Shown here: positions 1-40,191 of the stretch, piece after piece
How positions within the stretch are numbered: position 1 is the first letter of the stretch
Layout: every line of letters starts with the position of its first letter
Origin: Halomarina rubra
GTDB taxonomy: Archaea > Halobacteriota > Halobacteria > Halobacteriales > Haloarculaceae
Length of the DNA stretch: 40,191 nucleotides
Assembly: GCF_023699475.1 (NCBI RefSeq)
Contig: NZ_JALXFV010000007.1
Span: 6,614-46,804 of the forward strand
Direction of reading: 5' to 3'
Made by a program: the position numbers and the translations under genes
Notes under the pieces: generated by a model
Seen by the model: the letters and a program-made list of their open reading frames with translations, nothing else
Databases searched by the model: none
What the model was told of the DNA's origin: nothing

Positions 1-166
1 GGAACCAGGGCTGACTCGGCGACCCAGTCAGTCGAGACCACCGATACGGACTCTCTCTGGACTTCGGGGCCGTCGAAGCGGCGACCGGAGACGGCCCACC
101 AGTTCCGTGTTCGGCACCGAATCAGAATCCACCACATCTTACTCCGGTGAAGTCGAACGGCGAGCG
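1..166. other. Left-edge sequence without a confident gene
   Basis: No gene can be supported here. One plus-strand frame is open from base 1 to a TGA at 148-150 but its translation is rich in Arg, Ser and Thr and does not look like a haloarchaeal protein. The frame of the next gene is also open upstream to a GTG at 107, so a longer N-terminus for that gene is possible. I see no clear TATA box. Confidence 0.4.
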
Positions 167-802
167 ATGACCGCTGGCGTCCACGTCGAGGTGGTGGTCG
201 ACGGTGTCGAGACGTGTCCAGTCTCCGCCATCAGCACCGAGTGCGAAGTCGAGTCGATTCACACGACCCCCCGTGCGGTCGGCGGAGGCGTCGTCGGTGA
301 ACTGACGGTCGAAGACGGACCGAGTGGCGAACTCGAGGACCACGGCACGGACGTCGTCTTCGCGGATGGCGAACGCGAAATCCACCGGTTCGTCACCGAG
401 GAGGCCGACTGTCCCTGTGGGCATATCCCCGACCACGGATGTCCGGTTCGGACGGTCAGCGCCGACGACGGGTCACTCTGCCTCTCGTTCGTCGCTCCGA
501 GTGTCCAGACCGTCCGGGACGTCGTCGCAGACCTCGAATCCTGTACCGGGACAGTCCGCCTCCGGCGGCTGACCCGCTCGTCGGCCGACGGGACGGACGA
601 GTTGTTGTTCATCGAGCGAGACGCCTTCACCGACCGGCAGTACGAAGCGTTGGCGACCGCTCACGAGATGGGGTACTTCGACACTCCGAGGCGTGTCGAC
701 AGCACGGACGTCGCCGACCAACTCGGTATCAGCGGTGCGACGTTCAGTGAGCACCTCGCGGTTGCTCAACGGAAACTGTTCGACCAGCTGCTCACCGCCT
801 GA
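167..802 (+). CDS. Bat-type HTH (HTH_10) transcriptional regulator
   Basis: This 211-residue protein has the two-part layout of haloarchaeal bacterio-opsin-activator-like regulators: an N-terminal alpha/beta domain with several Cys and His residues (CPVS near the start, then CPCGH and a further Cys pair around residues 80-100) and a C-terminal HTH_10 domain in roughly the last 55 residues, beginning FTDRQYEAL and containing YFDTPR, DVADQLGIS and QRKLFDQLL. Such proteins are cytoplasmic DNA-binding regulators. I chose the ATG at 167 because MTAGVHVEV resembles the usual start of this family; a GTG at 107 in the same frame would add 20 low-complexity residues. It lies 88 nt before a haemoglobin gene on the same strand, and a second protein with the same HTH type lies on the other side of that gene. 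The regulated target and the signal are unknown. Confidence 0.85.
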   Translation: MTAGVHVEVVVDGVETCPVSAISTECEVESIHTTPRAVGGGVVGELTVEDGPSGELEDHGTDVVFADGEREIHRFVTEEADCPCGHIPDHGCPVRTVSADDGSLCLSFVAPSVQTVRDVVADLESCTGTVRLRRLTRSSADGTDELLFIERDAFTDRQYEALATAHEMGYFDTPRRVDSTDVADQLGISGATFSEHLAVAQRKLFDQLLTA

Positions 803-828
803 GCTGGAGGGACCGCGGCGCAATCCGC

Positions 829-836
829 ACTTAAAG
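829..836 (+). promoter_or_regulatory. TATA box of the truncated haemoglobin gene
   Basis: ACTTAAAG is an AT-rich island in GC-rich sequence, 55 nt before the ATG at 891, which would give a leader of about 30 nt. It implies that the globin gene has its own promoter and is not only read through from the regulator gene. Confidence 0.5.
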
Positions 837-890
837 ACCCCCTCGGGATAGGAAGAGGCACTATTCCGGTGGCGGGTCGAGGGACGAACG

Positions 891-1250
891 ATGTCGGAGA
901 CGATTTACAGTCAGATTGGCGGCCGAGACGCCGTAGAAGCCGTCGTCGACGACTTCTACGACCGGGTACTGTCCGACGACGACCTCGTGGAATACTTCGA
1001 GGGGATGGAGATGGAGGAACTCCGTGCCCATCAGGTCCAGTTCGTGAGTTCGGTCGCGGGTGGTCCCGTCGAGTACACGGGGGCGGACATGCGGGAGGCA
1101 CACAGCCACCTCGACATCACCGAGGAGGATTTCGACGCTGTCGGCGGGTACCTCGAAGCGGCGCTCCTCGACGCCGGCGTGGACGAGGACAACGTCGCGG
1201 CCATCATGTCGGAGGTCGTCGCGTTGAAACCGCCGGTCGTCGGCCAGTAG
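891..1250 (+). CDS. Group I truncated haemoglobin
   Basis: This 119-residue protein matches group I (N-type) truncated haemoglobins in length and pattern. The N-terminus has IYSQIGGRDAVEAVVDDFYDRV, split here as IYSQIGG and VVDDFYDRV, followed by LVEYFEG (CD region), QVQFVSSVAGGP (E helix) and EYTGADMREAH, where His71 is the likely proximal haem ligand as in cyanobacterial GlbN. The C-terminal half carries the usual FDAVGGYLEAAL helix. Proteins of this group bind haem and O2 or NO in the cytoplasm; roles in NO dioxygenation or O2 handling are known for relatives, not shown here. It has its own TATA box and is flanked on both sides by Bat-HTH regulators, suggesting gas- or redox-linked control. 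Identification is secure; the physiological role is inferred. Confidence 0.93.
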   Translation: MSETIYSQIGGRDAVEAVVDDFYDRVLSDDDLVEYFEGMEMEELRAHQVQFVSSVAGGPVEYTGADMREAHSHLDITEEDFDAVGGYLEAALLDAGVDEDNVAAIMSEVVALKPPVVGQ

Positions 1251-1384
1251 CGACTCGAATCACCACTTCGGGGGGACTCGAAAGTCAGCGTCTCGGGAGC
1301 GACGTCCACGGCGATAGCGCCACGCGCGACGTCGCTCCCCCCGCCCCGGTAGTTTCAACGGGATTGGGGGTTCAGTATTCAACA

Positions 1385-4273
1385 ATGGATTCGTCGGTCA
1401 ACGCTCTCCGTTCGACGCACGTTCTACTCGTCGGAGAGTCGGGGTGGATGGCGTCGTTCGAGCGGTATCTCGAAACGGAGACGGAAGCGACCGTCGATGC
1501 GGTAGCTACAGCGTCGGAAGCACTCGAAGCCGTCAGAGAGCACCGTGTCGACTGTGTCGTCTGTGCGGCCGACCTCGGCTCGTCGACCGGTGTCGATTTG
1601 GTCGCGTCGATTCGTGCGGAGACGACCGCGCTCCCGGTCGTCGTGTGTACGGCCGACGGCGACGAGGCGACGGCGAGCGCCGCGATCGGGGCCGGCGTCT
1701 CCGATTACGTTGCGCTGGAGACGTCACCCGCCGGCTCGCTCGACGGGCAGTTCGGCGACCTCCGCGCTCGTATCGACCGGAGCATCCGTCGTGCCAAGCG
1801 GTCGGTGACACGGCAGGACCGCGCCCGCCAGTTCGACGCCATCTTCCACGACACTCGCACAGCGACGTGGGTGCTCGACCCCGACGGGACGGTCGCGCGG
1901 GCCAACGAGACGGCCCGGAATCGGGTTCCAGAGCCGGTCGAGGCAGTCGTCGGTGACCCGTTCTGGACGCTCTCCCGCTGGTCTCACGACGAGGCAATCG
2001 AAGCAGACGTTCGGCGCGTCGTCGAGACCGCACTGGACGGGGCGTTCGGCCACGCGGTCGTCACGCGGTCGTCGGCCGGCGAGTCGACCAGCGTCGTCGA
2101 ACTCTCCGCGCGGCCCGTCCACAACGGTGCCGGCGAACTCGTCTCGATCGTCGTCGACGGCGTCGACATCACCGAGCGTGTGACGCTCGAGCGAGAGCTC
2201 CGCCAGTCCGAGGAGCTTCACCGAGTGACGCTCAACAACATGACTGACACGGTCCTCATGACCGACGAGGACGGCGAGTACACCTACGTCTGTCCGAACG
2301 TCCACTTCATCTTCGGATACACCGACGAGGAGATTCGTAGCCGGCAGCCGATCGACGACCTGCTCGGCGAAGACCTGTTCGACCGCGAGGAACTCGCCGC
2401 GAAGGGCGTCCTCAAGAACATCGAGTGTACCGCGACGGACAAAGCCGGGCGTGAACACACGCTGCTCGTCAACGTTCGCGAGGTGTCGATTCAAGACGGC
2501 AGCCTCCTCTACAGCTGTCGTGACATCACGAAGCGCAAACAGCGCGAGGAGGCGCTCGCGACCCTCCAGGGGACGGCGCGTGACTTTCTGTACGCGGAGA
2601 CGCCGTACGAGATCGCTCAGCACGTCGTCGACGATACGCCCGGTGTCGTCGACCTCGACGCGAGCGCGGTGTACCTGTTCGACGCCGACGAGAACCACCT
2701 CGAACCGGTCGCACAGTCCGCCCGGATGCGGGAGTTGAACGGGCCGCTTCCGTCCGTCCGGGCCGACGACGCCGGCCTCGTCAGTGACTGTTTTCTCGAC
2801 GACGAGCCCCTGTTCTTCGACGACGTCCACGACTCCGAGCGACTCGACAATCGTGCGACGGACCTCCGCAGTGTCGCGTACATCCCGCTCGGTGACCACG
2901 GTGTGTTCGTCGCCGGGTCGTCGGCCGTCGGTCGCTTCGACGCGGTGAGCCGAGAGTTGACCGACCTGTTGGCTGCCACGGCCGAAGCCGCACTCGACCG
3001 GGTCCGACGTGAGGGGCGACTCCGACATCAGGAGCGCGAACTGCAACGGCGGAACGCCGAACTCACCGCGCTCGACCGCATCAACGAGATCATCCGCGAG
3101 ATCGACCAGGCGCTCGTCGGAGCCGAGACGCGCGTCGAGATAGAACACGCCGTCTGTGACCTGCTGACCGACGACGACCGCTTCTCGTTCGCGTGGATCG
3201 GCGTCGTCGACTCCACCAACGACGTCCTCGAACCACGCTCGTGGGCCGGCGACGAGCGCGGGTACCTGGACGAAACCACGTTCACGATCGCCGAGTCGGC
3301 GGTCGAACCGGCCGGCCGGACCGCAGCGACCCAGACCGTGACGACCGTCGATACCGTTCCGGCGCGTCTCCGAGAGGAGTCGTGGCGTTCGAACGCCCTC
3401 TCGCGGGATTTCCTCTCGGTACTGAGCGTCCCGCTCGCCTACGATGAGTTCACCTACGGCGTTCTGACGGTGTACGCCGACACCCAGGCCGCGTTCGACG
3501 ACACGGCGAGGGAGGTCCTCGCCGAACTCGGCGAGACCATCGCTTCCGCGACGAGTGCCATCGAGCGCAAGAACGCGTTACTCACGACTTCGGTGACGCG
3601 CGTCGAGTTCGACGTCGAGGACCCGACGTTCGTCCTCTCGCGACTCGCGGACGCGGCAGGCTGTGAACTCACCTATCGAGGCGGTGTCCAGCAGACCGAA
3701 CACGGGAGCGACATCTTCGTCGGCGTCGAGCGAGCGCCCGTCGACGCGGTCGTCACGGCTGCGAGTTCGCTCGTCTCGGTCGAGGGAGTCCAGCCCATCA
3801 GTTCCGACGAGTCCGGTGGCGTCGTTCGACTGCGAGTCGCCCAGCCGTTTCTCGCACTCGGACTCGCCGACCACGGAGCGGTCGTACAGCGCGTCACTGC
3901 CGGCGAGGACGGCACGACCGTCCTCGTCGACGTTCCCGAGACCGTCGACGTGCGCCACATCACACGACTGCTCTCGAACTCGGTCGCGGGAGTGAACCTC
4001 CGCTCGAAACGGACGCTCGAAGAGTCCTCGACGCGGGACCTCCACTCGCGGTTCCTCGAACAGGTCACCGACCGACAGCTCGAAGTCGTCCAGACGGCGT
4101 ACTACAGCGGATTCTTCGAATCGCCCCGCGAGAGCACGGGTGAGGACGTCGCCGCCGCACTCGACATCTCGCCGGCCGCCTTCTACCGACACTCGCGGAC
4201 GGTCCAACGCAAGCTCTTCTCGACGCTGTTCGACGAGGTCGGCGTCGCTGCGTTCCCGGCGACGAACGGGTGA
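1385..4273 (+). CDS. Bat-like multidomain sensor regulator (pseudo-receiver, PAS, PAS, GAF, GAF, Bat, HTH_10)
   Basis: A 962-residue cytoplasmic sensor that binds DNA directly, without a histidine kinase domain. Domains in order: receiver-like fold (about 5-115), PAS (about 145-270, ending VVDGVDITERV), PAS (about 280-390, ending SCRDITKRK), GAF (about 400-540), a coiled linker (REGRLRHQERELQRR), second GAF (about 560-725), a Bat-specific domain (about 735-870) and HTH_10 (about 890-950, with VTDRQLEVVQTAYYSGFF and ALDISPAAFYRH). In the receiver, the position of the phospho-accepting Asp is Ala61 (DCVVCAADLG) and the usual Lys near SDYV is absent, so it probably cannot be phosphorylated. The start at 1385 was chosen because MDSSVNALRSTHVLLVGES begins the receiver; the same frame is open far upstream but overlaps the globin gene. 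Family members (Bat of Halobacterium) activate genes in response to O2 and light; the signal here is unknown. Confidence 0.9.
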   Translation: MDSSVNALRSTHVLLVGESGWMASFERYLETETEATVDAVATASEALEAVREHRVDCVVCAADLGSSTGVDLVASIRAETTALPVVVCTADGDEATASAAIGAGVSDYVALETSPAGSLDGQFGDLRARIDRSIRRAKRSVTRQDRARQFDAIFHDTRTATWVLDPDGTVARANETARNRVPEPVEAVVGDPFWTLSRWSHDEAIEADVRRVVETALDGAFGHAVVTRSSAGESTSVVELSARPVHNGAGELVSIVVDGVDITERVTLERELRQSEELHRVTLNNMTDTVLMTDEDGEYTYVCPNVHFIFGYTDEEIRSRQPIDDLLGEDLFDREELAAKGVLKNIECTATDKAGREHTLLVNVREVSIQDGSLLYSCRDITKRKQREEALATLQGTARDFLYAETPYEIAQHVVDDTPGVVDLDASAVYLFDADENHLEPVAQSARMRELNGPLPSVRADDAGLVSDCFLDDEPLFFDDVHDSERLDNRATDLRSVAYIPLGDHGVFVAGSSAVGRFDAVSRELTDLLAATAEAALDRVRREGRLRHQERELQRRNAELTALDRINEIIREIDQALVGAETRVEIEHAVCDLLTDDDRFSFAWIGVVDSTNDVLEPRSWAGDERGYLDETTFTIAESAVEPAGRTAATQTVTTVDTVPARLREESWRSNALSRDFLSVLSVPLAYDEFTYGVLTVYADTQAAFDDTAREVLAELGETIASATSAIERKNALLTTSVTRVEFDVEDPTFVLSRLADAAGCELTYRGGVQQTEHGSDIFVGVERAPVDAVVTAASSLVSVEGVQPISSDESGGVVRLRVAQPFLALGLADHGAVVQRVTAGEDGTTVLVDVPETVDVRHITRLLSNSVAGVNLRSKRTLEESSTRDLHSRFLEQVTDRQLEVVQTAYYSGFFESPRESTGEDVAAALDISPAAFYRHSRTVQRKLFSTLFDEVGVAAFPATNG

Positions 4274-4347
4274 GCCACCCGTAGACCGTCGGCTATGTCG
4301 TGTGAACTCCTCGTGAGACGGTGGCGCTGTCGTTCGGAGTAGAGGGT

Positions 4348-4356
4348 TGAATATAG
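4348..4356 (+). promoter_or_regulatory. TATA box for the zinc microprotein-gdh operon
   Basis: TTGAATATAG is the only AT-rich island between 4274 and 4430. It lies about 75-80 nt before the ATG at 4430, predicting a leader of about 50 nt. It would drive both the microprotein and glutamate dehydrogenase, because only 3 nt separate the two genes. Confidence 0.5.
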
Positions 4357-4429
4357 AACCCCAAACCCATGCGAGTGTTCTGTGTTGAACGAGTAGTCGG
4401 ATGGGTCACGGCGAACTACAGCCGAAGTG

Positions 4430-4573
4430 ATGAGAGACGTCGAGTACGACCCCGGAGAGGAGTCGGCCTACGAGTGTTTCAACTGCGGGACCATCGTGAC
4501 CGCAGAGTCGTGTCCCAGTTCGTGTCCGGACTGTAGCGGAACGATGCGGAGCCGCCTGGTGACCTTCGAGTAG
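4430..4573 (+). CDS. Rubrerythrin-like zinc-ribbon microprotein
   Basis: This 47-residue protein reads MRDVEYDPGEESAYECFNCG followed by TIVTAESCPSSCPDC and a short basic C-terminus. The CxxC...CPDC pairs (Cys16, Cys19, Cys32, Cys35) form a rubredoxin-like or zinc-ribbon knuckle, and it matches the small haloarchaeal proteins annotated as rubrerythrin-like domain-containing proteins. It binds one metal ion, probably zinc; no iron-binding four-helix rubrerythrin domain is present. The stop codon is 3 nt before the ATG of glutamate dehydrogenase, so the two are co-transcribed and probably translationally coupled. A regulatory or chaperone role towards the dehydrogenase is only a guess from position. 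Confidence 0.8.
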   Translation: MRDVEYDPGEESAYECFNCGTIVTAESCPSSCPDCSGTMRSRLVTFE

Positions 4574-4576
4574 TCC

Positions 4577-5863
4577 ATGGGAACCGACCGACAACAGCCG
4601 ACAGACTCGGACGGCGCGCCCGACGATGAGCCCGCTCTGGAGACTGCGCGCCGACAGCTCAACCACGCCGCCGAGCAGTTCGACATCGACCGGAGTATCG
4701 CCGAGCGACTCAACTACCCCGCGAAGGTAACCGAGGTCGCCGTTCCCGTCGAGCTCGACGACGGCAGCGTCGAGGTGTTCAGAGGCTACCGCGCCCAACA
4801 CGACAGCGTCCGTGGTCCGTTCAAGGGTGGACTCCGGTACCACCCCGGCGTCACGCGCGACGAGTGCGTCGGTCTCGCGATGTGGATGACCTGGAAGTGT
4901 GCCGTCATGGACATCCCCTTCGGCGGGGCGAAAGGTGGTGTCGTCGTCGACCCCAAGCGGCTGAGCGACGAGGAGACCGAACGACTCACCCGACGGTTCA
5001 CACAGGAGATTCGAGCCGTCGTCGGGCCGAATCAAGACATCCCGGCTCCCGACATGGGGACGAACGCCCAGACGATGGCGTGGATGATGGACGCCTACAG
5101 TATGCAGGCAGGAGAGACGACCCCAGGCGTGGTCACGGGCAAACCCCCGAACATCGGTGGGAGTTTCGGCCGAGAGGAAGCACCGGGGCGCAGTGTCGCG
5201 ATCGTCACTCGGGAGACCTGCAACCACTACGGGCAGTCGGTGGACGGAGCGACGGTCGCTATCCAGGGGTTCGGAAGCGTCGGGGCGAACGCCGCACGCT
5301 TGCTCGACGAGTGGGGCGCGGACGTCGTCGCCGTCAGCGACGTCAACGGTGCCGTCTACGACCCCGACGGACTCGACATCGCGTCGATTCCGACCCACGA
5401 CGAGGAGCCGGAAGCCGTCACGAAACACGCCACCGACGCCATCTCGAACGAGGAGTTGCTGGAACTCGACGTCGACGTCCTCGTTCCCGCTGCGGTCGGG
5501 AACGTCATCACGGAGTCGAACGCCGACGCCGTCCAGGCGTCGCTCGTCGTCGAGGGTGCGAACGGTCCGACGACCTCCGGTGCGGACGCGATTCTCGACG
5601 ACCGCGAGATTCCGGTCGTCCCCGATATCCTCGCGAACGCGGGCGGGGTGACCGTCTCGTACTTCGAGTGGCTCCAGGACATCAACCGCCGCGCGTGGTC
5701 GCTCGAACGCGTCAGCAACGAACTCGAATCGGAGATGCAGCGAGCCTGGACCGCGGTCCGCGACGTGGTCGAAGCCGAGGACGTGTCGTGGCGTGATGCG
5801 GCCTACGCCGTCGCGCTCTCGCGGATCGCCGAGGCCCACCACTCCCGGGGACTCTGGCCCTGA
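4577..5863 (+). CDS. gdhA: Glutamate dehydrogenase (Glu/Leu/Phe/Val dehydrogenase family)
   Basis: This 428-residue enzyme has the usual length for hexameric glutamate dehydrogenases, which interconvert glutamate and 2-oxoglutarate plus ammonia with NAD(P). Three lysines have the canonical spacing: Lys83 ([11 protein letters not shown]), Lys107 ([14 protein letters not shown]) and Lys119 ([11 protein letters not shown]), corresponding to the substrate-binding and catalytic lysines of the family. The nucleotide-binding domain has GFGSVG at residues 231-236. The C-terminal part has the conserved [14 protein letters not shown]. The enzyme is cytoplasmic and links nitrogen assimilation to the citric acid cycle. 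Cofactor preference (NAD or NADP) cannot be settled from the sequence by eye. It forms a two-gene operon with the upstream zinc microprotein. The symbol is generic; haloarchaea often carry several paralogues (gdhA/gdhB). Confidence 0.95.
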
Positions 5864-5987
5864 GGGGGCCGCACGCTCCTTATCCGTTCGATTCCCCGAC
5901 AGAACCATCCGGGTTCGTCGCCTGCGTTCGTTCGATGGACGAGTGTAGCCCCAACGAACCCACCCGTGTGGTCGCGGTGACCTGTCG

Positions 5988-8681
5988 ATGACGTCGGAGC
6001 GTCCGTTCGTCGCCTCGCTGGGCGACCCGTTGGCGACGCGACACGGCCGGACCGGTGGGAAAGGAGCGAACCTCGCGCGCCTCGTCGCCGCCGACTTCCC
6101 GGTCCCACCGGGAGTCTGTGTGACGACTGCGGCGTTCGAACGTCTCGTCGACGAGGCCACCGAGTCCGAAATCTCGACGCTCGACGACCTCGACCCGACT
6201 GCCACAGTGGACGTCGCCGAACGCAGCGAGGCGGTCCGAACCACGATTCGAGAGCGGGGGCTGCCGTCGGCGGTCCGCGAGGCTATCAGTGGGGCCGTCG
6301 AGGCACTCGGCGCGGAGACGTTCGCCGTCCGGTCGAGTGCGACGGCCGAGGACCTCCCGGAAGCATCGTTCGCCGGCCAGCACGAGACGTTCCTGGGCGT
6401 GGCTGACACGGACGTCCCGGACCGCGTCCTCGACTGCATGGCGAGTCTCTTCACCGACAGAGCGGTGTCCTACCGGTTGCGAAACGGCGTGCCGAACGAC
6501 GACGTCGCGATGGCCGTCGTCGTGCAGGCGATGATCGAACCGGACGTCGCGGGCGTTTTGTTCACTGCCGACCCCGTCACCGGCAACCGCCGCGTCGCGT
6601 CGGTCGACGCCAACTACGGTCTCGGCGACACCGTCGTCGCCGGCGACGTGTCGCCCGACAACGCTCGCGTCGACCGGACCACAGGCGAACTCATCGCGTA
6701 CGAAGTCGGCGAGAAACGTCGAACGCGTCGGACGAAGGGCCGCGGCGAATCGGGGACGGAGACGGTCGACGTCCCCGCGGAGCGACGGACGGACCGTGCG
6801 CTCACGAACGCGGAACTGACCACGCTCGTCGACCTCGGCGGACGAGTCGAAGCCTGCCTCGGCGGGCCACAGGACGTCGAGTGGGCGCTCGTCGACGGGT
6901 CGTTCGTCGTGTTGCAGTCTCGCCCCATCACCTCGCTGTTCCCCCTGCCGACGCCGACGCCCGACGACGGCGCACTCCACGCCTACCTGAGCTTCGGCCA
7001 CGTCCAGGCGATGCCCGAGGCGATGCCGCCACTCGTCCTCGACTTCTGGCGGGGGTTCTTCGACCGCGGTGTGGCGGCGTTCGTAGACGGGGAGGACGCC
7101 GGAGCGCTGGGAGCCGCAGCGGGTGGACGGGTCTACGTCGACGTCACACCCGTACTCCGTGTCCGCTGGCTCCGCGACCGATTCACCGACCGAATCTCCG
7201 TCGCCAACGAACCGGTCGCCGACGGACTCCGGGAACTGCTCCGACGACGACCGGAGGCGTTCTCCGAGGAGCGTCCGACGGCGGAGGCACGGTCAGTCGC
7301 TCGGGTGGTTCGGTTCGCCACCGGCGAGTTCCGCTCGGTCGTCGGTGGGCTAGCGCGAACCGTCGTCTCCGACTTCGTCGATGGGCCGCCTGACCCCGAC
7401 GAGGAACTGGCCTGGGTGACGGCGTGGGGGAACGCGCTCGCCGACGAACTCGACGAACCGACGACGCTCGCGGACCGGACGCGGGCGGTGTTCGACCGAC
7501 TCGACGTCTCGCGAGTGCTCACCGAACCCGTCCCGCGTATCGGCGGGCACCTCTTGGCTGCCGTCCTCGCGGGGCGACTCCTTCGGCGGTGGTTCCCGGA
7601 CGCCCACGCGGAAGTGGACGCACTCGGTCGCGGCTTCGAGGCGGAGGTAGTGACCCGGATGAACCAACAACTCGGCGACCTGGCGGACCGCGCTCGAGGG
7701 TCACCGGCGGTGTTGACGGCGCTACAGCGAGGCGACGACCTCGACACCATCGCCACCGTCGACGGCGGCGAGGCGTTCGTCGAGGACGTCGAGGCGTTCC
7801 TCCAGACGTTCGGTCATCGCGCCAGCGGCGAAATCGACGTCAGTCGCCCGCGCTGGCGAGACGACCCGGGGACGGTGCTCGGGACCGTTCGGAGCACGCT
7901 CGAACACGACACCGCGGGCACGCACGTCGACCACTTGTCTCGACTCGACCGCGAGGCCGTCGCTGCAGCCGCCGACCTCGACCACCGGGCTGCACGAGGC
8001 GTTCTCGGCCCGCTCCAGCGCCGACTCGTCGACCGACTGGTTCGGACCTATCGCGGTGGCATCCAGCTTCGGGAGTATCCGAAACACGGAATCGCGTTCT
8101 ACTTCGCCGCGGCACACGACGTCGTCGAGACGGCCGGTCGCCGCCTCGTCGCGGAGGGGCACCTCGACCACGTCGAGGACGTGTGGTTCCTGCGCGAAGC
8201 CGAACTCCTCGCCGCACTCGAGAGGGACGGTCCCACAACGGTCAACGTCGAACGACGTCGCAGGGAGCACGACCGGGTCGCCGTGATGACCGCACCACCG
8301 GTCGTCACGAGCGAGGGCGAAACGCCCACGGGCGCTGTCGCCGACCCCGATAGGGCCGACGTGTTGACCGGAACGCCGGTCTCTGCGGGCGTCGTCGAGG
8401 GGTACGCCCGCGTCGTCCGCGACCCGACGACCGAGACGCTCGCCCACGGCGAGATACTCGTCGCTCCGTCGACCGACCCCGGGTGGACCCCGCTGTTTCT
8501 CAACGCTGCGGGCCTCGTGATGGAGGTCGGGGGGCGGATGACCCACGGCGCGCTGGTCGCTCGCGAGTACGGTCTCCCCGCCGTCGCCGCCGTCGAGGGA
8601 GCGACGACGTTCTTCGAGACCGGCGACCGCCTCCGCATCGACGGGAGCCAGGGGACCGTCGAACGGCTCGACGTCGAGTAG
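5988..8681 (+). CDS. PEP-synthase-like phosphotransferase with rifampicin-phosphotransferase architecture
   Basis: An 897-residue enzyme. The N-terminal ATP-grasp (PPDK_N) domain covers about residues 10-315, with GGKGANLARL (Lys25), FAVRSSATAEDLPEASFAGQ split here as RSSATAEDL (115-123) and FAGQHETFLGV, and VLQSRPITSLF at its end. A long helical middle domain follows (about 330-790), opening with AYLSFGHVQAMPEAMPPL and containing REYPKHGIAFYFA. The swivelling phosphohistidine domain is at the very C-terminus (about 800-897), with GGRMTHGALVAREYG and catalytic His853. True PEP synthases have a PEP/pyruvate TIM barrel after the His domain; it is missing here. The order ATP-grasp, helical domain, His domain is that of rifampicin phosphotransferase, which uses ATP to phosphorylate its substrate and releases AMP and phosphate. 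Archaeal RNA polymerase is not a rifampicin target, so the real substrate is unknown. Automatic annotation would probably call it PEP synthase. Confidence 0.85.
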   Translation: MTSERPFVASLGDPLATRHGRTGGKGANLARLVAADFPVPPGVCVTTAAFERLVDEATESEISTLDDLDPTATVDVAERSEAVRTTIRERGLPSAVREAISGAVEALGAETFAVRSSATAEDLPEASFAGQHETFLGVADTDVPDRVLDCMASLFTDRAVSYRLRNGVPNDDVAMAVVVQAMIEPDVAGVLFTADPVTGNRRVASVDANYGLGDTVVAGDVSPDNARVDRTTGELIAYEVGEKRRTRRTKGRGESGTETVDVPAERRTDRALTNAELTTLVDLGGRVEACLGGPQDVEWALVDGSFVVLQSRPITSLFPLPTPTPDDGALHAYLSFGHVQAMPEAMPPLVLDFWRGFFDRGVAAFVDGEDAGALGAAAGGRVYVDVTPVLRVRWLRDRFTDRISVANEPVADGLRELLRRRPEAFSEERPTAEARSVARVVRFATGEFRSVVGGLARTVVSDFVDGPPDPDEELAWVTAWGNALADELDEPTTLADRTRAVFDRLDVSRVLTEPVPRIGGHLLAAVLAGRLLRRWFPDAHAEVDALGRGFEAEVVTRMNQQLGDLADRARGSPAVLTALQRGDDLDTIATVDGGEAFVEDVEAFLQTFGHRASGEIDVSRPRWRDDPGTVLGTVRSTLEHDTAGTHVDHLSRLDREAVAAAADLDHRAARGVLGPLQRRLVDRLVRTYRGGIQLREYPKHGIAFYFAAAHDVVETAGRRLVAEGHLDHVEDVWFLREAELLAALERDGPTTVNVERRRREHDRVAVMTAPPVVTSEGETPTGAVADPDRADVLTGTPVSAGVVEGYARVVRDPTTETLAHGEILVAPSTDPGWTPLFLNAAGLVMEVGGRMTHGALVAREYGLPAVAAVEGATTFFETGDRLRIDGSQGTVERLDVE

Positions 8682-8751
8682 TCCGCGGCCAGCACACGAC
8701 CAAGACTGTTCCTTCGTGGTCCCCGGTCGTCGAATCAGCCCGATCAGTGGC

Positions 8752-9351
8752 TCACTCGGCGGCGAATGACTCCCGCAGACGCTCTGCCGTCGCTCGGTCA
8801 GCGACGCTGACGACGAACCGCCCGTCCCACTCGCCGGACTCCATCACCCTTGCCAGACTCTCGCCGAGCGTGGCGGTCGTGATGCGCTCGCCGTCGAAGT
8901 ACGTGCTGAGTTCGTACGCCGTCGGCTCTTCGAACGCGCCGAACGCTTCGAGTGAGTTCGTGAACGTGGTGGCTCCGCTGTCGGTGAGTGTGATGGGGAC
9001 GACGAACTTATTCGAGTTGGCGTCCCGCTCGATGTCGTCGACCGTATCGACCGCACTGCCAGTCACGAGGTCGCGTTCCTCGCCGTCGTGAGTGACCGTC
9101 ATCTGGAGTCGACTCCCCTTGGCCGTGTCGTTCATGTCGGTCATCGGCGTGTCGCCGCGCGCCGTTGCGGTCTGTGTCGTCGACGTTTCCGTGGTGGTCG
9201 TCCCGTCATCTCGGTCGGACGCCCCTGTGTTCGGGGCATCGGTCGCCATCTCGGTCTCGCTCGTCTCGTCACTCGGTGAGTCGCTCAAACAACCCGAACC
9301 GCCGACCGCGAAGAGGGCACCCACCGCGAGGACCTGTCGTCGTGAGGGCAT
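8752..9351 (-). CDS. Tat-exported lipoprotein with a SecD P1-head-like domain
   Basis: This 199-residue protein starts MPSRRQVLAVGALFAVGGSG followed by Cys21: a twin-arginine motif (SRRQVL), a short hydrophobic stretch and a haloarchaeal lipobox (GSGC). A Ser/Thr/Asp-rich linker (about 22-75, with TTTTETSTTQTATA) follows, a typical surface spacer and possible O-glycosylation region. The folded domain (about 80-199) contains FVVPITLTDSGATTFTNSL, a YFDGERI loop and GRFVVSVADRATAERLRESF, a pattern close to the P1 head domain of SecD (V-x-F-T-L-T-x-x-G-A-x-x-F ... LDG ... I-x-G-x-F-x-x-x-x-A). Free-standing P1-like lipoproteins could act outside the membrane in protein export, but this is inference. 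It is divergent from rdfA. Confidence 0.75.
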   Translation of the reverse strand: MPSRRQVLAVGALFAVGGSGCLSDSPSDETSETEMATDAPNTGASDRDDGTTTTETSTTQTATARGDTPMTDMNDTAKGSRLQMTVTHDGEERDLVTGSAVDTVDDIERDANSNKFVVPITLTDSGATTFTNSLEAFGAFEEPTAYELSTYFDGERITTATLGESLARVMESGEWDGRFVVSVADRATAERLRESFAAE

Positions 9352-9376
9352 TGACAGTTTTTCTCCCCAACAGCGG

Positions 9377-9386
9377 ATATGTTTTC
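9377..9386 (-). promoter_or_regulatory. TATA box of the Tat lipoprotein gene
   Basis: Read on the minus strand the sequence is AGAAAACATATCC, centred about 30 nt before the ATG at 9351. The spacing predicts transcription starting at or very near the start codon, a leaderless mRNA. Confidence 0.5.
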
Positions 9387-9504
9387 TGGTGAACTGGTTC
9401 GAGCCATCCCCGGAGCCGCCGAGGGTCGGCGCTCGGGACCGACCCCATCCGTGGGGCCGTCGTACGTCACGACCGACCGTGCCACACGAACGCGCGACCA
9501 GTTC

Positions 9505-9514
9505 GGCTAAAAAG
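9505..9514 (+). promoter_or_regulatory. TATA box of rdfA
   Basis: GGCTAAAAAGG is centred about 29 nt before the ATG at 9539, predicting a leaderless or nearly leaderless rdfA transcript. It supports the ATG at 9539 over upstream in-frame starts, since the frame is open back to 9092. Confidence 0.55.
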
Positions 9515-9538
9515 GTCGGGCCACTTCAGAGAGACGAG

Positions 9539-10177
9539 ATGACAGATACGGACCCCGGCCGAGGGAGTGGTGGCCGGTCCTCGAGCAAGGTCGCCCGGCT
9601 CATCGAGGCCTACGACCTCGGGTCGTCGTTCGGCGCGCACCTCGAAGCGCGCTGGACCGCCGAGGGCGACGACCGACTCAGTCTCCGCGACCTGGCCGAC
9701 CGCTTCAACCGCGAACTCCTCCGCTCGGCGCTGGAAGACGCCGGGGAGTCCCCCATCGACGGCGAGGTCGAGAACCTCTATCGCCTCCTGACCGACGACG
9801 AGGTCTCCAGCGGCGTCCAGACGGAAGCCAGCGCCCGACTGGAACGAACGGGTGTGGACGTCGACCAACTCGAACGGGACTTCGTCACCTACCAGGCCAT
9901 CCGGTCGTATCTCACGAAGTACCGCGACGCCGAGTACTCGGAGCCGAGCGACGAGGACCGCCCCGAGAAGGTCCGCCAGACCGTCCAGCGTCTCCAGTCG
10001 CGAACGCAGTCGGTGACCGAGCGGAGTCTCGGCCAGTTGCGCGAGGCCGACCACCTGACGCTCGGTGAGTTCCGACTGTTCGTCGACGTGGACGTCCTCT
10101 GTGAGGACTGTGGCGCACAGTACGGTGTCGCGGAACTGCTCGAACGCGGCGGCTGTGACTGCGACGCCGACACGTGA
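9539..10177 (+). CDS. rdfA: Rod-determining factor RdfA
   Basis: This 212-residue cytoplasmic protein fits the haloarchaeal RdfA family, named for a role in forming rod-shaped rather than disk-shaped cells in Haloferax volcanii. Recognisable stretches are SSKVARLIEAYDLG, LSLRDLADRFNRELLRSAL, GEVENLYRLLTDDEVSSGV, a helical region (RQTVQRLQSRTQSVTERSL) and a C-terminal metal knuckle, VLCEDCGAQYG then GGCDCDAD. The four cysteines probably bind zinc. The length is normal for the family. The start was fixed by the TATA box at 9505-9514 and by the family N-terminus; the longer open frame upstream overlaps the divergent lipoprotein. The next gene is an SMC-related ATPase, a neighbourhood I remember as typical of rdfA. 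The molecular activity is not known from sequence. Confidence 0.88.
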   Translation: MTDTDPGRGSGGRSSSKVARLIEAYDLGSSFGAHLEARWTAEGDDRLSLRDLADRFNRELLRSALEDAGESPIDGEVENLYRLLTDDEVSSGVQTEASARLERTGVDVDQLERDFVTYQAIRSYLTKYRDAEYSEPSDEDRPEKVRQTVQRLQSRTQSVTERSLGQLREADHLTLGEFRLFVDVDVLCEDCGAQYGVAELLERGGCDCDADT

Positions 10178-10282
10178 CGGTCAGTGGGGGCCACCGGCGG
10201 ACGCCGGACGGCGGTCGGCGGTGACAGTCGTCTCCGCGCGTACGAGGATGGCTCCTCACGAGTGGTCGGTCGGGCAACAGTA

Positions 10283-10290
10283 CCCTTTTC
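10283..10290 (+). promoter_or_regulatory. Likely promoter of the SMC-related gene
   Basis: CCCTTTTC lies about 28 nt before the ATG at 10315, in a 137-nt gap after rdfA. It is a weak TATA match, but the position would give a leaderless mRNA. Confidence 0.35.
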
Positions 10291-10314
10291 GTCGGCAACC
10301 CTGTTGACCGTACT

Positions 10315-12261
10315 ATGGAATCGAAGAACACGACGGGTGCCATCGCGTCGTTTCACGCCCGGAACATCGGTGGCATCGTCGAGACGACGGTGGACGTCCC
10401 ACCGGGAGTGACGATTCTCACGGGGCGCAACGCGACGAACCGGACCTCGTTCATGCAGGCGGTGATGGCGGCCGTCGGAAGCGACGATGTCTCGGTGCGG
10501 GGCGACGCCACGGAGGGAACCGTCGAACTCGAGTTCGGCGGCGAGACGTACACACGGACGCTCTCTCGTGACGGCGGAACCGTCACGAGTACGGGTGACC
10601 CGTACCTCGAGGACCCGACCCTCGCCGACCTGTTCGCGTTCTTGCTAGAGTCGAACGAGGCTCGCCAAGCCGTCGCGCGCGCGGACGACCTCCGAGCGCT
10701 CATCATGCGGCCCGTCGACGTCGACGCCATCCACGAGGAGATTCACAACCTGGAGACCGAACGCGACCGAATCGACGACGAACTGGCGGCTATCGCCGAG
10801 CAGAAGACCGAACTCCCCGACCTCGAGGCCCGTCGTGCGGACCTCGAATCCGAGATCGAGGGGAAGCGTGCCGAACTCGTGCGGAAGGAGTCGGAGATAG
10901 ACGAGTTCAACGCGACCGTCGACGAGAGTCGGAGCGAGCAGGCGGAACTCGACGACCGTCTGGAGGCGCTCCGAGACGCTCGTTCGGAACTCGAACGGCT
11001 CCGTTCGGACATCGACGTCCAACAGGAGAGCATCGAGTCGCTCCGAAGCGAACGCCACGACCTCGAAGCCGACCTCGAAGCGCTTCCCGAACCGGACGAC
11101 GACGGTCGCTCGCTCTCCGCGGAACTCGACCGACTCCGGGACCGGAAGAGCACACTGGAGCGAGACCTCGGAGAGCTTCAGGACCTCATCCAGTTCAACG
11201 AGGGGATGGTCGACGACGACGAGAGCGGAGCGGCCGAGAATCTGCTGACAGACAGCGAGCCGAGTTCGGAGTCGGTGACCGACCAACTCGTCGACGATAC
11301 CGTCGTCTGCTGGACCTGCGGCTCCGAGGTCGAACCGGAGCGAATCGAAGCGACGCTCGACCGACTCCGCGACCTTCGGCGTGAACGTCTCGAAGCGGTC
11401 CGCGCTATCGAGTCGGACCTCAAGGAACTGGAGAGCGAGCGCCGGGAACGAGGAGCGCGCCGAGAGCGCCGTGAGTCCCTCTCCGACAGACTCGACAGAA
11501 CCGAGGCCGAACTTGAGGAGCGACGCGACCGTCTCGACGCGCTCAGAGCCGACCGTGAAGAGCGCAGCGAGGACGTCTCCGCGCTCGAAGCCGAGGTCGA
11601 AGCGCTCGAGACGGACGACTTCGGCGACGTGCTCGAACTGCACAAGGCCGCGAACACGCTGGAGTTCGAAATCGGCCAGCGCGAGTCGACACTCGCGGAG
11701 GTCACCGAACGCATCGCGTCTATCGAGGACCGCATCGCCGACGAGCGCGACCTCAAAGCGGAACGCGAGGAGGTCACCACGCAGTTGACCGACCTTCGAA
11801 CACGCATCGACCGCATCGAGCAGGAGGCGGTCGACGAGTTCAACACGCACATGGACTCGGTCCTCGAGATGCTCGGGTACGACAACCTCGAACGCATCTG
11901 GATCGACCGTGTCGAACGGGAGGTCAGAGAGGGCCGACGGAAGGTCTCGAAGACGTTCTTCGAACTCCACGTCGTCCGGTCGACCCGGTCCGGGGCGAGC
12001 TACGAGGACACCATCGACCACCTGAGCGAGTCCGAGCGCGAGGTCACCGGCCTCGTCTTCGCGCTCGCGGGCTACCTGGTCCACGACGTCCACGAGGTCG
12101 TCCCGTTCGTGTTGCTCGACTCCCTGGAAGCTATCGACTCCGAGCGCATCGCCAACCTCGTCACGTACATGGCCGAGTACGCCGAGTACCTCATCGTCGC
12201 GCTCCTCCCCGAGGACGCGCAGGCGTTGGACGACGATTACACACGCATCACCGACATCTGA
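10315..12261 (+). CDS. Archaea-specific SMC-related ATPase
   Basis: A 648-residue protein with the SMC/Rad50 plan. The N-terminal ATPase half has a P-loop-like GRNATNRTS at residues 37-45, where the GK of a Walker A motif is replaced by NR. Two long coiled coils (about 135-320 and 345-510, very rich in Glu, Arg and Leu) flank a zinc-hook-like CWTC at 332-335. The C-terminal ATPase half has a signature-like LSESEREVTGLVFALAGYL and Walker B PFVLLDSLEAID with Asp602. The hook suggests dimerisation or long-range bridging of DNA, as in Rad50. From memory, related haloarchaeal proteins share the unusual P-loop, so weak or altered nucleotide use may be a family trait. It follows rdfA on the same strand with its own weak promoter; roles in chromosome organisation or shape control are inferred. 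Confidence 0.87.
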   Translation: MESKNTTGAIASFHARNIGGIVETTVDVPPGVTILTGRNATNRTSFMQAVMAAVGSDDVSVRGDATEGTVELEFGGETYTRTLSRDGGTVTSTGDPYLEDPTLADLFAFLLESNEARQAVARADDLRALIMRPVDVDAIHEEIHNLETERDRIDDELAAIAEQKTELPDLEARRADLESEIEGKRAELVRKESEIDEFNATVDESRSEQAELDDRLEALRDARSELERLRSDIDVQQESIESLRSERHDLEADLEALPEPDDDGRSLSAELDRLRDRKSTLERDLGELQDLIQFNEGMVDDDESGAAENLLTDSEPSSESVTDQLVDDTVVCWTCGSEVEPERIEATLDRLRDLRRERLEAVRAIESDLKELESERRERGARRERRESLSDRLDRTEAELEERRDRLDALRADREERSEDVSALEAEVEALETDDFGDVLELHKAANTLEFEIGQRESTLAEVTERIASIEDRIADERDLKAEREEVTTQLTDLRTRIDRIEQEAVDEFNTHMDSVLEMLGYDNLERIWIDRVEREVREGRRKVSKTFFELHVVRSTRSGASYEDTIDHLSESEREVTGLVFALAGYLVHDVHEVVPFVLLDSLEAIDSERIANLVTYMAEYAEYLIVALLPEDAQALDDDYTRITDI

Positions 12262-12563
12262 ACGCTCCTACGGCCGCTCGACTTGGAGTGCTATCGTCGA
12301 ACGTCCGTCGCCGAGAGGCTCAGAGTCGCGTCGACGACCACGAGCGTCCTTCGGCCCCTGCTCTGGGACACGGCGTGGTGTAGAGAACTGTCTTTTCGAG
12401 CCAGTACTACGAAGTGTCACTTCAAGGTTGCTACGGGGGCTCGACGTGACCGACAGTCGGGGACCGACTGCTGGTAGAGAGCGCCGACCAACCGGCGTCG
12501 GTCTCGACTCGGTCCGTCCGCGGGGAGACCCTGGCTCTCACTGCTTTCCGACGAGTGGTGGAC
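12262..12563. other. Intergenic region with one palindrome
   Basis: This 302-bp gap lies between the SMC-related gene and the convergent SDR gene. Short open frames have Arg/Ser-rich translations and no family look. The only structured element is the perfect palindrome GAAGTGTCACTTC at 12411-12423. No tRNA or terminator is evident. Confidence 0.5.
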
Positions 12564-13295
12564 TCAGAGGTAGAGGCCGCCGTCGACGAACAGCAACTGC
12601 CCCTGGACCATCTCGGCCTCTGGAGACGCTATCCAGTGCACCGCTTCGGTGACGTCGTCGAACGCCAGTCCGCGACCGCTCGGGTTCGCCTCCGCGGCGG
12701 CGGCGAGGCGCTCCTCTGCGTCGTCGAGCACCGAATGAATCGCTTCCGTGTCGAGCGGTCCCGCGGCGACGGTGTTCGCCCGGATGCCGTGGGGGGCGAG
12801 CTCCTTGGCCAGATACCGAATCAGACACTCGCCGAACGCCTTCGAGGTGCCCAGTGCGGCGTAGGCGGGGACGACGGTGTCGCTGCCACGACTCGACATG
12901 AAGAAGATGGTGCTCCCCTCGCCGAGCAGGGGGAACGCCGCCTGTGCGACGTACAACAGTCCGATGCCGTTGAGTGTCACCGCCTCGGTGAACCGTTCGG
13001 GGTCGACCTCCATGACGGGCGAGGACAGCGGGTCGACCGCACAGTGGACGACCTGGTCGAGGTGGTCGGTCTCCGCTGCGACCTCGTCGACGACGGCCTG
13101 CGCGCCCTCGGGCGAGGAGACGTCCCCCTTGACGAGGTACGCGCTCCCGCCGGCCGACTCCACTGCGTCAGCGGCTTCGTTCGCCGCGTCGTCGTCGCTG
13201 TGGTAGTTGATGAACACGTCGTCGCCGTCTTCGGCGAACCGTTCGCCGATGGCGCGACCGATGCCTTTCGACCCGCCCGTGAGGAGGATCGCCAT
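12564..13295 (-). CDS. SDR oxidoreductase of the FabL enoyl-reductase type
   Basis: A 243-residue short-chain dehydrogenase/reductase. The nucleotide-binding turn is TGGSKGIG (6-13). The active-site residues are Tyr145 and Lys152 in YAALGTSK, spaced Y-x6-K as in enoyl-ACP reductases (FabI/FabL), not Y-x3-K as in classical SDRs. SSRGSD before it and the C-terminal GRGLAFDDV ... QGQLLFVDGG also resemble Bacillus FabL. Archaea generally lack ACP-dependent fatty acid synthesis, so the substrate may be an enoyl-CoA or another enone; this is inference. It is the second gene of an operon: its ATG shares one base with the TGA of the EthD-family gene upstream. A plain ketone/alcohol SDR role cannot be excluded. 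Confidence 0.85.
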   Translation of the reverse strand: MAILLTGGSKGIGRAIGERFAEDGDDVFINYHSDDDAANEAADAVESAGGSAYLVKGDVSSPEGAQAVVDEVAAETDHLDQVVHCAVDPLSSPVMEVDPERFTEAVTLNGIGLLYVAQAAFPLLGEGSTIFFMSSRGSDTVVPAYAALGTSKAFGECLIRYLAKELAPHGIRANTVAAGPLDTEAIHSVLDDAEERLAAAAEANPSGRGLAFDDVTEAVHWIASPEAEMVQGQLLFVDGGLYL

Positions 13296-13630
13296 CAGCT
13301 GTCACCCTCGGTGACCTGCTTCTCTCCGATGGCCACCTCGAGGGAGACGCCGAACTCCTCGATGAGTTCGCCGGCATCCTCACGGACCTTCGTCCACTCC
13401 TCGGACTCCTCGGCCTCGTGGAGCTCCTCCAGCGAGTCGAACTCCATCTCCGCGACGCGGTAGTACGCCGGGTCGCCACCCTCCAACCCCTCGGTCGCAC
13501 GGGTCGTCACCAGCTTGTTCAGGTTCGGGACCGACGCGGCGAGCGGCGCGTGGGTCTCGGTGTAGTGCTGTTCGAACGCATCGACGTCGTCGTCACTCGG
13601 TGCCGTCCACAGTGCGTACAGTGTGTACAT
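13295..13630 (-). CDS. EthD-family protein
   Basis: This 111-residue protein has the ferredoxin-like alpha/beta pattern of the EthD/dimeric alpha-beta barrel family: MYTLYALWTAPSDDDVDAF, then FEQHYTETHAPLAASVP, and YYRVAEMEFDSLEEL. Members are small cytoplasmic dimers; some are linked to monooxygenase or ether/aromatic degradation pathways, but the reaction is mostly unknown. I chose the ATG at 13628-13630 because it begins the conserved first strand and lies about 32 nt after a TATA box; the frame is open 36 codons further upstream. Its TGA overlaps the ATG of the SDR gene by one base, so the two are translationally coupled. Confidence 0.8.
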   Translation of the reverse strand: MYTLYALWTAPSDDDVDAFEQHYTETHAPLAASVPNLNKLVTTRATEGLEGGDPAYYRVAEMEFDSLEELHEAEESEEWTKVREDAGELIEEFGVSLEVAIGEKQVTEGDS

Positions 13631-13658
13631 GTGACGGATTACCAAATAGAGTCTCGAA

Positions 13659-13666
13659 TGATAACT
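13659..13666 (-). promoter_or_regulatory. TATA box of the EthD-SDR operon
   Basis: On the minus strand this is AGTTATCA, about 32 nt before the ATG at 13630, consistent with a leaderless mRNA. Confidence 0.45.
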
Positions 13667-13682
13667 GTTTCCCAAAATTGTT

Positions 13683-13694
13683 CGGTTCGAACCG
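13683..13694. repeat. 12-bp palindrome CGGTTCGAACCG upstream of the EthD-SDR promoter
   Basis: A perfect palindrome lying about 16 bp upstream of the TATA box at 13659-13666, where an activator or the BRE/TFB region would be. It may be an operator; no direct evidence. Confidence 0.35.
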
Positions 13695-13835
13695 ATTCGG
13701 CGCGTACGAATTTGCCTCTGGGTGCCCACCGGCATCACTGCAGTCGCGATGTGCCCTCCGATGACGTCGGTGCCTTACGCCGACGTCGCCCGATAGTCGT
13801 TCGACGAGTCGACCTTCTCGACCGGTCGGGGTCGG

Positions 13836-14249
13836 TCACTGGCGGGGTTCGAACACCCCCACGAGGTCGCCGTCGTACTCGTAGCTGTCGGCGAGTTCGA
13901 CGGTGTCGTCGATGTCGACACGTTGGCCATCGGCGATACGGCCGAGCATCCGCGCATCGCCGAGGTCGACGAGCGCGATCTGGTAGCCGCTCCCCTGTGC
14001 CCCGGGTGCGACCTCGATGGTCGACTTCGTGTAGACCGTCCCCGTCGTCGGGAGCGAGACCGTCGCGACGTCCCGACTCCCACACCGCACACAGGCGGCC
14101 TTGGGCGTCGCGGTCACGTAGCCACACTCGCCACAGCGCAACCCGAGCGGTTCGCCCGCTTCGAGCGCCGCCGCCCACCGGTCGTGTGTGAGGCGGTCGT
14201 CCACGTTCTCTTCGGTGGCGTCCGACCTAGCGCCGGTATCGTTGCTCAT
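13836..14249 (-). CDS. Zn-ribbon/OB-fold (DUF35) partner of thiolase
   Basis: This 137-residue protein has the rubredoxin-like zinc ribbon (LRCGECGYVTATPKAACVRCG, i.e. CGEC ... CVRC around residues 40-62) followed by an OB-fold (TTGTVYTKSTIEVAPGAQG, YQIALVDLGDARMLGRI and so on). Such DUF35 proteins pair with SCP2-type thiolases; in haloarchaeal beta-ketothiolases (BktB, PhaA of Haloferax mediterranei) this is the small beta subunit needed for activity. Its ATG overlaps the TGA of the thiolase gene (ATGA), so equimolar synthesis is likely. The N-terminal 25 residues are acidic and probably disordered. A role in acyl-CoA thiolysis with the preceding gene is well supported by family and context. 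Confidence 0.88.
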   Translation of the reverse strand: MSNDTGARSDATEENVDDRLTHDRWAAALEAGEPLGLRCGECGYVTATPKAACVRCGSRDVATVSLPTTGTVYTKSTIEVAPGAQGSGYQIALVDLGDARMLGRIADGQRVDIDDTVELADSYEYDGDLVGVFEPRQ

Positions 14250-15421
14250 GGGCGAGCCTCCAGTGCGGTGACGACCGCCGTCGCGGTCATGCCGCCGACG
14301 TTGTGCGCCAGTGCCCGCTTTGCCTCCCCGACCTGGCGGTCGCCCGACTCGCCGCGCAACTGTTCGGTCAACTCGACGATCTGGGCCGTCCCGGTTGCGC
14401 CGATGGGGTGGCCCTTCGCCTTCAACCCGCCCGAGGGGTTGACCGGGATGTCCCCGGAGATTCGTGTGCGGCCCTGGACGGTCGCCGGCCCGGCCCGACC
14501 GTCCTCGACCAGTCCGAGCGCTTCGAGCGCCAGAATCTCGGCGCCGGTGAAGCAGTCGTGGACCTCCGTGACGTCGACTTCGTCCGGGCCGAAGCCGGCC
14601 TGGTCGAACGTGTCCGCGGCCGCTCGGCGGACCATCGCCGTCGACGGCGGGTTCGGCTGGTCGGCGACCGGCGAGGCGTTCGCCTGGTGGGAGATGCCGG
14701 CGATGTCGACGGGGTCGACGCCGTAGCTCTCGGCCGCGTCCTCGCTCACGACGACGACCGCGGACGCACCGTCGGAGAACGGACAGCAGTCGAGCAGCCG
14801 GAACGGCGAGGCGATGACGGGGCTGTCGAGGACCTCCTCGACGGTCGTCTCGTCGCCGAACTGGGCACGGCTGTTCATCGAGCCGTGGTAGTGGTTCTTG
14901 ACGGCGACCTCGGCGAGCTGCTCCTCGGTCGTGCCGTACTCGTGCATGTGTCGCTGGGTGTGGAGCGCGAAGACGCTCGCCGTCGTCATCCCCGGCGCTT
15001 GCTCGTACTGTCTGTGCGCGCCGCTGCCGAAGATACGCGTCATCTCCGAGGTCTCGATGCCGGTGCCCGCGGGCGTACATCGTTCCGCACCGCCGACGAG
15101 GACGACGTCGTGCTCGCCGGTCTCGACTGCACGGACGGCGTGTTTCAGGGCCAGCGACCCGGTCGCACAGGCGTCCTCGTAGCGCTGGACGGACGTCCCC
15201 GGGGGAAGCCCGACGTGCGAGGCGACCTGCGGTGCGAGGTGCGTCTCGTTGAGAATCGCCCCGCCGAGGACGTTGCCGAAGTAGAACGCGTCCACCTCGG
15301 CGTTCGAGACGCCCGCCTCCTCCAACGCTGGGAGCGCGGCGTCGGCGAACAGCTCGGCGATTGGCTTCGTGTAGACACCGAAGTCGGTCATGCCAATGCC
15401 TACGACCGATGCTCTTGCCAT
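14246..15421 (-). CDS. Thiolase (acetyl-CoA C-acyltransferase, SCP2-type large subunit)
   Basis: A 391-residue thiolase that cleaves 3-ketoacyl-CoA with CoA, or runs the reverse condensation. The nucleophile is Cys85 in YEDACATGSLAL; the second motif is HDCFTGAE and the third GLKAKGHPIGATGTAQ with the catalytic His. The C-terminal NVGGMTATAVV is also typical. Length and motifs place it with SCP2/SCPx-type thiolases, which need a DUF35 partner; that gene follows with an ATGA overlap. The ATG at 15421 begins the conserved MARASVVGIGMTDFG and lies about 28 nt after a TATA box. It is divergent from an acyl-CoA synthetase gene, so the pair likely shares a control region. Whether it acts in degradation or biosynthesis is not decidable here. 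Confidence 0.93.
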   Translation of the reverse strand: MARASVVGIGMTDFGVYTKPIAELFADAALPALEEAGVSNAEVDAFYFGNVLGGAILNETHLAPQVASHVGLPPGTSVQRYEDACATGSLALKHAVRAVETGEHDVVLVGGAERCTPAGTGIETSEMTRIFGSGAHRQYEQAPGMTTASVFALHTQRHMHEYGTTEEQLAEVAVKNHYHGSMNSRAQFGDETTVEEVLDSPVIASPFRLLDCCPFSDGASAVVVVSEDAAESYGVDPVDIAGISHQANASPVADQPNPPSTAMVRRAAADTFDQAGFGPDEVDVTEVHDCFTGAEILALEALGLVEDGRAGPATVQGRTRISGDIPVNPSGGLKAKGHPIGATGTAQIVELTEQLRGESGDRQVGEAKRALAHNVGGMTATAVVTALEARP

Positions 15422-15442
15422 ATCCTAGCACATTGCAGGTGC

Positions 15443-15454
15443 GTACAAGTAACT
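15443..15454 (-). promoter_or_regulatory. TATA box of the thiolase operon
   Basis: Minus-strand AGTTACTTGTAC, centred about 28 nt before the ATG at 15421, predicting a leaderless mRNA. An inverted repeat CCCGG-acaga-CCGGG lies just upstream at about 15457-15471. Confidence 0.5.
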
Positions 15455-15581
15455 TCCGCCCGGACAGACCGGGCCGACGACACCTGCGAGAACGCCGGGA
15501 GTTCCACTTCGGGTCTGCACTGCTGCCTCGAACGGTATCGAGTGAGCGCGGTGGACCGCTTCCCAGTGCGAAGCACCGGCA

Positions 15582-15591
15582 CAATTAATTG
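15582..15591 (+). promoter_or_regulatory. TATA-containing palindrome of the acyl-CoA synthetase gene
   Basis: CAATTAATTG is a perfect 10-bp palindrome and the only AT-rich element in the divergent gap. It lies about 43 nt before the ATG at 15629, giving a leader of about 15 nt. Confidence 0.5.
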
Positions 15592-15628
15592 GGTAGGTGG
15601 TAACACTCGCCTGAGGATCAAGAGACCG

Positions 15629-17332
15629 ATGTACACAGTTCCAGACACCGCCATCGCGCCGAAGCTGGAGGCGTACCACTTCCACGAACAGGACTGGGAG
15701 GACTACGACCAGCTCTACGAGGCGTTCGAGTGGGAGATTCCCGACGAGTTCAACGTCGCGACCTACACGTGCGACCGGTGGGCCGAGGTGGCCCCCGACA
15801 GGCCCGCGCTCCTCATCAGGGACGACCCACACGACCAGGGCGAGTACACGTTCGGTGAGCTCCAGCGGGCCGCCAACCAGCTGGCGAACCTCCTCGAGTC
15901 GCGCGGCGTCGAGCGGGGCGATCGCATCGGCGTGAACGTCCCGCAGAAACCCGAAGCCGTCGTCGGCCACCTGGCGGCGTGGAAGCTCGGTGCCGTCTCG
16001 GTCCCGCTGAGCACGCTGTTCGGCACCGACGGCCTTCGCTACCGTCTGGACGACAGCGGTGCGGTCGCCTGCCTCGTCGACGAGTCGACCGTCGACGTCT
16101 ACCGGTCGGTCGCCGACGACCTCGACGAGCTGGAGACGGTGCTCACCGTGGGCGACGTCGAACCGCGCGAGGACGACGGCGAGCTGGAGTTCTGGGACGC
16201 GCTGAATGGTCACCCCGAATCGTTCGACACCGTGGCGACTGACCCCGACGACGACCTCACCATCTTCTACACGAGCGGGACGACGGGGAACCCGAAGGGC
16301 GTCCGTCACGCCCACCGCATGCTGCTCGGACACCTCCCGCTGTTCGCCTCGTGGTTCGTCAGCATGGAGATGACCGAAGACGACGTCTACTGGACGCCCG
16401 CCTCCTGGACGTGGATGGGCGGCCTCGGCTGTGTCCTGCTGCCGGCGCTGTTCTACGGGATGCCCACCGTCGGGTGGACCAAGCAGTTCGAGGGGGCGGA
16501 CGTGTTCGGCCTCATCGAGGAGTTCTCCATCACGAACTTCTGGATTCCGCCGACCGCCCTCCGGATGATGATGCAGGAGGACGAACTGGCGGCACAACAC
16601 GACGTGAGCACCGTCCGGACCATCACCAGCGGCGGGGAGTCGCTGGGCGGCACCATCGTCGACTGGGTCGAAGAGACGTTCGCCGGGGCGGACATCCACG
16701 AAGGCTACGGGCAGACGGAGGCGAACATGGTCGTCGGTGGCTGTGCGCCGCTGTTCCCGATGCGTCGCGGGAAAATCGGCCGGGCGGCCCCCGGCCAGGA
16801 AATCGCCATCCTCGACCCCGAGACCGCCGAACCAACCGTCGAGACCGGAGAGGTGGGCGAGATCGGCTTCAAGTACGAGGGCAACCCGACCTGCTTCAAG
16901 GAGTACTGGAACAAACCCCGGAAGACGGAGAACAAGATCCGCAACGGGTGGCTCAGAACCGAGGATCTCGGCACGCTCGACGAGGACGGCTACCTCGAGT
17001 TCGTCAGTCGGAAGGACGACGTCATCATCTCCTCGGGCTACCGCATCGGCCCCGAGGAGATCGAAGACAGCCTGTCGGGCCACGACGCCGTCGCCGACGT
17101 CGGGGTCATCGGTGTCGAGGACGAACAGCGCGGGGAAGTTCCGAAAGCGTTCGTCCAGCTCGCCGACGGCTACGAACCCTCCGACGAACTCGCCGAGGAG
17201 CTCCAGCAGTACGTCAAAGACCGCCTGGCGAAGTACGAGTACCCCCGCCGACTGGAGTTCATCGACCAGCTCCCAACGACGGCGACCGGGAAGATTCGTC
17301 GTGCCGACCTGCAGACGCGACACGACGAGTAG
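15629..17332 (+). CDS. Acyl-CoA synthetase (AMP-forming)
   Basis: A 567-residue adenylate-forming ligase that activates a carboxylic acid to its CoA thioester through an acyl-AMP. Motifs: P-loop-like TSGTTGNPKG at 215-224, GYGQTEANMVVGG (A5), WLRTEDLG (A7), SRKDDVIISSGYRIGPEEIE (A8 hinge) and the C-terminal catalytic Lys555 in TATGKIRRADL. The overall pattern, with YGQTE and PMRRGKIGRAAPG, is closest to medium-chain (ACSM-like) and acetyl/propionyl-type haloarchaeal synthetases; the acid cannot be named. The ATG at 15629 follows the TATA palindrome; the frame is open far upstream over the thiolase gene but that part has no family similarity. With thiolase, HAD/hydratase and the symporter nearby, it probably performs the first step of acid catabolism. 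Confidence 0.93.
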   Translation: MYTVPDTAIAPKLEAYHFHEQDWEDYDQLYEAFEWEIPDEFNVATYTCDRWAEVAPDRPALLIRDDPHDQGEYTFGELQRAANQLANLLESRGVERGDRIGVNVPQKPEAVVGHLAAWKLGAVSVPLSTLFGTDGLRYRLDDSGAVACLVDESTVDVYRSVADDLDELETVLTVGDVEPREDDGELEFWDALNGHPESFDTVATDPDDDLTIFYTSGTTGNPKGVRHAHRMLLGHLPLFASWFVSMEMTEDDVYWTPASWTWMGGLGCVLLPALFYGMPTVGWTKQFEGADVFGLIEEFSITNFWIPPTALRMMMQEDELAAQHDVSTVRTITSGGESLGGTIVDWVEETFAGADIHEGYGQTEANMVVGGCAPLFPMRRGKIGRAAPGQEIAILDPETAEPTVETGEVGEIGFKYEGNPTCFKEYWNKPRKTENKIRNGWLRTEDLGTLDEDGYLEFVSRKDDVIISSGYRIGPEEIEDSLSGHDAVADVGVIGVEDEQRGEVPKAFVQLADGYEPSDELAEELQQYVKDRLAKYEYPRRLEFIDQLPTTATGKIRRADLQTRHDE

Positions 17333-17382
17333 GTGGGCGTGATTCGAACGTCACGCCCGTAGCCGACCCACGCCCGTCGAAA

Positions 17383-17390
17383 CGTTTTAG
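17383..17390 (+). promoter_or_regulatory. TATA-like element of the HAD/hydratase fusion gene
   Basis: CGTTTTAG lies about 22 nt before the ATG at 17408. The spacing is short, which slightly favours the second ATG at 17414 as the real start. Confidence 0.4.
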
Positions 17391-17407
17391 TTCTCGAACT
17401 GTGCCCA

Positions 17408-19387
17408 ATGAGCATGGCTGATTCGAGCGGTGCGCCAGTCGAGACTGTGACCGTCGTCGGGGCGGGGAGTATGGGCCACGGCATCGCCCAGGTGTTCGCG
17501 ACTAACGAGTACGACGTGACACTCGTGGACGTCGACCCCGACCAACTCGCGACGGCGACCGACCGCATCGCCGAGAGTCTCGCCCGGTTGGGCGAGGACC
17601 CCGACACCGTCATGGAGCGGCTGACGACCACGACCGACCAGGAAGACGGCCTCGTCGGGGCGGACCTGATGGTCGAGGCCGTCCCCGAGCGCATCGAACT
17701 GAAGCGCGACATCTTCGAGGCGGCCGACCGTCTCCTCCCGCCGTCGGCAATCCTCGCGACGAACACGAGTACGCTCCCCGTGACGGAGATGGCCGAGGTG
17801 ACCGACCATCCCGAGCGCGTCGTCGGGATGCACTTCTCGAACCCCGTCCCGCTCATGGAGATTGTCGAGGTGATTCGCGGCGAGGAGACCAGCGACGAGG
17901 TCCTCGACACCGCGGTCGCGCTCTCCGAGGCCGTCGGCAAGACGCCGGTGGTCGTGCGAAAGGACGTGCCGGGGTTCATCCTGAACCGCATCAACTACGC
18001 CTTCTGGAGCGAGGCGCTGCGCGTCGTCGACGAGGGGACTCACGACTTCGAGGCGGTCGACGCCGCGAATCGACGGCTGGGCTTCCCGATGGGGCCGTTC
18101 GAAGTGCTCGACTTCGCCGGCATCGACGTGTTCTACATGGTCTGTGAGGCGTTGCAGGACCGCGACGTCCCCGTCGTCATCTCCGAGACCCACCGTGACC
18201 GCGTCGAGGCCGACGCCTACGGGATGAAGAGCGGCCGCGGGTTCTACGACTACCCCGCACCCGGCGAGTACTCGCGGGTCGACATCCCGATGGACCGTCG
18301 CTACGAGTACGACCCGCTGCAGATGATCGCGAGCGCGGTGAACGCCGCCGCCTGGCTCCTCGACGAGGACGTCGCGACGAAGGAAGCCATCGACACCTCG
18401 ATGGAGATCGGGATGAACTGGCCACGGGGCCTGTTCGAGTTCGCCGACGAGTACGGCGTCGACCGTATCGTCGACACGCTCCAGCGACTGTACGACGAGA
18501 CCGGCCGCGAACAGTACCGCCCTCACGACCTGCTCGTCGAGATGGTCGAGGAGGGTCGTCTCGGCTGGGCCACCGGCGAGGGGTTCTACGACCACGACTA
18601 CGACCAGGAGACGTTCGGGAGCGTCGAGTACGAGCGCCAAGAGTTCGTCGCGTACGTCACGTTCTCTCGCCCCGAGAAACGTAACGCGATGGACGAGGGG
18701 GCCTGGCGCGGGCTTCGGTCGGCGCTAGAGCGGGCCCGCGAAGACGACGCGGTCCGGGCGACCGTCCTCCGTGGCAGCGGCGGGGCGTTCTCCGCCGGCG
18801 ACGACATCCAGGAGATGCTCGACTGGGAGACCGTCGAGGAGGGGAAGGAGTTCCTCAGCGAAGTCCTGCTGCCGGCCATCGAGGACCTCAGAACTCACCC
18901 GATGCCGACCATCAGTCTCGTCGACGGTGTCGCGACGGGTGCTGGCTGCGAGATGGTGCTGTTGAGCGACATGGCCGTCGCCTCGTCCGGAAGTCGGTTC
19001 GGCCAGCCCGAGGGGAAGATCGGTGCGTTCCCGCCGATGTGGGCGACCTACGGCGTCACGAACCTCGGGAAGAAGTCGGTGCTGGAACTCGCGATGACCA
19101 GTGACCTCGTGACGGCACGAAAAGCGGAGGACATCGGCCTCCTCAACTACGTCCTCGACGGCGACCAGGCGACCGACGTCGCACGAGAACTGGCTCGGTC
19201 GACGACCGCTAACGCCCCCGGGTCGAACGCGCTCATCAAGTCGACCTGGACCGGTCTCGAAGCCGACCTCGTCGACGAGTGGTTCGAGGACGCCGCGGAG
19301 GACCTCGCCGAACAACTGCTGAGCGAGGAAGGGCGGCACGGACTCGCCGCGTTCCTGAACAAGGAGACTCCGCGGTGGGAGCGGTAG
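17408..19387 (+). CDS. Fused 3-hydroxyacyl-CoA dehydrogenase / enoyl-CoA hydratase
   Basis: A 659-residue two-enzyme fusion for two consecutive steps of beta-oxidation. The N-terminal dehydrogenase (about 10-390) has the NAD-binding GAGSMGHGIA (18-27), His142 in VVGMHFSNPVPLME, and VPGFILNRINYAF, followed by the C-terminal HAD domain with its usual duplication. The crotonase domain (about 395-655) has FSRPEKRNAM, GGAFSAGDDIQEM (oxyanion hole) and both catalytic glutamates, Glu515 (GAGCEMVL) and Glu535 (FGQPEGKIG). The order dehydrogenase-hydratase is opposite to bacterial FadB but common in archaea. A second in-frame ATG at 17414 is possible. It lies just after the acyl-CoA synthetase and shares its direction. 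No acyl-CoA dehydrogenase is in the window, so the first oxidation must be encoded elsewhere. Confidence 0.95.
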   Translation: MSMADSSGAPVETVTVVGAGSMGHGIAQVFATNEYDVTLVDVDPDQLATATDRIAESLARLGEDPDTVMERLTTTTDQEDGLVGADLMVEAVPERIELKRDIFEAADRLLPPSAILATNTSTLPVTEMAEVTDHPERVVGMHFSNPVPLMEIVEVIRGEETSDEVLDTAVALSEAVGKTPVVVRKDVPGFILNRINYAFWSEALRVVDEGTHDFEAVDAANRRLGFPMGPFEVLDFAGIDVFYMVCEALQDRDVPVVISETHRDRVEADAYGMKSGRGFYDYPAPGEYSRVDIPMDRRYEYDPLQMIASAVNAAAWLLDEDVATKEAIDTSMEIGMNWPRGLFEFADEYGVDRIVDTLQRLYDETGREQYRPHDLLVEMVEEGRLGWATGEGFYDHDYDQETFGSVEYERQEFVAYVTFSRPEKRNAMDEGAWRGLRSALERAREDDAVRATVLRGSGGAFSAGDDIQEMLDWETVEEGKEFLSEVLLPAIEDLRTHPMPTISLVDGVATGAGCEMVLLSDMAVASSGSRFGQPEGKIGAFPPMWATYGVTNLGKKSVLELAMTSDLVTARKAEDIGLLNYVLDGDQATDVARELARSTTANAPGSNALIKSTWTGLEADLVDEWFEDAAEDLAEQLLSEEGRHGLAAFLNKETPRWER

Positions 19388-19551
19388 TCAACTGACCGGA
19401 CAGGACGCCAGTCTCATTCCGCTACGGAACTGTCGAAACACGACCATCGACTCGTTCGCCGGTCGCGCGTTCGCAACGCTTCGCATCGCCAGTCGTTCTC
19501 ACGTGGCCGACCTGTCGGTGGGACCAGTCGCGCTCCTCGGTGCTGTCGTGT

Positions 19552-20754
19552 TCAGACGCGGAGTCGGAGTTCCTTCGGTCCCCTGACGAGCGGCGACTGC
19601 GTCCACTCGATTTCCTCGGTGGCGAGTTCCATGTCGGGGAACGCCTGGACCAGCGCGGGGAAGGCGACGCGCGCTTCGAGACGAGCCAGGGGTGCACCCA
19701 AGCAGTGGTGCGTCCCGTGGCCGAACCCGACGTGCTCCATCGTCCCGCGGGTGATGTCGAACTCCTCGGGGTTCTCGAACTTCCGTGGGTCGCGGTTCGC
19801 CGCCGCGAGGCTCAACAGCACCCGTTCGCCGGCCTGTATCTGCTTGCCGTGGAACTCGAAGTCCTCCTTGACGCCGCGCGTGAGCGACTTCGAGGGACCG
19901 TGATATCGGAGAATCTCCTCGACGGCACTCGGTGCGACGGCGGGGTCCTCTCGGAGGAGTTCGAGCTGGTCGGGGTGTCGGAGCAGTTCGAGCGTCCCGT
20001 TCGCGAGGAGCTTCGTCGTCGTCTCGTGGCCGGCAAACAGTAGCCCCACGACGGTCGCGACCACCTCGTCACGGCTGAGCGTCATCCCGTCGGCCTCCGC
20101 CTCGTTGAGGTAGGTGATGAGGTCCTCCTGGGGCTCTTCCTCGCGCTTGACGACGACCTCGCGGACGTAGTCGGCGAACTCCCGGATGCCCGCCTCGGTT
20201 CGCTGGTGGCGGTTCTCCGCGTTGTAGTGGTGAAACAGCGTCAGGGCGATGTCCGAGGACCACTCGCCGAGTTTCTCCTCGTCGTCCAGTGGCAACCCCA
20301 GGATGCGGGTGATGATCTGGACGGGAAGCGGGTAGGCGAACTCCTCGATGAGTTCGATCTCGTCGGGGTCGCGCCGTTCGATGTCGTCGATGAGGTCCGC
20401 CGTCACGCGTTCGACCTTCTCGCGTTGGTCTTTCACCATCGTCGGGTTGAACGCCTCGCCGATGACCGTCCGCAGCTTCGTGTGGTCGGGCGGGTCGAGG
20501 TAGAACACCCACTTCGGGAACATGCTCTTCATCTCGGGAATCTCCAGCGAGGAGTTCCGGAGGCGGTCGGCTTCGACCTGCACGGAGAGGTGCTCGTCGT
20601 CCTGGAGGCACGTGCGGACGTCGTCGTACCGCGTCACGATCCAGCCTCCCCACTTCTCGTTCCGGTAGACCGGCTCGGTCTCGCGTAACTCGCCGAAGTA
20701 CTCGTAGGGGCGAGCGATGACCGCGGGATCGGTCAGGTTGTCAGTGACACCCAT
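19552..20754 (-). CDS. Cytochrome P450
   Basis: A 400-residue soluble P450, the normal size of bacterial-type class I enzymes, with no membrane anchor. It has the I-helix GHETTTKLLANG, the K-helix ExxR (EEILRYHGPSKSLTR), and the haem-binding FGHGTHHCLGAPLARLEA with Cys351 as the thiolate ligand. P450s insert one oxygen atom from O2, using electrons from a ferredoxin/reductase pair that is not encoded nearby. The start ATG at 20754 lies about 33 nt after a clear TATA box. It is convergent with the HAD/hydratase gene and neighbours genes of acyl-CoA metabolism, so hydroxylation of a lipid-like or terpenoid acid is a reasonable guess, not shown by sequence. Confidence 0.95.
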   Translation of the reverse strand: MGVTDNLTDPAVIARPYEYFGELRETEPVYRNEKWGGWIVTRYDDVRTCLQDDEHLSVQVEADRLRNSSLEIPEMKSMFPKWVFYLDPPDHTKLRTVIGEAFNPTMVKDQREKVERVTADLIDDIERRDPDEIELIEEFAYPLPVQIITRILGLPLDDEEKLGEWSSDIALTLFHHYNAENRHQRTEAGIREFADYVREVVVKREEEPQEDLITYLNEAEADGMTLSRDEVVATVVGLLFAGHETTTKLLANGTLELLRHPDQLELLREDPAVAPSAVEEILRYHGPSKSLTRGVKEDFEFHGKQIQAGERVLLSLAAANRDPRKFENPEEFDITRGTMEHVGFGHGTHHCLGAPLARLEARVAFPALVQAFPDMELATEEIEWTQSPLVRGPKELRLRV

Positions 20755-20781
20755 GAATATAGCTCGTCAGTGTGATGGCGT

Positions 20782-20794
20782 CAGCATAAAAGTT
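20782..20794 (-). promoter_or_regulatory. TATA box of the cytochrome P450 gene
   Basis: Minus-strand AACTTTTATGCTG, centred about 33 nt before the ATG at 20754. A good haloarchaeal TATA match with nearly leaderless spacing. Confidence 0.6.
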
Positions 20795-21145
20795 CTCCTG
20801 CGGTCGTGAGCCGCGAGCGACGGTGTCGCTGTCGAGCACGACCGCGGGCCCTTCGCTCGGTTCATCGGAGAGTGGCGTTCGATTCGACCGCGACCGTTCG
20901 GCACTGAACGACGAACTTGGTATCACAGACATAGCCTTGTTATTTCTCCGTGATGCCACCCATCGAGTTGGGATTCACACACGGCCATCGAGTTTCCGTG
21001 TGAGAACACAGCCTTCGTGATGGTAAACATCGAATCGAGCGGCGTTCGTCGCGTACACTCACCACCGTAGGTCGGGGGTTCGTTACACACGGTTCGTCGC
21101 CGGCACCCGGTTGCAAACGTCGTTAGCTGAACTCGTCCGATACTT

Positions 21146-21171
21146 TCCACCGGAATCTATATTACGGTGGA
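21146..21171 (+). promoter_or_regulatory. TATA box enclosed by a 7-bp inverted repeat, symporter operon
   Basis: TCCACCG (21146-21152) and CGGTGGA (21165-21171) are perfect inverted arms around a 12-nt spacer that contains the TATA box CTATATTA (21157-21164). The ATG of the small membrane protein follows at 21199. A dimeric regulator bound here would occlude TBP, so this looks like a repressor operator. Confidence 0.6.
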
Positions 21172-21198
21172 CGAAAACCGTCCTCGTGGTGTTACATC

Positions 21199-21369
21199 AT
21201 GGGAGACGTTAGCGTGATACTTGCGTTCGCGCATCCGTTCGCCGTCATCGTGTTCTCGACGCTGTGGACGCTGCACATCCTCAAGAACGACTACAAACAG
21301 GCGATCGAAGAGAAACAGGTGGTCCAAGAGCGGGCCTCGGACGACGTCGCTCACGCACAGGGTGAGTGA
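21199..21369 (+). CDS. Small membrane protein, symporter accessory subunit
   Basis: This 56-residue protein has one N-terminal membrane helix (about residues 5-24, VILAFAHPFAVIVFSTLWTL) followed by a charged, helical cytoplasmic tail (NDYKQAIEEKQVVQERAS). The layout matches small accessory proteins found directly ahead of sodium:solute symporters. Its stop is 3 nt before the ATG of the symporter gene, so the two are coupled. It probably stabilises or regulates the transporter; that is inferred from position and family. Confidence 0.75.
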   Translation: MGDVSVILAFAHPFAVIVFSTLWTLHILKNDYKQAIEEKQVVQERASDDVAHAQGE

Positions 21370-21372
21370 ACG

Positions 21373-22974
21373 ATGGTGAGCCTCGTCGAGGGGGTCTTCT
21401 TCGGGACCCTCGTCGTCTACGTCTTCGTCGGAGCGGTGCTCGCTCGGTTCATCGACGTCCCCGAGGACTTCTACGTCATGGACCGGAAAGCCGGGAGCAT
21501 CCTCATCGCCGGGACGCTGTTCGCCTCCTACATGAGTGCCTCCACGATGATGGGCATCGCCGGCATCGTCTACACGGAAGGCGCGGCGATGTGGCTCGTC
21601 ATCTACGGGAGTTGGCCGGGCCTGGTCATCGGGATGCTGTACGTCGGCCGCCGACTGCGGAAGCTGAACAACGTCACGATGCCGGACTTCATCGGCGACC
21701 GGTATCAGAGTGAACTGGTCCGGTCGGTCGCGACCGTCATCATGATCGTCGGTCTCATCGGCTACGGTGTCATCCAACTCATCGGCGCGGGCTACCTCCT
21801 CGCCGACTTCGTCGGCATCCCCTACCAGCAGATCGTCGTCCTGTTCGCCATCGCGCTGATGGTGTTCACCGTCGCCGGCGGGATGTACAGCGTCGTCGTG
21901 ACGGACACCCTGATGGGCGTCGCGATGATCGTCACCGGTGCGGTCGTCGCGCCGGCAGCCATCTTCGCTGCGGGCGGTATCGAGGTGCTGACGACGACGC
22001 TCCCCCAGCAGAACCCCGGCGTCTGGTACGCAGGCGGGGCGAACATGAACATGTCACCCGGCTGGCTCGCCAGCCAGTGGGTGCTCTGGCTGTTCTTCAT
22101 CATGGTCGCGCCGTGGGTCGTCTCGCGGGCGTTCCCCGCCTCCGACGACTTCGAGTTGATGAACGGGACGAACATCTCGACGTTCCTCGCGACGGGCGTC
22201 ATCACGGTCCTGTTCCTCGGCGTGATGGCGACGTACGCGCTCAATTCGGGCATCGAGCCGGTCGACAACGTCGTCGTCTGGATGTCGACGAACGTCGTCC
22301 ACCCGTTCTGGGGTGGACTCGCCGTCGCGGGTATCATGGCGGGTATCCTCTCGACGACCTCGACCATCTTCATCTACGCCGGCTTCGGCCTGTCGCGTGA
22401 CCTGGTCGAGCGCGTCGGCGGACAGACGCTCACGCAGCGCCAACAGCTCCTCGGCGCACGACTCGCACAGTTCGCCGTCGTCGTCGTGGTGACGGTCATC
22501 GCGCTGTTCGAACCGCTCGGTATCTACTGGCTCGCGGCGTGGGCCGGCTCCGTGTTCGCAGTCGCGTGGGCCCCCATGATCATCGCCGGCCTGGAGTGGG
22601 AGCGTGCGAACAAGTACGGCGCACTGGCGTCGATGATCGGGGGAACGGCCGCCTACGTCCTGCTCTACCAGGCGACCCAGGCGTGGGGGATGTTCTCCCT
22701 CCCGTTCGGAATCGACCCCGTCCTGCCGGCACTGCTCATCTCGACCGTGCTCATGGTCGGCGGGTCGCTCGCGACGAGTACGTCACGGGACGAACGGGCG
22801 TTCTTCGACGAGATGAACGACGTTCGGCTCTCCGAAGAGGTCATCGAGCGCCACACGCAGACCGAACTGAAGAAGAAGTACGACCGCACCCGATACATCG
22901 CGTACGGGACGCTCGGCGTCGGCACGCTGCTGTTCGGTGGGCTGTTCATCGCCATCGGCATGCCGCTGCTGTAA
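21373..22974 (+). CDS. Sodium:solute symporter (SSS family)
   Basis: A 533-residue polytopic membrane protein with about 13 hydrophobic helices, the usual number for the SSS family of LeuT-fold transporters. The family region after TM1 is present (PEDFYVMDRKAGS, LFASYMSASTMMGIAG), as is GDRYQSELVRS. The Na2 sodium site is suggested by MAGILSTTSTIFIYAGFGLSRD in TM8, with the conserved Ser/Thr run. The last 60 residues form a charged cytoplasmic loop (DEMNDVRLSEEVIERHT) and a final helix. It imports a solute with Na+; relatives carry monocarboxylates, amino acids, proline or sugars. The acyl-CoA genes nearby point to a carboxylic acid, but this is inference. It is co-transcribed with the small accessory protein. 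Confidence 0.93.
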   Translation: MVSLVEGVFFGTLVVYVFVGAVLARFIDVPEDFYVMDRKAGSILIAGTLFASYMSASTMMGIAGIVYTEGAAMWLVIYGSWPGLVIGMLYVGRRLRKLNNVTMPDFIGDRYQSELVRSVATVIMIVGLIGYGVIQLIGAGYLLADFVGIPYQQIVVLFAIALMVFTVAGGMYSVVVTDTLMGVAMIVTGAVVAPAAIFAAGGIEVLTTTLPQQNPGVWYAGGANMNMSPGWLASQWVLWLFFIMVAPWVVSRAFPASDDFELMNGTNISTFLATGVITVLFLGVMATYALNSGIEPVDNVVVWMSTNVVHPFWGGLAVAGIMAGILSTTSTIFIYAGFGLSRDLVERVGGQTLTQRQQLLGARLAQFAVVVVVTVIALFEPLGIYWLAAWAGSVFAVAWAPMIIAGLEWERANKYGALASMIGGTAAYVLLYQATQAWGMFSLPFGIDPVLPALLISTVLMVGGSLATSTSRDERAFFDEMNDVRLSEEVIERHTQTELKKKYDRTRYIAYGTLGVGTLLFGGLFIAIGMPLL

Positions 22975-23059
22975 CGCTCCGAGTCGGGGCCGGGAGGACC
23001 GCATTTCGACCGTTTTCGTCCGTTCTCCGAGGCGCTTCACCAACGGGCGTCGGACGCCC

Positions 23060-23542
23060 TCACTCGCCGAACTGGAGGTACCGTTCGACGTTGGTCGCCC
23101 GGTCGGTCTCGATCATGTACTCCGCAGTGGTCACTGCCGGGAGGCTCCGGACTCGGTTGACGAGGGCGTCTATCTCCTTGTTGGAGTTGACCGTCGAGAT
23201 ACCGTAGAGGTCGATGGTCCCGAAGCCGCTGCCGACGAACCAGAAGTTCATCTCCGACATCGCCTCGAACACCGCCTGTTTCGCCCCGTCCTCGTGGGCC
23301 ACCTGCGCGGTCACCATGACGATCTCCCAGTCGTGGCCGTCCGGACGCAGCAGGTGGAAGCTGGTGGTGATCTCCAGTAGTGCCGTCACGCGCCGTCTGA
23401 CACCTTCGCTGCTCATCTCGATGCCCTCCTCGGCGAGTTGCGTGGAGATGTTCGAGTACGGCGTCCGCGGGTCGTGAGCGAGGATGGAGAGAATCTTCCG
23501 GTCGATTTCGTCGATCGCATTCGAGTCGTTGGTCCCCGTCAT
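23060..23542 (-). CDS. Lrp/AsnC-family transcriptional regulator
   Basis: A 160-residue regulator with an N-terminal winged HTH (about 10-60: IDEIDRKILSILAHDPRTPY, NISTQLAEEGIEMSSEGVRRR) and a C-terminal RAM-like ligand/oligomerisation domain (about 75-150, with FVGSGFGTIDLYGIS). Lrp proteins assemble as dimers to octamers and respond to amino acids or other small molecules. It is convergent with the symporter gene and divergent from the SDR gene at 23821, with an 11-bp tandem array between the divergent starts. It is a candidate regulator for either neighbour, and possibly for itself. The ligand-domain sequence is not close enough to any named member to name an effector. Confidence 0.9.
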   Translation of the reverse strand: MTGTNDSNAIDEIDRKILSILAHDPRTPYSNISTQLAEEGIEMSSEGVRRRVTALLEITTSFHLLRPDGHDWEIVMVTAQVAHEDGAKQAVFEAMSEMNFWFVGSGFGTIDLYGISTVNSNKEIDALVNRVRSLPAVTTAEYMIETDRATNVERYLQFGE

Positions 23543-23563
23543 TGCACGCTCTCACTCCCCCAC

Positions 23564-23574
23564 CAACAAAAAGC
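23564..23574 (-). promoter_or_regulatory. TATA-like element of the Lrp/AsnC gene
   Basis: Minus-strand GCTTTTTGTTG, about 28 nt before the ATG at 23542, consistent with a leaderless mRNA. Confidence 0.45.
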
Positions 23575-23617
23575 ATGACATGCGGTTCGTCACGAGACCG
23601 GTAGGCGGCGGGTGATT

Positions 23618-23694
23618 CGAACCGACGGCGAACCGACGGCGAACCGACGGCGAACGGGTAACGAACTGGCGACGAACGGACAACGAACGGGCGG
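23618..23694 (+). repeat. Tandem array of seven 11-bp units
   Basis: Seven consecutive 11-bp units all begin CGAA: three identical CGAACCGACGG copies, then CGAACGGGTAA, CGAACTGGCGA, CGAACGGACAA and CGAACGGGCGG. It lies between the divergent Lrp/AsnC and SDR genes. The period is close to one helical turn, so the copies lie on one face of the DNA. Confidence 0.8.
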
Positions 23695-23787
23695 CGACCC
23701 CGTTCCTGACTCTCGGGGGCGGTCGATGGTCAGGCGATGGTCGAACGACGTTCGGTCGACGTTCCCGTGTCTCTCGACGCCGTGGGT

Positions 23788-23796
23788 AGCTATATC
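23788..23796 (+). promoter_or_regulatory. TATA box of the SDR gene at 23821
   Basis: AGCTATATC is centred about 29 nt before the ATG at 23821 and predicts a leaderless mRNA. It decides the start codon: the open frame extends back to 23737 but would then include the TATA box. Confidence 0.6.
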
Positions 23797-23820
23797 ACGA
23801 CCGGCCGAGGGGTTGAACGT

Positions 23821-24576
23821 ATGGACCTCTCTGGGCGAACGGTCGTCGTCACCGGTGGGAGTTCGGGTATCGGTCGGTCGATTTCACTCGCAGCAGCGGA
23901 CCACGGAGCCGACGTCGTGGTCGCGGACCGCCGACGGGAACCTCGGCGCGACGTGACGCCGACCGTCGAGGCGGTTCGAGACCGCGACCAGCACGCCGAG
24001 TACGTCGAGGCCGACGTGACGCGTCTCGACGACCTCCGGGCCGTGGCGGAGACCGCCGACGACTTCGGCGGCCGGTTCGACGCCTGGGTGAACAACGCCG
24101 GGTACGGCGCGACCGACACCCTCCGCGAGACGTCCTCGGAGAACTGGCAGCGGTCGGTCGAGACGAACCTCACCGGGACGTTCCACGGCTGTCGTGCCGC
24201 AGCGGAGCGACTGCTCCCGAACGGTGGTGGCGCGATCGTCAACCTCGCTAGCGCAGCGGGCGTCATCGGGTTTCTGAACTCGGCGTCCTACAGCGCCGCC
24301 AAAGGTGGGGTCATCGCCCTGACTCGGCAGGTCGCCGTCGACCTCGCTCGCGACGATCTCCGCGTGAACGTGGTCTCACCGGGGTTCACCGACACCGAGA
24401 TGTTTCGCCAGGACACCCACGACGGAATCGAAGAATACGCGACACGGCGCACACCGATGGGGAGAGTGTGCCGACCGGAGGAGATTGCCGATTCGGTCGT
24501 GTTCCTCCTCAGCGACGCCGCCAGTTTCGTCACCGGCCACAACTTGGTCGTCGACGGTGGGTACTCCATCAAGTGA
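23821..24576 (+). CDS. Classical SDR-family oxidoreductase
   Basis: A 251-residue NAD(P)-dependent short-chain dehydrogenase of the FabG/3-oxoacyl reductase type. It has the cofactor turn TGGSSGIG (11-18), NNAG at 91-94, the catalytic Ser144 (NLASAAG), Tyr157 and Lys161 (YSAAK) and the C-terminal VTGHNLVVDGGYSIK. It probably reduces or oxidises a ketone/alcohol; haloarchaeal relatives include 3-ketoacyl-CoA reductases and sugar dehydrogenases. Two Arg residues after the second strand (ADRRRE) replace the Asp typical of NAD users, which hints at NADP(H). It is divergent from the Lrp/AsnC gene and is the last gene before the replication origin. Confidence 0.92.
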   Translation: MDLSGRTVVVTGGSSGIGRSISLAAADHGADVVVADRRREPRRDVTPTVEAVRDRDQHAEYVEADVTRLDDLRAVAETADDFGGRFDAWVNNAGYGATDTLRETSSENWQRSVETNLTGTFHGCRAAAERLLPNGGGAIVNLASAAGVIGFLNSASYSAAKGGVIALTRQVAVDLARDDLRVNVVSPGFTDTEMFRQDTHDGIEEYATRRTPMGRVCRPEEIADSVVFLLSDAASFVTGHNLVVDGGYSIK

Positions 24577-24960
24577 ACACACCACGTCGAGGACGGTTCG
24601 GTCCGTGACCGGTCGTAGTGACGACCACAGGTGTCCACACGCTCCGGGCGGAGTGGTTCGACCAGGCTGTACGAACCGGGTGTATAACGAACCACTAACA
24701 GCTACGACAGACGTAGATGGCTCTAGTATCGTACGCTAAGGGCTCCTCGTACAAGTAGGTTTCTCAGTGATGGGAGTCGGGTCTACGTAGTCCATACCCG
24801 TCTCGTGTCGCTTCGCAGCTCGATTCACCGTTCTCTACCGAGGTCGGTCCGTGGTCCTCGAGGACCTCGACGCCTCTGCAATCGTCTCCGGTCGTGAGTC
24901 TCGGTCCCACTGGATGTCGCGGCGAGTTTACCCGACGTGGAGACAAAAGGCGGCGAGGAC
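24577..24960. other. Left flank of the origin, no gene seen
   Basis: This 384-bp stretch after the SDR gene has no supported ORF or RNA. Local AT-rich words occur at about 24715-24760. It lies outside the recognised origin boxes. Confidence 0.5.
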
Positions 24961-24986
24961 ACACACCCCTCGTCAAGAGTGTAAAC
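24961..24986 (-). repeat. ORB 1 (inverted)
   Basis: Read on the minus strand this is GTTTACACTCTTGACGAGGG followed by GTGTGT. It is the only full box on the left of the AT-rich element and is in inverted orientation to the other six. Confidence 0.85.
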
Positions 24987-25004
24987 GTCCGAAGGTGGGT
25001 GGGG

Positions 25005-25019
25005 GTTTCCACGAGAAAC
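25005..25019. repeat. Dyad GTTTC-CACGA-GAAAC, ORB-like
   Basis: A perfect 5-bp inverted repeat preceded by GGTGGGTGGGG. It resembles the dyad core TTTC...GAAAC that I recall from other archaeal ORBs, but its G-run is on the opposite side from the usual arrangement. Confidence 0.4.
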
Positions 25020-25120
25020 AGAGGTCGTAAGACGGCGTCGTGGACAGCTATCGTCCACTCCTCGGGGGAACAGACCTCGAGAACGCATGCGCATGATTCC
25101 ATGGGTTCGAGTCGCACCCA

Positions 25121-25137
25121 GTGAATGCCGCATTCAC
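25121..25137. repeat. Inverted repeat GTGAATG-CCG-CATTCAC
   Basis: A perfect 7-bp inverted repeat with a 3-bp spacer at the left border of the AT-rich element. It could form a small cruciform or be a protein site. Confidence 0.5.
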
Positions 25138-25290
25138 TTCACTTGTATGCTGAATGCACTTGGCGAACTGTTCGAACTATGACTATATAAAATCACTAGG
25201 TTACGAGCAATCAACGGATACGTTTGGTGGATTGTTCGAGTGAGGAACACTCATCTGCCGTATTCCTTTTCATTGAACCTTCTCCCCTCG
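25138..25290. other. AT-rich DNA-unwinding element of the origin
   Basis: This is the longest AT-rich stretch in the window, with ACTTGTATGCTGAATGC, CTATATAAAATCAC and TATTCCTTTTCATTG. It lies between the inverted and direct ORBs, where archaeal origins melt. GAGTG-aggaa-CACTC at 25238-25252 is a further inverted repeat inside it. Confidence 0.75.
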
Positions 25291-25345
25291 ATTCTCCACT
25301 AATTCTCGACCCGTTACACTCCCGCCCCACCCCCTCACTCGCACG

Positions 25346-25370
25346 GTTTACACTCTTGACCGGGGGTGTG
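25346..25370 (+). repeat. ORB 2
   Basis: GTTTACACTCTTGACCGGGG followed by GTGTG. First direct box to the right of the unwinding element; its core differs from ORB 1 by a single base (CCGGGGG for CGAGGGG region). Confidence 0.85.
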
Positions 25371-25447
25371 TGTGGTGGATCTCGCGACGGAACGGTTGGT
25401 CCCGATGTCGCTCGTTGAGATAGAACTCCCCCTCCCACCGTCCCGTC

Positions 25448-25473
25448 GATACACTCTTGACGAGGGGTGTGGG
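25448..25473 (+). repeat. ORB 3
   Basis: GATACACTCTTGACGAGGGG followed by TGTGGG, 102 bp from ORB 2 (about ten helical turns). Confidence 0.85.
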
Positions 25474-25538
25474 GGGTGAGGCGGACGATATCGTCCCCCA
25501 CGAAGACCGCGTCCCGGCCCCCCGACGACGTGTCCACG

Positions 25539-25562
25539 GATACACTCGTGACGAGGGGTGTC
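25539..25562 (+). repeat. ORB 4
   Basis: GATACACTCGTGACGAGGGG followed by TGTC, 91 bp from ORB 3. Confidence 0.85.
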
Positions 25563-25596
25563 GCGCTGGCGCTGCCCTCGGTTCGACCGCTCGCTC

Positions 25597-25622
25597 GATA
25601 CACTCTGGGCGAGGGGTGGGGG
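25597..25622 (+). repeat. ORB 5
   Basis: GATACACTCTGGGCGAGGGG followed by TGGGGG, 58 bp from ORB 4. The central TTGAC is changed to TGGGC, so binding may be weaker. Confidence 0.8.
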
Positions 25623-25629
25623 GTCGACA

Positions 25630-25640
25630 GTTACACTGGG
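25630..25640 (+). repeat. ORB half-site
   Basis: GTTACACTGGG has the left half of the box but lacks the G-rich tail. It may be a decayed or partial site. Confidence 0.4.
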
Positions 25641-25652
25641 TGGTTCGTCCCC

Positions 25653-25676
25653 GTTACACTCGTGACTAGGGGTGGT
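25653..25676 (+). repeat. ORB 6
   Basis: GTTACACTCGTGACTAGGGG followed by TGGT, 56 bp from ORB 5. Confidence 0.85.
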
Positions 25677-25855
25677 CCGACGTCGTCGACGTCTTCGAAC
25701 GGACGCGTCGACGGTCGTGATACGTGGGCGAGTGGTGACCCACTCGACGACGTCGAATCCCAACCGAGACGAGGCACGCTACAGTCTCGAAGCACCCCGA
25801 ATGACTCCGTCTGACGACCGAGAAGAGACGATGGCTGCACCTACGACAGCACCGA

Positions 25856-25879
25856 TTTACACTCTTGGCGAGGGTGCGA
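25856..25879 (+). repeat. ORB 7, abutting the orc1 promoter
   Basis: TTTACACTCTTGGCGAGGGT followed by GCG. It ends 2-3 bp before the TATA-like sequence of orc1, so Orc1 bound here could affect its own transcription. Confidence 0.75.
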
Positions 25880-25881
25880 AC

Positions 25882-25889
25882 GGTTAAGT
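25882..25889 (+). promoter_or_regulatory. TATA-like element of orc1/cdc6
   Basis: GGTTAAGT, about 31 nt before the ATG at 25916, directly after ORB 7. The spacing suits a leaderless or very short leader. Confidence 0.5.
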
Positions 25890-25915
25890 GGGTGGGGTTC
25901 AGTGTTCTGTCCACG

Positions 25916-27190
25916 ATGACCGACGAACCGACGGACCTCTCGGACTTCGACGACCGGTTCGAGGACCCTTCCGAGGACCCACTGTTCAGTATCGAGGAAG
26001 ACCCCGGTCAGGTCGAGATCTTCTCTCGGAAGGAGCTCCTCAAGGTCGGCCACGTTCCCGAGAGCACGCGGATCGTCGGTCGCGACGGCGAGATCGAAGC
26101 CGTCGCCGCGGAACTCAGACCCATCGTTCGAGGCGACCCGCCGAACAACGTCATGATCTACGGAAAGACGGGAACCGGTAAGTCCCTCGTCGCCCGTCAC
26201 GTCACCGAGCGCGCTCGACGCGCCGGCGAGAGCAACGGCATCTCCGTCGGGACGGTGTACGTCGACTGTGCACAGCACAACACCCAGACTCGAGTCGCTC
26301 GAACCGTCACCCGGACGCTCAACGAGCGGGCGAACACTCAGTTCACCATCCCTCGGACGGGAATCGGGAGCGGTGAGTACTACGACTACCTGTGGGAGAT
26401 CCTCGACGCCGCGTTCGACTCGGCGGTGATCATCCTCGACGAGGTAGACCGGCTCGACGACGACGACATCCTGATGCAACTCACGCGCGCCCGCGAGTCC
26501 GGGAAGGCCGACTGTCACCTCGGGGTCGTCGCGGTGAGTAACAAGATTGAGTATCGCGACCAGTTGAACGAGCGCGTCAAGTCGAGCCTCCGCGAGGAGG
26601 AGTTCGTGTTCCAACCGTACGACGCCAACCAGCTCCGGGAGATTATGGAGCATCGTCGAGACGCCTTCCAGAAGGGCGTCCTCTCGGAGGACGTCATCCC
26701 GCTCACTGCGGCGGTCGCCGCCCAGGAACACGGCGACGCGCGGAAGGCTATCGAGATCCTCCGTCACGCGGGCGAACTCGCCGAGCGGGCGAACGTGAGC
26801 AGCGTCACGGAGGCACACGTCCGCGACGCCCAGGAGTGGGCGGAGATCGACCGGTTCGAGGAACTGCTCCGCGGGTCGACGACGCAGGTGAAGTTCATCC
26901 TCCACTCGCTCGCGACGCTCTCCGACGAGAACCCTGACTCCGAGGGGTTCTCGACCAGTCGCATCTACGACCGCTATCAGGAGGCCGCCGAGAAGACGAA
27001 CGCCACCGTCCTGAGCGAACATCGGGTGTACGAACTGCTGAAAGAACAGGCGTTCCTCGGTGTCGTCGAGTCGACGCGAACCGGGGGCGGGCGCGGCCAG
27101 GGGAGCTACCTCGAACACCGACTCGTCCAGGACACCGACATCGTGCTCAAGTCCGTCCTTCGCGACAGCCGTCTCAAAAAGTTGGCCTGA
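25916..27190 (+). CDS. orc1: Orc1/Cdc6 replication initiator
   Basis: A 424-residue AAA+ origin-binding protein. An acidic N-terminal tail (1-30) precedes IFSRKELLKVGHVPE. Walker A is GKTGTGKS (83-90), Walker B is VIILDEVDRL with Asp175-Glu176, and sensor 1 is VVAVSNKIEY. A C-terminal winged-helix domain (about 325-424) carries VLSEHRVYELLKEQAFLGVV and the basic GGGRGQGSYLEHRL wing that binds ORB DNA in relatives. It recognises origin boxes and recruits MCM helicase. The ATG at 25916 was chosen because MTDEPTDLSDFDDRFEDP is a typical start; the frame opens at 25865 but would include the TATA box. The seven adjacent ORBs make it the probable initiator of this origin. Haloarchaea carry several orc paralogues, so the number is left open. 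Confidence 0.95.
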   Translation: MTDEPTDLSDFDDRFEDPSEDPLFSIEEDPGQVEIFSRKELLKVGHVPESTRIVGRDGEIEAVAAELRPIVRGDPPNNVMIYGKTGTGKSLVARHVTERARRAGESNGISVGTVYVDCAQHNTQTRVARTVTRTLNERANTQFTIPRTGIGSGEYYDYLWEILDAAFDSAVIILDEVDRLDDDDILMQLTRARESGKADCHLGVVAVSNKIEYRDQLNERVKSSLREEEFVFQPYDANQLREIMEHRRDAFQKGVLSEDVIPLTAAVAAQEHGDARKAIEILRHAGELAERANVSSVTEAHVRDAQEWAEIDRFEELLRGSTTQVKFILHSLATLSDENPDSEGFSTSRIYDRYQEAAEKTNATVLSEHRVYELLKEQAFLGVVESTRTGGGRGQGSYLEHRLVQDTDIVLKSVLRDSRLKKLA

Positions 27191-27304
27191 ATACGAGTTC
27201 CTATCCTCTGTACATCGCATCCTAGCAGAATCGTCTCCTCGGCATCGTCGTCGCTCGTCCCGTCGGCACCGTTCGTGAGCAAGCCGTCGCCACGTCCGCG
27301 GAGA

Positions 27305-27345
27305 GTTACCCCACAAATTCAAATTTCTCGAACGTGTGGGGTAAC
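27305..27345 (+). promoter_or_regulatory. Promoter enclosed by a perfect 11-bp inverted repeat
   Basis: GTTACCCCACA (27305-27315) and TGTGGGGTAAC (27335-27345) are perfect inverted arms with a 19-bp spacer holding the TATA-like AAATTCAAATTT (about 27315-27326). The centres of the arms are 30 bp apart, about three helical turns, and the right arm ends 1 nt before the ATG at 27347. This is a strong operator candidate. Confidence 0.75.
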
Positions 27346-27346
27346 T

Positions 27347-27754
27347 ATGGGCCGACCTCCGTGCTCCTCGACGCCTCCGGACCCTCCGGACCTCCCCTCG
27401 TACGTCGTCGACCCCCTCGACCGCCAGTCGCCGGACCGCCTCGACGAGATCGCCGAGTACGCGGCGTCGCTCGCGACGTGGAAACGGCGTCGGGAACATA
27501 CCGACGCTAGTGACCGGCGTGCGGCGGAGGCGGTCGGCGAGGAAGAACTGGGTGTGCTGTCGGAACGCGGGACGTCGACCGACCCGGCCGACTACGAGGA
27601 CGTCCCGTCGAACGGCGCGTACGTGACGGTCAAGACCACCAAGCGGAGCGACGGGAAGCGTTACCGGTACTACTACTGGCAGTGGCGTGAGGGTGAGACC
27701 TGGAACAACGAGTACATCGGACCGGTCGAGGACTCGTCGAGCGACGAGGGGTGA
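27347..27754 (+). CDS. Small haloarchaeal protein, DUF6788-like C-terminus
   Basis: A 135-residue protein I recognise only in part. The N-terminal half has a Pro-rich start, then LPSYVVDPLDRQSPDRLDEI and a helical EYAASLATWKRRRE, similar to haloarchaeal proteins common on chromosomes, plasmids and viruses. The C-terminal half is basic and aromatic (VTVKTTKRSDGKRYRYYYWQ, WNNEYIGPVED), a strand-rich pattern resembling DUF6788. The aromatic/basic patch could bind nucleic acid. The ATG at 27347 is placed exactly at the expected start of a leaderless mRNA, with a perfect operator around the TATA box, so autoregulation is plausible. Its stop lies 5 nt from the stop of the convergent oxidoreductase gene. 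No function can be assigned. Confidence 0.75.
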   Translation: MGRPPCSSTPPDPPDLPSYVVDPLDRQSPDRLDEIAEYAASLATWKRRREHTDASDRRAAEAVGEEELGVLSERGTSTDPADYEDVPSNGAYVTVKTTKRSDGKRYRYYYWQWREGETWNNEYIGPVEDSSSDEG

Positions 27755-27759
27755 CCGTG

Positions 27760-28899
27760 TCAGTCGTCGGCCGGCGTCTCGACCCACTCGCCGCTGGCGT
27801 CGCTCTCCTCGACGGCGGCCAGTAGCTGCTGGACGCGGTAGCCGTCGCCGAACGAGGGGCTGAACTCGGTACCTTCGACGACGCTCGTCAGGAACTCGTA
27901 GTTCTCGTGGACGAACGTGTGCTCCCACCCGATGACGTGTCCCGGCGGCCACCAGTGGTCGAGGTACGGGTCGTCCTCGTCGGTGACGAGCACCGTCCGG
28001 TACCCACGGTCGTCGCGCTCTTTGACCTCGAGTTCGTTCAGCCGTTCGAGCGAGAACTGGACGCTCCCCTCCGACCCGAGGACGCGAATCGTGTGGTCGT
28101 TCTTGTGCCCGCGTGCGACCCGGGAGGCCTCGAACGTCCCCACCGCACCGTTGGCGAACGACGCCTGGGCGGTGTAGGCGTCGTCGACGGTCACCGGTCG
28201 CGTCTCGCCGTTCGGGTCGGTCTCGTCGACGGGCCGTTCGTCGGTGAACGTGTGGAGGTGTCCCGACAGGCGTTCGATGGGACCCGCCTGCTCGCCGACG
28301 AGGAACCGGGCGAGGTCGAGGGTGTGTGCGCCGAGGTCGCCGAGCGCACCCGACCCCGCGACGGACTCGTCGTTGCGCCAGGACCACGGCGCGTCGTCGT
28401 CGGCCAACCAGTCCTGGAGGTACGCGCCGTCGACGTGGCGAATCTCGCCGAGTACACCCTCATCGATGAGACGCTTCGCGTAACGAATCGCCGGGACGAA
28501 CCGGTAGTTGAACGCGACGCCGGCGGGAACGTCCGCGGCGTTCGCGGCGTCGTTCATTCGCTCGGCCGCGTCGAGGGTGTGTGCCAGCGGCTTCTCACAG
28601 AAGACGGGTACGCCGGCCTCCAGCGCGGCGATGGAGAACTCGGGGTGGACGGCGTTCGGCCCGAGGTTGTAGAACACGTCGACGTCCTCGATGGCCGATT
28701 CGGGGTCGGTCGACGTGGTCTCGAACCCGAGGCGGTCGGCCGCCTTCGCCAGCGCAGCTTCGTCACGGCCGACGAGGACGTGGCGGTCGGTCGCCGGGGC
28801 GTCCGGGAAGAACATCGGCAACCGGGCCAGCGCGTTGGCGTGGGCCTTGCCCATGAACCGGTAGCCGAGGACGCCGACCTTCAGCGAGTCACCGCTCAT
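27760..28899 (-). CDS. Gfo/Idh/MocA-family oxidoreductase
   Basis: A 379-residue NAD(P)-dependent sugar or cyclitol dehydrogenase. The Rossmann domain has VGVLGYRFMGKAHANAL (G-x-G-x-x-G variant, residues 8-24) and the family motif EKPLAHTLDAAER with Lys103. The C-terminal alpha/beta domain has GSGALGDLGAHTLDLARFLV, including the conserved Asp/His that orient the substrate. Members oxidise sugars, inositols or glycosides at a secondary hydroxyl. Its ATG overlaps the TGA of the isomerase-like gene (ATGA), forming a catabolic pair at the end of the ABC importer operon. The substrate is unknown; inositol or an aldose is likely by family. Confidence 0.93.
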   Translation of the reverse strand: MSGDSLKVGVLGYRFMGKAHANALARLPMFFPDAPATDRHVLVGRDEAALAKAADRLGFETTSTDPESAIEDVDVFYNLGPNAVHPEFSIAALEAGVPVFCEKPLAHTLDAAERMNDAANAADVPAGVAFNYRFVPAIRYAKRLIDEGVLGEIRHVDGAYLQDWLADDDAPWSWRNDESVAGSGALGDLGAHTLDLARFLVGEQAGPIERLSGHLHTFTDERPVDETDPNGETRPVTVDDAYTAQASFANGAVGTFEASRVARGHKNDHTIRVLGSEGSVQFSLERLNELEVKERDDRGYRTVLVTDEDDPYLDHWWPPGHVIGWEHTFVHENYEFLTSVVEGTEFSPSFGDGYRVQQLLAAVEESDASGEWVETPADD

Positions 28900-29864
28900 G
28901 CCCAGTACGCCTCTCCGGGGGTCGTCTCGAACACCGCGCGGTCGAGGACGTCGACGGCCTTCTCCAGTCCCTCGCGCGAGGAGGTCAGCGAGTCCTCGTG
29001 TTCGATGCTGAGCACGTCGTCGTAGCCGACCATCCGGAGCGTCGAGACGACGTCCTTCCAGTGGGCTTCGCCGTGGCCGTAGCCGATAGAGCGGAACAGC
29101 CACGAACGGTCGGCCTCCTCGTCGTAGGGGGTCGTGTCGAGGACGCCCTTCTCGTCGGCCTTGGCCTCGTACACCTTCGTGTCCTTGGCGTGGACGTGGT
29201 TGATTGCGTCCTCGTCGCCGAGCAGTCGAATCGCCCGAGGTACGTCGATACCCTGCCAGTAGAGGTGCGAGGGGTCGAAGTTCGCGCCGACGTGGTCGTT
29301 GGTCGCCTCGCGCAGGCGGAGCATCCCGTGGGGCTCGTAGACGAGCATGTTCGGGTGCATCTCGATGGCGAGGTCGACGTCGTAGTCGGCGGCGTGTTCG
29401 GCGAGGTCCTGCCAGTAGGGAATCGCGACGTCCTCCCACTGATAACGGTGAGCGTCTGCGTGTTCGCCGGGCCACGGCGCGGTCACCCAGTTGGGGACGG
29501 CGTCGTCGGGGCCGCCTGCGGGGAGTCCCGAGAAGCAGGTGACGACGCCGACGTCGAGCAGGTCCGCCAGTTCGATGGCCTCGCGCAGTTCGATGTCTGC
29601 GGCCTCCGCCTGCTCCGTGTCGGGGTGGAGCGGGTTGTTGTGCGTCGCGAGTGCCGACACGCGCAGGTCGTTCTCGTCGAGGTCCGCTCGTAGCTCCTCG
29701 CGAGCGTCCTCGTCGGCCAGCAGCGTCTCGCGCGAGAGGTGGTCCTGGCCGGGGTAGCCACCACTGCCGAGTTCGACGGCACCGACGCCGATGTCGGCGA
29801 GATACGCGAACGCCTCCTCGCGGGGCGAGTCGCCCAGCGCGACCGTGAGTACTCCGATGTCCAT
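28896..29864 (-). CDS. Sugar phosphate isomerase/epimerase (xylose-isomerase-like TIM barrel)
   Basis: A 322-residue TIM-barrel protein of the AP-endonuclease-2/xylose-isomerase-like family. Metal ligands are suggested by LAIEMHPNMLV (Glu), GANFDPSHLYWQG (Asp and His), INHVHAKDTKVY (His) and VLSIEHEDSL (Glu). Members include IolE/IolI-type dehydratases and isomerases and D-tagatose/allulose epimerases acting on sugars and keto-inositols. I start at the ATG at 29864 (MDIGVLTVALGD); a GTG 15 nt upstream is also in frame. Its stop overlaps the start of the Gfo/Idh/MocA gene, and the ABC permease gene lies 73 nt upstream. The pair probably converts the substrate brought in by the transporter. Confidence 0.9.
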   Translation of the reverse strand: MDIGVLTVALGDSPREEAFAYLADIGVGAVELGSGGYPGQDHLSRETLLADEDAREELRADLDENDLRVSALATHNNPLHPDTEQAEAADIELREAIELADLLDVGVVTCFSGLPAGGPDDAVPNWVTAPWPGEHADAHRYQWEDVAIPYWQDLAEHAADYDVDLAIEMHPNMLVYEPHGMLRLREATNDHVGANFDPSHLYWQGIDVPRAIRLLGDEDAINHVHAKDTKVYEAKADEKGVLDTTPYDEEADRSWLFRSIGYGHGEAHWKDVVSTLRMVGYDDVLSIEHEDSLTSSREGLEKAVDVLDRAVFETTPGEAYWA

Positions 29865-29937
29865 GTGGACTCCCCTCACGTGGACGGCAAAACGGTTCGG
29901 GTGAACGACGACGAACGGTCCTGGGGCGGGTGACCGC

Positions 29938-30987
29938 TCAGTCCTCGCTCTCGTACGGTTCGCCGACCGCCGAGGGCATCCGGGTCGACCCCCAGACGGT
30001 GAGGACGGCGATGACGGCGACGTACGGGAACAGGTCCATCAGCTTGTTCGGGAACGCGATGCCCGCTGTCTGGAACTGGATCTGCAGGTTCTCCAGCCCA
30101 CCGAACAGGACGGCCGCACCGGCAGCCCCGAGCGGGTTGTAGTTGCCGAACAGGTACGCGACGATGGCTATCCACCCTCGGCCGTTGACCATCGTGTCGC
30201 CGGTCCCGTTGAACGACCCCGCGTGGGCGAACAGGACGGCCCCGCCTAGCCCTGCCAGCGCGCCCGAGAAGACGACGGCCGCGAATCGAACGCGAGCGAC
30301 GTCGATACCGGCGGTGTCGAGCGCCTCGGGGTTCTCGCCGGCGGCCTGGAGCCAGTAGCCGTACTTCGTCCGGAAGAGGACGACCCAGGCGGCGACGGCG
30401 ACGAGCAGCGCCAGCCAGACCAGCGGCGACGTTTCGAACAGCACCGGGCCGAGGACGGGTATCTCCGAGAGGACCGGGATGGAGACCTGTCGAACGCTGA
30501 CGAGCCCCGGACTGTTCCGGTTGCCCCAGAGGAGCACTGCGATGAACGGACCGAACCCCAGACCGATGAACCAGACCGCCAGCCCCGCGACGATCTGGTT
30601 GCCACGGAACCGGACGAGCAACGTGGCGAACACCACCGAGAGGAGCGTACAGAAGACGACCGCGCCGACGATGCCCACCCACAGGTCTGGTTGGCCGGGC
30701 GAGTCGCCGCCGAGCACGAACGCCATCGCCGCGGTCGTGACCGCGCCGAATATCATGAACCCCTCGAGTCCGATGTTGAACACGCCGCTCTTCTCGGCGT
30801 AGAGGCCGCCGACGGCCGCCAGCGCGATGGGCGAGGCGGCCCGGAGCGAGCGCTCGGCGAACCCGACCGTCAGAATCGCCCTGAGCGGGACGTCGAGCGC
30901 GACGAGCGCGAGCAACACGGCGACGACGAACGCGATGCCGCCGCCGAGTCGATACCTGGTCCGACTGGCGTAGCTGCTCAGGCTCAT
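29938..30987 (-). CDS. ABC importer permease (BMP-type, second permease)
   Basis: A 349-residue inner-membrane permease of the RbsC/YufQ group with about 8-10 hydrophobic helices. It has GLYAEKSGVFNIGLEGFMIFGAV, the family signature with the conserved NIGLEG, and AAGENPEALDTAGIDVARVR, which is the cytoplasmic coupling loop that meets the ATPase (EAA-like). Its ATG overlaps the stop of the first permease gene (ATGA). Together with the lipoprotein, ATPase and other permease it forms a nucleoside/sugar importer of the BMP type. Confidence 0.92.
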   Translation of the reverse strand: MSLSSYASRTRYRLGGGIAFVVAVLLALVALDVPLRAILTVGFAERSLRAASPIALAAVGGLYAEKSGVFNIGLEGFMIFGAVTTAAMAFVLGGDSPGQPDLWVGIVGAVVFCTLLSVVFATLLVRFRGNQIVAGLAVWFIGLGFGPFIAVLLWGNRNSPGLVSVRQVSIPVLSEIPVLGPVLFETSPLVWLALLVAVAAWVVLFRTKYGYWLQAAGENPEALDTAGIDVARVRFAAVVFSGALAGLGGAVLFAHAGSFNGTGDTMVNGRGWIAIVAYLFGNYNPLGAAGAAVLFGGLENLQIQFQTAGIAFPNKLMDLFPYVAVIAVLTVWGSTRMPSAVGEPYESED

Positions 30988-32117
30988 CGACTCTCACCTC
31001 CGAGACCGGTCCGGCGAGCCGCCATCCTGAACAGCTCCGGGATAGCGACGAACAGGACGACGAGCCCGATGATGCCGTCGATGAGTTGGACCGGGACGTC
31101 GCTGTTGATGCCGATGTGGGTCCCCGCCGAGTCGAGGCCGCCGAACAGCAAGCCTGCGGGGACGACCCCGAGGGGGTTGTTCGCCGCGAGCAGGCTCACC
31201 GCGATGGCGTCGAACCCGTAGGTCGCGATGCCGCCCGGGTCGCTGTAGTACCCCTGAACCATGATGGCGAAGACGGCTCCCGCGACACCGGCGACCATCC
31301 CGGAGAACGTCATCGTCGAGACGACGGTCCGCTTCGCGTCGACGCCGGAGTACGCCGCCGCCGACAGTTGATAGCCGCTGGTCACCATGTCGTAGCCGAA
31401 CCGGGTGCGGGCCATCACCACGGCGACACCGACGACGACGACCAGCGCGACACCGAACCCCACCAACGAGAAGTCGGGGCTGTCGAAGACGACCTGCGGG
31501 AGCGAGACGTACTCGGGGAGTCGTGCGGTGTTCGGCGCGCGGTTCCCCTCGCCACGGAACGGCCCCTCGACGAGGTAGCCGACCGCGCCGACGGCGATGA
31601 AGTTCAACATGATGGTCGTGATTATCTCGTTGGCCCCGGCGTACGCCTTCAGCACGCCCGGGAAGGCTGCGTACGCGCCACCGGCGAGAACGCCCGCGCC
31701 TGTCCCGAGGAGCATCAACGCGACACCGCCGACTGCGCTCTCGGGTAACAGCGGCGCGAGCCAGAGGATAGTGACGACGGTGACGAAGCCGCCGACGACG
31801 AACTGCCCCTGGACACCGATGTTGAACACGCCGGCGCGGAAGGCGATGGCGACGGCGACACCCGTCAGGATGGCGAGCGTGCCGAACTTCAGCGTCCGAG
31901 CGGTCGCGTTGCTGTCGCCGAACGAGCCCTCGAAGATGTAACCGAGGAACGCGACGGGGTCGTACCCCGAGGCGGCGACGACGAGGAGGCCGATGAACAA
32001 CGCGAGCGCCGTCGACGCAACCGCCAGAGCGAACCGTTCGACCACGGTCATGTCGAGAGCCCGCTCTGCGAGCGCGTCGAGTCGGTCGCGTACCCGACCG
32101 GAGTCCGCGTCGCTCAC
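30984..32117 (-). CDS. ABC importer permease (BMP-type, first permease)
   Basis: A 377-residue polytopic permease of the RbsC/YufP group. Key stretches are GVAVAIAFRAGVFNIGVQGQ (the conserved NIG-x-QGQ motif), GANEIITTIMLNFIAVGAVG and the coupling loop YQLSAAAYSGVDAKR. The start is a GTG at 32115-32117 that overlaps the TGA of the ATPase gene (GTGA), which decides the start. The cytoplasmic N-terminus (about 35 residues, acidic and basic) precedes the first helix. Confidence 0.92.
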   Translation of the reverse strand: MSDADSGRVRDRLDALAERALDMTVVERFALAVASTALALFIGLLVVAASGYDPVAFLGYIFEGSFGDSNATARTLKFGTLAILTGVAVAIAFRAGVFNIGVQGQFVVGGFVTVVTILWLAPLLPESAVGGVALMLLGTGAGVLAGGAYAAFPGVLKAYAGANEIITTIMLNFIAVGAVGYLVEGPFRGEGNRAPNTARLPEYVSLPQVVFDSPDFSLVGFGVALVVVVGVAVVMARTRFGYDMVTSGYQLSAAAYSGVDAKRTVVSTMTFSGMVAGVAGAVFAIMVQGYYSDPGGIATYGFDAIAVSLLAANNPLGVVPAGLLFGGLDSAGTHIGINSDVPVQLIDGIIGLVVLFVAIPELFRMAARRTGLGGESR

Positions 32118-33700
32118 GACTCGACACCCTCCTCTTCGAGCGCACTGCCGTCGCTCTCGGCGTCGAGTCCGTCGGGTCGTCGACCGGCCATCAACAACCC
32201 GAGGTCCTCGTCGGTCACGCCGTCCGGGTCGACGGTCTCGACGAACTCGCCTTCGTACATCACTGCGATACGGTCCGAGAGCGCCCGTATCTCCTCGAGC
32301 TTCGAGGAGACGAAGACGATGGCCAGCCCCGCGTCGCGGAGCGCGGCGAGGCGGTCGTGGATGAACTCGATGGAGCCGATGTCGACCCCTCTCGTCGGGT
32401 GGGCGGCGACCATGACGTCGGGGTCGTGTTCGATCTCCCGGCCGACGATGAACTTCTGCTGGTTCCCACCGGAGAGCGACCCGGCGCGTGCGTCGGCGGT
32501 GGGCGGCTGGACGTCGTACTCCTCGACGATCGACTCGGCGTGGCTCCGGACGGAGGCCCAGTCGACGAACCGGCCGTCGACGAACGGCTCGACGGTCTGG
32601 TTGCCCAACAGCGCGTTCTTGACGAGGTCGTACTCCTGGACCAACCCCTCTGTCTGGCGGTCCTCCGGGATGTACGCGACACCAGCCTCGATTCGGCCGC
32701 GACGGCCCATCCGGGTGATGTCCCGGTCGTCGAACGTGACGGTCCCCGAGGCGACCGACCGGAGTCCAGTGATGGCCTCGACCAGTTCGGACTGGCCGTT
32801 GCCCTGGACGCCCGCGATGCCAAGAATCTCGCCCTCACGGACGGTGAACTCCACGCCACGGACCTGCTCGCGACCGCGGTCGCCGACGACGTGGAGGTCT
32901 TCGACGGTGAGCATCGGTCGCCCGGGGTCGGTCGACCGCGGTCGTCGTTCGGTGACGATCTCCCGGCCGACCATCATCCGTGCGAGTTCCTGTTCGGTCG
33001 TCGCGTCGGCGTCGACCGTGTCGATGGCCTCCCCATCGCGGAGGACGGTGACGTGGTCCGCAGCGGTCAGTGCCTCGTCGAGTTTGTGCGTGATGAAGAT
33101 GAGCGACCGTCCGGCGGCGGTGAGTTCCTCCATCACGTCGAACAGTCGGTCGACTTCCTGTGGGGTCAGGACGGCGGTCGGTTCGTCGAGAACGACGACT
33201 TCCGCCCCTCGATAGAGGCTCTTGACGATCTCGACGCGCTGACGCGCGCCGAGGTCGAGGTCCCGGACCTTCTCGTCGAGTCGGTCGTCGACGTCGAAGT
33301 CGTAGCGACGACAGATGTCGGTGACGTCTGCTCTCGCGGTCGACTCGTCGACCAGTCCCCGCTCGGTGGGCTCGTGACCGAGGACGACGTTCTGGAGGAC
33401 GGTCATCGGCTCGACGAGCTGGAAGTGCTGGTGGATCATCCCGACGCCGGCGGCCATCGCGTCGCGCGGGGAGTCGAACTCGCGTGGCTCGCCGTCGACG
33501 ACGACGGTACCTGCGTCCTTCTCGTAGAGTCCGTAGAGAACGCTCATCAGTGTCGTCTTCCCCGACCCGTTCTCGCCGAGCAGCGCGTGGACGGTTCCCC
33601 GTTCGAGCGTGAAGTCGACGCCGTCGTTCGCGACGACGTCGCCGAACCGCTTCGTGATGCCCCGCAGTTCGACCGCCGGTGGCTGTGCGTCAGGTGTCAT
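32114..33700 (-). CDS. ABC importer ATPase, two fused nucleotide-binding domains
   Basis: A 528-residue double ATPase of the RbsA/YufO type. Domain 1 has Walker A GENGSGKTT (42-50), an altered signature LGARQRVEIVKSLYRG and Walker B VVVLDEPTAVLTPQE. Domain 2 has a degenerate Walker A (GVQGNGQSELVEAI), a good signature LSGGNQQKFIVGRE and the VMVAAHPTRGVDIGS segment where the usual Walker B Glu is replaced by His. Such asymmetry, one catalytic and one degenerate site, is usual for this transporter class. The start ATG at 33700 lies 47 nt downstream of the lipoprotein gene stop, and its stop overlaps the next permease start. Confidence 0.93.
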   Translation of the reverse strand: MTPDAQPPAVELRGITKRFGDVVANDGVDFTLERGTVHALLGENGSGKTTLMSVLYGLYEKDAGTVVVDGEPREFDSPRDAMAAGVGMIHQHFQLVEPMTVLQNVVLGHEPTERGLVDESTARADVTDICRRYDFDVDDRLDEKVRDLDLGARQRVEIVKSLYRGAEVVVLDEPTAVLTPQEVDRLFDVMEELTAAGRSLIFITHKLDEALTAADHVTVLRDGEAIDTVDADATTEQELARMMVGREIVTERRPRSTDPGRPMLTVEDLHVVGDRGREQVRGVEFTVREGEILGIAGVQGNGQSELVEAITGLRSVASGTVTFDDRDITRMGRRGRIEAGVAYIPEDRQTEGLVQEYDLVKNALLGNQTVEPFVDGRFVDWASVRSHAESIVEEYDVQPPTADARAGSLSGGNQQKFIVGREIEHDPDVMVAAHPTRGVDIGSIEFIHDRLAALRDAGLAIVFVSSKLEEIRALSDRIAVMYEGEFVETVDPDGVTDEDLGLLMAGRRPDGLDAESDGSALEEEGVES

Positions 33701-33747
33701 GGTGTTCGTGGGTCGTCATCGCGGTGAGAGTCGAACGGCGGTCGCCG

Positions 33748-34893
33748 TCAGTTACACCCCGACGCCGAACACGGGACGGTGATGTCGCCGCCGGTGATGC
33801 CGTCTTTGGCCTCCTGGAGGTTCTGGGAGACAGCGTCGGGGAGCTGTCCGTCGTAGGACTGGCCGATGACGCAGTCGACGGCCTCCTCCTCGAGACCGAG
33901 CGTGTTCTGCCCGGAGACCTCCTCGAAGTTCCCCTCGGCGACGGCGATAGCTACCTCCCGGGTCCCCTCGTTGATGTACTTCACCGCGGAGCCGAGGATG
34001 ACGTCCTGGAAGTCCGGGAGCGTCTGGGACTGGTCGGCGTCGACGCCGATGGCGAGGCGACTGTTGTCCTGGGCGGCCTCGAAGACGCCCCGGCCGGCGG
34101 CCGCCGCGGCGTGGTAGACGATGTCGGCTCCCGCGTCGTACTGCGAACTCGCGATGTCGGCGGCGGTGCTGGTGTCGGTGTAGTTGCCGATGTAGCCGAC
34201 GTTCACCTCGACGTCCTCGTTCACCCACTGCGCGCCTGCGACGTACGACCGCTCGAAGGCGTTGATGAGCGACCCGTCCTCGCCGCCGACGAACCCGATC
34301 TGCGCCGTCCCCGGCTCGGTCGAGTTGCCTTCGACGCTCAGCTCTTGGGTCGTCACCGTCCCGCCGAGGACGCCGGCGAGGTACGACATCTCGTGGTTGG
34401 CCCACGAGTAGCCGGCGACGTTGGGTTCGTCGACGTAGTCGTTGATGAGCATCCAGTTCTGGTCGGGGTAGTCGGCGGCGTTCTGGCTCAACCCCTGCGT
34501 GTGGTTGTACGAGACCAAGACGATGAGGTCGTAGTCACCGCTCTGTGCGAGTTCGGCCTGGGTCGACTGGTACTGGGACTGCTCGGTCTCCTCGACCTGG
34601 TTGATCTCGATGTCGTACTCCTCGGCGGCCGTGTTGAGTCCCTCCAGTGCGAGGTCGTTGAACGCGTTGTCGTCGAACCCCGCCGGACTCGATACGATGG
34701 CGACGTTCGTCGCACCCTCACCGCCGCTGCCGTTGCCAGAACCGTTGCCGTCGCCACCGTCGTCGCCGAGACAGCCGGTGAGTGCGGCCGTCCCGGCGAG
34801 AGCAGCCCCGGAGGCGAGGAAGGTTCGTCTGTCGAGCGCGCCGTTCGGTGTGTCGTCGGTACGTCCGCCCCGTTCGTTCGGTTCGAGGGCCAT
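33748..34893 (-). CDS. BMP-family substrate-binding lipoprotein
   Basis: A 381-residue extracytoplasmic solute-binding protein. The N-terminus has a twin-arginine signal (DRRTFLASGAALAGTAALTG) with lipobox Cys41, then a Gly/Asp/Asn spacer (DDGGDGNGSGNGSGGEG). The mature domain has NVAIVSSPAGFDDNAFNDLA, YLAGVLGG, IGFVGGEDGSL and VYHAAAAAGRGVFEAA, all typical of the BMP (basic membrane protein/PnrA) family, which bind purine nucleosides or sugars. I start at the ATG at 34893; the frame is open upstream but the extra residues are not a signal peptide. It is the first gene of the importer operon and has a strong TATA box and an inverted repeat at the expected start site. Confidence 0.93.
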   Translation of the reverse strand: MALEPNERGGRTDDTPNGALDRRTFLASGAALAGTAALTGCLGDDGGDGNGSGNGSGGEGATNVAIVSSPAGFDDNAFNDLALEGLNTAAEEYDIEINQVEETEQSQYQSTQAELAQSGDYDLIVLVSYNHTQGLSQNAADYPDQNWMLINDYVDEPNVAGYSWANHEMSYLAGVLGGTVTTQELSVEGNSTEPGTAQIGFVGGEDGSLINAFERSYVAGAQWVNEDVEVNVGYIGNYTDTSTAADIASSQYDAGADIVYHAAAAAGRGVFEAAQDNSRLAIGVDADQSQTLPDFQDVILGSAVKYINEGTREVAIAVAEGNFEEVSGQNTLGLEEEAVDCVIGQSYDGQLPDAVSQNLQEAKDGITGGDITVPCSASGCN

Positions 34894-34905
34894 GATATCG
34901 TGAAA

Positions 34906-34921
34906 CGTTAACACGTTAACG
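34906..34921. promoter_or_regulatory. Inverted repeat CGTTAAC-AC-GTTAACG at the BMP operon start site
   Basis: Perfect 7-bp arms with a 2-bp spacer lie between the TATA box (34922-34934) and the ATG at 34893. The predicted transcription start falls inside it, so a bound regulator would block initiation. Confidence 0.6.
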
Positions 34922-34934
34922 CATAAATATTTGC
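34922..34934 (-). promoter_or_regulatory. TATA box of the BMP importer operon
   Basis: Minus-strand GCAAATATTTATG, about 35 nt before the ATG at 34893. One of the strongest TATA matches in the window. Confidence 0.65.
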
Positions 34935-35091
34935 ACGGTGGCGTAATTTCTTCCGTGAAGTCACAAATAAATTGAACAGTCCGGGCGAAACGACCGCCCT
35001 CGTTCGACGGGACCGCGGGGTTGAGGGCCACGTCGAGGAGGGGTCGTCGTGCCGCACGCGTCGTCGACGGTCGATGGTCGGCGGCTACTCC

Positions 35092-36282
35092 TCAGTCGTC
35101 GGCGAGCGACTCCTGGCTCGCAGCGCAGTTGTTGGGCCCGAGTTCGAGTTCGAACGCCTCCTCGTCGTCGACGCTCCGTCGCCCGAGGTTGGTCTCGATG
35201 ACGTCCTCGTAGTTGGCTGGGCGCGGGGGCATGTCGGCGAGCACGATGTCGACGAACGCCTCTCTCTCGAGCGATAGCGCGTCCATCCGCTCGCGCAGAC
35301 TACCGAGCGTCGCCGTGTAGCTCCCGTCCTCGGCGGCCGTGGCGGCGTCACTGAAGTGCGCCGGGGCGACGAGCGTGTCCTCGGGGAGCGAGAGGATACG
35401 CTCTTGGAGCGTCTCGTGGAGCGTCCGTGCCGCCTCGCGTGCGCCGTCCTCGCCCTCTTCGAGGTCCGGGCGAGCGACGCTCTCGGTGAACAGGCCGTCA
35501 CCCGTCGCGAGTAGCGAGTCGCCGACGAGGTAGGACGTCATCCCGCTGGTGTGTCCCGGCGTGTGGAGCACCTCGACCGCCGCCTCACCGACGGCGAGTA
35601 CGTCACCGTCCTCGACGGTGTCGGTGTCGTCGTCGTAGGTGATACCCCGTTCGGCGGCAGGGGCGGGGACGACGCCGCGGACACCCGCCTCGTCGAGCGT
35701 CCGGACGCCGCTGACGTGGTCGGCGTGGACGTGCGTGTCGAGGGCGTACACCAACTCGGTGTCGAGTGCGGCGGCGTCCTCACGGTAGCGGTCGGCGAAC
35801 GCTCGAAGCGGGTCGACGACCGCCGCCTCGCCGTCGGAGACGACGAGGTACGACAGACTGCCCGAGGAGGGACGCTGGTACTGGTAGACGGTCCCCGGGC
35901 CGTCGTAGGCGGTGACCTCCACCCGCTCGAAGATGCGTGCCCAGCCGTTCATTCCGTCGTCGAGGTGGATGACGTCGCGGCCGGCGTCGGCGAGCGTCCC
36001 GGCGACGAACTCGCTCGCTCCACCTTTCGCACAGAGCACCACCAGTGGGTCGCCCTCGGGGACGCGGCCCAACAGGTCGTCGTCGGCACCGTCGAGGAAC
36101 TCGAAGTACGGGACGTTGACGACGTCGACTGACTCGCCGTCGATGTGCCACTCCTCGAAGTCGGCGGCCATCCGTGCGTCGAGGAGTGTCACCGCCTCGT
36201 CCGCGTCGATACGCTGTTTGAGTTCGCTCGGTTCGATAGCCGTCACCGTCGCGTCGGGCGTCGGGAAGTTGTCGGGATTCAT
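35092..36282 (-). CDS. Rhodanese-metallo-beta-lactamase fusion hydrolase
   Basis: A 396-residue two-domain protein. The N-terminal rhodanese domain (about 10-118) has VTLLDARMAADFEEWHI and active-site Cys84 in VVLCAKGGASEFV. The metallo-beta-lactamase domain (about 130-330) has THVHADH (183-189) and HTPGHTSGMTSYLVGD, the metal-binding set of ETHE1-like persulfide dioxygenases. Fusions of these two domains act on sulfane sulfur, either oxidising glutathione-type persulfides or passing sulfur; haloarchaea use other thiols such as gamma-glutamylcysteine. The C-terminal 60 residues (DIVLADMPPRPANYEDVIE) are typical of the haloarchaeal subgroup. Many such proteins have the rhodanese at the C-terminus, so the order here is noteworthy. 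The ATG at 36282 lies about 29 nt after a TATA box. Confidence 0.92.
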   Translation of the reverse strand: MNPDNFPTPDATVTAIEPSELKQRIDADEAVTLLDARMAADFEEWHIDGESVDVVNVPYFEFLDGADDDLLGRVPEGDPLVVLCAKGGASEFVAGTLADAGRDVIHLDDGMNGWARIFERVEVTAYDGPGTVYQYQRPSSGSLSYLVVSDGEAAVVDPLRAFADRYREDAAALDTELVYALDTHVHADHVSGVRTLDEAGVRGVVPAPAAERGITYDDDTDTVEDGDVLAVGEAAVEVLHTPGHTSGMTSYLVGDSLLATGDGLFTESVARPDLEEGEDGAREAARTLHETLQERILSLPEDTLVAPAHFSDAATAAEDGSYTATLGSLRERMDALSLEREAFVDIVLADMPPRPANYEDVIETNLGRRSVDDEEAFELELGPNNCAASQESLADD

Positions 36283-36305
36283 TCACCCACAACTCGTGGG
36301 CGCAG

Positions 36306-36318
36306 TCAAAAAAGAATT
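36306..36318 (-). promoter_or_regulatory. TATA-like element of the rhodanese-MBL gene
   Basis: Minus-strand AATTCTTTTTTGA, about 29 nt before the ATG at 36282, predicting a leaderless mRNA. CCCAC-aactc-GTGGG (36286-36300), a 5-bp inverted repeat, lies between it and the start codon. Confidence 0.5.
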
Positions 36319-36626
36319 GCGTATAGTGTACAAGATTAAATTCGGGTATTCGTTCGTCGATGCACTTCGACCATCTCCTCCACACCGCTCGTCTGTGGGG
36401 TTGAAGGAACGAACGTACGAAGAGGATACCCAATATGCGTTCTGTGTACTACCCCAGACGGAGGTCGGACGACTGCGGCACTCGTCCTGTCGGTGGGGTC
36501 CCTTCGAAGCGTCTCACCGACCGACTCTGGCCGAGCTGAATTGCAACGAGTGGTCAATACCACGTCTAGCTCTCTCGTCTGGAACGGGCGACCTCGCTAT
36601 CGGGGGTGTCGACCGGCGACGGTCAG
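36319..36626. other. Divergent intergenic region, no gene seen
   Basis: About 300 bp between the rhodanese-MBL promoter and the next plus-strand promoter. A long frame crosses it but has an Arg/Ser-rich, unfamiliar translation. GGGTAT (36344) and ATACCC (36426) and CCACA...TGTGG (36380-36398) are weak inverted pairs. No RNA gene recognised. Confidence 0.4.
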
Positions 36627-36634
36627 CTTTAACC
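36627..36634 (+). promoter_or_regulatory. TATA box of the 27-codon ORF and following gene
   Basis: CTTTAACC, about 28 nt before the ATG at 36659. It predicts transcription beginning at that ATG, 80 nt before the larger gene. Confidence 0.55.
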
Positions 36635-36658
36635 GCTGGCTGTTCCACCTGTCGACGT

Positions 36659-36742
36659 ATGAGTACACGTCGCGAAACGGACGGAGAGCGCTCCACTGGC
36701 GTCCTGCCGTGCTCGGATGTGGTCCACGAGGTGAACCGATGA
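36659..36742 (+). CDS. Leaderless 27-codon ORF coupled to the next gene
   Basis: This ORF encodes 27 residues, MSTRRETDGERSTGVLPCSD then VVHEVNR. It starts where a leaderless transcript from the TATA box at 36627 should begin, and its TGA overlaps the ATG of the next gene (ATGA), the coupling signal seen throughout this window. It could be a real microprotein or an upstream ORF that delivers ribosomes to the following gene. One Cys and one His are not enough for a metal site. No homologue is known to me. Confidence 0.5.
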   Translation: MSTRRETDGERSTGVLPCSDVVHEVNR

Positions 36743-37206
36743 GCGAGGAGGTCGTGAAGCTGCTCGCCGAACGCACCGGTCGAAAGCTCGGCGACGCGAA
36801 CATGAACGTCGAGCAGTTCGACGCCATCGACGAGCGGACGCTGTTCGTCGGGTACGCCGGCCACTCGGACGACCCGTCGCTGGTGATGCGGGCGACGGCA
36901 CGCCCGGTCGTCGCGGCGTTCGCGGTCGCGATGCGGGAACTCGACTGGCCCGAGGACGTCGACGGACTCGTCCTCCGCGCGTACGACCCGACCGAACCCC
37001 AACACAGACGCGAGGGTGCGCTGGAGTGGGAGGTCTCGCGGAGCGTCGCCGAGCGGTATCTCGCCGCCTCGGAAGGCGAGAGCGAAGCGGGTGACGGCCA
37101 GCCGTCCGAACAGCCGGACGCCGTCGTGAACGAGGCGGTCGAGACTGCCCGGATGGTGTACGCCGACGGGCACGTCGAACCGATCTCGTTCGACGACCTG
37201 TCGTAA
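36739..37206 (+). CDS. Acidic haloarchaeal protein of unknown function
   Basis: I do not recognise this 155-residue protein. The N-terminal 105 residues look like a compact alpha/beta domain (LFVGYAGHSDDPSLVMRATA, VVAAFAVAMRELDWP, GLVLRAYDPTEPQHRR) and the rest has an acidic, probably flexible linker (EGESEAGDGQPSEQPD) and a short tail VYADGHVEPISFDDL. No signal peptide or membrane helix is seen. The ATG at 36739 overlaps the stop of a 27-codon leaderless ORF, so it may depend on coupled translation. The frame is open upstream to 36493 but that part lies before the TATA box. Confidence 0.75.
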   Translation: MSEEVVKLLAERTGRKLGDANMNVEQFDAIDERTLFVGYAGHSDDPSLVMRATARPVVAAFAVAMRELDWPEDVDGLVLRAYDPTEPQHRREGALEWEVSRSVAERYLAASEGESEAGDGQPSEQPDAVVNEAVETARMVYADGHVEPISFDDLS

Positions 37207-37278
37207 CGGAGACGACGTGCTCGCCCGTGGCGACCCACGTCACCCCACCGAACGGTCGTCGTCCTCACACCGTTCGAC

Positions 37279-38361
37279 TCAGCTCAGCGGGTAGCGTTTG
37301 ACGTCCGAGCCGAACAGCGTCCCGAGATACAGTGCCCCGTCGTGAGGGGTCGCGGAGGTGACGCCGAAGACGTCCCCGTCGGGGTCGTGGAGGCTCTCGA
37401 CGACGTTGCCGTCCTCGTCGAACCGAACGACGAGCCCGTAGGGTTCGATATCGATCTCGGTCGCGGAGTCGGGGAGTTTCCCCAGTTGACGGATCACCCA
37501 CGGGTATCGGTGGAGCGTGTCGAGGATGTCGGCACGGAGACTCGGAATGGCCACCCAGTACGTCCCGTCACCGTCGGTGTCGATGTTGTCCGGGAAGCCG
37601 ACGAGCGCCTCGGCGAACGGTTCGTGTTCGCCCGCGCGGTCACCGTCGACGAAGAACTGTGTGATTCGATACCGTGAGGTCTCGGTGACGAGCAGTGACT
37701 CACCGTCGGGACCCGGAACGACGCCGTTCGCGAACCCGAGTCCCTCGAGTTCGACGCTCGTCTCCTCGGAGTCGGGGTCGTACGCGAGGAGGCGGCCGGT
37801 GTCGCCCAACTCCCAGAGTTCGTCCTCGAACCGTCCGTGGACGGTCGCGTCGGTGAAGTACACGGTACCGTCGTCGGCCACGTAGATGTCGTCGGCGAAG
37901 TTGATGGGCCGGCCGTCGGCCGACGCGGCGAGCGTCGTCACCTCGCCGTCGGTGTCGACGGAGAGCAGTCCCGCACCGGTCCCCGCGACGAGCAGGTCCT
38001 CGCCCTCGAACGTCAACCCGAGCGGTCGCCCGTCGGTCTCGGCGAACACCTCGACGGTCGCGTCGGTCGTCTCGTCGTCCACCGGGTCGACCGTCCGATA
38101 CATTCGCCCGTCCTCAGCACCCGTGTAGAGACGGCCGTCCGCGTCGAACGCGACGTCTTCGGGGCCGTCGACGCTCACGACCGTGTCGAGGCCGCTGAGT
38201 TCCTCGCCCGCCGCGAGCGCGCCCGCCATCGCCGGCGGGTCCGGGGCCCGCCACCCGACGGGGTCGAGGCGCGACTCCTGCGAGCGGTTCACCGCGGCGA
38301 CACCGGCGACCACCAGCCCCGCGGCGAGCACTGGATGTCTCCGAATAGGTCCGAACACCAT
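37279..38361 (-). CDS. Membrane-anchored SMP-30/strictosidine-synthase-like beta-propeller
   Basis: A 360-residue protein with an N-terminal hydrophobic anchor (RRHPVLAAGLVVAGVAAV, residues about 8-25) and a six-bladed beta-propeller. Repeated strands include GPEDVAFDADGRLYTGAEDG, NFADDIYVADDGTVYFTDAT, FANGVVPGPDGESLLVTE, GFPDNIDTDGDGTYWVAI and a C-terminal GALYLGTLFGSDVKRYPL. This is the SMP-30/gluconolactonase/LRE pattern, with closest look to strictosidine-synthase-like/APMAP proteins. Relatives hydrolyse lactones or organophosphates with a bound Ca2+; NIDTDGDG may include a metal ligand. The ATG at 38361 was chosen because it begins the anchor segment. The domain probably faces the outside. 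The substrate is unknown. Confidence 0.87.
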   Translation of the reverse strand: MVFGPIRRHPVLAAGLVVAGVAAVNRSQESRLDPVGWRAPDPPAMAGALAAGEELSGLDTVVSVDGPEDVAFDADGRLYTGAEDGRMYRTVDPVDDETTDATVEVFAETDGRPLGLTFEGEDLLVAGTGAGLLSVDTDGEVTTLAASADGRPINFADDIYVADDGTVYFTDATVHGRFEDELWELGDTGRLLAYDPDSEETSVELEGLGFANGVVPGPDGESLLVTETSRYRITQFFVDGDRAGEHEPFAEALVGFPDNIDTDGDGTYWVAIPSLRADILDTLHRYPWVIRQLGKLPDSATEIDIEPYGLVVRFDEDGNVVESLHDPDGDVFGVTSATPHDGALYLGTLFGSDVKRYPLS

Positions 38362-38523
38362 GACCGTTCTCCACACGGCCCCCGCTGAAAGCTGTTCCCG
38401 TCGCGACAAGACGTCGCGCCGTCGCCGACTATCGGTGAGCAGCGTGCCCTTCGTGCGTGATACGGTCACGAGCGCGACGAGTCCCGCCGGTAGTGGGTCG
38501 GAAAAACGAGAGAGGGAGAGTGG

Positions 38524-38826
38524 TTACGCGGTGTCGGAGTCGGTGTTCGTGTTGCGGCTCTGCGTCGACTGCTCGGTGTCGGCGTCCGAGGAGGCGTCGG
38601 CCGCCGCCTCCTCCTCCTCGTCCGTCCCCAGCGTGTCGCCCTTCATCTCCTGGAGCTCGTTCTCCATCTCTTCACGGCCCTTCTTGAACTCGCCCATCGC
38701 CTGGCCCGACGACCGGGCCAGTTTCGGCAGCTTGTTCGCCCCGAACAGCAGGACGATGATGAGCAAGACGACGAACACTTCGATACCCCCGGGGATGCCG
38801 GGGAACAGTGGTACAGTCGGTGGCAT
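38524..38826 (-). CDS. tatA: Twin-arginine translocase subunit TatA
   Basis: A 100-residue membrane protein with one N-terminal transmembrane helix (GIEVFVVLLIIVLLFGANKL), the FGANKLPKLARSSGQAMGEF amphipathic helix typical of TatA/TatE, and an acidic, disordered C-terminus (DEEEEAAADASSDADTEQS). TatA oligomers form the conduit for folded proteins exported with RR-signals; haloarchaea send most secreted proteins this way. Two RR-signal lipoproteins in this window (8752-9351 and 33748-34893) are examples of its substrates. No tatC gene is adjacent. The Glu in GIEV is the usual conserved position near the start of the helix. Confidence 0.95.
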   Translation of the reverse strand: MPPTVPLFPGIPGGIEVFVVLLIIVLLFGANKLPKLARSSGQAMGEFKKGREEMENELQEMKGDTLGTDEEEEAAADASSDADTEQSTQSRNTNTDSDTA

Positions 38827-39323
38827 GGTTCGAATCGCTACCTGACCATTCGGCTTGCCACTTGTAGGTCTTCCCCCAATACAGTGAGCCTCGATACGGT
38901 CGAATTCCCACGATTTCCGAGACGTTCGCCCCGATTCGAGGCGTCCGAGCGCCGCTCGACCTCGCGGTTAGCCACCTCTTACTCGCCGGTCGGCGATGGT
39001 TATGGGGGTCATACGACGCTGCTCGCGCCCGTTACGTCGCGATTCGTCCCCGGTCGACGGGGTCCGCGCGTGGCCGAGGGTGGGTGCCGCCCATCGTCCA
39101 CCGGCCGGTCACTGAGTCGATTGCGTGGCTGTTCGGCCGTCGAACAGGTGGTCGCTGGTCCTCGGGGACAGCGAGGAGGTCTCTGAATTTGGCCCTGCGC
39201 GCTCGCGGGTGCGCGCGGTGTAGAGCAGAGTCAGATTCGAAACGGGAATCGGAGACGGTCCGGTCAGAGCGAGACGCGGGCGAGAAACTGCGAACTCGGA
39301 GAACGACCGGGAAGCTGGTTCGA
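38827..39323. other. Intergenic region with clustered hairpins
   Basis: No ORF in this 497-bp gap looks real. A TATA-like GGTTATGGG lies at 38998-39006. Downstream are four hairpins: CCCCG/CGGGG (39048-39062), CTGTTCG/CGAACAG (39129-39147), CGCTG.TCC/GGACAGCG (39153-39173) and GCGCGC/GCGCGC (39197-39216). These may form a small structured RNA or be chance in GC-rich DNA. Confidence 0.4.
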
Positions 39324-40191
39324 TTACTTGCGGTATCGTTTGGCGGCGATACTCAGACGGTTGTAGCCCTGCGAGGCGACGTAAGTTCCCGCCGTCGAGA
39401 CGAACTTCGCTGGGTTGGTAGCGAACCGCTCGATGTACCGACTCCCTCTGGTGAACGTCTCGGCGACGAAGCCCGGACGGACCATCTCGTTGGTCTCGAA
39501 GCAGTACACCGGCCGCTTCGCGCGTTCGGCGAGTTTCCCGGCCAACCGCTCGTCGCTCTCGACGAACAGGGTCGCGTCCGTCGAACTGTAGACGTCAGCC
39601 TTGAACGCGACGTGTGCGCTGTCGTCACCGCGCCCGGAGACGTCGCCCGCGCCCGCCATCACGAGTTCGTCGTACTCGATGTCGTGGTCCGCGAGCCACT
39701 GTTCGGTCTCGGGCCGGTACCGCTCGGCGCGGGTGGTGACGATCCAGCCGATTCGTTCGCTGGGGATGATGCGTGGCTCGACGGTTCGGATGTACTCTCG
39801 GTAGTCCGCTCCTCCGTCGTCCTCTTCTGGTGTCGGGTCACGACACAGTACGCCTTCGAGGTCGAAACAGGAACTCGTCACGATGGGGTGGTGCATCAGG
39901 TTCCACTCGAACACGCGCGGGAGCGTGACGACCTCCCCCCAGTAGTCGACGAAGTTGTGACCGCGCTGCGAGATGAACACCGCGGCGTACTCCAACTCGA
40001 ACGGAAGGTCCTCCTCGTCGAGTCGCTCTTTGGTCTCCGTCATCGCTGCCCCCGAGTTGACCGAGTCGTCCAGCACCAACACCCGGTCGACGTCTTCGAA
40101 CGAGTCGATGCCGTCGTACCGGTGGCCCGTCTGCAGCAGTCGCCCCTCGCAAAGACCGTCGATGTCCGTCATCGGGCGGTCGAGATACAGA
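39324..40191 (-). CDS. Phosphoribosyltransferase-like protein with HAD-like C-terminus, N-terminus beyond the window
   Basis: The gene is partial: reading on the minus strand the frame is already open at the right edge (LYLDRPMTDIDGLCEGRLL), and the ATG at 40172 lies in the middle of a conserved segment, so the true start is to the right. The visible part, about 288 residues, has the PRPP-binding motif RVLVLDDSVNSGAAMTETKE of type I phosphoribosyltransferases, a link region, and a second half with SSCFDLEGVLCRDPTPEED, GWIVTTRAERYRPETEQWLA and LFVESDERLAGKLAE, the motif set of a HAD-like phosphatase domain (DLEGVLC replacing DxDGTL). Similar PRTase-HAD proteins occur near surface-polysaccharide genes. 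Function is unknown. Confidence 0.8.
   Translation of the reverse strand, partial: LYLDRPMTDIDGLCEGRLLQTGHRYDGIDSFEDVDRVLVLDDSVNSGAAMTETKERLDEEDLPFELEYAAVFISQRGHNFVDYWGEVVTLPRVFEWNLMHHPIVTSSCFDLEGVLCRDPTPEEDDGGADYREYIRTVEPRIIPSERIGWIVTTRAERYRPETEQWLADHDIEYDELVMAGAGDVSGRGDDSAHVAFKADVYSSTDATLFVESDERLAGKLAERAKRPVYCFETNEMVRPGFVAETFTRGSRYIERFATNPAKFVSTAGTYVASQGYNRLSIAAKRYRK

Follow-up and report, generated by a model that had tools for sequence, protein, structure and literature searches.

Downstream of an orc1/cdc6 gene in the haloarchaeon Halomarina rubra lies a small open reading frame (ORF) whose promoter is wrapped by a long inverted repeat, which raises the question of what binds the repeat and whether it is the product of the small gene itself. 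The window, as the term is used here, is the whole 40,191-nt stretch of DNA that was analysed, and it lies in a 413-kb contig. The ORB-like repeats of the origin are found on the other side of orc1 from the small ORF, and the features discussed below are arranged as follows.

24962..25877, + strand: ORB-like repeats of the orc1-adjacent origin, direct repeats TACACTCTTGACGAGGGGTG plus one inverted copy
25916..27190, + strand: Orc1/Cdc6 replication initiator gene (Pfam Cdc6_lid 2.1e-24, Cdc6_C 8.2e-17), a neighbor outside the putative regulatory unit
27305..27315, + strand: left arm GTTACCCCACA of the inverted repeat, a type A half-site read from the sequence
27316..27334, + strand: spacer of 19 nt, AATTCAAATTTCTCGAACG, with a TATA-like element
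about 27318-27326, + strand: TATA-like element TTCAAATTT, ~25 nt 5' of the ATG
27335..27345, + strand: right arm TGTGGGGTAAC, type A half-site, between the TATA-like element and the start codon
27347..27754, + strand: ORF of 135 amino acids plus stop, putative binder of the arms

A preliminary description of the locus had reported a perfect 11-bp repeat that stops 1 nt short of the start codon, with arms three helical turns apart, and these particulars proved exact. All 11 bp of the arms GTTACCCCACA and TGTGGGGTAAC match as reverse complements, and a single T separates the right arm from the ATG at 27347-27349; an in-frame GTG at 27275 precedes this ATG, and homologues begin at the ATG. The centre-to-centre spacing is 30 bp in the window (about 2.9 turns) and 30 to 34 bp, with a mode of 32 to 33 bp or three turns, in nearly all sites of the two large arm types, designated A and B. 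By a rough estimate, an upstream stretch of this kind would contain some perfect inverted repeat of 11 bp with a chance of ~2.5e-4. When repeats were called de novo (score of at least 9, within 90 nt of the start), they were found ahead of 125 of 138 homologues versus 39 of 1,343 other genes, with many of the 39 being the same motif, which bears out the earlier view that the repeat is not fortuitous.

Two known origin-associated elements were considered and rejected as identities for the repeat. It is not an ORB, since the ORBs read TACACTCTTGACGAGGGGTG and the arms read GTTACCCCACA. The enhancer of the haloarchaeal oriC1 is likewise a G-rich inverted repeat near an orc1-type origin, but it lies between inverted ORBs inside the origin, whereas the window repeat is found past the end of orc1, at the promoter of a gene, and repeats of its type recur far from origins (PMC3936714); this identity was ruled out by sequence and position.

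The TATA-like sequence previously noted between the arms is present in the window, where the left arm occupies the expected BRE/upstream side, and the repeat flanks such an element in nearly all homologues as well. Across own-gene sites, A/T content peaks 5 to 9 nt past the left arm, reaching 98% at two positions in type A, where the element is located about 25 to 27 nt 5' of the ATG. This is the distance expected for leaderless haloarchaeal transcripts. When the spacers of own-gene and distant sites were compared, the TATA-like element was absent from the distant sites. As the arms flank the element, a protein bound to them would straddle the core promoter, and repression is the natural inference. 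In the homologue carried by pNRC200 of Halobacterium NRC-1 (L260:19367-19470), the right arm and the TATA-like element are kept and the left arm is replaced by unrelated sequence; autoregulation may have been lost at this promoter.

To judge how closely repeat and protein are associated, the arms were searched for within the window genome and beyond it. Across the whole window genome there are 10 copies of the 11-mer arm and none of a reversed control pattern, and eight complete gapped type A sites are present. Two of these precede homologues, namely the window gene and a second gene whose product shares 60% identity and which has its repeat (C14:316312-316353) directly before the start; the other six lie elsewhere. 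Homologues of the window protein were identified in 78 of 146 family genomes and at 318 loci in the genome collection, and the window protein clusters with copies from Halomarina oriensis on a maximum-likelihood protein tree. Identical arms precede about 40 close homologues. In essentially every intact close homologue examined, a perfect type A repeat ends 1 to 3 nt before the start, or 10 to 12 nt in a few, the interval being about 9 to 11 nt in a Natrialba/Natrinema group; one homologue (L095/L182) has kept the repeat and has ATA where ATG is expected. The gapped pattern GTTACCCCAC N16-26 GTGGGGTAAC was found in 20 of the 146 family genomes, with up to 12 copies in each and no hits for the control. 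All 16 genomes with close homologues (E ≤ 3e-30) carried type A repeats, as did four others, one of which has a truncated homologue adjoining a site. Type A sites elsewhere in the genome co-occurred with type A proteins (Fisher p of 5.6e-18).

More distant homologues, of ~107 amino acids, are preceded by a different repeat, type B (TTAACCAACA...TGTTGGTTAA), located 10 to 19 nt 5' of the start. Type B repeats were found in 88 of the 146 genomes, with up to 27 copies and none for the control, and none was found in the window genome; in trans, they co-occurred with type B proteins (p of 5e-17). An unbiased search for any upstream inverted repeat, covering 80 loci in named organisms, recovered type A arms with proteins of 120 to 130 amino acids, type B arms with proteins of 107 amino acids, and single cases of CTAACCAAC (136 amino acids) and CTAACCCACG (115 amino acids). 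A still more distant branch, reached via L146_12, has the arms CTTACCTAACA, CTTACCAAACA, and CTTATGTAACA, mostly 0 to 3 nt before the start. When other haloarchaeal families were searched with Pfam, the same promoter design was seen in most cases, and the arm type CTTGTACAACA was added. Subfamilies have their own arms (GTTACCCCACA, GTTAACCAACA, CTAACCAACA, CTTACCAAACA, CTTATGTAACA, and others), always set about three helical turns apart. Two further types, F and G, also have sites away from the gene, largely in genomes encoding the corresponding proteins. At three loci with DUF6788-type genes (L306, L310, and L311), the two arms are unlike in their middle bases (CTTACCTAAC / GTTTGGTAAG), and such pairs may be transitional from one arm type to another, D and F.

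When seven arm types were placed on the maximum-likelihood protein tree, six changes, the minimum, sufficed, compared with 37.8 for shuffled labels. Host families are mixed inside each of the two large arm types; arm sequence tracks protein subfamily, not host taxonomy. The preliminary description had proposed co-variation of arms and protein as the check on self-regulation, and at least seven arm types were found to follow subfamilies across Halobacteria, a pattern that argues for the self-regulator reading. As a promoter and its gene are inherited together, agreement between protein and own-gene arms would by itself be weak, and so the argument rests on the sites in trans and on arms that stay constant amid diverged flanks: across sites, identity was 99% for arms, 30 to 53% for spacers, and 26 to 46% for flanks. 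Sites in genomes with no detected homologue were seen in 4 genomes for type A and 17 for type B, mostly as one to five sites or in incomplete genomes; one of these genomes, G051, has five.

Beyond what the preliminary description had reported, the repeat is dispersed over plasmids at many other genes. It is present up to 27 times per genome and precedes genes for conjugation, ArdC, DNA polymerase B, and regulators. In the fetched regions all 180 type A and B sites were intergenic, though coding sequence makes up at least 73% of these regions; the gene contexts come from a crude codon-usage gene caller (coding fraction of only 0.73, with some mis-calls, e.g., window_17), and as genes are missed or mis-called the context counts are approximate. 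On NZ_CP101324, a complete plasmid of 107 kb from Natronomonas gomsonensis, nine perfect type B sites, all intergenic, were identified in a scan of all but its last 7 kb. They are located at the heads of a type IV secretion (VirB4) gene run, a DUF6610-ArdC run, and four further genes or gene runs, with the remaining sites at a divergent pair, at the small gene itself, and in one convergent gap. Several sites on one replicon lie upstream of backbone operons, as would be expected of a KorA/KorB-like system, and the targets recur across plasmids. Distances from site to gene are fixed across plasmids at 53 nt for a 272-aa family and 73 nt for DUF6610; sites lie 132 and 84 nt upstream of two winged-helix families (wHTH224 and wHTH307, respectively), 166 to 188 nt from DNA polymerase B, and 75 to 140 nt from ArdC-like genes. 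Since distances of 50 to 190 nt are unlike the core-promoter position at the own gene, the effect at distant sites could be activation or otherwise nonrepressive. Eight type A and 12 type B sites lie between convergent genes, some recurring between the same two genes in several plasmids, and are not explained by a simple operator model. One such site, a perfect or near-perfect type B repeat at L292:25720-25760, has equivalents at L141, L144, L145, L147, L150, L154, L161, L173, and L174, i.e., in about ten plasmids, and no promoter is annotated there.

The protein itself had no Pfam, NCBIfam, or significant PHROGs match. It had no Pfam hit to ParB or helix-turn-helix domains that would place it in the KorB/ParB family, and it fell below the curated cutoff (27.2 bits) of DUF6788 (PF20586), a family with no recorded function. 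Relatives with type F and G arms score 33 to 42 bits for DUF6788, above the cutoff, and an hhalign comparison of 63 window-type with 9 F/G-type proteins gave a probability of 97.3% (E of 2.5e-11 over 95 columns), by which the two branches are homologous at the profile level. Haloarchaeal DUF6788 members share with the window protein its size, an N-terminal LPxYL...QD/QS pattern, and the promoter repeat design; their Cys/His part (CGxxxC...HGPY) is missing from the window protein. An AlphaFold2 model built from 63 sequences (mean pLDDT of 85.9, pTM of 0.61) has helices at residues 18 to 25, 29 to 61, and 65 to 73 and strands at 92 to 99, 105 to 115, and 118 to 126. The most conserved residues (Y108, Y110, Q112, W113, R114, G116, and Y123) all fall within the predicted sheet. 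Sequence searches of the PDB and Foldseek returned only noise, and the predicted fold had no match to a known DNA-binding domain in the PDB. On this model it is plausible that the three-stranded sheet reads the major groove and that the long helix serves for pairing.

The family is large, unstudied, and mostly plasmid borne. Type B proteins were found in 215 plasmid records and window-like proteins in 37, nearly all of them, among the matches listed, annotated as hypothetical proteins; known plasmids with a homologue include pNG600 of Haloarcula marismortui and pNRC200, where it lies beside orc4 and a B-type DNA polymerase gene. A plasmid- or virus-derived origin had been suggested, and the plasmid half of that suggestion agrees with these records, while a viral origin is left without support, as no phage record matched the family. 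When 39 regions of 19.5 kb around homologues were sampled, 34 contained an Orc/Cdc6 gene, as fits a replicon-backbone gene beside origins. Given the plasmid records of the family, the window gene, now amid metabolic and transport genes, looks like, and probably is, a plasmid-derived copy next to a replication origin.

Taken together, we consider it likely that the window protein is an autoregulated, sequence-specific DNA-binding protein that acts as a plasmid-wide regulator of KorA/KorB or stoperator kind. Of its two parts, autoregulation is well supported by sequence comparison, and the wider finding would be a regulatory system that spans the plasmid and whose site specificity has diversified. 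Under such a scheme, the small protein, probably as a dimer or higher oligomer, would bind both arms on the same helix face about three turns apart, and the bound arms, bracketing its own TATA-like element, would block access of TBP/TFB and so keep its own expression low. On plasmids that bear the gene, the same protein would bind 5 to 27 further repeats at the heads of backbone operons for conjugation, ArdC, PolB, and winged-helix regulators, giving plasmid-wide regulation, and the subfamily-specific half-sites would insulate co-resident plasmids from one another. A more far-reaching form of the proposal, which we advance tentatively and hold to be somewhat less probable than not, is that the family, DUF6788 included, comprises plasmid "identity" regulators with a fold not in the PDB, whose sheet recognises half-sites of 11 bp with the pattern (G/C)(T/C)T(A/G)-NNNN-AC(A/G). 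The middle four bases would vary by subfamily (CCCC, ACCA, CCTA, CCAA, TGTA, or TACA), defining regulons that do not cross talk and that might be compared to phage immunity groups.

The dispersal of the repeats would also suit centromere/partition or nucleoprotein-organising sites, with autoregulation as a by-product, as in ParB/ParR-like proteins. Sites between convergent genes as well as at promoters, their clustering near the gene and the origin, and one homologue (L067) divergent from a ParA gene with a site between the two are in keeping with such a role. We nevertheless regard it as unlikely, as ParA was present in only 3 of the 39 regions and many sites keep the fixed distances to given genes (53, 73, 84, and 132 nt) expected of regulatory sites. 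Less probable still is that another plasmid regulator, of the winged-helix or Orc/Cdc6 type, binds the repeats, with the small protein being no more than a target under strict control. The sites at fixed positions upstream of wHTH224 and wHTH307 and the frequent Orc/Cdc6 genes in the sampled regions (34/39) are compatible with this. However, wHTH224 was found in only 13 of 39 regions, and as the sole other site-linked regulator probed it had no homologue in the window genome (8 sites) or in G054 (12 sites); the ORBs of the adjoining Orc differ in sequence from the arms. Moreover, among the genes seen, only that of the small protein has the repeat at its promoter almost without exception, and it is the phylogeny of this protein that the arm type follows, through seven arm sequences.

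Two explanations that dispense with a bound regulator fit poorly. In RNA, the repeat could fold into a perfect stem of 10 to 11 bp closed by a loop of 20 nt, and some sites lie between convergent genes; yet at type A own genes the TATA-like element lies between the arms, so that the left arm should be upstream of the transcript, and spacing is held at 30 to 34 bp while the loop sequence is poorly conserved, making a leader hairpin or terminator very unlikely. That the repeats are sites of recombination, or the ends of a very small mobile element, is scarcely credible: many near-identical arms per genome on mobile replicons would be in line with it, but spacers and flanks vary by site (26 to 53% identity), each unit spans no more than about 41 bp, and none of the sites falls within a gene.

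The favored reading, a regulator acting throughout its plasmid, has parallels in bacteria and their phages. KorA, KorB, and TrbA are described as global regulators of IncP (RK2) plasmids, and they resemble the proposed system in being plasmid encoded and autoregulated with several backbone operators for replication, maintenance, and transfer (PMC11790492, PMC4889941). No sequence or fold relation to the window protein was found; the haloarchaeal system differs in its archaeal promoters, with half-sites about three turns apart around a TATA-like element, and mostly lacks ParA linkage. The stoperators of Cluster A mycobacteriophages such as L5 likewise pair one regulator with many dispersed site copies, but they belong to a phage and the crystallised repressor is monomeric on an asymmetric site, in contrast to the plasmid setting and long inverted repeat seen here (PMC9283540, PMC6550527). 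A literature search by arm sequences yielded no haloarchaeal paper among the matches listed, and literature searches turned up no account, for haloarchaea, of these repeats, of what DUF6788 does, or of a plasmid-wide regulator on their plasmids. An uncharacterised family with hundreds of loci, including DUF6788 and the pNRC200 homologue, thereby gains a concrete functional proposal, predicted sites, and a list of targets, among them genes for conjugation, DNA polymerase B, and ArdC. The plasmids of haloarchaea are large and numerous in each cell, and they are poorly understood. The paired half-sites and subfamilies also form a natural data set on how target DNA might be selected by a small beta-sheet protein.

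Other inverted repeats were observed in the window and near homologues. A second perfect repeat in the window, of 12 bp (GGGAGCGACGTC, positions 1295-1306 and 1328-1339, 21-nt spacer), lies ~45 nt 5' of a 962-aa gene (1385-4273). At L150, L165, and L251, a separate inverted repeat, GAGTAAATCAC...GTGATTTACTC, with arms 26 to 29 nt apart, is located near the homologue and upstream of both neighboring genes (MSDEEPPVPEEVL... and MSTDLGTAEGMESREL...). A winged-helix-like gene of 553 aa (MRATALQIIDCLRDRSY...), seen at L158 and L245, is preceded by a perfect 20-bp inverted repeat, TTAATTCCAATTTCACCGAT, with a 14-nt spacer; this gene is divergent from the homologue and is apparently a separate autoregulated gene.
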